DNA of 38,535 bases from a virus: IMG/VR virus record IMGVR_UViG_3300035034_003164, positions 1 through 38,535 of that record. One strand, written 5' to 3'. Numbering within the stretch: position 1 is the stretch's first letter; the number at the start of each line of letters is the position of its first letter. The notes under the pieces are model-generated. The model was given only the letters and a program-made list of their open reading frames with translations, did no database searches and was not told where the DNA came from. Position numbers and translations under genes: made by a program. Of this stretch, positions 1 to 38,535 are shown piece by piece.

Positions 1-127
1 AAATCCAAGAAATGATAAGCGACGGGGCAATTAGTGCAGATATAGTCGTACAGGCCTTTAAGAATATGAGTAGTGAAGGTGGTAAATTTGCTAACCTTAT
101 GGAAGCCCAAAGCCAAACCCTACAAGG
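1..127. repeat. terminal overlap, copy 1 (circular contig)
   Basis: The first 127 bases equal the last 127 bases. Because the copy is in the middle of the tape measure gene and keeps its frame, this is best read as assembly overlap of a circular or circularly permuted genome, not as biological terminal repeats. Confidence 0.9.
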
Positions 128-2339
128 TTCACGGTCTAACCTTCGTGACGCTACGGATCAATTAGGGGAAGTTATAGGTACTATCTTTATCCCGGCACTT
201 ACGGCAATTACGAAAGCTATTATACCTATGGTAGATAGTGCTAGGGCCTGGGTAAATGAAAACCCTAAACTAGCTAAAGGTATAGGGATCGTAGTAACGG
301 CGTTAGTTGCACTAATAGGGGTCCTGGGTGCCGTACTTCCGGTATTGGCCGTTATGAAGGTATCTATAGCCACTTTAGGACTAACTTTAGGGGCCTTCGC
401 GTGACCGATAGGACGGGTTATACTATGAGTAACCGCACTTACGGCGTGAGTATATGCGCTAAATAAATCCCTAGATAAATCTAACCCAGTAGTAAAGAAG
501 GCGAAAAAGGAAACGAAGAAACTAGGTAAGGAAATAGAGAAGCTAAGAAAACAATATAGACGCTGAACGATCACTAGCGCGCAATACGAAAAACAATTAG
601 CAAACCTAACAGCCCAACAGGAAAGCGCTAACCTGGTGGTAGAAGGTGGTAGCGAAGACGTAGCGGACTATAGGGGTGAAATGGACGAACTAGCTAGGAC
701 AGCATACGAAACCCATAGCGCGGAATTCCAGGAAGAACGCACGGAAATAATAAAGAATATTAAAGCTATAAAGGAATATAAAAGCCAGTTACTACAGGCG
801 CAAATAACCGAACTAGAAGGGGCTAAGGAGCGCCAAAAGATCGATAGCCAACAAGACTACGGACAGTCGGGATTTATTGCTACTATGTCGGACTTCGACG
901 TACGTACACTAACTAGCGACATAGAATATACTAAAAAGGAAATAGCGGAAGCCGACGATAATTTAATAAACTTCGACAAGAATATAGAAAATCTTAGGGA
1001 AGAAATATTAGCTACGGAAAAACCAGTAGAAGACTTTAGCGCCGACCTAGGCGGTGTAGGTGGTGGAGCGAAAAAGGCTAAGGACGGGGTAGAAGAATTG
1101 GAAGACGCAATAGACGACCTGGAAGACCAAACTAAAGATATGGAGAAAGCAAACGAAGACTATTTAGAGACTAGCGAAGACCTAAAGGACGCTAACCATA
1201 AATTCTACAAGGCAATAAAAGACGATCTACGCGACGTAGGGGACGCTATAGAAGACGTGAACGAAAAGTATAAAACCACGGTAGACGATATTATAGACCG
1301 TCGTAGTAAGTTGTTCGGAAACAATGCTAGCAACTTCGCAAGAAGCCAGGCCGAAGGTGAAACAAAAACAAAGGAAGACATACTAGACCTGGAAGAAAAA
1401 TTATCGGAACTACAACACGAACGTATAGACGAAGAAGACGAAGAAAAGAAAAGGGAAAAAATCTTAGAGAATGCCGAAAAGCAACTAGAAATAGAACAAG
1501 AAATAACCGAAGAAAAAGCTAAGTTACTAAGGATCCAGGAAAACCTAAATACATTGAACCAACAACTAGTAGACGAAGAACGCGACAGGGCGGGACTTAG
1601 TGACGAAGAACGCGCACTAGGTGACTTCGAAAATACCCAAAAGGAAGTAGCAAGAAACGCCCAGGCTGAACTATTGAAAGCTGAACAAGCCAGGGACGCG
1701 GAACTAAAGAAGCTAGAACAAAAGAAAAGGATATTAGAAGTATTCCAAAACCACGAACTAACTAGCGTAAAACAACTAAACGACCTACTAGAGAACGAAA
1801 AAATATTAGCCCTAGATACCGATATGTTTAGACTATTGGAACGTCTAGCCCTGGAACGTATAGAACTTATACAACTGAACGACAAGAAAAAAGGATTAGC
1901 AGACGATCTATATAGCTACACTACCCAACTAGAAAACAACTTTTACAATACAGTAAGTGGAAACGTAGACAGACTAACGGCGAAATATAGAACACTTGTA
2001 GAAACGATCCGTAGCGCTATAGCTGAACAAAACATACAAAACAACCAAAGTAGAGCAAGTGGAAGGGTGGACGGGTGACCGGTAACAGCGGGACAGTCTT
2101 ACCTAGTAGGGGAAAACCCGGACGGTTCACCGAATGCAACTACGGAACTATTCGTACCTGGGCAAAGTGGATCCATTGTAAACGCGCAAAAAGTCCAGGA
2201 AGCACTAAGAGAAGCCGGGGCTTTACCTGGAACAAGTAGCGTAGATAATAGTAGAAACTTTACTAACGAAGGGCCTATAAACTTTACGGACGGGTTCGAC
2301 TTCGAATTACGACTAGAACGTAACCGCTTTAGATCTTAG
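1..2339 (+). CDS. tail tape measure protein, 3' part (continues from 37802 across the circular join)
   Basis: This is the C-terminal three quarters of the tape measure protein that sets tail length. The frame is the one left open at the window end, and the whole protein is about 981 residues. In-frame TGAs are at 402, 426, 447, 564 and 2076. The hydrophobic stretch at about 300-470 reads LGAFA-G-PIGRVIL-G-VTALTA-G-VYALNKS, and the C-terminal motif reads G-PVTAGQSYLVGE...ELFVPGQSGSI. Both fit glycine at TGA, as in other tape measures. Between about 700 and 1950 lies a long charged coiled coil. The gene ends at TAG and the distal tail gene follows 11 bp later. No lytic domain is seen. Recognition is by memory of family motifs and is secure. 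Confidence 0.95.
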
Positions 2340-2350
2340 AAATTATTACT

Positions 2351-3214
2351 ATGGACGTAAAAGAACTTCACTTAGATAACCAGGACGTACTACGTGACGG
2401 TAGTAGCTGAATATATTATACGCAAATAGACCGGCGTAGGTTTCGTACGACCCAGGAAAGTAGAACGCTACAGGGGAACCACGGAAGACTAACTAGCCCG
2501 CTATATGCCGGGAATAGAATAGTAACTATAGAAGGAGTTATAGACGGACTAGGTAATACTTCCCTAGAAACGGCGGTAAGATACTTAGAAGAAATATTTA
2601 GCCTACAAGGTGACACTTCCAACCTACAGGGGAAAACCCTTAGAATTAAAGACCTTTTCGATAATGAACGGGAAATAGACGTATTAGTAGTGGATCCATT
2701 GACAGTACTAGAACACGACGAAAACTTTACGGGTGCCTACTACAGACGACGTATAGTATTAGAAAGTACGGCGACGCCAGTACTAAAGTCCTACGCTGAA
2801 CTAGAAAAGATCCTAGGAAGTTCACGGGGTGGGGGGTTTACTTTTCCCCTGGAATTCGACTTTACTTTTAGTGAATACCAAAACCTAACCACGGTATCGG
2901 TAAGCGGGAACGTACAAAGTCCTATAAACTTCGAACTAACGGCCAACGTAGACTATACCGCGCCGTTATTCCTTATAAACCTGGATAATAATAAGTATCT
3001 AAAATTCGACGTATCCGGTCTAGCCGGTGACGTACTAGTATTCGACAGCGAAAACAACGTAGCGACAAAAAACGGGGTAGATATACTAAGTCTAAGGCAA
3101 GCCGGATCTAGTCGGCTATACGTAACTTCTACGGCCAGTTTCGTAATACTAACGGCCAGTAGTCTAATAAATGACTTTACCGTAAAGACAACCTTTAGAA
3201 ATAACTACCTATAA
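2351..3214 (+). CDS. distal tail protein (Dit-like)
   Basis: The 287-residue product sits directly after the tape measure gene, the usual place for the siphovirus distal tail protein that joins tail tube to baseplate. One in-frame TGA (2408, residue 20) lies in RDGSS-G-IYYT. The N-terminal half contains GRLTSPLYAGNRIVTIEG, followed by DVLVVDPLTVLEHDE and a run of beta strands ending in FRNNYL, the split-barrel plus beta-sandwich pattern of Dit/siphovirus tail-component proteins. The start ATG follows AATTATTACT with no Shine-Dalgarno sequence. The next gene starts one base after the TAA. Assignment rests on position plus beta-rich pattern; other baseplate hub-ring proteins are possible. Confidence 0.7.
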
Positions 3215-3215
3215 T

Positions 3216-4265
3216 ATGCTAGTGATATATCTACAAGACAAGGACGGAAACGATCTAACCCAGGTATTTAATGCCTATGGGTTTTCTTGTACTAATAGAC
3301 TTAGTGATTACGGGGAAGCTGAATTTAGCCTAGCTAATGATAACCCCGCGGTAACGTATGCGAACCTTATGGAATTTAATAGGTGTAGGATCACCAGGGA
3401 AATAGACGGGGTAATAGACCAATATATAGACGGTTACATAAAGGTAGGAGAAGGGAAAATAAACGAAACGACCATAATAGTAAGGACCCGGGAACACTTC
3501 CTAGGAAGAAAACTAGTAGACAATACAAAGGATTTTAATAGTCAAACGGTAAAGGCTATAGCTGAAAATCTTATAGACGATATGAACGCCAGGGAAGACA
3601 CGGGTATAACAGTTTCCGCGAATTGTTCTACAACGGTTATAGACTTCGACGTACCGAAGAATACTACCGTACTAAACGCCCTAAAGAACTTAGCTAAAAG
3701 AGGTTTCCAGTTTAGTATAGTGGATAGGGAACTAATAGTAGGGGAAGAAATAGGGGTAGATCGTACTAGTGGATCCGATTACTATTTACTGAAACGAAGA
3801 CACGACGAACCGGCAGACAGGAACGTAAAGGACTTCCAGGTAACATACGACGCGGATACTATAGCGAACGCGGTAACGGAAAAATCTACCACGTTTTCGA
3901 CGGACGTAGGAAGTATTACAACCTTCGGAAGGATCGAAGAAAATATAGTGGTAGACGGTGGAGTAGCCGGAAGTATTGCTAGCATTCTAGACGCTAGGAA
4001 GTGAAGCGTAAAACAAGTGGAAATACAACCCATAGTAGAAGACTTCTTTTTTAGCCAGGTCGGGGACAAGCTACAGGCGGAAATAGATAACGGTACGGAT
4101 ATAGGACTATATACAGGATCCGTATACGTCCTGGAAAAGAAGGTAAAAGGTATGGATCTAAAGGACGTTACGGGGAAAGTTAGTAGCTGAACCGTATATA
4201 CGCCTACCCTACTGGAAAACATAAAAGCATATAACGCCAGGATCACCAGGTTAGAACTAGTCTAA
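3216..4265 (+). CDS. tail hub / baseplate protein (gp27-like or Tal-N-like)
   Basis: A 349-residue protein with in-frame TGAs at 4002 and 4188. It begins with a beta-rich MLVIYLQDKDGNDLTQVFNAYGF, has an early sentence like AEFSLANDNPA, then TTIIVRTREHFLGRKLV and later TTVLNALKNLAKRGFQFSIVDRE. These resemble hub proteins of siphophage and Mu-type baseplates, in which the tail tip opens at the membrane. It lies between the distal tail gene and the fibre gene. TGA readthrough is needed to reach TAA at 4263, because the first TGA would cut off about 90 residues that continue the same style (VEIQPIVEDFFFSQVGDKLQAEID). No peptidase motif was seen. The precise family is inferred. Confidence 0.6.
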
Positions 4266-4270
4266 ATAAT

Positions 4271-4343
4271 ATGACATTGTAAAAAAACATAGTGGACGTA
4301 TAAGGAAGTCGATAAGAATATATTTACTTATAAAATTTACGAA
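4271..4343 (+). promoter_or_regulatory. candidate late promoter copy 1 (ATGACATTGTAAAAAAA element)
   Basis: The element begins 5 bp after the hub stop codon and lies 73 bp before the start of the fibre gene at 4344. It matches the other five copies exactly in ATGACATTGTAAAAA. The -10-like hexamer is less clear here: GATAAG at 4311 or TATATT at 4320. The leader is AT-rich with TATAAAATTTACGAA just before ATG. See the late-promoter finding. Confidence 0.6.
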
Positions 4344-5420
4344 ATGAGTGTATTAGTAGCGCTAATAAAGGGTACGCAAAATTCCGATTATCACCTTAGT
4401 AGATTGTTAAAAGCAATTACTACCCAAGGAGTGGGGGAAGGACTAGAAGTAACGACTAACCAAGTCGCTAAAGGTTACGCGTTCGTGGAAACTACTAGAG
4501 CCGGTGGGGAAAGTTTTTACGTAGAAGTGGAAGTTACCGCGGATACAGTAATAGACACTACGGGAACTAAGAAGGTTCGACTAGAATTAGCGCAATCCTT
4601 CGTAGACGATTATACTACGGTCCCGGCGGATAGGGACGGGGTAGCAACTATAGAAACTGGGGCAAGTTATCCAGGGTCGGGGAATTTTGTAAAGCTAGCA
4701 AGTATTACTAGTGGAACAATTACCGACGAAAGGGAATATATAAGCGCTAGGCGTTTTATGAATATAACAGGCGACCAGGACATAAACGGCGTAAAGACAT
4801 TTAAGGACGACATAGAAGTAGAAGGGGATACTACATTTACTAACCTTCCTACTAAGACTGGTTCGGGTGTAGCATTGCAAGCGGTAGCGGACGGGGAACT
4901 ACTAACTAAATACCACTTAGATAATACAGTTATCCCTATTCCGGATCTAGACGAAACGACTAAAGGTATAGGAGAACAAACAACAGACGCGGAATACGAC
5001 GCCGGAACGGATACTACAAGGATCCCGAAGGCTTCGCAAACTAGAATAAAGGCCGTGGTACTTTCGGGAACGGTAACTTATAACGATATAGCCCAATCGG
5101 ATATGGTACTAGCCCACGGGTTAGGTGCTATTCCTAGGGTAGCAATAGGGGAAACGGAAGGTAATTATAGTGGTGGTAATACTTATGGTGGTTTCGCCGG
5201 TGACGTAGACGGATCTAGTCGAACACAAAAAGTATATAACGCGGATAGTGATAATTATAGTCTTCCTGGTATATTCGGTTTCGGGCCTAATAGTAGTAGT
5301 GATAGGGGTAGACGACAGGTAGCTAGTGCCGACGATACTAATATCACTTTATCCTGGACCCATACGGCCGGTTCTTATTCACTTACGACCGTCGATTATA
5401 TGCTTCTTTTAATTGCATAA
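4344..5420 (+). CDS. tail fibre / receptor-binding protein
   Basis: A 358-residue protein without in-frame TGA, expressed from its own candidate late promoter. The N-terminal 140 residues are beta-rich (SFYVEVEVTADTVIDTTGT). A typical fibre phrase follows: TGDQDINGVKTFKDDIEVEG near residue 145. The C-terminal 120 residues are Gly/Ser/Tyr-rich (ETEGNYSGGNTYGGFAGDVDG) and end in a hydrophobic strand DYMLLLIA. The INGVKTF pattern is common in phage fibres and reappears in the protein encoded at 6335. Role in host attachment is inferred from the pattern and position among baseplate genes. No enzymatic motif is visible. Confidence 0.7.
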   Translation: MSVLVALIKGTQNSDYHLSRLLKAITTQGVGEGLEVTTNQVAKGYAFVETTRAGGESFYVEVEVTADTVIDTTGTKKVRLELAQSFVDDYTTVPADRDGVATIETGASYPGSGNFVKLASITSGTITDEREYISARRFMNITGDQDINGVKTFKDDIEVEGDTTFTNLPTKTGSGVALQAVADGELLTKYHLDNTVIPIPDLDETTKGIGEQTTDAEYDAGTDTTRIPKASQTRIKAVVLSGTVTYNDIAQSDMVLAHGLGAIPRVAIGETEGNYSGGNTYGGFAGDVDGSSRTQKVYNADSDNYSLPGIFGFGPNSSSDRGRRQVASADDTNITLSWTHTAGSYSLTTVDYMLLLIA

Positions 5421-5432
5421 CCTATATTTCTA

Positions 5433-5963
5433 ATGTACGTAGTTATAAAACAGGAAATAGTAAAAATGACTTCTACCGTTCCTTCGTATATCGAAGGGGC
5501 TATTACTTACCTGGTGGAAGAAGAAAAAGGAAAAGTACCTAGGGCTAGTATGACGGCGGTACTAAAGGGTAAAAAGTTAGACTTTTCTTACCTGGACGAA
5601 AGCGGTGACCAGGAAGTAGCTAGAAGAAAAGAAAAAATAGTTACTAGAGTAATGGGACTAATGAACGAACTAGAAGCTATAAAAATTCTAGGGGGTGATA
5701 CTGGTAGTCCGGAAGAAAAAATAGCTAAGTTAAAAATAGAATACAACGAAATAAGTTTAGTGGAATTAAAGAAAATTACTTTTTCGTTAAAGGTCTTAGG
5801 AGAAAAAACCCTAGTAGATCATATAACCGAAACGGATACGATTAGGGAAGAAAAAGAAGCTAAAGTAATGAAGGCTAGAAAAGCTAAAAAAGCCCCAGTA
5901 AAAGAAGAAGGAGAAGAACCGGTAAAGGATCCTTTACCTATGGAAGAAACAGGTAAAGAATAA
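5433..5963 (+). CDS. unknown charged helical protein between fibre genes
   Basis: A 176-residue protein I do not recognise. It is mainly helical: KVLGEKTLVDHITETDTIREEKEAKVMKARKAKK forms a likely coiled coil, and the last 30 residues are a Lys/Glu/Pro tail (APVKEEGEEPVKDPLPMEE). It lies between two fibre-type genes and is probably co-transcribed with them. A second in-frame ATG at 5466, after AAAACAGGAAATAGTAAAA, is an alternative start. Position suggests a virion or fibre-assembly role, but nothing in the sequence proves it. Confidence 0.75.
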   Translation: MYVVIKQEIVKMTSTVPSYIEGAITYLVEEEKGKVPRASMTAVLKGKKLDFSYLDESGDQEVARRKEKIVTRVMGLMNELEAIKILGGDTGSPEEKIAKLKIEYNEISLVELKKITFSLKVLGEKTLVDHITETDTIREEKEAKVMKARKAKKAPVKEEGEEPVKDPLPMEETGKE

Positions 5964-5990
5964 TACTTTTATTTTTCACGTATAGAATAA

Positions 5991-6335
5991 ATGAGCGCAA
6001 AAATGGAAATGATTAGGGGGGACGATCAAACTATACCCGTGTTCTTCAAGGACGCGAACGGTACGGCTATAGATATTACGGGCGCTACTGTATACTTCAC
6101 GGTAAAGCGTGTAAATAATCTAAACGACGTCGACGATAGTAACGCGCTAATAGCTAAAATAGTTACTTCCCATACCGACGCGGTAGGTGGTGAAACGGTA
6201 ATAGATATAGCGGGAACGGATCTAGCCGTAGTAGGACTACATAGATACGACCTACAGATTAAATACGTGGACGGTACTAGGAATAGTATAGCTAGTGGTT
6301 ACTTCGACATTTTACAAGACGTTACTAAAACCTAA
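5991..6335 (+). CDS. baseplate upper protein N-terminal domain-like (BppU-like)
   Basis: A 114-residue beta protein. The phrase MIRGDDQTIPVFFKDANGTAIDITGATVYFTVKR, later YDLQIKYVDGTRNSIASGYFDILQDVTKT, matches the pattern of the BppU N-terminal domain of Gram-positive phages and of similar small baseplate adaptor proteins. In those systems the domain plugs receptor-binding proteins onto the baseplate. Here it stands alone and its stop codon overlaps the start of the large fibre gene (TAATG), so the two are probably translationally coupled and physically linked. The start ATG follows TATAGAATAA. Confidence 0.7.
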   Translation: MSAKMEMIRGDDQTIPVFFKDANGTAIDITGATVYFTVKRVNNLNDVDDSNALIAKIVTSHTDAVGGETVIDIAGTDLAVVGLHRYDLQIKYVDGTRNSIASGYFDILQDVTKT

Positions 6336-8026
6336 TGGTAGATATTGTAACCCAAATCAAAACCTACGTAATAAATGCTACCGTCCCCGTGATTGGTAGT
6401 ATTTCTAGTTCTATAGCTGAAAACATAATAAACGTAACTATGTTACAAAAAGGGTCTAATGGTTTAGACGGTGAAGGTTACGCTACTTTTTTCATACGGG
6501 CGGAAGAAAACGGAAACGCTAACGGTGCGCAAAATTCCGGTTTCCAATATTCTTACGGTAACGGTACCGAACCTTCTACGGCGGGTGGTGTAGTTATTCC
6601 GGTAGACGGGGCTAAATTAGTGGAACTAACCTTATGAACCCACGGGGCCGTAACTATGGAAGTAGAAGTATATAAAAACGGTTTATCTACTGGGAAAACT
6701 ATTACACTTACTGGAGCGAATAGCGGAACCCAGGAAGTAGAAGGGCTAACATTTAATAAGGGTGATAAACTAATATTTAAGACGCTAAGCGGATCCGGTG
6801 GAACCTCTTTAACGGTCGGGGCCTACTTCGTGGTAAATACTACTACAGCTATTACGGTAGTAAACGACGATACTTTAGGGGGCGGAAGTCCTAGTACGGT
6901 GAACGCGCCTAGTATAAGTAGTGTAAAGACATATACGGACGCCGGACTAGCCGGGAAGGTATGAACTACAGGGGACGAAAGTATAGGCGGTATAAAAACG
7001 TTTACAGCGGGTGAACTTATAGTAAGTAGTTTATCTAACCCGCGTATAATAGTTACGGACGGGACTAATGATATAAAAACAGCTTTAGCTACCGCTAGTA
7101 ATGCCTACTTTGCGGGGACAGCTTCGGGGGACGGTGTAGTTAGGGCGGAACAAGGGGACTTATGGTTATGAACCAGGGGCGCCAGTAAATCTATAATGTT
7201 TTATACCCAGGGCGTCGGTGGTGCCGTAATGCAACTAGACACGAACGGGAAACTATCCCTAATAGGTGCTAGTAGGATCCTGGAAGTAGGAACGAATGAC
7301 GGAAGTACTCATAAAATACGTTTCGGTATAGGATCGGACGCGGTGACACTTAAAAGGGTTACTAATAGTTTATTACTGGATACGTACGACGCGCTATATT
7401 TATCTAGACGCGGGACTAACCACCTAACTATAAATACTTCGGGCGAAGTAGTACTAACTAGCTGAACCGGGGTAAATGAATTTTCTATAGACACTACCCT
7501 AGCCGGTGATAGTGATAGCGCGGTACCAACAGAAAAAGCCGTTAAAGCATATATAGACGCCCATATAACAGCAACTAGCGGGGTTCTACATTGCGCTAAA
7601 ACAGGAACACAAAATATAGGTGGGGCTAATAATACTATACAATATATTACCTGGGAAAGTGAAATTAAAAAGGATACCGGATTTATCCATAGTACGGTAA
7701 CTAATAGCCAAAGGTTAGAAGTCCCCGCTACTGGTAGGTATTCGTTAAATGCGGTGGTAGCCGGTACCGTTGGTGGTAGTGCTAGGTTCGCCGTAGATCT
7801 ATTCTATAGGATCAATGGATCCACGGTAGTAACTAGAGGTAAAAGGGGGTACTATAGTAGAGGTTCGCCCTACAACGCCCAAGTAAGGGCGCCAATAAGT
7901 ACGGAACTAGACCTTACAATAGGTGACTACATAGAAATAGGGACGAAGGTACAGGACGCGGACGGAACTTACACGGTAAATACAATTAACGCGGATTGCG
8001 AAGTTATACTAAGGAGAATGTCTTAG
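6335..8026 (+). CDS. large tail fibre with C1q/TNF-like C-terminal head
   Basis: A 563-residue protein needing four TGA readthroughs (6635, 6962, 7169, 7463). Domains in order: short N-terminal attachment strand; a Gly/Thr-rich beta domain (TITLTGANSGTQEVEGLTF) at about 105-170; a fibre repeat with DESIGGIKTF near 213; a segment DLWL-G-TRGASKSIMFYTQGVGG near 275-295 that matches the 'dlyLGT' fibre repeat only if TGA is glycine; a second such segment near 320-380; and a C-terminal beta-sandwich from about 410 (TGFIHSTVTNSQRLEVPATGRYSLNAVV...RINGSTVVTRG...IGDYIEIGTKV) that looks like a C1q/TNF-type receptor-binding head. It follows the BppU-like gene with TAATG coupling. Confidence 0.8.
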
Positions 8027-8047
8027 TTTTATTTAATTCTTAGTAAA

Positions 8048-8539
8048 ATGTTTCGTATGAAAAGGTTTTTTATGGAAGTAGTAATAGCCAATATATTAGT
8101 AATATTGGTATACCTACAAATAGACCAAACAGCTATAACAGTTTTCGCGGGTCTAGTATTTATAGACTTCCTTACCGGTCTTATGAAGTCGTACAGGATA
8201 AAAACAATATCTAGTAATAACGCTATAATATGATTACTGAAAAAGCTAGGGGTATTTCTTACGATCCTTACGCTTGCGCTAATGCTTCGTATCGTGGATA
8301 TAGAAAGTTCTATTACGATTAGTTTATTTATTGGAATGTTCGCGGTAGCTGAAACGATAAGCGTTATAGGGAACTTATACGAACTGAATACGGGGAAAAG
8401 GGCGCCGGAATTCGACGGCGTAAATCTTATTACCCTGGGGATCCTTCGCCGACTAAAGTTACTAGTAGATAGGGCTTTTATTATCTTAGGTATTAAATTA
8501 GATGACCCCACAACCGGAAGACCGAAAAAAGATAAGTAG
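8048..8539 (+). CDS. holin (phage holin family 4 / toxin-secretion holin-like)
   Basis: A 163-residue membrane protein with one TGA at 8231. Hydrophobic segments are at about 9-25, 28-45, 70-83 and 92-115. The motif FIDFLTGLMKSYRIKTISSNNAII-G-LLKKLGVFLTI fits the holin family in which 'D-LTG' follows the second helix and a glycine precedes the 'L-KK' segment. The C-terminus is a charged cytoplasmic tail. It opens the lysis cassette; the next gene overlaps it by 38 bp. Its role would be timed permeabilisation of the host membrane to release lysins. The leader is TTTTATTTAATTCTTAGTAAA with no Shine-Dalgarno sequence. Confidence 0.85.
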
Positions 8540-8768
8540 TATACATAAGCTACTAGGGGTCGTATTTGCATTCCTATCTATTATCTTTATCGTAATACTA
8601 ACCCAGTACCTAGAGTTCGAAGACGCGGGGCCTAGGTTCACTTACGAAGACGGGGTAGCGCTATATACAATATGTTCTAAGAACGAACGGGACCGGGAAG
8701 ACATAAAGGAAGGATACCAGGGAAACGAAACAGACTTTAGTAGGTTCCTAGAGAACCAGCAAAATTAG
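8502..8768 (+). CDS. one-pass membrane protein of the lysis cassette
   Basis: An 88-residue protein overlapping the holin gene end by 38 bp in another frame. A basic N-terminus (PEDRKKISSIHK) is followed by one hydrophobic helix, LLGVVFAFLSIIFIVILTQYL, at about 18-38, and then a 50-residue acidic tail. Such overlap with a holin gene resembles spanin or holin-associated genes, but I see no lipobox or clear coiled coil, so spanin is only one option. It lies between holin and lysin and is probably needed for lysis or its timing. Confidence 0.75.
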   Translation: MTPQPEDRKKISSIHKLLGVVFAFLSIIFIVILTQYLEFEDAGPRFTYEDGVALYTICSKNERDREDIKEGYQGNETDFSRFLENQQN

Positions 8769-8793
8769 TTTTATAATTCTAACCTATTATATA

Positions 8794-9867
8794 ATGGTAG
8801 ATAAAGACTTATTACCTAACGCTTGTACGGACGAAATGCCAATAGAGCTAGTCCGGCCTTACGTAGGAGACGCCGACGACGTAGTAGAATTACCTAGTAA
8901 AGTCGATCTAGACGTTACGCCTATTTTTGACCAACACGACCAATACGAAACACGTAACGGGTGTACCATTTATGGAGAAACACACGTAAAGCACGACCAG
9001 GAAGGTAGAGTTACCCTAGATCCAGTTAGTGAAGTCCTGGGCGCGGAAATTCACGGGTTTAAGCCAAGTTTCGGACGAAGTTTACGCGGTGCGCTGAACT
9101 ATTACTTAGGTAAGTGATATATTAGAGGGTACGCTAGCGTCTATGGAGTTTACCAAATGAAACTAAGCCTATTCGAAAAGAACCCTATTTATAATTGAAC
9201 AAATAAAGCAAGTCGAACGAAGACCAGGAACCACCCTAAAAAGGTATTCCAATATACCGAAAACGGTAACGGCCACGCGTACGCTATTAGTGGTTACGAC
9301 GATAACTACGAAGACGGCGAAGGAAATAAAGGGGCTTTTAGGTGTAAGAATAGTAGTAAGAACTTTCCTACGTTCCGGGTTATGTATTACCAGGTCGAAC
9401 TAGGATACTTATATAGTACTATTTCTATTATCCTGGATCCGGACCGAGTGGTAAGAAAAAAGGAAGAAGAAAATAATAAACAGATCGAACTAGCAATAGA
9501 AAAAGGAATTACCAACGGCGAAAACCTGGACGAAAATATAACCAGGGGACAGCTTGCCGTAATGTTAGGTCGTGATATGTACGGAACGGAACTAACCTAC
9601 CAAGAATATATAGAGAAAACAGAAATAGACGGGATCCGGAACGGTAAAAGGGAAAACGATAACGTAGTACGTTACGAAGCTATGATAATGTTAGCGCGCT
9701 ATATTGTTCCACTAGCTACCAGGACTTTCGCAAGGGACCACCAACTAATAGAAGCACTAATAAAGGTAGGGGTAACTAATGGGGATAACCAGGACGAACT
9801 AGCTACTAGAAAAGAAGGAATACTACTAGTTATTAGATCTATAATTGTAAAGGATCAACGTAAATAA
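8794..9867 (+). CDS. papain-like (C1-type) peptidase with C-terminal SLH-like repeats, candidate endolysin
   Basis: A 357-residue protein with TGAs at 9115 and 9196. The N-terminal 200 residues show a C1-type catalytic layout: Gln47 in FDQ, Cys57 in TRNGCTIYG, His161 in NGHAYAISGYDD and Asn186 in RCKNSS. All three catalytic residues are present. The C-terminal 140 residues hold SLH-like repeats: IEKGITNGENLDENITRGQLAVMLGR, then a diverged copy, then LIKVGVTNGDNQDELATRKEGILLVIR. It follows the holin genes, so I infer a lysin that cuts a protein or peptide layer of the host envelope, with the SLH-like part for wall binding. A virion or anti-host protease is an alternative. No signal peptide is evident. 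Confidence 0.7.
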
Positions 9868-9908
9868 TTCTTGTAGATACTACCCTTTTATATATTGATT
9901 ATGTTATT

Positions 9909-10151
9909 ATGTGATTAGAAACCGTAGGACTAGGACTAGCCGTTATTCTTATTACCGCTATCGGAAAAAGATATAACGTAGACCAAAAGTACGTAGCGTT
10001 AGCTTTAGCTATCATTCTAGGGATTGCCTATACGGCGTTCACTTTATACGTACCGGAAGTAAGCCAACAAAATATTATACTATTCGTAACTAGTGTAACT
10101 GGTACGGCTAAAATTATTTACGACGTGGTTACAGCAATTAAAACAAAGTAA
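9909..10151 (+). CDS. small two-helix membrane protein (holin-like)
   Basis: An 80-residue protein that exists only if TGA is a sense codon, because TGA is its second codon (ATG TGA). Two hydrophobic helices are visible: VGLGLAVILITAIG near 6-19 and YVALALAIILGIAYTAFTLYV near 28-48; the C-terminus is weakly amphipathic and basic. It follows the peptidase/SLH gene and precedes the late end of the transcription unit. A second holin, antiholin or pinholin is a reasonable guess from size and place. The leader has TTTTATATATTG shortly upstream. Confidence 0.7.
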
Positions 10152-10175
10152 TATTTATTCGTTATTATCGTACCT

Positions 10176-10415
10176 ATGAAACTAGAACCAACTAGCGACC
10201 TAACAGACTTCTATAATAATGTAGAAGACTTACCTTTACTGGAAACGCGTAGGAACCATAACTTAGGTCTAAAGAACGCCCAGGAAAACGGGGACGAAAA
10301 AGGTATTATAGTAGCTGAACACCATTTAAGATTTATAAATAAGGTCGCGGTTATGAGGTGTTTATTAAATACCGCGGTAGACCTGGAAGAAGAATACCCT
10401 AATGGGTGGGTCTAA
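10176..10415 (+). CDS. small protein resembling sigma-70 regions 1.2-2.1
   Basis: A 79-residue protein. Residues 11-62 follow the pattern of sigma-70 regions 1.2 to 2.1: 'FYNNVEDLPLLETRRNHNL' resembles the Y..i...pLLt..eE..L helix, 'GDEKGIIVAEHHLRFINKVA' resembles GD..A...L...NLRLVVSIA. The resemblance stops there: regions 2.2-2.4 and 4, needed for promoter recognition, are absent and the protein ends with a short acidic tail. It could be a sigma decoy, an RNA-polymerase-binding regulator, or chance helical similarity. It is the last gene before a strong terminator. Confidence 0.75.
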   Translation: MKLEPTSDLTDFYNNVEDLPLLETRRNHNLGLKNAQENGDEKGIIVAEHHLRFINKVAVMRCLLNTAVDLEEEYPNGWV

Positions 10416-10447
10416 AAATACTAAACTTGTAAATAAGGAAAAGATAA

Positions 10448-10469
10448 CTATACCAGGAATACGGTATAG
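10448..10469 (+). other. hairpin in 3' region of the 10176 gene
   Basis: CTATACC and GGTATAG form a perfect 7-bp stem around an 8-nt loop, 18 bp before the terminator hairpin. Together they make a two-hairpin 3' end. It may simply stabilise the transcript end or belong to a small RNA. Confidence 0.5.
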
Positions 10470-10487
10470 CATAACCGTAAGGGGAAG

Positions 10488-10513
10488 TCCGCTACTAGTT
10501 AGCGGATTTTTTT
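10488..10513 (+). terminator. intrinsic terminator after the lysis region
   Basis: TCCGCTA pairs perfectly with TAGCGGA across a 5-nt loop and is followed by seven T residues. It closes the transcription unit that runs through the fibre and lysis genes. Confidence 0.9.
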
Positions 10514-10537
10514 AATACAAGAAAAGTACAAGATTAT

Positions 10538-10565
10538 TTGACAAATAAAGTTTTAGGGTTATAGT
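10538..10565 (+). promoter_or_regulatory. sigma-70-type promoter for 10604-11549
   Basis: TTGACA at 10538 and TATAGT at 10560 are separated by 16 bp, directly after a terminator and 38 bp before the ATG at 10604. A second TATAAT at 10583 lies 15 bp before the ATG and may be an alternative -10. This is one of only two clear TTGAC-type promoters in the genome. Confidence 0.65.
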
Positions 10566-10603
10566 TACATTATGATTACTTTTATAATCTTATCACAAAC
10601 AAA

Positions 10604-10924
10604 ATGAAAAACACAAAAACTTACTACACCGGAGTTATTACGGACACGTATAACGCCCTAAACGCCCTAGAACGTAAACAACAAAAAGCAAGGGACAGGG
10701 CTAACCTTGTTCGGGTGGACTATCTACAGGAAAATAACGTAGGCGACGCTACAAGGAAATTAAAGGTACGATCTAAGCTAATGGATAAAGTCCATACGCT
10801 GAACGAAAAACAGATTAGACTAACCTACCAATTACTAGGAAAACAAGAAGAAGCTAGAACAATAGAAACCCAGGAAGAAAAAGAATATATTTACTTCGCT
10901 AACCACTATAATTATGCAGTATAA
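10604..10924 (+). CDS. unknown early protein, helical
   Basis: A 106-residue protein I do not recognise. It is basic in its first two thirds and predicted helical (NALNALERKQQKARDRANL, then KLMDKVHTLNEKQIRLTYQLL), so a coiled-coil or nucleic-acid-binding protein is possible. It is first in a two-gene unit behind a TTGACA promoter, which suggests early expression. The downstream gene overlaps it by 11 bp. Confidence 0.8.
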   Translation: MKNTKTYYTGVITDTYNALNALERKQQKARDRANLVRVDYLQENNVGDATRKLKVRSKLMDKVHTLNEKQIRLTYQLLGKQEEARTIETQEEKEYIYFANHYNYAV

Positions 10925-11549
10925 TTTTTTACACGGAATAAATGACGCTATATATAAATGGGTATTTCATACTAGCGGTATCCAAAAATTACTAGACTTG
11001 TATAAACTATTCTTTTTATCCCTTGCTATGGTTTACCGAGTGGACCAGGAAGGAGCCGTACAAATTATAGCGGGATCGAACCGACTAGGTGTAAAAATAA
11101 TGATCGGAATGTACTTAGTGGTAAACCTGGAAAATATTATAGCTTTAGTTATGTGATACGTTCCAAGTATCCAATGGAAGGAAGACGAAATACCGGAAGA
11201 AAAATACGTACCCGTGAACGAAGAATTAGGAAGTATAGACGGTGTAAGTATTCGGGATCTAATATTATTTATGTTAGAAGAATGAGGACTACCGACAGCA
11301 AAAAGTAAAGAACGTTTCGGTATCACTAACGACAGGCTAAAAAAGATCGGGGATAACCTGGAGCGTGTAAAGATCCTGGAACGTGGAACGAACAACGCTA
11401 GAGTATTGGCGACTAAAGACCTAGATAAAATTGTAGATATGGTAGCCGGTGTAGAGGACAGTAACGAACTAGGTAAGAGATTAGTAAAGATAAACGATAG
11501 CCAATATTCCATAGCCCCCTACTCTACCGTCCAGGAAGCCGTAGCGTAA
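10914..11549 (+). CDS. membrane segment plus winged-helix domain protein (FtsK-gamma-like)
   Basis: A 211-residue protein with TGAs at 11154 and 11282. The N-terminal third has hydrophobic stretches (LYKLFFLSLAMVY near 30-42 and KIMIGMYLVVNLENIIALVM near 61-80). The C-terminal half has a winged-helix pattern, IRDLILFMLEE-G-GLPTAKSKERFGITNDRLKKIGDNLERVKILERGTNNARVL, like the FtsK/SpoIIIE gamma domain or plasmid wHTH domains. A membrane-tethered DNA-binding protein would fit; DNA positioning or transcription control are both possible. It overlaps the preceding gene by 11 bp and is followed by a terminator. Confidence 0.75.
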
Positions 11550-11580
11550 AAGAACCGTAAAACCGCTTAGAATACAGGAT

Positions 11581-11612
11581 AAACCCCCGGTATACCCAGG
11601 GGTTTTCTTTTT
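11581..11612 (+). terminator. intrinsic terminator after 10914
   Basis: AAACCCC pairs with GGGGTTT across an 11-nt loop that itself holds the palindrome GGTATACC; a T-rich tract follows. It ends the two-gene early unit. Confidence 0.8.
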
Positions 11613-11619
11613 GTTTTCG

Positions 11620-11642
11620 CTTTTCGCTTGCAATTCGAAAAG
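11620..11642 (+). repeat. inverted repeat, possible operator or RNA promoter region
   Basis: CTTTTCG and CGAAAAG form a perfect 7-bp inverted repeat with a 9-bp centre (CTTGCAATT). It lies between the terminator and the structured RNA candidate, where a promoter for that RNA would be expected. No clear -35/-10 pair was found. Confidence 0.45.
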
Positions 11643-11669
11643 AAAAGATTAGTAAAAGGGTAGATCAAA

Positions 11670-11823
11670 ACCCGAACGATCTATTAAATGAAATGTGTGT
11701 AGTGCAGTCCCTATGGTGTATAGGGTATCCGATAGCCCCTAGGGGTGGATAAGGTGGAACATTACACACACACCAACTAATAAAGTCTTCTAGTTCGTTC
11801 GGGTCTAGGGGGCTTTATTTTTT
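11670..11823 (+). ncRNA. candidate structured phage RNA with 3' intrinsic terminator
   Basis: About 150 nt without a credible ORF that folds well by eye. P1: TGTGTGTAGTG (11694-11704) with CATTACACACA (11760-11770), 11 pairs with one G-U. Inside P1 are P2, CCCTAT/ATAGGG (11709-11725), and P3, TATCC/GGATA (11726-11751) with an inner GCCC/GGGT stem, making a three-way junction. A terminator hairpin follows: 15 pairs (11779-11793 with 11805-11819), loop TTCGTTCGGGT, then a T run. The loop is perfectly complementary over 10 nt to ACCCGAACGA at the 5' end (11670-11679) and over 7 nt to ACCCGAA in three gene leaders. It could be a trans-acting RNA or an attenuator of the initiator gene. I recognise no known RNA family. 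Confidence 0.65.
11779..11823 (+). terminator. intrinsic terminator just before the replication initiator
   Basis: AATAAAGTCTTCTAG pairs with CTAGGGGGCTTTATT over 15 positions, three of them G-U, with an 11-nt loop; a run of six T ends 10 bp before the initiator ATG. Transcripts reaching the initiator gene from upstream would have to read through it. Confidence 0.85.
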
Positions 11824-11830
11824 ACCCGAA
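11824..11830 (+). promoter_or_regulatory. ACCCGAA leader element of the 11834 gene
   Basis: ACCCGAA lies 3 nt before ATG. The same heptamer is 3-4 nt before the start codons at 13715 and 16958. It is complementary to the loop of the terminator hairpin immediately upstream. Confidence 0.6.
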
Positions 11831-11833
11831 ATT

Positions 11834-13024
11834 ATGAACGTACTATATGAACAACTACAAGGGGGAAGTTATATACAAGTAAGTAAACCACTAGCTAGGA
11901 AACTAGGACTAGACGTAGCCGGATACCTTAGCGAAATGTACGCTAGATATTCCTACTTCTTAGGCCGTAATATGTTGGATCCTAAAGGTGGTTTTTTTGT
12001 TTCCCCAAAAATACTAGAACAAGAAATAGGCCTACCAAAAAAGACCCAGTATAGACTAGCTAGTAAACTAGTGGAACTGGGACTAATGACTAAGAAGAAG
12101 AAGAAAGTAAAAGGCGCAATGCGAAGAAGTTATTATTACTTGAACCATAAGGCGGTAAAGAAAATTATTATATTGTCAATGGAAGAACAACAAAAACTAG
12201 TAGAAGAACGAAACGGCGAAAATGAAGACTTCGCCTTAGTAATTGACGGGGAAGGTAACCACGGGACCCAAAACGACCCCGTAGATAATTTAGTAGATAG
12301 TGGGGTAGCAAACGACCCCGACGGGGTAGCAGACGACCCCGTAACGGGACCCGAAACGACCCCGCGCGGGACCCAGGACGACCCCGTATATAATAATAAT
12401 AAGAATGATACTAAAACTAATGATCTAAAAACTAATAACCTACAAGTTGCTGAATTGGAAATTAAAAAAATTACCGTAGCAGATATTCCTATACAGGTAG
12501 AAGGAATGGAAACAAAGATTACCCGCGCGGGGAAAATTAAATTTTGACCAGTCGTACGGTTTACCCTGGAAGCATTCTTAAAACTGGTGGAAGGTTACGA
12601 CGTGGATATATTGGAAAGCGTTATTAGCGAATTATGCTACTACCAAAAAAATAAGAAATACAAGGATTATTATTTAACCACCCTAAGCCGGATCCGTAAA
12701 AAAACCCCAACAGCAAAACGGACCAAGGAAGGGGAAGAATGCTACAGGATCATAGAACAATTTAATAACGGCCTGGTAGACGGTGACGTACTGGATAATT
12801 CTACCTATTGCGAAAAGATTATTACGAAGCTGAACCAACACACCGGCGTAAAAAGTTCCGAGTATACACGACAGGAAGTACTAACCGGGATCCTATGATT
12901 AGCGAAAGCGAACAAGTACGTAATTAGGAAAATATCTAACCCTAAAAGTATCTTTAATAATTTAGCTGAACTAGCAAATACCGCCGGATCGGACGTACAA
13001 GAACAAAACCAATTTAGTTACTAA
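11834..13024 (+). CDS. replication initiator protein (winged-helix, O/DnaD-like)
   Basis: A 396-residue protein needing readthrough of TGAs at 12545 and 12896. The N-terminal 120 residues carry a winged-helix pattern, GGFFVSPKILEQEIGLPKKTQYRLASKLVELGLMTKKKK, like phage O, RepA_N and DnaD-type initiators. A central acidic low-complexity linker (about 140-205, with repeated NDPV and GTQ) is encoded by the iteron-like DNA. The C-terminal 160 residues are helical and end with RKISNPKSIFNNLAELA, which resembles the end of initiator proteins that load helicase. No helicase or loader gene is seen, so host helicase recruitment is inferred. The start follows ACCCGAA-ATT. Confidence 0.75.
12263..12450 (+). 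other. candidate replication origin: five iterons plus AT-rich element
   Basis: ACGACCCCG occurs five times at 12273, 12312, 12333, 12356 and 12378; the last four are 21-23 bp apart, two helical turns. Each lies in a longer repeat of the form GGG-N7-ACGACCCCG. From 12387 to about 12450 the sequence becomes strongly AT-rich (TATATAATAATAATAAGAAT and onward). The layout, iterons inside the initiator gene followed by an AT-rich stretch, is that of the lambda O-gene origin. Function is inferred from architecture. Confidence 0.65.
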
Positions 13025-13035
13025 CCCTTACGATT

Positions 13036-13386
13036 ATGAATTATGCTATACAAAACTACGTACCCCTGGTAATGATTATTTATAAAACATTCGACGGGTC
13101 GATTAGAACTTACGCAATAAAAAAGAAGGATCTAAAAAACTTCGTGAACGACGTAAATAAAAACAAGGTCGTACTAATTCCTAGCGAAGACGTCGCGCTA
13201 CATTGTTACAATATCCAGGACTACGTAGAGCCGGAAACGGACGTAGAAAAATTGGTATATATGCAAAACAAAGATACAAGAAACCGACTAATAGAAAACG
13301 ACATTATAAAACACGCTAAAGTAAAGCCTAAGCCTATAGAGTTCGTGACGAATAGAATTAGTTATTATAATGACTTGCAATCATAA
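13036..13386 (+). CDS. unknown protein after the initiator
   Basis: A 116-residue protein I do not recognise. The N-terminal half looks like a small beta-alpha domain (VPLVMIIYKTFDGSIRTYAIKKKDLKNFVNDV), the C-terminal half is basic and charged (DIIKHAKVKPKPIEF). It starts 12 bp after the initiator stop and is probably co-transcribed with it. There is no Shine-Dalgarno sequence; the leader is ACCCTTACGATT. Confidence 0.75.
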   Translation: MNYAIQNYVPLVMIIYKTFDGSIRTYAIKKKDLKNFVNDVNKNKVVLIPSEDVALHCYNIQDYVEPETDVEKLVYMQNKDTRNRLIENDIIKHAKVKPKPIEFVTNRISYYNDLQS

Positions 13387-13411
13387 GCAAAAGTTATATA
13401 AAACTTATACA

Positions 13412-13437
13412 CCTTTATTATTTATGCTATATCAATG
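13412..13437 (+). promoter_or_regulatory. promoter-like leader, copy 1 (TTTATGCTATATCA-ATG)
   Basis: The 25 bases before the 13435 start are nearly identical to those before 16059, differing by one T insertion and one base: CCTTTAT(T)ATTTATGCTATA(T/C)CA. TATGCT ends 6 nt before ATG, so a transcript could begin at the start codon and be leaderless. No -35 match is evident here. Confidence 0.55.
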
Positions 13438-13680
13438 TTAAAACCACTTAGAAAACTACACGTAGAAGGAGCCGGTAAGGAAGCCTTCCAACACAAGACT
13501 AACCCTATTATCGTAACGAACCCTTCGGGACATTCGACGTACGTAAACGAACTGGAAGACAAGAAGAAAATACTAGCGACGTATACCCCGGAAAATACTT
13601 ACCTATTTGTATGGTTAGGAAAATGGAGTAGCGACGTATTCGAAATTAGGGAAAAAAATATAGCTGAACTACTAGCCTAG
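13435..13680 (+). CDS. small unknown protein
   Basis: An 81-residue protein I do not recognise. The middle has TNPIIVTNPSGHSTYVNELEDKKKIL and the end ENTYLFVWLGKWSSDVFEI, suggesting a small beta-rich fold. Its TAG stop codon lies inside the 3' arm of a terminator hairpin. It has its own promoter-like leader shared with the recombinase gene at 16059, so it may be expressed on the same schedule. Confidence 0.75.
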   Translation: MLKPLRKLHVEGAGKEAFQHKTNPIIVTNPSGHSTYVNELEDKKKILATYTPENTYLFVWLGKWSSDVFEIREKNIAELLA

Positions 13681-13691
13681 TAGTTTTTTTT
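13667..13691 (+). terminator. intrinsic terminator overlapping the 13435 stop codon
   Basis: AACTACTA and TAGTAGTT form a perfect 8-bp stem with a 3-nt loop, followed by a T run. The stop codon TAG at 13678 is part of the stem, so termination and translation stop are physically combined. Confidence 0.85.
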
Positions 13692-13704
13692 ATCCACCGG
13701 AAAA

Positions 13705-13711
13705 CCCGAAC
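13705..13711 (+). promoter_or_regulatory. ACCCGAA leader element of the 13715 gene
   Basis: ACCCGAA followed by CATT-less spacing to ATG at 13715 (ACCCGAA, then three or four bases, then ATG). It follows a terminator by only about 14 bp, as at 11824, leaving little room for a promoter. Confidence 0.55.
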
Positions 13712-13714
13712 ATT

Positions 13715-14272
13715 ATGGAAAAGCTAAACCCAAGTAAAAGAAAACACCCTATGGAAGACGAAAAAAGGGTAGCGGAACTAAACGACTTCGCTAGCCAATC
13801 TATAGAACTGGGTAGGGAAGCCTTCGCGGAACTGTACGAACAAGAACCTACTTTAGGTAAAGAAATTTTCGACTTCTTTAGATTGCCGTATAGTAACTTA
13901 CATAAGCAATTTAGGGAAATAATTATACAGCCACTAACGGAAGCTAAAATAAACCAACAGGACGAACTAAAGAAAACTATAATAGATAAAAGACGCCAGG
14001 AACTGGGTAAGAAGTTCGACCTATACGGGGAAGAATATAAGATAGTAAACCAGTACGTAAAAGTATCCGAGGACCGAGACCATGACCTAGCGGAATACGT
14101 GCTAAAGAAAATAAGATTATTAGTTATTGCTATTCCGATCCGGGATAAAGAAAAAAGGAAGGAAGTATTACATATAACGGAAGTAGTAGACGAAGTGGAA
14201 ACGCCAGGTACTTTTTTCCGGGTTATGTCAAAATGCCAGGACCGGCAACCTACGAGCGGGACAGGATTTTAG
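13715..14272 (+). CDS. unknown helical protein with ACCCGAA leader
   Basis: A 185-residue, largely helical charged protein I do not recognise. It has LNDFASQSIELGREAFAELYEQEPTLGKEIFDFFRLP in the first third and IRLLVIAIPIRDKEKRKEVLHITEVVDEVE near the end. It starts only 23 bp after a strong terminator, so expression may depend on readthrough or a promoter overlapping the terminator. An alternative frame of its last 40 bases contains a possible start of the next gene. Confidence 0.75.
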   Translation: MEKLNPSKRKHPMEDEKRVAELNDFASQSIELGREAFAELYEQEPTLGKEIFDFFRLPYSNLHKQFREIIIQPLTEAKINQQDELKKTIIDKRRQELGKKFDLYGEEYKIVNQYVKVSEDRDHDLAEYVLKKIRLLVIAIPIRDKEKRKEVLHITEVVDEVETPGTFFRVMSKCQDRQPTSGTGF

Positions 14273-14289
14273 TAATTTATTTTAAGACT

Positions 14290-14556
14290 ATGGATAATAA
14301 AACACTACTTAGAAAAACTATTACCGTTCGTACGGACAATTCTATAAGCCTGGAAGAAGTATTAAAGACAGCCCTAGGGTTCGGATACTATATAGGTAAT
14401 TCTACGCTATGGACGGATCACAAGAAGGGACGCCTACTACACTATAAAACAAGTGTAGGCCTAGGGGAAACTAGCGACGAAACAATTATTACCCACTACC
14501 AAGTAATGGAAAGCGAACGGGAAGAAGAAAAGGAAAAAGAAAAAGCTAACCTATAG
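14290..14556 (+). CDS. small unknown protein
   Basis: Reading from ATG 14290 gives 88 residues; ATG 14233 in the same frame would add 19 residues but overlap the previous gene by 40 bp. I prefer 14290 because it follows the usual T/A-rich leader (AATTTATTTTAAGACT). The protein begins with a beta-alpha pattern (TLLRKTITVRTDNSISLEEVLKTALGFGYYIG) and ends in a Glu/Lys tail. Function unknown. Confidence 0.65.
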   Translation: MDNKTLLRKTITVRTDNSISLEEVLKTALGFGYYIGNSTLWTDHKKGRLLHYKTSVGLGETSDETIITHYQVMESEREEEKEKEKANL

Positions 14557-14582
14557 TAATATTTAGTAAATTATTTCTAGTA

Positions 14583-14840
14583 ATGGATAAATATATAGAC
14601 GCTGAACAAGCGACCAACGAACTAAGACTAGCGGAAGAAAAACTACGGACGCTAAAAAAATACGATAAGGTACCCTTCGGGATCATAAAAAAAATAATGG
14701 TAAAAATACAGCACTTCCGTAGATCCGTATATACTAGATCCGTAGTAAATGATATAGGTAGAAAAGATTATAAAAAAGGATACTTCCGTAATTTTCCGGA
14801 TACTTATATAGCTGAACAAGACGTAAAAAATGCCGGCTAA
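14583..14840 (+). CDS. small basic unknown protein
   Basis: An 85-residue basic protein I do not recognise, with an N-terminal helix (EQATNELRLAEEKLRTLKKY) and a Lys/Arg-rich middle. It overlaps the HNH gene start by 11 bp and is probably translationally coupled to it. A DNA-binding accessory role is possible from charge and context only. Confidence 0.7.
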   Translation: MDKYIDAEQATNELRLAEEKLRTLKKYDKVPFGIIKKIMVKIQHFRRSVYTRSVVNDIGRKDYKKGYFRNFPDTYIAEQDVKNAG

Positions 14841-15282
14841 TTATATAGTAAGGGCGCTAAAGTCCAGGGGCTACGATCCCGACCGGTTCCACGGGTGTAA
14901 ATGTGAACGGTGCGAATACCAATACTTCCACCCTAAACAGTTCCCGAGGTTCGCGCAACTATTCACGTTGTACGCTTCGATCCCGAAGTACCAGGAAGTC
15001 CACCATATAGACGGAAGGGGTGGTAAACGTAATACAGACAACCGCCTAAACGATCCTAGGGGACTTATACTACTATGTAAGCATTGCCACGCGCAACTAA
15101 TACACGGACGCGACAGACAGGACGAACACAAACGTATAGCGCTTTATAAAATTAACCTAAGTAATGGATCATTGACAAGCGAACAAAAGCAACTTTTTAG
15201 TAAAGGATATAACAGACACCATAATAAGCGGAACGCTAATACTTCCGGTATATGTGATAACAGCGAAGACGGACGAAGGTAA
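14830..15282 (+). CDS. HNH-type nuclease / zinc protein (NinG-like possible)
   Basis: A 150-residue protein with a treble-clef HNH pattern: CKCERC at 23-28, EVHHIDG at 56-62 with the His pair 58-59, NRLNDPRGLILLC at 71-83, and CKHCH at 83-87, followed by His92. Two Cys pairs likely bind zinc. HNH proteins of this size near RusA-type resolvases in phages include NinG/Rap-like recombination factors as well as free endonucleases; the resolvase gene immediately follows and overlaps, which favours a recombination role. The C-terminal 50 residues are basic. Confidence 0.75.
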   Translation: MPANYIVRALKSRGYDPDRFHGCKCERCEYQYFHPKQFPRFAQLFTLYASIPKYQEVHHIDGRGGKRNTDNRLNDPRGLILLCKHCHAQLIHGRDRQDEHKRIALYKINLSNGSLTSEQKQLFSKGYNRHHNKRNANTSGICDNSEDGRR

Positions 15283-15679
15283 GAAATATCGACTAAGCCA
15301 AAACAACCGCGTAAATCGACACTACCAAACCTACGCGAAAATAAAGAAACAATACCACACCCTAGAGGGGGTAAAAATGTTAGCTAAGTACGTGGAAGGG
15401 ATCCAGGGCGACGGAACTATAATAATAGATTGTATGAAGTATAAACTAATTTTTTGAACATTGACCAAAAGGGATAGGGGAAATTACCTAGCACTTATCC
15501 GTAAATTTTTAGAAGACGCGCTAGTATTGAACGGAATAATAGAAGACGATAACGATAATTATATAGGCCCAGTAAGTGACGATCGTTTAACTTATGACAA
15601 AGGAGTAAACCAGGCGGAAGTATTTATAAAGCTGAAAAGAATAAATACCCTGGACTTTACCGCTTGAAATTATACGTAA
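15164..15679 (+). CDS. RusA-like Holliday junction resolvase
   Basis: A 171-residue protein with TGAs at 15173, 15456 and 15665. It shows the RusA pattern: LILPVYVITAK strand, LSQNNRVNRHYQTYAKIKKQY, then KRDRGNYLALIRKFLEDALVLNGIIEDDNDNYIG. Conserved acidic positions Asp104, Asp118, Asp128 and Asp129 are visible; the usual D-x-D-N appears as D-R-G-N. I chose ATG 15164 because a GTG start at 15254 would drop the first strand, though it would shorten the 119-bp overlap with the HNH gene. It would resolve four-way junctions made during recombination or replication before packaging. Confidence 0.8.
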
Positions 15680-15720
15680 AAGAAGTATACAAGTATTTAT
15701 TTATATCATACTATTTTGAA

Positions 15721-15993
15721 ATGAAACAAAGGAAAAGGGGCGTAATTATCGACGGGGATATTATTAGAGAAGAACTAGACGCCTATAAAGCCAAGGAAGG
15801 TATAGACGGTTTCCGTACAGCTTGCGAAAGTTTAGGCCTGGTTCATACTACAGTAAATAACGTACTACTAGGAAAGTCTATAGACCAATCGACCGCCAAG
15901 CTATTAGAGAAGGTAGGGTTTACGGTTATCTATAAAAATATTAGAAGAAGTCCTAACCTAAAAAAAGTTAGTGACAAGAAAAGTACAAGTTAG
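15721..15993 (+). CDS. small helix-turn-helix regulator
   Basis: A 90-residue protein with a Cro/CI-type HTH pattern at about 33-65: FRTACESLGLVHTTVNNVLLGKSIDQSTAKLLEKVGF. N- and C-termini are basic. I start it at ATG 15721, which follows TTTATATCATACTATTTTGAA, rather than at the in-frame TTG 15664. It sits just upstream of a clear promoter driving the recombination genes, so a role as an early-region repressor or switch is plausible. Confidence 0.75.
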   Translation: MKQRKRGVIIDGDIIREELDAYKAKEGIDGFRTACESLGLVHTTVNNVLLGKSIDQSTAKLLEKVGFTVIYKNIRRSPNLKKVSDKKSTS

Positions 15994-15995
15994 GC

Positions 15996-16023
15996 TTGAC
16001 TTAGTAAATAACAAATCTATAAA
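15996..16023 (+). promoter_or_regulatory. sigma-70-type promoter for the recombination genes
   Basis: TTGACT at 15996 and TATAAA at 16018 with a 16-bp spacer, 35 bp before the ATG at 16059. A second promoter-like leader, shared with the 13435 gene, lies at 16037-16061. Confidence 0.65.
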
Positions 16024-16036
16024 CCTTACGTATCAC

Positions 16037-16061
16037 CCTTTATATTTATGCTATACCAATG
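16037..16061 (+). promoter_or_regulatory. promoter-like leader, copy 2 (TTTATGCTATACCA-ATG)
   Basis: Near-identical to the 25 bases before 13435. TATGCT is followed by six bases and ATG, which suggests a leaderless start, in addition to the TTGACT/TATAAA promoter just upstream. Confidence 0.55.
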
Positions 16062-16931
16062 AACGAAAACCAACTAGCTACACCAGGTTCTAGGTTCGAC
16101 CTATCCGGGTTAGAACAAATCCAAGCCTTCGTAGAAGTGCTAAAAAAGGACAACGCTTTACCGTCTTCTATAGACAACGCGGGACAGTACATAAGAGTAC
16201 TACAAGCGGGTAAAGATATGGGACTTTCCGTAACGGAAGCTACCGAAGACATAGCAATTATAAGGGGGAAAACTTCCTTATATGGACCGGCCGTACTTGC
16301 ACGTCTTAGGGACTTCGGATACGCTATAAAATGGGACGAAAGTACAGCTACGAAATGTACGGTAACCGTAACCCATAAAGAAACGAAGGAAACGGCTACG
16401 GAAAGTTTCACTATAGAAGAAGCAAAAAGCGCGGGACGGTTAGCAAAACAAGGACCACGACATACGGTACCTAAGCAAATGTTACGTTATAGGGCTATAA
16501 GTTTTATCGTAAAATTTAGCTTCCCGGAAGTTATGAGAGGTTTTGCAATAGCGGAAGAACAACAGGAAGTAATAGACATAACCCCAACGGCAACCGTAAA
16601 GGATCCAACAACACCGGCGCCAAGTATTACTACAGTAGTCGAAGGCTTCACCGTAAAAGGGGAAGAAGTACAACTAAGCGACCAGGCGAAGGGTGAACCG
16701 GAAGTAGTGGAAGCGGAAATTATAACGGAAGAAACGCCGGAAATAGCGGAAATAGTAGAAGAAATAAAGGAAGAAGAAGTAGGCGGAATAAAAGAAGGAT
16801 CTAGAGTAGTTCACAAATTACTAAAGGAAGGAACCGTAAAAGAAATATTCCTGGAACAAGCTATAGTAAGTTTCGACAGATCACCGGATAAGGTGAAAAA
16901 AATAAGACTAGAAGTATTGGAACTAGTATAA
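16059..16931 (+). CDS. RecT-type single-strand annealing protein with Tudor-like C-terminal domain
   Basis: A 290-residue protein. Residues 1-170 follow the RecT/Bet-like pattern: LQAGKDMGLSVTEATEDIAIIRGKTSLYGPAVLARLRDFGY, then an acidic SFTIEEAKSAGRL and KQMLRYRAISFIVKFSFPEVMRGF. Residues 170-238 are a Glu/Val/Pro-rich linker. Residues 243-290, GSRVVHKLLKEGTVKEIFLEQAIVSFDRSPDKVKKIRLEVLEL, follow the Tudor-like pattern at the C-terminus of UvrD/PcrA helicases (V-H--fG-GtV), which in PcrA contacts RNA polymerase. It would pair with the exonuclease encoded next in a Red-type recombination system. Confidence 0.8.
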   Translation: MNENQLATPGSRFDLSGLEQIQAFVEVLKKDNALPSSIDNAGQYIRVLQAGKDMGLSVTEATEDIAIIRGKTSLYGPAVLARLRDFGYAIKWDESTATKCTVTVTHKETKETATESFTIEEAKSAGRLAKQGPRHTVPKQMLRYRAISFIVKFSFPEVMRGFAIAEEQQEVIDITPTATVKDPTTPAPSITTVVEGFTVKGEEVQLSDQAKGEPEVVEAEIITEETPEIAEIVEEIKEEEVGGIKEGSRVVHKLLKEGTVKEIFLEQAIVSFDRSPDKVKKIRLEVLELV

Positions 16932-16946
16932 TTTTACTTTTGTAGA

Positions 16947-16953
16947 AAACCCG
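16947..16953 (+). promoter_or_regulatory. ACCCGAA leader element of the exonuclease gene
   Basis: ACCCGAA followed by a short A tract and ATG at 16958. A TATAAT lies 25 bp before the ATG (16929), so here the element sits in a plausible short 5' leader. Confidence 0.55.
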
Positions 16954-16957
16954 AAAA

Positions 16958-18046
16958 ATGCCAATACCACTAGACAACTACGTAATATATAATCGTGGAC
17001 GGATCACCGCCAGTAAATTAAAATGTTTTCGCGGGAACCCTAAAGAATATTACCTAAAATACGAAAAGGAAATGCCGGTACCTAGAACAACTGGTAGACA
17101 CTTCGTAATAGGTAACGCGTTCGACGATCTAGTAAGTTACGGTAAGGAATACTTCCTAAAGAAATACTACATAGACGACGGACTAGTAACCGCGGGGCTT
17201 AAAGAAATGTTACTTAAAAGGTATGAACTAGAAGGAGAATATAGCAAGGAAGACGTATACGAAGAAAAAAGAAGACTTAAAGCTATGAAGCTACCGGAAC
17301 TTAGAAAAGAATATTACTTACCGGACGGGAACTATCGTATAAGACTTACACCCGGTGAAGGTACTATGATCCTGGGAATGTATGAAGAAGTAGTACGCCC
17401 GGATATGGAAGGAAACAACTTAGCGGATCTATTCGGGAAATATAATACCCAGGTAGTAATAGAAGCGGAATACGCCGGGATCCCTATACGTGGAAAATTA
17501 GATAGGTTCATATTTATAGACCAGGAAAAAAGAAGGTATACGGTGAAGTGGGTAAATAAATTTATAAAAAGACAGGGGAAGGCGAAGCGAATAAAGCTAG
17601 CTAGCAAACATAAAATAATAGGGCTAATACGTGACCGGAAAACTACAAGCCTGGACGTAGCGAAAGCAACCGACGCGGATATAAACTTTTATAACTTCGA
17701 AATGGAAGTTAGTAAGTGGGGATATGATTTTAGTATGGCGTTCTATAGTGCCTTAGTACTTGCAAAATATGGAGTACTTAGCGACGTGGTACTAGACTTC
17801 GTACAAAAGAAGGACCCGTACCCGTACCATTGACACCGGGAACATTCTAGCAAAATGCACCGTATCATACAGGACGAAATAAAGCTATGTTTAGAAACTC
17901 TAATACGTTGCTACGAAGTAGGGGACCGACCACTAGTAAACGTGATAAGCTGAAAAGATCTAGACCGCGGGGATCTTATGAAAAGTTCATACTATAGACA
18001 CTTCCCGGAAAGCGTACAGACTTCTTTTACAACTGGGGAATATTAA
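16958..18046 (+). CDS. PD-(D/E)XK exonuclease (RecB/Cas4/RecE-like)
   Basis: A 362-residue protein with TGAs at 17831 and 17951. ITASKLKCFRGNPKEYYLKYE near the start and VIGNAFDDLVSY at 48-59 match the N-terminal substrate-binding part of phage PD-(D/E)XK exonucleases. The catalytic set is visible: Asp182 in GIPIRGKLDRF, then Asp226 and Lys228 in LIRDRKTT, followed by a helix with YSALVLAKYG. Such proteins resect double-strand ends to 3' single strands for the annealing protein encoded 26 bp upstream. The C-terminal 70 residues continue after the first TGA with Leu/Tyr-rich helices. Confidence 0.85.
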
Positions 18047-18081
18047 AACATATACCTAGTATTTATTCTTACTTACTTATT

Positions 18082-18918
18082 ATGAACAACGCACTAGAAC
18101 ACTTACCACAAGAAGACCGCCCTACAAGGGGAAGGAAAAAGAAAAGCTACTTACGTTACTTAGTTATTGGATCCGTGTTACTTGCACTATGAGTAATACT
18201 ATATATCCTTCGCGGGACTAACGGGGATTGTTTATTATGTGAAACAAACCGTAAATATAACAAGCAAATAACAGTAGTAGAAAATAACATTATCCAAAGT
18301 ATGAAGTACAAAGCGGATATAGAAAAAGAACTAACGAAAACCGACGAAAAGCTAGCGGAACTATACGAAGACCTAGACTTATTAAAGCAACGTAAGGAAC
18401 TAGAAACTAAGATTACTACTAGGTTAGTCCAGGATCCGAAAACCGAAGAAGTGGAACTATTCCAGGGCTGAAAAGAAACGGGTATAATGGTTCCCGAATT
18501 AGTGGAAACTTACCCATATAAATTTAAGGCCTTTATTAGATACCCTAAAAACGAATACCAAAAAGACACGGTCTTACTGGAACATAAAAGCGTAAAGGAC
18601 CGGGATAAAAATATAGCTATGTCTATAGCCTACCAGGTAGGGGGAATGGATTACGTTACCACTTTAGACCAGGAAAACGGACAGCGAAAACTAGACCTAC
18701 TGGGTGACGGTGGAACTTCTATAGGGCTATGTCAATTACAAAAACATTTACATAAAGAATTTATCGAAAGCCCTTACTTTATGGATTACGAAAACCAGGT
18801 TATCTATTGTTATGATGTTCGACAGGACGCCGTAGCGAAGGATAAATTAGAGACTACATTTTATGGGTATAATGATAGGACAGATAATAGGGCTAACTTT
18901 TATTTCATAAAAAAGTAA
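18082..18918 (+). CDS. membrane-anchored lytic transglycosylase-like protein
   Basis: A 278-residue protein with TGAs at residues 37 and 130. Layout: basic N-terminus (RPTRGRKKKSYLR), one hydrophobic helix at about 23-44 (YLVIGSVLLAL-G-VILYIL), a charged coiled coil at 60-120, then a lysozyme-like domain: IAYQVGGMDYVTTLDQENGQ with catalytic-type Glu198 and GDGGTSIGLCQLQKH at 208-222, the 'S-GL-Q' signature of SLT transglycosylases, ending with FYGYNDR. The topology, short inside and enzyme outside, is that of a signal-anchor lysin. It lies between recombination genes and small unknown genes, far from the holin cassette. Confidence 0.8.
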
Positions 18919-18922
18919 TAGA

Positions 18923-19288
18923 ATGGATAGGCACCCACAACTAAAGAACCTAACCGACCAGGTAGCGTATATCTTAGAGACGTTCCCCGTGACTAGGGAA
19001 AACGATAGGCTACTAACCGTTACGATCCGGCGTATATTCTTCGGTATAAGGCAGTCGGTACCCGTGGAACAATACCTAAGCGGTGAACTACCGACTAAAG
19101 ACAATGTAAAGCGTCTTCGTGCCGGATTTAATAAGAATAATTTATATCTACCTAGGGATCCGGAAGTATGTAAAAGAAGGAAAATAAACCAGGAAAGGTA
19201 TAGGGAAGCGTTCGGGGAAGACTTCGACGTATACGCAAATAGACAGGCCAGTAAGAAAAAAAGACTAAGGGACTTCGCTTTACATTAG
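18923..19288 (+). CDS. conserved-looking small phage protein
   Basis: A 121-residue basic protein. The pattern ILETFPVTRENDRLLTVTIRR..., LSGELPTKDNVKRLRAGFNKNNLYLPRDPEVCKRRKINQERYREAFG is one I have seen in many uncharacterised siphophage proteins of this length encoded near replication genes. It suggests a small DNA-associated protein. It begins 4 bp after the transglycosylase stop codon. No catalytic motif. Confidence 0.75.
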   Translation: MDRHPQLKNLTDQVAYILETFPVTRENDRLLTVTIRRIFFGIRQSVPVEQYLSGELPTKDNVKRLRAGFNKNNLYLPRDPEVCKRRKINQERYREAFGEDFDVYANRQASKKKRLRDFALH

Positions 19289-19303
19289 TAAGAAATATAA
19301 AAT

Positions 19304-19678
19304 ATGTGTCAAAGAAAAGGAGATTATAACCTAGAGATCCAGGGAAGGTATAATAAAGATACTGGAGCGCTAGACGTTTCTATAGAAGCTAAGAGTAGGG
19401 ACGTAGACGGCGGGAAATTATGCGACAGTTGTACTATTCGTTCTATATTCGAAGCACTAATAGACGCTATGGTTAGTCGTGGGGTCCAGGACGGAAATAT
19501 AGGCGAAACGCTGAAAGCTATAGTATATTGAATTATGGAAGGTATGGAGACGTCCGGAATGAAAATAGCTATAGGAGACATAGAGACAATACGCAAGGCT
19601 TCGAATAGAGAAAATAAAGAAGAAGCAGTAGAAGAAATAGTAGCGCAACTAAAAACCCATTTTAATAATTCTAAATAA
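19304..19678 (+). CDS. small unknown protein
   Basis: A 124-residue protein requiring readthrough of TGA at 19529. It has a CQRKGDY start and one C-x2-C (KLCDSCTIRS at 39-48), so a metal site is conceivable. The second half is acidic and helical (RENKEEAVEEIVAQL). It lies in a run of small genes of unknown function. No family recognised. Confidence 0.7.
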
Positions 19679-19686
19679 TCGTACCT

Positions 19687-20421
19687 ATGGACGAAAACAA
19701 ACAGCTAAAAGAATTCGAACCGTATTTAGCTACGGGAATGGAACTACTAGACACCGCGAAAACGCTAGTAGTATCTAACCAGGAAGAAAAGGAAGACGCG
19801 GAACTATTCCTAGAACAAGTAAGCGACGTAGAAAAGACTATTACTACACTAAGGGAAACCGCTAGTAAACCGTTCTACGATATGCACAAGGCAATAATAG
19901 CGAAGGGGAAGGAAATTATAAAACCTACCCAGGACGCCAAGGTACTAGTAAAAACTAGACTAGCTGAATACGCTAGGGAACTACGTAGGATCCAAAAGGA
20001 GAAGGAAGACGCGCTACGTAAGAAGAAGGAAGAAGCCCAGGCGAAAGCGAAGAAGGAAGCCGAAGAAAAGGACGCTAAGGAGAAGGAACGCCTAGCTAAG
20101 ATTGCGAAGGAACAAGGGGAAGCCGAAGCGGAAAAGGAAAAAAGGAGAATAAAAGCCGACAAGGACCTAGCGGAACTAAAAGGAGAACCGGAAAACGAAG
20201 AACTAAAAAAGATCCAGGAAGAAGAAAAAGCGCTAAAGAAGGAAACGAAAACCACGAAGGTAAAAGGATCCAGGGACGTAAAGAAATTCGAAATAGTAGA
20301 CCCTAACCTTATCCCTAGGGTATACCTAGTTCCGGACGAAAGCCTTATACGCCAGGCGGTAGGACAAGGAAGTAACGAAATACCAGGGGTAAGAATTCGA
20401 GTAGAAACGGTAGTATATTAA
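19687..20421 (+). CDS. coiled-coil phage protein of the recombination/replication region
   Basis: A 244-residue protein of a pattern common in phages near exonuclease/annealing protein or SSB genes: a helical N-terminus with KPFYDMHKAIIAKGKEIIKP, a long Lys/Glu/Ala coiled coil (about 90-190), and the conserved ending KKFEIVDPNLIPRVYLVPDESLIRQAVGQGSNEIPGVRIRVE. Its function is not established; association with DNA metabolism is inferred from where homologues occur. The leader ATCGTACCT before ATG is shared with the 10176 gene. Confidence 0.8.
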   Translation: MDENKQLKEFEPYLATGMELLDTAKTLVVSNQEEKEDAELFLEQVSDVEKTITTLRETASKPFYDMHKAIIAKGKEIIKPTQDAKVLVKTRLAEYARELRRIQKEKEDALRKKKEEAQAKAKKEAEEKDAKEKERLAKIAKEQGEAEAEKEKRRIKADKDLAELKGEPENEELKKIQEEEKALKKETKTTKVKGSRDVKKFEIVDPNLIPRVYLVPDESLIRQAVGQGSNEIPGVRIRVETVVY

Positions 20422-20445
20422 ATCTTTTATTATTCTATTACTATT

Positions 20446-20664
20446 ATGAAACAATTAGAAAAAATTAACGAATTAGTAGAAAATCTAAGCCCGGAAATTG
20501 CTAAGAAAATGTTAGGTATGTTTTTAGAAATGTTCGCTATGAACTTGAAAGCCGGAACGTTTAGCTTAGAAAAATTTGTAAATAGTGGTTCCACTAAAGA
20601 AGTGGGCCTAGTTGCGCTTTTTGTAAAAATATTCGAAGAAGCGAAGGAAAGTAAAAAAGAATAA
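20446..20664 (+). CDS. small helical unknown protein
   Basis: A 72-residue helical protein (KINELVENLSPEIAKKMLGMFLEMFAMNLKAG...). The Met/Leu-rich middle may be amphipathic. It has an AT-rich leader with CTTTTATTATTCTATTACTATT before ATG. No family recognised. Confidence 0.7.
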   Translation: MKQLEKINELVENLSPEIAKKMLGMFLEMFAMNLKAGTFSLEKFVNSGSTKEVGLVALFVKIFEEAKESKKE

Positions 20665-20693
20665 TCGTTTTATTTATAGTAAATTACTTAGTT

Positions 20694-21296
20694 ATGTGAA
20701 AAGACAAGAAAAAAAACGTAGTAGTAACGAAGAAGGAAGACCTACCTAAATTATTCCATAGGTTTAGATTTAAGGGGTTACTATTGGACGTGGAAGGTGA
20801 CCGGATCCTAAAGATCCAGGTAAGAAATAAATTACCCGAGGTCCACGGGAAGTATGATATAACCCGGAAAATAAACGCGGATAAGTTCGACAACGAAATA
20901 GAGCGTATAGAAAAAGATTACGCTAACGAAATAGATAAAGTAACTAAGGACTACGATATACAGATAGGAGCCAGGAAGGAAAACGGGTTACTAAATGATA
21001 CGGCCGACCTGGAAAAAGAAGTATCTAGGATCGTAGGGGAATTAGTGAAGGAGCGCGACGAAGCTATAAGCGACACGGAAAAGAAAAGGGATACCTACCA
21101 ACTGGACAACCAGGACATAAACCACCGGGCGGAATTACAAAAAATGAGTTATAAAAGCGGTAAGGGGGATATGGAAACATATATAGAAATATGGGTACCG
21201 GATAGTCTTATAGACGATCTACGTATTATAGTAGCGAAGGGTCTACTAAATAGTTACAAAATGAACCTAGACGTAAGACAAACGAAATTACTTTAA
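20694..21296 (+). CDS. unknown helical protein with ATG-TGA start
   Basis: A 200-residue protein whose second codon is TGA at 20697 (Met-Gly-Lys-Asp). It is strongly charged with a likely coiled coil at about 60-135 (NEIERIEKDYANEIDKVTKDYD, then VKERDEAISDTEKKRDTY) and a C-terminal WVPDSLIDDLRIIVAKGLLN. It sits among early-type small genes. No recognised family; a nucleic-acid or structural accessory role is possible. Confidence 0.7.
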
Positions 21297-21317
21297 TTCT
21301 TTAATAAAACTAACTTT

Positions 21318-21488
21318 ATGAAAAGAGCAACAGCCAACGAAGTAACCGGTATTATATTCTTATTCTTAGTAGTCTTCGTATTAGCGGGGGCTATACTAGC
21401 ATTCGTAAATAATCACCGTATCGACCAATTAAAAGGAATGATCCAGGTACAGGAAGCCGGCCAAGTTATGACTTGAAATGTAAAGTAA
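21318..21488 (+). CDS. small membrane protein
   Basis: A 56-residue protein with one hydrophobic helix, GIIFLFLVVFVLAGAILAFV, at about 11-30, and TGA at residue 53. It is preceded by an AT-rich leader. Such small membrane proteins in early phage regions can affect the host envelope or exclude other phages, but no specific function is visible. Confidence 0.65.
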
Positions 21489-21527
21489 AAGAAGTATACA
21501 TTTTATATATTTATTCCCCTTCTTCCT

Positions 21528-22007
21528 ATGTGAGAAAACAAACAGAAAACTAGCTGAAACGTGGAAGCTATAACTACCAGTATAGCGAACCGATATAAGA
21601 CAACTAACAAGGGTATAGCGCCTAAAAAAGCGTTAGTACAATGTGATAACGAAATAGTACAAAATATAGGAAAAGTTACGGAACATTTAACTACCGGTAA
21701 TACCGGTAAGGTACTAAGCGCGTTAGCGGAAGTAATACGGTCTACTAACGGGTTCATACATTACCACCAACTACTAGCAAGCCAACACGGAAAAGACCAC
21801 GCGGTAGTAAAGAGAAACAACACTAAATTATATAAGCACCTACATAGAATAAATTATATTACCGAGATCGTCCCGGAAAAATTCCTACAGGACGTTCTTT
21901 TTACGTATGCAAAAATTAAACGATCACCTATATTAGAAAATTGATTAGATACCGAAAAGGAACGGGAACAATTAGTAGGAAGAAGTTTTATAAATACCGG
22001 TAAGTAA
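21528..22007 (+). CDS. unknown protein with ATG-TGA start
   Basis: A 159-residue protein with three TGAs, at residues 2, 10 and near 142. The core reads ANRYKTTNKGIAPKKALVQCDNEIVQNIGKVTEHLT and later RNNTKLYKHLHRINYITEIVPEKFLQDVLFTYAKIKR. It is helical and basic. The next gene follows 4 bp after its TAA. No family recognised. Confidence 0.7.
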
Positions 22008-22011
22008 TTCT

Positions 22012-22419
22012 ATGGTACGAAGCGTCCTAAGTATAATTGTCTTATTTATGATCCCGTTAGCGGTGGTTATGGTACTACGTAGACTTATTCGCGCAATATG
22101 TAACCTTTTATATGTTTACCCATACGATATGGATTTACTTATACAGCACCTACTAGGGAAAATACAGGACCTAGATAAACAACACGGTATAGAACAAGTA
22201 CAATATAATAACGCGGATAGGGACCCATACACTAATAAACCTACGGCGTACTTCCAACACTACAAGCAACGCCAACATATTCTAAATATAAAGAAGAAGG
22301 AATTAGAAAACGTATTAGAGTTCGCCAGGGTATGCAAGAAGAACCCAGGACGAACACTACGCGAATTAGAAGACGTTTTACAAGGTAACCCACTTCCGGA
22401 ATGAGTAAAAGTAAGGTAG
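22012..22419 (+). CDS. unknown membrane-anchored protein
   Basis: A 135-residue protein. The first 20 residues are a hydrophobic helix (SVLSIIVLFMIPLAVVMVL) followed by RRLIRAICN, so it is probably anchored with the rest in the cytoplasm. The rest is helical and charged. The TGA at 22402 is read through and the gene ends at TAG 22417, overlapping the next gene by 19 bp (ATGA arrangement). Confidence 0.65.
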
Positions 22420-22778
22420 GAAAAATACTACGGAAAGCACTACAGGGGATCGGTAATATATTCGCTATGTTATTCTTATCCCTGGGGTACTTATTACTAA
22501 GTGGATCCAAGAAGAAGTTAGTAAACGGCGCACTAGGTAGAATTACGGGGCTGAAATATAATATAATCCAGGCCGGCCTAGTGGGGGATCCTTTAGTAGT
22601 GGATCTAGATTACGAAGAAATACCAGGACTAGTAGAAAAAATTATAATTAAAGCGCCAATAGTTAGGGTAAATCCTATAGGCGTATGATCCGGGAAAGTG
22701 AAGGAATACCTAACCGGTGGAATGGTATACCAGGAATGGGACGCGGTGGAAATTTTACTACAGAAAGTACCGGAATAA
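22401..22778 (+). CDS. unknown small membrane-associated protein
   Basis: A 125-residue protein with a hydrophobic helix at about 18-36 (NIFAMLFLSLGYLLLSG), a basic flank, and a C-terminal part DYEEIPGLVEKIIIKAPIVRV. TGA at 22686 must be read to reach TAA. It overlaps the preceding gene and is followed directly by a 41-residue ORF. Function unknown. Confidence 0.65.
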
Positions 22779-22904
22779 ATGTTTAGCCAGGAAGCGCGAA
22801 GGGAAAACCGCCAATTAGAAATATTCCTACGGATCCTAGTACGGTTAAATATGTGACTAATATTTACACGGTGTATACTTATTTATTTATTCATATTTCA
22901 TTAA
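22779..22904 (+). CDS. small hydrophobic ORF
   Basis: A 41-residue ORF starting right after the preceding TAA (TAAATG) and ending right before the next ATG (TAAATG). It has one TGA at 22854. The C-terminal half is hydrophobic (CILIYLFIFH). The tight coupling on both sides is the main support; it may alternatively be a long AT-rich leader of the next gene. Confidence 0.4.
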
Positions 22905-24335
22905 ATGAACGTACCTATAAAAACTATATTAGAACTAAGTTACCTAGCCCAGGACGGATATATAAAGTCCCTGGAAGAAGTAGCGGAATACTTAGGGTCT
23001 ATATCACCGGAAGCGGGAAAGGACCTAAAGAAACTATCGGAACTGAACCAGGCCGTAGTATTTAACCGCGGGGCTATGAACCATAGTAGAATAATGGTAG
23101 AAGCGTGTATACATTCCTGGGAAGACTATACGAAGGAAGAAGAAGCGAAAAGAGTAGCGGAAACAAGTAAGGCTATAGATTGACTTATGAACGCTAAGGA
23201 AGACCTAGACAAGTCCATAGAAGACTACAAGGAAAAGGAAAAAGAAAAGACGGAAATAACTAGTAAAGATATGGAAGACGTGGAAGACGTATACTATAGC
23301 GCTGAAAACGGTAAGCCTTCACTAAGTAGGATCGTACCTACGGACTATACAGGCCACGGGAACCAGGCGGGAATATTCTTAGATATGGTAGCTAGTAAAT
23401 TCCTAGGGGAAGACTACGACATACACCAGGATACCTATAGTAAGAATAGACTAATACAAAAAGGCAATGGTAACGATATGATCCTAACGTACCAACTATC
23501 TAGAAATATGTTAGAAGACTTAGGGGAAGACTGGAAGCTAGTACTAGAAATTAGAGTAGAACAAGAAGGCGGAAATATTCCACAAGGAACTATAGTAGAA
23601 TTCGACTATAACTGGAAGGACGTAAAAGTAGACGTAGCGGAAGGGGCAACGTGTAAGAACTTAGACTATCCTAGGGATATGGATAAACAAGTTATAGCCT
23701 TCGATCGAGCGGAACAAAATAGCGACCTACCTATAACGTTAAAAATGATCGAAGACAAGGACGACGGTATAGGGATCCTGGACGGAATGGAGACGGAAAA
23801 GAATAAGGCTACGGTAAGTATGTTTAGCTATGAAGAAAACGAACAACACTTACACGTAACTATAACGGATCCAACTAACGGGGAATTCATAAGACAAATA
23901 CAAATAATAGAATACTATAGCTATTCACGTGAACCACTAAGACGTATAGTAGAAGTATACCCTAGAATAGTACTAAGTTTAGGGGATCCAATAACAGCGG
24001 AAGAACTACATACAGGCGAAAAGGTAGTAATACTAAACTATCCGGACGAAATGGACGGGTATAAGATATTTAGACACCGGTGTAAAAAGAACTACGATAT
24101 AGAACTACCGGAAAAATCTACTACCGATAAGCTGAACCAGGGGAAGTATGTAATAGTCTTCGAATACGAAGGAAACGGAACGGGTGTAAGTAAATCTACT
24201 TGTAAGGTACTAACGGAAGCAACAGTACAAGGACACCTAGAACTAAGTACCGAGGACGGACGGAAAACTAGCGTAGTATCCCAGTATTACCCGGACGAAA
24301 ACTTATATACCGAAAATCCTTACGACGATATGTAG
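22905..24335 (+). CDS. large unknown protein with beta-sandwich-like C-terminal part
   Basis: A 476-residue protein made continuous only by reading TGA at 23181; under the standard code it would split into a 92- and a 382-residue ORF. The first 130 residues are helical and charged (LYE-like coiled coil with KEKEKEKTE). From about 180 on it is beta-rich with several domain-like units, for example EQEGGNIPQGTIVEFDYNWKDVKVDVAEG and, near the end, DKLNQGKYVIVFEYEGNGTGVSKSTCKVL, which resembles Ig-like surface domains. Function is unknown. It is by far the largest gene in the small-gene region. Confidence 0.75.
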
Positions 24336-24370
24336 ATAATAGAAACGCTTTACCTTGTTTATAAAACCGA

Positions 24371-24595
24371 ATGGAAAAAGAAGAACTAGTACAGGCTATG
24401 GAATTTATGCTAAAGGAGACTAGCCAGTTACCCTATGAAGTAACAGCGGGCGTAAGTATGGCAAGCCTAACGGGAATAACATTAGAACGTAACGGCCAGG
24501 AAACGACATACGATAGGAACGAAGTAGCCGAAGCTATGAGAATATACCACTTTATGAAAATATCCGTAGCTATGAACCCCGTAGAAAATGACTAA
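24371..24595 (+). CDS. small unknown protein
   Basis: A 74-residue protein (MEKEELVQAMEFMLKETSQLP...). It reads as helix-strand-strand-helix, with TGITLERNGQETTYDRNEVAEAMRIYHFM near the end. It overlaps the next ORF by 8 bp. No family recognised. Confidence 0.65.
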   Translation: MEKEELVQAMEFMLKETSQLPYEVTAGVSMASLTGITLERNGQETTYDRNEVAEAMRIYHFMKISVAMNPVEND

Positions 24596-24842
24596 GACAA
24601 ACCTTATAAGTAATACTAGACTATACGTAGGAATAACTAAGAAGGTTAGACCGTTCGAAGCGTGGGTAAAGTATGAAGCGGAATTACTACTAGGGAACTT
24701 CCGAAGTAAAAAGCTATACGTATGAAGCTATTATATATCCATAGTCTTTAGAGGACGAAGGAAGACAGTACGACCCAAGCGAAAAACAACTAAGCCACCT
24801 TTTACCGATAACGTTATAATCGTATGACCAAGGACGAACTAA
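24588..24842 (+). CDS. small basic unknown protein with two TGA codons
   Basis: An 84-residue basic protein visible only with TGA as a sense codon (24723 and 24825). It starts inside the end of the previous gene (8-bp overlap) and its end overlaps the next gene by 19 bp. The C-terminal half has GRRKTVRPKRKTTKPP, a nucleic-acid-binding type of tail. It fills what would otherwise be a 228-bp gap. Confidence 0.55.
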
Positions 24843-25021
24843 AAGAGTTAGAAGCAACCCTACAGTATTGTAGCGAAAACGACCTACCATTTATCGTAGC
24901 TAGTGTATACGTACTAGCGGACACGGTGGAAGAAATGGGAACCGTACTAGGCCTAATATCTAGTATGAACGTCGAACTACATATAGTGGAAGGCGAAATA
25001 GGAATAAAGGGAATAGACTAA
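24824..25021 (+). CDS. small unknown protein
   Basis: A 65-residue protein (KDELKELEATLQYCSENDLPFIVASVYVLADTVEEMGTVLGLISSMNVELHIVEGE). It has an alternating helix-strand pattern. The leader TTATAATCGT before ATG is promoter-like. No family recognised. Confidence 0.65.
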   Translation: MTKDELKELEATLQYCSENDLPFIVASVYVLADTVEEMGTVLGLISSMNVELHIVEGEIGIKGID

Positions 25022-25067
25022 CCTTACTAATATGCTATACCGTGTATTTATTCCTTAGACCTAGGAT

Positions 25068-25274
25068 ATGCACGGTATTAAAACCAAACGACTAAGCGAA
25101 TATTACCAGGAACAAGTACTAGGTATATTCGGGTATAAACTATTTAGGAGCCACGCCAGGAAAGCGGGGGCTTTTTCGCGTTTACGCTTCCTATACGAAA
25201 TGGGACTTATATACATAGGTAAAGAAGGGAACCAGGCTTTACTACATAATCTACGTACCTATGCCAGGAAGTAA
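25068..25274 (+). CDS. small basic unknown protein
   Basis: A 68-residue basic protein (KRLSEYYQEQVLGIFGYKLFRSHARKAGAFSRLRFLYEMGLI). It overlaps the terminase small-subunit candidate by 14 bp. A TATGCTATACC motif lies about 40 bp upstream of the start. It may be a wHTH-type DNA-binding protein; evidence is weak. Confidence 0.65.
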   Translation: MHGIKTKRLSEYYQEQVLGIFGYKLFRSHARKAGAFSRLRFLYEMGLIYIGKEGNQALLHNLRTYARK

Positions 25275-25860
25275 GAAAAAACAGGGCAAGAAGCCAGTAC
25301 CTACGGTAGCGAAAGTAACCATAACGAAACATAAGGACAGTTTCGGGGAAGTATACGCTATAACCAAGGGAAAGCGTACTAGCTACTTATGGGAATACAT
25401 TAAAGCCGTTTTCTTATGATCGGACTATAAGAACGTAAGTACTTTTATTGTAGGGTACTTCCAGGGAAGTAATGGGGTTAAACCGGCCAAAACAACGCTA
25501 GAGAACAACACGAAGGGACGAACAAAGGAGAAGGAAGACCAGGAAGCCCTAACATACCAGGAAGCACTAACCCACGCCAGGAAGACAAAAGCCGTACAGC
25601 GAAGGCAAGTAATGACTAAAGCCGAAAGCGCAAGGATCAAACTAATAGGCCACCTGGTAGCAGTAGTAGAAGAAGGAACCGGGGAAGACGCTAAGAAGCC
25701 TATAAGTCACCGTACTAGTATAGAAATAGCTGAACACTTACGTAAGGAACTAGGATACGCGGACCAAATTATAGAAGACAGTACGAAACTAACGGAAGAC
25801 AGCCCTTTTATGAAGCAACTAAAGGAAGACGGTATAATAAATCCTACTTATATTGGTTAG
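25261..25860 (+). CDS. terminase small subunit candidate
   Basis: A 199-residue protein with TGA at 25417, directly upstream of the large terminase. The first 20 residues are Lys-rich (MPGSKKKQGKKP), the middle holds LWEYIKAVFL-G-SDYKNVSTFIVGYFQGSNG, and a long charged helix with EKEDQEALTYQEALTHARKTKAVQRRQVM follows. The C-terminal part, HRTSIEIAEHLRKELGYADQII, is helical. Small terminase subunits recognise phage DNA and regulate cutting. The call is based on position and a DNA-binding-type sequence; I do not recognise a named TerS family. Confidence 0.55.
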
Positions 25861-25917
25861 CCTTCCCCGTGGAAAAAGGCTTAGAATAGCGCTTTACTTT
25901 ATAATCTACCCCGGTGT

Positions 25918-27426
25918 ATGTCACTAGTAGCCAACAAGAAGAACACGACAACACTAAGGACGGGATCCTACGACCTGGTACTATTTACGCCCCAGGCTAT
26001 GAAAAGGGCGGAAGAAGTCGGGCTAGATACATTGGATAGGGCTAGTCTACATACATACATAAGAACAAAGGCGAAGGACGATAAACAATATTTTATGGAT
26101 AGGTTCCTAAAGCATTGGAAAATTCACGACGGAATATTATACGAAACGCCACCTATCCACCTGGAAATAGATAAGCGGTACGAAGCTAACGAAGACTTAG
26201 TAGTATTATTCCCCAGGGGACACGGTAAGACGACCAGGACATTAGTAAACATTTTACACGAACTTATATACTTCCCTAGAACGGACATACTCTACATTAG
26301 TTCGGCGGGGTTAGGTGCTATAAGTATTGGTAAAATAAGGATCGAACTAGAATTAAACCCTATGATTAAAGAAGTTTACGGGACCCTATCACCTAGGGAC
26401 GAAGACAGTAGGGAAATTCGTAGCGCGAAACTAAAGGTATGGAAACAATCCTATCTAGAACTATTGAACGGGTCGAGCCTAGAAACATTATCTAAAGGAT
26501 CTAGTATACGTGGACGTAGAAAGCATAGGGTAGTAGTAGACGATCCCCAGGAAAATAAGGACGTAAAGACGAAAAGAATAGTAGACGAATTCGAAGACTT
26601 TATACTTACTTCGGTATATGGGACTATGTTACCTGGGCGCGGATCTATGGTAGTGCTAGGAACTATGGTAGGGAAAAGGTGTTTAGTGAAGTCACTAAGG
26701 GACGAACACGAACGAACTACTATAGAATACAAAGCAATAGAAAAAGGGAAAGCGGTACGGCCGGCACTATGGAGCCTGGAAGCCCTGGAGAAAAGAAGGA
26801 AGAAACTAGGTACCCCGAGATTTAACCAGGAATACCTACATATTCCACTAAGTAGCGAAGACGCGCTAGTAGAATTAAAGCGGATCGTAAAGAAGCCTAT
26901 AAAAGAATTCCCTAAGAAATACCTACGCCGTCTTATGGTATTGGATCCGGCCCAAAAGGAGAAAAGGAAAAACGATTATAGCGGGTTCGTCCACCTGGGT
27001 ATAACAGACGGGGGGAAGGACGAAGACGGAAACCAAATACTAAAGAAGTGGGTACTATCCAGTCTAAAGGTGAAGCTAAAGGCCTTTAAGCTAAAACAAT
27101 TTACGAAGGGACTATACAAACGTTGGAAGGAACCGGACTACATAGTAAAAGAAGACAATATAGAAACGTTACTTACCCAGGAACTAGTAAACGACGGGTA
27201 CCCGGTGGTATGAGTAATAGCGACGAATAGTAAGCGGGAACGTCTACTAGAAGCGTCCCCGGATATAGAAGAAGGACTAGTAATATTTAAGGAAGAAGGA
27301 GACGAAGAACTTATACAACAGATTACCGAGTTTCCGGAAGTGGACCACGACGATATAATGGACGCCCTAGTATGGGGGATCCTACAAGCGGGGACAGTTA
27401 CAAACGATAGTATATACGTTATTTAA
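25918..27426 (+). CDS. terminase large subunit
   Basis: A 502-residue packaging motor. The ATPase part has Walker A PRGHGKTT at 99-106, and Walker B VVVDDPQE at 205-212. The nuclease part has Asp343 in RLMVLDPAQ, Glu412/Asp413 in YIVKEDN, and the last acidic motif DHDDIMDALVWGIL near 475-490. TGA at 27211 (residue 432) falls in YPVV-G-VIATNSKRERL, where glycine is usual before the 'K--R' segment; ending there would remove the last nuclease motif. This is direct evidence that TGA is sense. It cuts and translocates DNA into the prohead built by the genes that follow. Confidence 0.93.
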
Positions 27427-27445
27427 TTACTTACCCTTTACGCCT

Positions 27446-27961
27446 ATGGAAAAGATCCTACAACTAATTAAAGCGGAAGAAAAAGAAAACGGCTTAGAGT
27501 ACTTAGCCAACCGCGTAGGCGTTAGTTATAGTTTCTTGTATTCCCTGGTAAATAGTAAATACAACAAGGTAAACAAGAACAAGCTAGAAAAGCTATACGA
27601 CCATTACCACCTAGATAAGGATAGTTTCTTTATTGACAATCTAAGGAAGTGGTATAAGCCGAATAATAGTATACTAGGAAATATATTTATGGTTCGTAGG
27701 ATCCAAAAGGGCCGGACAGTATGAGACGTAGCCAGGATAATAAAGGGGGACATTAGAAGTATAAACAGGATCGAAAAGGGTAATAGTCTTCCAAGCTATA
27801 GGGGGCGGTATATTGTTTCCCTTATGAAGTTGTACGAACTTACGGAAGACGAAGTTACTAAGATCCAACGACTTATAGTAAATATGAACGACGCGCTACA
27901 GATCCTTCGTAAGTATGATCTAGAAGGTTTCACTTTAGAAGCTATGGGGTATTCTAAATAA
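27446..27961 (+). CDS. protein with two helix-turn-helix segments, candidate regulator
   Basis: A 171-residue protein with TGA at 27722. Two HTH-like segments are visible: GLEYLANRVGVSYSFLYSLVNSKYNKVNKNKLEKL at about 16-50, and IQKGRTV-G-DVARIIKGDIRSINRIEKGNSLPSY at about 86-120, the latter close to the XRE pattern. It lies between the terminase and the first late-promoter element of the head genes (3 bp after its stop). It is therefore a reasonable candidate for the factor acting on the late elements; that link is inference. Confidence 0.75.
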
Positions 27962-27963
27962 TA

Positions 27964-28008
27964 ATGACATTGTAAAAAAAACACGGGGGCGTAAAAGAAG
28001 GCTATATT
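27964..28008 (+). promoter_or_regulatory. candidate late promoter copy 2
   Basis: ATGACATTGTAAAAAAAA at 27964 begins 2 bp after a stop codon; TATATT is at 28003-28008, 39 bp after the element start; the ATG of the next gene is 69 bp from the element start. Confidence 0.7.
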
Positions 28009-28032
28009 ATTTATTTCATTCCATATTTAATA

Positions 28033-28317
28033 ATGAAAATCCAATTAGCAGTAGACGCAAACGGTAACCCTATCCCGGCGCTATGAGTGCAAAACGTACA
28101 AGACGTAGCGGATACCGCTAGTAGTACAGCGCTAAATAGCGAAATAGTAAGAGTAGTAGCCCAGGACGCTAATATTACGGTAGAGTTCGGCGAAGCGCCT
28201 ACAGGTGCGGGGGATCTTATCTATATGCCACAAGGGGACGTAGAATACTTTAAGATCACGCCAGGACATTTACTACGTAGTGTTGGTGGAATTGCGCAAG
28301 TCGGGGAATGTTACTAA
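28033..28317 (+). CDS. small virion protein (decoration or neck type)
   Basis: A 94-residue protein with TGA at 28084. The pattern TASSTALNSEIVRVVAQDANITVEFGEAPT...GDLIYMPQGDVEYFKITPGHLLRSVGG resembles small beta-barrel virion proteins found in head gene clusters. It is the first gene behind a late element, ahead of the portal. A precise function (decoration, head fibre base) cannot be told. Confidence 0.6.
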
Positions 28318-28363
28318 GTTAAGTAGACTTAAATAAGTTTTTAGTAAGTTAAGTTTTTCGCCA

Positions 28364-29059
28364 ATGGGTTTACTAACAGGACCAGGGAAAGTATTTAGTA
28401 ATTCCGTCCATAGGGCCGGAAGTATTGCTAGTAGTGGTTACGACTTCGAACTAGGACAGGCTGAACTAAAGGACCACTACGATAATGCTACCTTCCCCGC
28501 GGAAGTTACCGCTATATATGGATCACTTCGAACGTTAGATTACGACGCCGTAGCGGATCTATATTACCTGGTAAATACTGGAAGCGCGAACAACATAGCA
28601 AAAATTACACCTTCCGGAATAGATCCACTAACTATAGCTAGTTATGCAGTCTTCCAATTCTATATGGTAAACGCTATTTCTAGTATCGGTGGTGGAACGC
28701 AACACTACAGTAATTACGCCGGTGCCTTCACTACTACGCAATCCGGGAACGGGGAACGAAGAAGACGGCTAAGGTTAGATAGTAGAAGTCCTAATTTTCT
28801 AGACCAGGGGGACAGCGCGGATATATTGCCTACCTTCCTGGTAGATACATTATACGAGGTTCGTTTTCACGGGATAAACAACGTACAACAGGTAGCCGAC
28901 TTTAGAAATATAGGGGGTGACTGGAACGGTTCGTATATATTCACTTCACCGGACGGGGCTTATAATGGAACACCTAAAGCGTTCTTCCTAGCTTCGGGTA
29001 AAGGTGGTGGAACAACTGGTAACGTAAGAGTAACAAGCATAGGAATAAATCTAGCATAG
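28364..29059 (+). CDS. unknown virion-type beta protein (LamG/jelly-roll-like)
   Basis: A 231-residue protein without TGA. It is Gly/Ser/Asn-rich and beta-rich; the C-terminal part DTLYEVRFHGINNVQQVADFRNIGGDWNGSYIFTSPDGAYNGTPKAFFLASGKGGG looks like a carbohydrate-binding-type sandwich. It lies between a small virion gene and the portal, an unusual place for a tail fibre, so a head-surface protein is possible. The 46 bp before it hold two copies of AAGTTAAGT. Confidence 0.6.
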   Translation: MGLLTGPGKVFSNSVHRAGSIASSGYDFELGQAELKDHYDNATFPAEVTAIYGSLRTLDYDAVADLYYLVNTGSANNIAKITPSGIDPLTIASYAVFQFYMVNAISSIGGGTQHYSNYAGAFTTTQSGNGERRRRLRLDSRSPNFLDQGDSADILPTFLVDTLYEVRFHGINNVQQVADFRNIGGDWNGSYIFTSPDGAYNGTPKAFFLASGKGGGTTGNVRVTSIGINLA

Positions 29060-29083
29060 TTTTATAATGTATTATCTATTCGA

Positions 29084-30385
29084 ATGGATCTAGAAGGAAC
29101 TGGAATAGTCCTAGTCGGGGACGCTATGAACAAGACGGCGAACGATAACCACCCACTAAGTAAGCAAAAAAGCCACGACGACCTAAAGCTAACTACGGGG
29201 ACGCAACCGCACCCTATTAGATTTTCTTTACTAGTCCAAGCCTTCGAAGCTAACTTTATAGTAGGTGGAGCGTTGGAAAAAGTAGCGACCGCTTGCGCTA
29301 GTAGTTTCGTAGCCTGGAAGGATCCGGACGATATGGACGAAAAGGAAAAAGAACTACGAAGACTACTAACGGATCTAGGTATAGATAACGAATACTACTT
29401 TTTATCTTTACTGGTGACTGGTAACGCGTTCGCTGAAATAATGCTAGATCTAGGGGGGCGTCCATATATAGCGCCTTTTCTTATACACGAAATGTATGTA
29501 AAACTAGCTAGAGTAACGGCGGAAGAAGCGGAACAAACGGAAGAAGGAACCGTAGGGGGATTAGTTCTAAGCTACGTACAGTCCGTAGGTGGTAAGGAGT
29601 ATCCATTTACCCAGGCGGAAGTAATACAACGGAAAACCGTAAGCCTATCGAATAGGTATTATGGTATAAGTAAATTCGCTAAGGCTTCGAAACAAATACA
29701 GTTACTGGAACAAATAGACAACTACTACGTAAACTTATTCGATAAGGGGCTAATAAGTCCTAGTCTATTGATCGACAAAAGTAAAACGCTAACGGATAAG
29801 CAAAAGGAAGCAATAAAGAACATTATAAACGATAGCCTAAGAGGTCTAGAAAATAGTTACAAGACGGCAATTATTCCGGCTGAACTAGTGAAACTGGACC
29901 TAACGAAGGACGAAGACACTAAAGCATTTTTAGAGTACAGGGACAAACTAATAAGAAATATAGCCCTAGCGCTGAACGTACCATACGATCTACTAGACGC
30001 AATTAGTAGTAACCGTTCTTCTAGTGAAGTAGCATTAGAACAACTTAGTAGGGACGTCGTACTACCGCTACAGGTTAGATATGTAAGCATACTAAAAAGG
30101 GCGCTTCGTGAATACTTCGGGGATCTAGTAGACGGGATCCAATTAAAGGCACCGGATACGAAGAACCAACTAGAAGAAATGAAGGTACACACGGGATACA
30201 TAAAAGCCGGGGTACTGGAAGCGAACGAAGTAAGGACGGAACTAGGGAAGGAAGAACACGAAGAAGGTTACGGACTAAACGTAGACAATACGAAGGATCC
30301 GGCACTAGAAGAAATAGAAAAGACATTAGAAAAGACATTATATACGAAGGAAATTTTACATAAGATCCATTCTAGGAATGTGTAA
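29084..30385 (+). CDS. portal protein (HK97-type)
   Basis: A 433-residue protein without TGA. Typical portal features: N-terminal LLVQAFEANFIVGGALEKVATACASSFVAWK, SLLVTGNAFAEIMLDLGGRPYIAPFLI near 105-135, RYYGISKFAKASKQIQLLEQIDNYYVNLFDKG near 205-235, and the helix LDAISSNRSSSEVALEQLSRDVVLPLQVRYVSILKRALREYFG near 300-345. It forms the dodecameric ring through which terminase pumps DNA. Its end overlaps the next gene by 8 bp. Confidence 0.93.
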   Translation: MDLEGTGIVLVGDAMNKTANDNHPLSKQKSHDDLKLTTGTQPHPIRFSLLVQAFEANFIVGGALEKVATACASSFVAWKDPDDMDEKEKELRRLLTDLGIDNEYYFLSLLVTGNAFAEIMLDLGGRPYIAPFLIHEMYVKLARVTAEEAEQTEEGTVGGLVLSYVQSVGGKEYPFTQAEVIQRKTVSLSNRYYGISKFAKASKQIQLLEQIDNYYVNLFDKGLISPSLLIDKSKTLTDKQKEAIKNIINDSLRGLENSYKTAIIPAELVKLDLTKDEDTKAFLEYRDKLIRNIALALNVPYDLLDAISSNRSSSEVALEQLSRDVVLPLQVRYVSILKRALREYFGDLVDGIQLKAPDTKNQLEEMKVHTGYIKAGVLEANEVRTELGKEEHEEGYGLNVDNTKDPALEEIEKTLEKTLYTKEILHKIHSRNV

Positions 30386-31235
30386 GGCTTGTAACAAATA
30401 TACCATTATAAAGAATGCTAAGGACGGTGTAGGATACTTAGGTAACCCCGTCCTACTTCCGTTATACGACGAATTGGAACTACTTATGGTAAAATTGTTC
30501 GGGTACCAACTAAAGGACGCGCTAGAGAACATAGAAGGACTACTACTACTGGAAAAGGAAATACCTATACAGGTCGAAGACGATATAACTATAGCAGTCG
30601 AAGGGATCCTACAGAAAGTATACGTAGCCGGACAGGATCTAATATTAGCTAGTATATTGGCGGAACTAGGCGACCTATCTATAGACCTGGAAGGATCCAT
30701 AAGCATAGTAGACGACATAGCGCTAGAGTACGCGGAATATAGGGCCGGGGAATTGATCCGCGGGGTAACCCAAACCACCCAGGAACAAGTAGCCAAATTA
30801 GTAACTAAGGCTATGAAGGACGGACGAAGTAAGAAGTATCTAGCGGAACAAATATATACTAAATTCGACCAATACAACACGGTAAGAAGCGCGCTTATAG
30901 CCCACCAGGAAATAGCCCTAGCACACGGTAATAGTAGTTATACCCAGTTCCAGGACTTAGTAGGAAGGTTCGGCCAGGAAGGATATAAACGTAACCAAAC
31001 GCAAAACGACGCGAAGGTTAGACCGGAACACTACGACGCGCAATTAGAAGGGTGGATACTATCTAGTAAAGAGTTCCAAAGCACGGGGACACTACACGAA
31101 CCGCACGGCTTTAATTGCCGTTGTAAAGTGACCTATAGAGTATTTAAGCCTAGCGAAAATACCTATACGCTACTTCCTTATAATTCTATACAACAGTTCC
31201 AGGACGCGGGGAACGTAGTAGCACCACTATTTTAA
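30378..31235 (+). CDS. head morphogenesis protein (MuF-like)
   Basis: A 285-residue protein. N-terminal CKAC may be a metal site. The C-terminal 110 residues have the MuF/SPP1 gp7 pattern: RSALIAHQEIALAHGNSSYTQFQ, GYKRNQTQNDAKVRPEHYDAQLEGWILSSKEFQ, and EPHGFNCRCKVTYRVF with the Cys pair. Such proteins are minor head components that travel with the portal and assist DNA ejection or assembly. It overlaps the portal gene by 8 bp. Confidence 0.87.
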   Translation: MCKACNKYTIIKNAKDGVGYLGNPVLLPLYDELELLMVKLFGYQLKDALENIEGLLLLEKEIPIQVEDDITIAVEGILQKVYVAGQDLILASILAELGDLSIDLEGSISIVDDIALEYAEYRAGELIRGVTQTTQEQVAKLVTKAMKDGRSKKYLAEQIYTKFDQYNTVRSALIAHQEIALAHGNSSYTQFQDLVGRFGQEGYKRNQTQNDAKVRPEHYDAQLEGWILSSKEFQSTGTLHEPHGFNCRCKVTYRVFKPSENTYTLLPYNSIQQFQDAGNVVAPLF

Positions 31236-31252
31236 TACTTACCATTATTCCT

Positions 31253-31885
31253 ATGAGTAAAAACATTTACGACGTGACAGTAAACAAGTTGGCCCTAGTA
31301 TCGAAGGACGAAATACCGGCGGTACCAAAGGCGGGTAACCAGTACGCAATATTTAAGGTTAAAAAGAAACAGACCCGGAAGGTGAAGTTACTAAAGACCA
31401 TAGAAAAGCTACAGGGTAAAACACCTATAGAAAAAAAAAGCCTACAATACGTAATTAAAAAACTGGAAGACTGAACCCTACTAAACATAGATACGGGGGA
31501 AGTAATGAAGGCACCGACCAGGATAGCGAAGACTAGCGACGTCCATAATACGGTAACCTACGTAGTGTTGGAACCGGACGTAGAAGACTATAACGGTGAT
31601 ACGATTAGTCCTAACGAAATTATAAAGACGGCCCACGAATTTATAACGAACCTAGCGAAGAAGACTATAAACGTGGATCACGTACCAGGATCGGAACTAG
31701 ATAACGAAGACGCCTACGTAGTGGAAAGCTACGTACTACCTACAGACTTACCAGTAGGGGACGATATTATTAAAATAGGTTCGCGAATGGTAGGAATTAA
31801 ATTTAGCCAGGACATTTATAAAAAGGTCTTAGACGGCGAAATAGTGGGGGTAAGTATGGAAGGTGTAGGACGATCGGACGAATAA
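31253..31885 (+). CDS. head maturation protease (XkdF-like)
   Basis: A 210-residue protein with TGA at 31472. The N-terminal VTVNKLALVSKDEIPAVPKAGNQYAIFKVKKK and the domain VHNTVTYVVLEPDVEDYNGDTISPNEIIKTAHEFITNLAKKTINVDHVPGS...VVESYVLPTDL...IKIGSRMVGIKFSQDIYKKVLDGEIVGVSMEGVG match the XkdF-type prohead protease pattern. It lies between MuF and scaffold/capsid genes, the usual order. Catalytic residues of this family are not firmly known to me; His at HVPGS and Ser at SMEG are candidates. Confidence 0.82.
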
Positions 31886-31903
31886 GGGCCACTAGGGGAA
31901 AAA

Positions 31904-31948
31904 ATGACGTTGTAAAAAAAAGTCTACAAGTTAGTAATACATTATATT
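31904..31948 (+). promoter_or_regulatory. candidate late promoter copy 3
   Basis: ATGACGTTGTAAAAAAAA, the only copy with ACG in place of ACA, 18 bp after the protease stop. TATATT at 31943-31948 is again 39 bp from the element start and the scaffold ATG 69 bp. Confidence 0.7.
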
Positions 31949-31972
31949 TATTTATTATTTAATTCATTCCGA

Positions 31973-32536
31973 ATGAAATTTAAGGAACTATTAAAAACGT
32001 TTATGGAAGGAACTAAAGGGGGTTTTCTTAGTATAGCTAAAGCGCTAAGCGACGAAACCGACCCGGCTAAGGCAGTCGAAGAAGCTAGTAAAGTTCTAAC
32101 TAAGACCGTAGAGGACTTAGACGAACAACTAGAAAACCTAGACAAGGTAGAAGAAGACGAAGTACCTGGAGAAGGTGAAGGGGAAGAAAAACCTACACCG
32201 GAAGAAGGAGCGGAAGAAGGCGAAGAAGGTGGAGAAGAAGGCGAAGGCGACGGGGAAGGTGAACCGGAAGAAATAGAAAAGAAGGTAAACGCCCTGGTAG
32301 AAAAAGCTATTACTAAGTATGCGGATATGTACGTTAGCGCGGACAGTCTAGGCGAACTTATGAAGGATCTAAAGACTTTCTTAGGTGGTGAAATTACTAA
32401 AGTAACGGAAGCGGTAAGCGCAAACGCTACAGCTATCCAAAAAGTATCTAAAGCCCACACTTCTAAACAAGTCCACAAGACTAGCGAAGAAGCAGAAGAA
32501 GGAAAAGAAGGAACTTTCGGAAGGATCTTAGGTTAG
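31973..32536 (+). CDS. acidic scaffolding protein
   Basis: A 187-residue protein directly ahead of the capsid gene. It has a helical N-terminus (FKELLKTFMEGTKGGFLSIAKALSD), a coiled coil at 35-58, a Glu/Gly-rich stretch at about 62-100 and a C-terminal helical part. Length, acidity and position are typical of phage scaffolds that guide capsid assembly and are removed by the head protease. It has no TGA. Confidence 0.78.
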   Translation: MKFKELLKTFMEGTKGGFLSIAKALSDETDPAKAVEEASKVLTKTVEDLDEQLENLDKVEEDEVPGEGEGEEKPTPEEGAEEGEEGGEEGEGDGEGEPEEIEKKVNALVEKAITKYADMYVSADSLGELMKDLKTFLGGEITKVTEAVSANATAIQKVSKAHTSKQVHKTSEEAEEGKEGTFGRILG

Positions 32537-32582
32537 TCCTTATTAGTATTATCTTTTTTTATAATTTATACTTATTAGCAAA

Positions 32583-33797
32583 ATGAAAAAACAACAGGAA
32601 ATTCTATCAAAAGTATTTGACGCTTCGGCGCTTAACTCTAAGTTCGTACACTTGAACGAAGAACAAGCTAGCGCGTTCGTAGACTTTATCGTAAACGAAA
32701 GTAAGTTACTAGGTAAGGCTAGAGTCTTGAAAATGAAAAAGCCTAATATGCCTATCCCTAGACTTATTAGTACTGGTAAGTTTATGAAGCCTGGTAAGAC
32801 TGGAGTAAAACAGGATAGTAGTACTTATGATAAGTTCGCTACTACACAAAGGGACCTATCTACAAAGATCGTTAAAGGAGCGTTCGAAATGACGGACGAA
32901 GAACTAACGGACAATATAGAAGGGCAAACTATCACGGATCATATTATCGGTATCGTTACTAGAAAACTAGGAAACGAACTAGAAGAAGTAGGTATTTACG
33001 GACGTACTAGACATAGTTCTAGTGAAGATCCACTAAGCGCGTTAGATATGTTTAACGGTCTTAAATACTACGCTAATAGTGAAGGTAACGTAGTAGACGC
33101 CGACGATAGCGGACTATTTAGCGACAGATATATAGCACGTAACAAGTTTACGAAAATGCTTAAATCACTAGCTACTAAATATCGTCCATTTACCGAGTTC
33201 CTAAGTGGAGCGGATACGATCATAGATTACCAAGAACTATACGACACTACAGCAGACCAAACGGTTAGAACACAACTAAAGAACCAAGTACTAGGTAGAG
33301 CGCTAAACGAAGTACCACTTATTAGTAACGCTGAACCAGTACCAACGGCAACAGCTACAGACGTAGACGGGGCAATTAGTGCAGGGGATACAACTATTAC
33401 GGTAACAAGTGCTACGGGAATTATCGTAGGTGACTATATAGCTATTGGACTATGAACTACGGCGGAAATGATCTTTAAGGTAAAGACTGTATCTACAAAC
33501 GACTTTACTTTTGAAGCGGACTTTAACGCGGAATGGGGGGCTACAGTTCCTTACGACGTAGCGGACGGGGTAACAGTTACTAAGGTAACGGTAGACGGAT
33601 CGGACGCCTTCCTTATGGATCCACGTAACTTAGTTATGGGTATCCAAACTAACACGGAAAGCGGTGGACCGGCTATTACTTTCGAAATTGAAAGAGTACC
33701 AAACGTAGGATATATTCGACATTGGAAAGCAAGAATTGACTTTAACGTAGAAAATCCGGAAGCTATCGTAACATTGAAAAATTCATTAGTTAGATAG
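32583..33797 (+). CDS. major capsid protein (HK97 fold) with inserted beta domain
   Basis: A 404-residue protein with TGA at residue 291. N-terminal and central parts follow HK97-type capsids (VNESKLLGKARVLKMKKPNMPIPRL, then TTQRDLSTKIVKGAFEMTDEEL, and ELEEVGIYGRT). Residues about 258-340 form an inserted beta domain, ISAGDTTITVTSATGIIVGDYIAIGL-G-TTAEMIFKV, a pattern seen in virion proteins where the residue at TGA is glycine. The protein returns to the fold with DAFLMDPRNLVMGIQTNTES and ends VENPEAIVTLKNSL. Its leader has TTTTTTATAATTTATACTTATTAGC before ATG. Confidence 0.9.
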
Positions 33798-33813
33798 TAT
33801 TACCTACTATAGC

Positions 33814-33842
33814 CCCTACCCTGGGGCTTCTGCATTCTCTTT
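33814..33842 (+). terminator. weak hairpin after the capsid gene
   Basis: AGCCCC and GGGGCT form a 6-bp stem with a 6-nt loop; a T-rich tract follows after a delay. It may be a partial terminator or a stabilising structure for the abundant capsid message. Confidence 0.5.
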
Positions 33843-33863
33843 TATTATTCACCTTATGGGACA

Positions 33864-34238
33864 ATGGGAAACAAGAAACTAATTAAAGTAATTAACAACA
33901 AGAAAAGACTTTATAACGGTATCGGTTACCAACAGGTAGCGGAAGTATCGGAAGACAACTTACAAGGTTACTTATCTAGCGGGTTTAGTCTTTATAAAGT
34001 GAAGAAGGCGAAAGCTACAGCACCTAAAGCCGACGACGGTAAAGGTGGTAAAGCGGATCCAGTAAAACTAGAAGACGCCGACCGTGAAGCTAGAGTAGAA
34101 TTCTTAAAGACTAGCGGGGTGAACGCCCAGGCTAACTGGAAGGACAAAACTATACTAACTAAGTCGGACGAACTAGGTTACGAAGCGGGGGACGAATTCG
34201 ACCCGGCGGAAGACGAAGAAGAAGAAGGGGAAGAATAG
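33864..34238 (+). CDS. small acidic protein after the capsid gene
   Basis: A 124-residue protein. It begins with a short beta segment (KKLIKVINNKKRLYNGIGYQQVAEV), then a Lys/Ala/Gly linker and a helical segment ADREARVEFLKTSGVNAQANWKDKTILTKSDELG reminiscent of SAP/HeH-like helices, and ends with a run of acidic residues. Proteins of this type often lie between capsid and head-tail connector genes, but their function is unclear. Confidence 0.7.
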   Translation: MGNKKLIKVINNKKRLYNGIGYQQVAEVSEDNLQGYLSSGFSLYKVKKAKATAPKADDGKGGKADPVKLEDADREARVEFLKTSGVNAQANWKDKTILTKSDELGYEAGDEFDPAEDEEEEGEE

Positions 34239-34252
34239 TACCCACTAATTAT

Positions 34253-34302
34253 ATGACATTGTAAAAAAAGACTAGCGGGGTAGAACCTGGTTAGTCTTTT
34301 TT
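34253..34302 (+). promoter_or_regulatory. candidate late promoter copy 4 overlapping a terminator hairpin
   Basis: ATGACATTGTAAAAAAA at 34253. AAAAAAGACTAGC (34264-34276) can pair with GGTTAGTCTTTTTT, a 13-bp stem with a T run, so the element overlaps an intrinsic terminator. A -10-like TAGTCT is at 34292. The connector ATG is 69 bp from the element start. Confidence 0.65.
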
Positions 34303-34321
34303 ATTTAGTGAAATTACCGGA

Positions 34322-34930
34322 ATGCTAAAGTATACAAGTCTAGCCACCCTAAAAACTTTCCTATGAGTATTAGACGGTAGCCAGGATACGGAATTACAAG
34401 AACTTATAGACCGTGGTACTGAACTACTGGACCTAGAACTAGGAGAAAATCTAGGGACAGCTACGAAGACTAGGCGTATAGACGGCCAGGGGTCTAAAAG
34501 GATCCACTTAGAACGTATCCCAAATAGCGTAGCTAGTATATTTTTGACTAGTAACGAATGATATAGCCGAACTAGTGTAGTATTGGACGACGACACCGTA
34601 GACGGATACGCGGTATATGCTACTACAGTATTACCACGCTGAACCAGGAACGTAAAAATAACTTACGAAACTGGATACGCTACGGTACCCGTGGATCTAG
34701 AAGACTTCTTTTTACATTATCTAAAGACCCTACAGCAAGTAAGGACGGATATAGTAAGCGGGAAGGATCCATTTACGAAAATAAGGACGAAGAAACTAGA
34801 AGGACTAAGCGTTACGTACTTTTCCCCTGGGGAACTATCTACCCAGTATGGAAACGACGACCCTTTTAGTGTTCACTATGAAGCAATCGTACAAAAATAT
34901 AAAGTATTTAATATTCACCTTACTAGATAA
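34322..34930 (+). CDS. head-tail connector protein (gp6-like)
   Basis: A 202-residue protein with three TGAs. The start reads YTSLATLKTFL-G-VLDGSQDTELQELIDRGTELLDLELG, the pattern of gp6-type connectors (L--yLgi--d--l--li--A). Further on, VLPR-G-TRNVKITYETGYATVP has glycine at TGA where family members have it. The ring bridges portal and tail. Without readthrough only the last 79 residues would be seen. The stop overlaps the next start (TAATG). Confidence 0.8.
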
Positions 34931-35286
34931 TGACAGTATACGCGGAATTTTCGGACTTCCTAAAGTCCCTGGATCATATACCAACGACTAACGGGACCAA
35001 CGCGTTAGGAGAACTTACAATAGTTCCAGGAAGTACGGTAGCAATTTCGGCAATATTGGCCAAGCCTTCTAGTACGCAACTTAGATCGATCGAGAAAATG
35101 AACATAAGTATAGCCTACAGTAAAATAGATATGCTTTTACTGTACGATAGGGCCTATTCTATCACGGCGGAAGACACCATAGCGGACGGAAACGATCAAT
35201 ATAGAGTAATACACGTCTACGACGTTTTGGATCCACACACGGGCGCAACGGATCATAGGAAAGCTATTTTAACTTTAATAACTTAG
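34930..35286 (+). CDS. head-closure / stopper protein candidate
   Basis: A 118-residue beta-rich protein (STVAISAILAKPSSTQLRSIEKMNISIAYSKIDMLLLYDRAYSITAEDTIADGNDQYRVIHVYDVLDPHTG). Position between the gp6-like connector and a gp10-like protein, and the 'GDQYRVI' type strand, fit head-closure proteins (SPP1 gp16/HK97-type stopper). It is translationally coupled to the previous gene. Confidence 0.65.
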   Translation: MTVYAEFSDFLKSLDHIPTTNGTNALGELTIVPGSTVAISAILAKPSSTQLRSIEKMNISIAYSKIDMLLLYDRAYSITAEDTIADGNDQYRVIHVYDVLDPHTGATDHRKAILTLIT

Positions 35287-35288
35287 GA

Positions 35289-35702
35289 ATGGAATTTACC
35301 CTAGACGTGAAGGCTATAGAAGAAGCGGTAGACGGTGCAGTAGAAGCCGGCGCTTTAGTCTACGTGGACGGGATAGTAGAAATTACACCTAGGGACATAA
35401 GAAGGCCACCTAAAGACATAACTACCCCAGTATCCGGGGATCTAAAAAGGGCTATAGGACATAAGCGCGTAGGACTGGGACAATATGTAGTATGAGTAAG
35501 AGGGACCGGAAGACAGGCCGAAGACGCTATAGAACGTTCCCAGGGGATCACGGGGACGCCAGTAGAAGTATACGCCTATTACCAGGAATACGGGACGGTT
35601 AGAATTGCGCCACGTAGTTATATTCGTAGGGGTTTCTACCTAAACAGGAAGAAGGCACTAACTGAAATAGACCGCGCTTTTAGATTATTCTTACGTAAAT
35701 AA
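35289..35702 (+). CDS. HK97 gp10-like neck/tail-completion protein
   Basis: A 137-residue protein with TGA at 35493. The C-terminal part has VEVYAYYQEYGTVRIAPRSYIRRGFYLNRKKALTEI, which is the HK97 gp10 pattern (YA-y-EYGT----a-Pf-rp). The TGA lies in QYVV-G-VRGTGRQAE. It starts 2 bp after the preceding stop and is followed 2 bp later by the terminator protein gene. Confidence 0.8.
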
Positions 35703-35704
35703 CA

Positions 35705-36085
35705 ATGATTATAGAACAAGTTGTAAAGGAAGACTTAGAAGCTACTAGCGGGATCACCGACCTAGTGGGGCCTAGAATATATCTACAAAGCAACGACCAG
35801 GATAAAAATAACTTCCCGGATACTATGCCACTTATTACGTTTATTCCGATAGTGGAGACAATAAACACGAATACGAAGCTAGTAAGTCCCTTCCAAATAA
35901 CGGCACGGGCGAACACTTACCTAGAAGCGGTAACTATTGCTAACCTGGTGGTAGAATTGTTCCAGGACAAAATAACCGTAAATTATAATAATAGTGTAGT
36001 AAGATCTAAAAGTAGGATCTACGATAGGACGTTAAAAGCCCACGGCGTAGCCCTTACAATAGATTTTATATACAAGAAGAAATAG
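35705..36085 (+). CDS. tail terminator protein candidate
   Basis: A 126-residue protein (MIIEQVVKEDLEATSGITDLVGPRIYLQSN...FPDTMPLITFIPIV...FQITARANTYLEAVTIANLVVELFQD). The 'alpha, GRIY, PyitF, q--v-a-t--ea--la--v---l' order is that of tail-terminator/DUF3168-type proteins that cap the tail tube. Position before the tail tube gene agrees. Confidence 0.75.
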   Translation: MIIEQVVKEDLEATSGITDLVGPRIYLQSNDQDKNNFPDTMPLITFIPIVETINTNTKLVSPFQITARANTYLEAVTIANLVVELFQDKITVNYNNSVVRSKSRIYDRTLKAHGVALTIDFIYKKK

Positions 36086-36096
36086 TACGGGCGTAA

Positions 36097-36141
36097 ATGA
36101 CATTGTAAAAAAAAGCCGACGGACTACATATATGCTATATT
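36097..36141 (+). promoter_or_regulatory. candidate late promoter copy 5
   Basis: ATGACATTGTAAAAAAAA at 36097, 11 bp after the stop codon; TATATT at 36136-36141, 39 bp from the element start and preceded by TATGC; the tail tube ATG is 67 bp from the element start. Confidence 0.7.
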
Positions 36142-36163
36142 TTAGCTTCTTATTTATTGAACA

Positions 36164-36937
36164 ATGCAAACAACAGTACAGAAAACTAGTAGTATTAGGT
36201 TCGGATCAGTAAAAATGGTAGTCGATAGCGTGGACTTCGGACTATTGGAAAACGCGGTAGGTACTATTACCTGGTTAGTATCGGAATTAAAAGCCCATAA
36301 CGGTAGACTTCCACCAAAGAAGAAACCGGAAGGAGTAGAATTTACGGCGGAACTTTACGAAGTTCACCTAGATAATATTTCTAAGTTGGACGGACACGGT
36401 GTACTAAGTAATACGGCGGGGTCGGCTACGGCAATCACGGACGAAATAGTAAACCTAGCGGATCTAGATATACCGCAAGCTATAGCAAATAATAGCGGGG
36501 ACGGTTCTAAAGGAACTAGTCTTACTATCACTACCGCAACTGGTGGGGGTGGATCTACACTTACCGAGGATACAGACTATTCTATAAACAAGGTAAACGG
36601 TGTATGGTACGTAACAGCTATCGACGGTGGGGCTATGAGTACGGCGACGGATTACTTCCTAAACTATACATACACACCGAATACGACTAAAACTATCGTA
36701 TGGAGCGACATACTAAAACTAGTAACGTTCTACGAAGTGAAGTTTATCAATACAGACGAAAACGGTAAAGAGTTCCGTATCATTATGCCAAAGGGTTATA
36801 TGGGTGGTAACTTCGATTTCGGTTTTGTTGGTGACGACGCGGTAGACGAAGTAATGAAAGTACCGGTATCTATTACCGCTTTTCCAGACGATAATAACGT
36901 TATGGTACGTATCGAAGACGAACAAAGCGTAGTATAA
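36164..36937 (+). CDS. major tail (tube) protein
   Basis: A 257-residue beta-rich protein without TGA, behind its own late element. It starts with SSIRFGSVKMVVDSVDFGLLENAVG and ends with strands such as VTFYEVKFINTDENGKEFRIIMPKGYMGGNFDFGFVGDDAVDEVMKVPVSITAFPDD, typical of siphovirus tube proteins. It lies between the tail terminator and the chaperone genes, the canonical order. Separate promoter control would suit the high copy number needed. Confidence 0.85.
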   Translation: MQTTVQKTSSIRFGSVKMVVDSVDFGLLENAVGTITWLVSELKAHNGRLPPKKKPEGVEFTAELYEVHLDNISKLDGHGVLSNTAGSATAITDEIVNLADLDIPQAIANNSGDGSKGTSLTITTATGGGGSTLTEDTDYSINKVNGVWYVTAIDGGAMSTATDYFLNYTYTPNTTKTIVWSDILKLVTFYEVKFINTDENGKEFRIIMPKGYMGGNFDFGFVGDDAVDEVMKVPVSITAFPDDNNVMVRIEDEQSVV

Positions 36938-36947
36938 TCTAAATAAT

Positions 36948-36996
36948 ATGACATTGTAAAAATAAGATCTAGCCCTACTAATGGGGTTAGATTTTT
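36948..36996 (+). promoter_or_regulatory. candidate late promoter copy 6 overlapping a terminator hairpin
   Basis: ATGACATTGTAAAAA at 36948, 10 bp after the tube-gene stop; a -10-like TAGATT at 36988. The next true start, ATG 37017, is 69 bp from the element. The region between forms a terminator hairpin. Confidence 0.65.
36967..36996 (+). terminator. intrinsic terminator after the tail tube gene
   Basis: ATCTAGCCC pairs with GGGTTAGAT (one G-U) across an 8-nt loop, followed by TTTTT. It would limit readthrough from the tube gene into the chaperone and tape measure genes. Confidence 0.8.
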
Positions 36997-37016
36997 ACTT
37001 ATTGGAAAACTTCTAT

Positions 37017-37313
37017 ATGTTATACGATCTAAACGTACCGGGGGAATACGCCGTAGTAATGATAGGGAAGGGCGAATACTTTATAGGTAACCTGGAAGAA
37101 CAACAGAAACAAGCCTACGTAGCCAGGCTTAGTATTATAAACCAGGATACACCGGACGAACTGGTAGTAGATTTATGGAAGGAAATTATAGTAGACGTAC
37201 TGGATCAATTTAACGAACTGAAAGTAATAATAGACGAAATGACAGGGAAACAACTAGAATATATAACCATTTATTTACAAAACGCGTTACTATGAACCAT
37301 AACTATAGAATAG
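37017..37313 (+). CDS. tail assembly chaperone (gpG-like)
   Basis: A 98-residue acidic protein (MLYDLNVPGEYAVVMIGKGEYFIGNLEEQQKQAYVARLSIINQDTPDELVVDLWKEIIVDVLDQFNELKVIIDEMTGKQLEYITIYLQNALL-G-TITIE). I use ATG 37017, not ATG 36981: the latter lies inside the terminator hairpin, and 37017 restores the 69-bp distance to the late element. TGA 37293 is read as glycine and TAG 37311 ends the gene, giving a 22-bp overlap with the next gene. It would bind the tape measure protein during tail assembly. Confidence 0.75.
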
Positions 37314-37783
37314 TCCATAAGTTCCGCTATGGTGGGAAAGTATTTAGAGCCGGGGAACTAACCGTAGGTCTTTATATGGTGTATTCGGTGGATCCACACT
37401 ACGCCGTAGAATGTTTACTAACGGAATTTAATAAGACGAAGCCTAAGTTATCCCAGGTAATGCAGACTAGATTTTTACGTATTATGTTCGGACAAAAGAA
37501 ACCAACTATAAGGGACATAGTAACAGGTATTACAAAGCCAGGAAGGAAGGATAAAAGGTTAGAAAAATCTAAGCAACACCTAGAAGACTTCCATATATGG
37601 GTAAGTTTTGCTTCGAAGCATACTAACCTAGATATAATGAATTTACCTATAAGAATATTCCGGAAGTTGCTAGCGGATATGGGGATTATCACGGGGAAGG
37701 ATAAATACGACGCCAATAGAAATAGTAGGACAGTAGACAGGAAAGCACTAGGCGAAGCATTCGGACATAGTAAAGCGCTTTAA
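37292..37783 (+). CDS. second tail assembly chaperone (gpT-like)
   Basis: A 163-residue basic protein starting inside the end of the preceding chaperone gene, in the -1 frame relative to it, and ending 18 bp before the tape measure gene. In many siphophages this pair is joined by a -1 frameshift; here the second gene has its own ATG and I see no convincing slippery heptamer. The sequence (HNYRIVHKFRYGGKVFRAGELTVGLYMVYSVDP) is not a family I can name with certainty; the call follows from position. Confidence 0.65.
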   Translation: MNHNYRIVHKFRYGGKVFRAGELTVGLYMVYSVDPHYAVECLLTEFNKTKPKLSQVMQTRFLRIMFGQKKPTIRDIVTGITKPGRKDKRLEKSKQHLEDFHIWVSFASKHTNLDIMNLPIRIFRKLLADMGIITGKDKYDANRNSRTVDRKALGEAFGHSKAL

Positions 37784-37801
37784 TTCTTATAATAGGTCGA
37801 T

Positions 37802-38535
37802 ATGCCAGGTAAGTTAGAAATAGATATAGTAGCCCGTAGGCTAAAAAACGTTACCCAAAACATTATAACGAACTTTCGTAGTGCCGGTAAAACAGTCGAA
37901 GCCGACCTAGAAAAGTCTATAGAACGTGGGGGTAAGAAATGAGTAAACGGCCTAAAAGGTGCTATAGGACAATTAGCTACGGTTATTGGATCCGCGGTAA
38001 TAGTTAGGGGTTTCCAACGTCTAAGTACTGGTATTATCACCCTAGCGGGGAACTTAGAACAAGCGCGTATATCATTTAAGACTATGCTAGGATCCGCGGA
38101 AGAAGCGGACAGACTACTAAGAGAATTAGCAGACTTCGCCCAGTCTACACCGTTCGAACTAACTGGAGTAAGACAAAACGCGAAACAGTTACTAGCTATG
38201 GGGGTAAGTACTAAGGATCTACTACCAACACTAAAGAGCCTAGGGGACGTATCCGCGGGGTTATCTATACCGTTGGAACGTTTAGCGCTGAATTACGGAC
38301 AAGTAATAAGCCAGGGAAAACTAACAGGTAGAGAACTTAGAGACTTCACCGTAGCCGGTGTACCTATCCTAGCTGAACTTGCTAGAATGCTAGGAAAAAC
38401 AAACGCGCAAATCCAAGAAATGATAAGCGACGGGGCAATTAGTGCAGATATAGTCGTACAGGCCTTTAAGAATATGAGTAGTGAAGGTGGTAAATTTGCT
38501 AACCTTATGGAAGCCCAAAGCCAAACCCTACAAGG
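37802..38535 (+). CDS. tail tape measure protein, 5' part (continues at window start)
   Basis: The N-terminal 244 residues of the tape measure protein; positions 38409-38535 duplicate 1-127, so the frame continues at position 128. One TGA at 37940 lies in GGKK-G-VNGLKGAIGQL. The conserved tape-measure domain is clear: LEQARISFKTMLGSAEEADRLLRELADFAQSTPFELTGVRQNAKQLLAMG, then VISQGKLTGRELRDFTVAGVPILAELARML. The start ATG follows TTCTTATAATAGGTCGAT, a TATAAT-containing leader without Shine-Dalgarno. Confidence 0.95.
38409..38535. repeat. terminal overlap, copy 2 (circular contig)
   Basis: Exact repeat of positions 1-127; removing it gives a 38,408-bp circle. Confidence 0.9.

Follow-up and report, generated by a model that had tools for sequence, protein, structure and literature searches.

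A candidate phage leader RNA with a terminator loop complementary to the start sites of three genes

In pT181 and in R1 (CopA/CopT), control involves loop-loop pairing within the leader of the replication initiator, with antisense RNAs that are transcribed from the opposite strand. The c4 RNA of phage P1 and the CI RNA of satellite P4 are same-strand antisense RNAs, derived from the leader of their own target operon and pairing within its transcript; there an antirepressor or replication is controlled, by pairings and processing different from those proposed below. The candidate RNA described here (Table 1) would share the loop-loop pairing in an initiator leader with the first pair, although it is encoded on the same strand as its target, and like the second pair it would be same-strand, leader-derived, and antisense to its own transcript. 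On paper it resembles a leader-derived antisense RNA. It differs from P1 c4 in having no Rfam C4 match: a search of Rfam, including the C4 antisense RNA and plasmid ctRNA families, gave no match at the gathering score, the best weak match having E = 2.3.

Two other described systems bear on the arrangement. In prophage Gifsy-1, a single promoter yields both the terminated small RNA IsrK and a read-through mRNA to which it binds in trans (PMC4825925). The layout, with a small RNA gene carrying its own terminator directly 5′ of the controlled gene (PMC4825925), matches the one found here; the action differs, since IsrK activates translation of an antirepressor via an alternative-structure element in its target (PMC4825925), while the candidate RNA is proposed to repress replication genes through its terminator loop. 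In Staphylococcus aureus RNAIII, the loops of hairpins H7, H13, and H14, the last of these being the terminator, bind several mRNAs by pairing at their start sites (PMC3053349). Hairpin loops, including that of the terminator, are likewise set against the start sites of several mRNAs here, by prediction. However, the C-rich RNAIII loops bind Shine-Dalgarno sequences (PMC3053349), while the loop considered here faces ACCCGAA in a phage without a Shine-Dalgarno-like motif, and the two RNAs are unrelated in sequence.

The window (the whole stretch of DNA analyzed) contains a complete virus record of 38,535 bases, with 57 of its 58 predicted genes on the plus strand. Genetic code 25, with TGA as glycine, fits this phage: TGA is read through in frame, and the residue aligned to it is mostly glycine (94 positions in one direction and 8 in the other, comparing the window with relatives). 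This code is used by the Absconditabacteria, the Gracilibacteria, and part of their phages (PMC10746230), and a host in one of these two groups would fit it. A Shine-Dalgarno-like 4-mer is absent from positions -15 to -4 at all 57 gene starts, in agreement with the listing of the Absconditabacteria examined among organisms without the usual anti-Shine-Dalgarno sequence (PMC10783764). In the literature searched, no RNA regulator is reported for phages of either group.

As a separate observation, TTTA begins 30 to 17 nt 5′ of the ATG in 53 of the 57 genes (mostly at -26 to -18; about 10% expected), even where this lies within the preceding coding sequence, and shows enrichment in several related phages as well; possibly it marks gene starts in place of a Shine-Dalgarno sequence. 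A tape-measure-like frame leaves the window at both ends (37796-38535 and 3-2339). Both parts match a single frame of a related genome, G004, at 64 and 40%, respectively; the genome is thus possibly circular, with the record cut open and lacking a small piece.

The candidate RNA lies in the largest intergenic gap of the genome (11550-11833, 284 nt). The terminator-like hairpin behind the upstream gene suggests that a new transcription unit begins downstream of it, within the gap. A promoter search of 11561-11700 gave only a weak consensus match, which a stricter promoter scan did not pick up. In the second-largest gap (10416-10603), a strong terminator at 10485-10525 (z = -3.9) is followed by a promoter close to consensus, TTGACA-16-TATAGT, at 10538-10565.

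Table 1. Coordinates in the window of the candidate RNA, its flanking signals, and the three genes with ACCCGAA leaders.
Feature	Position	Strand	Evidence or remark
Terminator-like hairpin 3′ of upstream gene 10914-11549	11575-11615	+	-14.3 kcal/mol, z = -2.0, then TTTTCTTTTTG
Possible weak promoter, TTGCAA, ~16 nt, TAGTAA (putative)	11628-11655	+	Weak consensus match
Candidate RNA, ~165 nt	11658-11823	+	Whole-RNA z = -3.1 vs. shuffles
5′ hairpin, stem (G)GUAGAUC/GAUCUAU(U)	11659-11685	+	Closing pairs P = 0.84-0.87
5′ hairpin loop AAAACCCGAAC, sense copy of leader motif	11667-11677	+	Sequence
Three-way junction (predicted), weakest structural part	11694-11770	+	-28 kcal/mol
Intrinsic terminator: 15-pair stem, loop, U run	11779-11823	+	-17.5 kcal/mol, z = -6.5
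Terminator loop UUCGUUCGGGU (= TTCGTTCGGGT), antisense copy of motif	11794-11804	+	Complementarity
ACCCGAA leader of initiator	11824-11830	+	3 nt 5′ of ATG 11834
Replication initiator/O-like protein, 396 aa (code 25)	11834-13024	+	phrog_428, E = 6e-8; phrog_9773 (O-like), 1e-6
ACCCGAA leader of gene 13715	13704-13710	+	AAAACCCGAAC at 13701-13711; 4 nt 5′ of ATG
Protein of unknown function, 185 aa	13715-14272	+	No family match
ACCCGAA leader of exonuclease	16949-16955	+	AAAACCCGAAA at 16946-16956; 2 nt 5′ of ATG 16958
Exonuclease, RecE/exonuclease VIII-like, PD-(D/E)XK, 362 aa (code 25)	16958-18046	+	phrog_412, E = 3e-5

In the minimum free energy fold of the candidate RNA, the middle part is branched and lies between a 5′ hairpin and a strong terminator hairpin. 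A reading of this region from sequence alone (the sequence-only reading) had described a three-way junction followed by a 15-bp terminator hairpin. The terminator is borne out: its stem (11779-11793/11805-11819) has 15 pairs, including G-U, none of 200 shuffles was equally good, and the minus-strand version is far weaker (-6.1 kcal/mol). The junction is indeed predicted, but by itself (segment 11665-11776) it is no stabler than shuffles (z = -0.68), though the RNA as a whole is (z = -3.1).

The terminator loop had also been described as complementary at 10 of 10 positions to the 5′ region of the same RNA. This holds, as one run (11670-11679 against 11795-11804); with stem bases included, 13 of 14 positions are complementary (11670-11683 against 11791-11804), and 8 nt of this complementarity is loop to loop. 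The motif is not at the 5′ end of the RNA, as had been supposed: the element begins earlier, and ACCCGAAC / ACCCGAACGA lies in the loop of hairpin 11659-11685. With ACCCGAACGA displayed there, the motif and its complement are both in hairpin loops of one RNA.

The terminator is directly 5′ of the initiator gene, whose ATG is 11 nt past position 11823. The candidate RNA is therefore probably also the initiator's own 5′ leader, and the initiator mRNA must read through the terminator, unless there is a promoter inside the RNA.

The terminator loop is complementary to 11824-11830 (7 nt), 13704-13711 (8 nt), and 16949-16955 (7 nt), upstream of the initiator, 13715, and exonuclease genes. On the plus strand ACCCGAA is found only at 11670, 11824, 12349, 13704, and 16949, three of these ending 2, 3, or 4 nt before an ATG. 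The sequence-only reading was thus correct in finding a single further copy, near 12349, and its spacing of 3-4 nt is right for genes 11834 (3) and 13715 (4), with 2 nt for gene 16958. The copy at 12349 is in the iterons (approximately 12262-12394, within the initiator gene), and was set aside as one variant of a longer repeat. The minus strand has six copies; the total of 11, against 6.6 expected, was reached by 9 of 100 shuffles and is within chance, so that the unusual feature is placement alone. As to the genes themselves, the exonuclease also matched PF12684 (E = 3e-4), below that family's cut-off, and for the 13715 protein no family was found and the structure model was uninformative (pLDDT 38.5).

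Chance was estimated in several ways. In the first (null A), every genomic 11-mer was treated as a possible loop: 0.6% match at least three leaders, or 0.2% among 11-mers with at least four G/C, some of which are further copies of TTCGGGT itself. In the second (null B), the real loop was compared with random leader positions, and reached three matches in 0.46%. A third null allowed any strong hairpin in the window to supply the loop. With stems of at least 10, three leaders were reached in none of 400 shuffled-leader sets and in 15-18 of 400 random-position sets (3.8-4.5%); with stems of at least 8, in 24 and 35 of 400, respectively (6-9%). A seed complementary to distant start sites is unlikely by chance, at 0.2-0.6% for this loop and about 4% over all strong hairpins; the earlier judgment that chance placement was "very unlikely" stands as "unlikely," and the stronger wording does not survive the count over all strong hairpins. 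By duplex energy, the leaders of genes 31973 and 24371 pair with the loop across the ATG about as well as the three leaders do, and pairing is not enriched at gene starts as a group (4 of 57, vs. 18 of 332 other ATGs).

Relatives were sought with the initiator, exonuclease, and RecT proteins and with DNA patterns of the loop and leaders. None with the same module was found, and the initiator, exonuclease, and candidate RNA were not detected at any other locus; single-protein scans detect close relatives only and may have overlooked those at a greater distance. The exact loop, leader, and ATG pattern gave 33 matches, against a rough chance expectation of about 50; these were inspected and rejected, none having the layout of the window. 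Terminase searches returned a dozen clade members (L002-L008 and L021-L025), with structural genes in common and a distant RecT in one. The two closest relatives by local identity (63-64% in one protein each) are both fragments, 6.9 and 15.8 kb long; for RecT, relatives show about 30% identity. When 44 loci of mostly related phages were searched with a covariance model built on the RNA, only the window itself matched, and scans of those phages for terminator loops matching several leaders gave mainly low-complexity matches. In one of these genomes (G010, minus strand), a hairpin at 21070-21102 (L096/L097) has a terminator loop, CAACCTCAAAAGG, whose complement, TTGAGG, is found upstream of several genes; the design may be similar, or the match may be a chance one to a Shine-Dalgarno-like motif.

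Folding and statistics support the sequence-only reading in its proposal of a structured RNA that has a terminator of its own and a complementary loop; they do not support a choice among its models. The interpretation is partly supported: those models (an RNA acting in trans, an attenuator, and a protein-bound motif titrated by the RNA) are the right list, and the evidence separates none of them.

From the sequence matches, predicted hairpins, gene order, and gene families, we infer a promoter, partial termination, pairing in trans, and repression rather than activation. This explanation is possible, and is the one favored here, tentatively. The segment 11658-11823 would be at once a small RNA gene and the initiator operon's leader. 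Transcription would begin near 11658, most transcripts stopping at the terminator (11823) to give an RNA of ~165 nt and a minority reading through to give the initiator mRNA, with its ATG 11 nt further on. The loop of the released RNA, UUCGUUCGGGU, would pair in trans with ACCCGAA 2-4 nt before the starts of the initiator, 13715, and exonuclease genes, hindering ribosome binding, and replication and recombination genes would be held down jointly. The 5′ loop, AAAACCCGAAC, would kiss the same seed, limiting its availability or letting the RNA pair with itself.

Several properties of the locus argue for this. The terminator is strong, has a large loop, and is on the plus strand; the loop fits three leaders at near-equal spacing (p ~0.005 for this loop and ~0.04 over all strong hairpins); sense and antisense copies, complementary at 13 of 14 positions, are both in hairpin loops of one RNA; at least two of the three genes belong to DNA replication or recombination; the terminator-like hairpin upstream points to a new unit starting in the gap; the site at 16949-16955 is unpaired in the predicted fold; and IsrK (PMC4825925) and RNAIII (PMC3053349) are precedents. 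On the other side, no relative with the element was found, hence no covariation; the pairing is of 7-8 bp only; by duplex energy, the loop is bound at least as well by two other leaders, those of 31973 and 24371, with start sites as a group unenriched; the 5′ loop competes for the seed; the predicted fold pairs the CCC of the 11834 site and, partly and in a small hairpin, the CCG of the 13715 site; and the promoter is weak. The main weakness is the AAA that the 5′ loop and two of the leaders have just before ACCCGAA: the terminator loop cannot pair with it, nor is it expected, being found at 5% of leader positions.

A more specific form of the explanation by trans pairing, in which the leader RNA of a code 25 phage would be a trans regulator recognizing a non-Shine-Dalgarno tag, AAAACCCGAA, in three genes of replication and recombination, with the copy in its second loop as a built-in decoy, and with translation independent of Shine-Dalgarno pairing, is rather doubtful. 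If the element is real, it would show a way for a small RNA or protein to control start sites that have no Shine-Dalgarno sequence to cover, and would join the start of replication and recombination in one regulon.

As a second possibility, a phage or host protein might bind AAAACCCGAA RNA and repress the three start sites, the 5′ loop being a decoy or a sensor that favors termination. The AAA common to the 5′ loop and two leaders, unaccounted for by loop pairing, favors this: the sense motif that they share is longer than the terminator loop can pair with. AAAACCCGAA has three copies in the 38.5 kb: that of the 5′ loop, and one each in the 13715 and 16958 leaders. No other 10-mer with at least four G/C and three copies has two of them in leaders. 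The 13 of 14 complementarity of the 5′ segment to the terminator loop is also what a switch would have. However, the initiator leader has ACCCGAA alone, preceded by U; no candidate protein was identified; and a second reason is needed for an antisense copy placed exactly within the terminator loop. This possibility is considered unlikely.

A third possibility is that the leader acts only in cis, as an attenuator or pseudoknot for the initiator alone, with either the 5′ segment or the downstream ACCCGAA as pairing partner of the terminator loop; coincidence or old duplications would then account for the copies in the 13715 and 16958 leaders. The read-through required of an initiator mRNA starting upstream of the RNA suits such a role, as does the ability of the 5′ segment to pair at 13 of 14 positions with the loop side of the terminator. 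Forced as a nested structure, however, the helix between them gives -46.9 kcal/mol, about 6 less stable than the terminator form (-52.8 kcal/mol), and the same 10-mer is found at start-site spacing in two further leaders. A role in cis alone is judged distinctly unlikely.

Partial coincidence, with an ordinary terminator or structured leader and leader heptamers that recur by chance, is an improbable fourth. It is consistent with the total ACCCGAA count, with the 6-9% of null sets that reach three leaders once weaker hairpins are allowed, and with a second heptamer, CGTACCT, that recurs before three ATGs. Against it are the 0.2-0.6% obtained for this loop, on top of which come the 10-mer identity and the 13 of 14 inverted repeat.

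Finally, a minus-strand antisense RNA is very improbable: the complement of the 5′ hairpin would show a loop, GUUCGGGUUUU, pairing with the 13715, 16958, and 11834 leaders over 11, 10, and 7 nt, which would explain the AAA flank and is stronger than the plus-strand loop at 13715 (-16.9 vs. -13.9 kcal/mol) and 16958 (-13.3 vs. -10.5 kcal/mol), but the strong terminator is specific to the plus strand, scans gave no convincing minus-strand promoter, and nearly all predicted genes are on the plus strand.

Other short sequences recur near gene starts in the window. CGTACCT, the second recurring start-site heptamer, is found at 10176, 19687, and 25261, at exactly -7 of three genes. TATGCTATAYCA is found at 13423-13434 and 16047-16058 (plus strand), immediately 5′ of the ATGs at 13435 and 16059 (RecT), and resembles an extended -10 box yielding a near-leaderless mRNA; the genes that follow these two are 13715 and 16958, the two with AAAACCCGAA. 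A degenerate 12-mer version of TATGCTATAYCA showed no enrichment across the window. ATGACATTGTAAAAA has six near-identical plus-strand copies (4271, 27964, 31904, 34253, 36097, and 36948), against 0.1 expected; lying in gaps 5′ of structural-region genes, these are probably late promoters.

Follow-up and report, generated by a model that had tools for sequence, protein, structure and literature searches.

A Probable Replication Origin in the Linker-Coding Part of the Initiator Gene of a TGA-Recoded Phage

Introduction

What is the role of a compact array of short direct repeats that lies in the middle of a phage replication initiator gene and is followed immediately by some of the most A+T-rich DNA of the genome? 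The question is raised by the virus record IMGVR_UViG_3300035034_003164 of IMG/VR, whose entire stretch of 38,535 nucleotides was analysed and is called here the window. An earlier note, made from the letters of the DNA, had described the locus as an origin of the lambda type, built with unrelated repeats and placed within the gene of the initiator. The present analysis finds this description to be the best explanation and the earlier reader right in substance: five 20-bp repeats, together with the A+T-rich stretch, very probably constitute a replication origin within the linker-coding part of the phage's own initiator gene. This reading is favored because of the kinship of the initiator, the position of the repeats, their frame-independent spacing, the adjoining A+T-rich stretch and the presence of arrays in the initiators of three out of four relatives. 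From a general perspective no new replication principle follows, the architecture being a known one of which an instance is found in a recoded phage; what is gained is a concrete candidate origin for a little-studied group of TGA-recoded phages, predicted to infect hosts that are difficult to cultivate.

Genome and Genetic Code

As assembled, a complete phage genome is contained in the window: 127 identical bases are common to both ends, giving a unique circle of 38,408 bp. This direct overlap of the ends of the window (1–38535) corresponds either to a circular assembly or to terminal redundancy. The + strand holds nearly all the genes, and many of them show in-frame TGA codons. In the tallied genes of the window, TGA occurs in frame 46 times as compared with 37 occurrences of TGG, and the only stops are TAA and TAG; TGA is therefore a sense codon in this phage. 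Its most likely meaning, judged from relatives, is glycine (code 25), since the TGA codons of the terminases of relatives fall on conserved glycines, that of the Walker A motif included. The window terminase has a single TGA; in two relatives out of five, one of them being the nearest, the aligned residue is a glycine. When TGA is read as tryptophan in tblastn, this terminase is 63% identical to its nearest relative and 36–38% identical to the others, while alignment with TGA as glycine gives 65 and 39–44%, respectively; as the two methods differ, only the alignment columns are decisive. The profile scores of the window proteins are nearly equal whether TGA is taken as tryptophan or as glycine. 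Two scans of genome contigs with the window terminase, carried out in search of a host, gave no match.

The Initiator Gene and Its Leader

The product of the gene at 11834–13024 is an O-like/DnaD-like replication initiator, as judged by its kinship with PHROG families (Table 1). This extent holds only when TGA is read as sense, whereas under table 11 the frame would stop at 12547. The families matched are phrog_428 (replication initiation, E 4.5e-8), phrog_9773 ("replication initiation O-like", E 1e-6), phrog_186 (DnaD-like, E 5e-4) and phrog_678 (E 6e-4), and the C-terminal part is weakly similar to the replisome organizer family phrog_13246 (E 1e-3). In Pfam, only DnaD_N, RP-C and HTH_36 were matched, all of them below threshold, and no O-family match was obtained at E up to 1; likewise, the comparison of the N-terminal part with solved structures gave no convincing match. 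Downstream of the initiator, the region 14830–20421 of the window includes genes for an HNH endonuclease (14830), a RecT-like annealing protein (16059), an exonuclease VIII-like protein (16958) and a second exonuclease (19687).

Table 1. Features of the initiator locus, in window coordinates (protein parts in residues of the initiator).
Feature	Position	Strand	Remarks
Initiator untranslated leader	11660..11833	+	Terminator-like hairpin and competing pairing; not needed for the origin claim
Replication initiator gene	11834..13024	+	396 aa; two in-frame TGA read as sense
Initiator N-terminal HTH-type part	~residues 8–118		
Initiator low-complexity linker	~residues 136–210		
Initiator C-terminal part	~residues 211–396		Includes replisome-organizer-like stretch
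Iteron 1 CGGGACCCAAAACGACCCCG	12262..12281	+	Repeat search and position-weight scan
Iteron 2 TGGGGTAGCAAACGACCCCG	12301..12320	+	12/20 self-dyad
Iteron 3 CGGGGTAGCAGACGACCCCG	12322..12341	+	14/20 self-dyad
Iteron 4 CGGGACCCGAAACGACCCCG	12345..12364	+	Codon frame not that of iterons 1–3 and 5; encodes TTP, not DP
Iteron 5 CGGGACCCAGGACGACCCCG	12367..12386	+	Repeat search and position-weight scan
A+T-rich stretch, likely DNA unwinding element	12387..12473	+	Composition only

The leader of the gene shows features of its own. A terminator-like hairpin (about 11779–11820; energy z -4.2) is found just before the start codon, and it is excluded by an alternative long pairing between ACCCGAACGATCTA (11670–11683) and TAGTTCGTTCGGGT (11791–11804), whose enclosing segment has a z of -3.7. 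The leader may thus be a transcription attenuator; an Rfam search of it gave no match, and a simple terminator scan with constraints on the shape of stem and loop did not list the hairpin. That this TGA-recoded phage has both an origin in the initiator gene and a transcription attenuator in the leader is a doubtful proposal; if true, a single RNA switch would govern the amount of initiator as well as transcription through the origin.

An Iteron Array beside A+T-Rich DNA

Five exact copies of ACGACCCCG are present at 12273–12386, where the earlier note had reported them, inside the region encoding the linker between the N-terminal and the C-terminal parts of the initiator. The repeat is better defined as a longer unit, YGGGRYMSVRRACGACCCCG, of 20 bp, and the copies of ACGACCCCG are the conserved ends of five such units spanning 12262–12386. 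Measured from start to start, the spacings are 39, 21, 23 and 22, so that the last four copies are, as described, 21–23 bp apart, and the gaps between the 20-bp units amount to 19, 1, 3 and 2 bases. Their dyad symmetry is only partial, with 10, 12, 14, 10 and 10 of 20 positions in units 1–5 (random mean 4.9). The motif ACCCGAA, noted previously at 12349, is also present.

The array is unique in the genome. Elsewhere in the window, ACGACCCCG is matched only with one mismatch, never exactly, and a position-weight scan of the rest of the window gave no other convincing unit, the best score being 11.5 bits as compared with 28–33 for the five units. Furthermore, nowhere else in the genome do 130 bp contain five occurrences of a 9-mer, the next best having three. 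A different type of repetition is found at 32133–32263, where tandem repeats of 12–27 bp rich in GAAGAA, in a gene next to a capsid-like gene, are likely to encode a Glu-rich protein repeat.

The A+T-rich stretch noted after the last repeat directly adjoins iteron 5 and is among the richest of the genome: the 45 bp from 12387 are 87% A+T, a value exceeded by 0.01% of genome windows, and the 80 bp from 12394 are 80% A+T, with 0.1% of genome windows higher.

From this arrangement we infer the activity of the origin and the steps of its use, namely initiator binding, melting, helicase loading and the direction of replication. The helix-turn-helix part at the N-terminus of the initiator would bind the five iterons, the last four of which are about two helical turns apart, and the bound protein would form a nucleoprotein array able to melt the adjoining A+T-rich stretch. 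The C-terminal part would then recruit the replicative helicase or its loader, and the circular genome would be copied in the theta mode.

Autoregulation is common among initiators, and the iterons of plasmids also serve in copy control. On this general ground, the repeats might be nothing but regulatory binding sites, for autorepression by the initiator, for copy control or for some other repressor, with the origin placed elsewhere. Such a role alone is unlikely, however, as the array is found 430 bp into the coding sequence and not at a promoter, and the position-weight scan found no unit upstream of the gene. Moreover, the A+T-rich stretch abuts the array, and no other iteron-like array was seen in the genome of the window.

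Strand Composition

The earlier note had proposed that cumulative GC skew should turn around 12.3 kb. The raw curve rises throughout with no useful extreme and is uninformative in this respect, and GC skew at fourfold sites shows no significant turn either. After detrending, the purine skew at fourfold sites is lowest at 12,859 and highest at 32,011, two points 19.15 kb apart and almost opposite on the 38.4-kb circle. A half-circle model of this skew fits best at 12.7 kb with a gene-permutation p of 0.007, a value that does not come from an unbiased test, several skews having been tried on several site classes. In bootstrap samples the middle half of the best fits falls at 12.7–12.9 kb, with long tails giving a 95% range of 11.2 to 23.2 kb. 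Late genes give way to early genes at the position of the turn, so that gene modules may explain it, and it is not clearly repeated in four relatives. The purine skew at fourfold sites thus lends weak support to the place of the origin.

Initiators of Related Phages

When the initiator was used directly as a query, no relative was found, and the same was true with RecT and portal queries. Relatives were instead reached through the terminase, followed by a search of their records with the phrog_428 profile, and in this way the initiators of four distantly related phages (L201, L202, L204 and L205) were examined. In L202, the region 1781–1871 holds two 22-bp units, AAAAGGACAGGGGGGTGTCCTT, in two reading frames, followed by three A+T-rich 12-mers; judged by its sequence, this array clearly qualifies as a candidate origin of that phage. 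The linker region of L205 holds a 17-bp palindrome and four 15-bp units, that of L204 two 15-bp units and that of L201 two imperfect 16-bp units. When the longest linker repeat was compared with those of 300 synonymous recodings, a repeat as long was found in only two recodings for L202, three for L205 and one for L204, which is significant, while for L201 it was found in 56, with no excess over chance.

The comparison of linkers suggested by the earlier note revealed significant DNA repeats in three of four distant initiators, L201 being at chance level. The letters of these repeats are unrelated to those of the window. Besides, of the three significant sets only the repeats of L202 are independent of the reading frame, those of L204 and L205 being in frame, so that in these two a protein-level cause could be responsible. 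The finding fits the view that the placement of the origin in the initiator linker may persist while the sequence of the repeats turns over completely.

Constraint on DNA or on Protein

A linker of low complexity, rich in Asp-Pro, could also give rise to such repeats at the protein level, with codons repeating by chance. Linkers are often repetitive, in-frame repeats are seen in L204 and L205 as well, and while the earlier note had ascribed NDPV/DDPV motifs to the repeats, (N/D)DP is encoded by four of the five copies. The remaining copy, at 12356, falls in a different frame, where it yields TTP. This argues against a protein-level cause, as do the spacings given above, which are not all codon multiples. 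In addition, CCC is the rarest proline codon of the phage (2.8 per 1000) and yet it is used in all four DP pairs. In fact, when the linker was synonymously recoded 100,000 times with the phage's own codon usage, the maximum was three copies and no trial reached four. Because of the frame of copy 4, the spacings, the rare CCC codon and the recoding result, the repeat is understood as kept at the DNA level: the constrained layer of the array is the DNA rather than the protein. The protein-level explanation is largely refuted for the window repeats and must be considered very improbable. This locus is a clear case of one DNA stretch that is constrained as putative binding sites while encoding a linker.

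Clusters of ACGACCCCG also occur in other viral contigs, where the spacings are multiples of 3 and nearly all of 6; from these spacings they were judged to be protein repeats.

Repeats may also act in recombination, packaging or partition, and RecT-like and exonuclease genes are present in this phage. It is extremely unlikely, however, that the array serves as such a site and is located in the initiator gene by chance, since it lies in the initiator linker, several distant initiators carry comparable arrays at this place, and the terminase gene is 13 kb away.

Comparison with Known Systems

The probable origin in the initiator gene finds its closest parallels among phages. The ori of lambda lies within gene O and consists of 19-bp iterons with an A+T-rich segment of 40 bp after them (PMC5043065), and in lambda and the lambdoid Stx phages four to six iterons of about 19–20 bp are found, extra iterons adding residues to the protein (PMC5043065, PMC7466680). 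The window shares with these phages a central location within the initiator gene, iterons of about 19–20 bp and an A+T-rich neighbor of about 40 bp. It differs in that the lambda iterons are nearly perfectly dyad-symmetric, whereas the window units are partly so, and in that the letters of the repeats are unrelated. Moreover, the similarity of the window protein to lambda O is weak and lacks a Pfam O-family match, and the genetic code is different.

A second parallel is oriL of SPP1, situated within gene 38, where direct repeats and an A+T-rich unwinding element are found in the gene of the origin-binding protein and replisome organizer (PMC6316719). The window likewise has repeats and an A+T-rich element inside an initiator gene. 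SPP1 has a second origin, oriR, while no second array was found in the window. SPP1 also has separate loader and helicase genes, whereas no such separate gene was recognised in the window by the profiles used, with which the small genes were partly scanned.

Iteron plasmids of the P1, RK2 and R6K type resemble the window in having tandem repeats for initiator binding, which is predicted in the window, beside an A+T-rich stretch. In these plasmids the iterons usually lie outside the initiator gene, whereas those of the window are within coding sequence. Plasmid iterons bind monomeric initiators (PMC5043065).

With regard to the genetic code, TGA specifies glycine in Gracilibacteria/Absconditabacteria and in many of their predicted phages (PMC10746230). 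The window phage is similar to the code-25 phages predicted to infect these bacteria in that it uses TGA as a sense codon, most likely for glycine.
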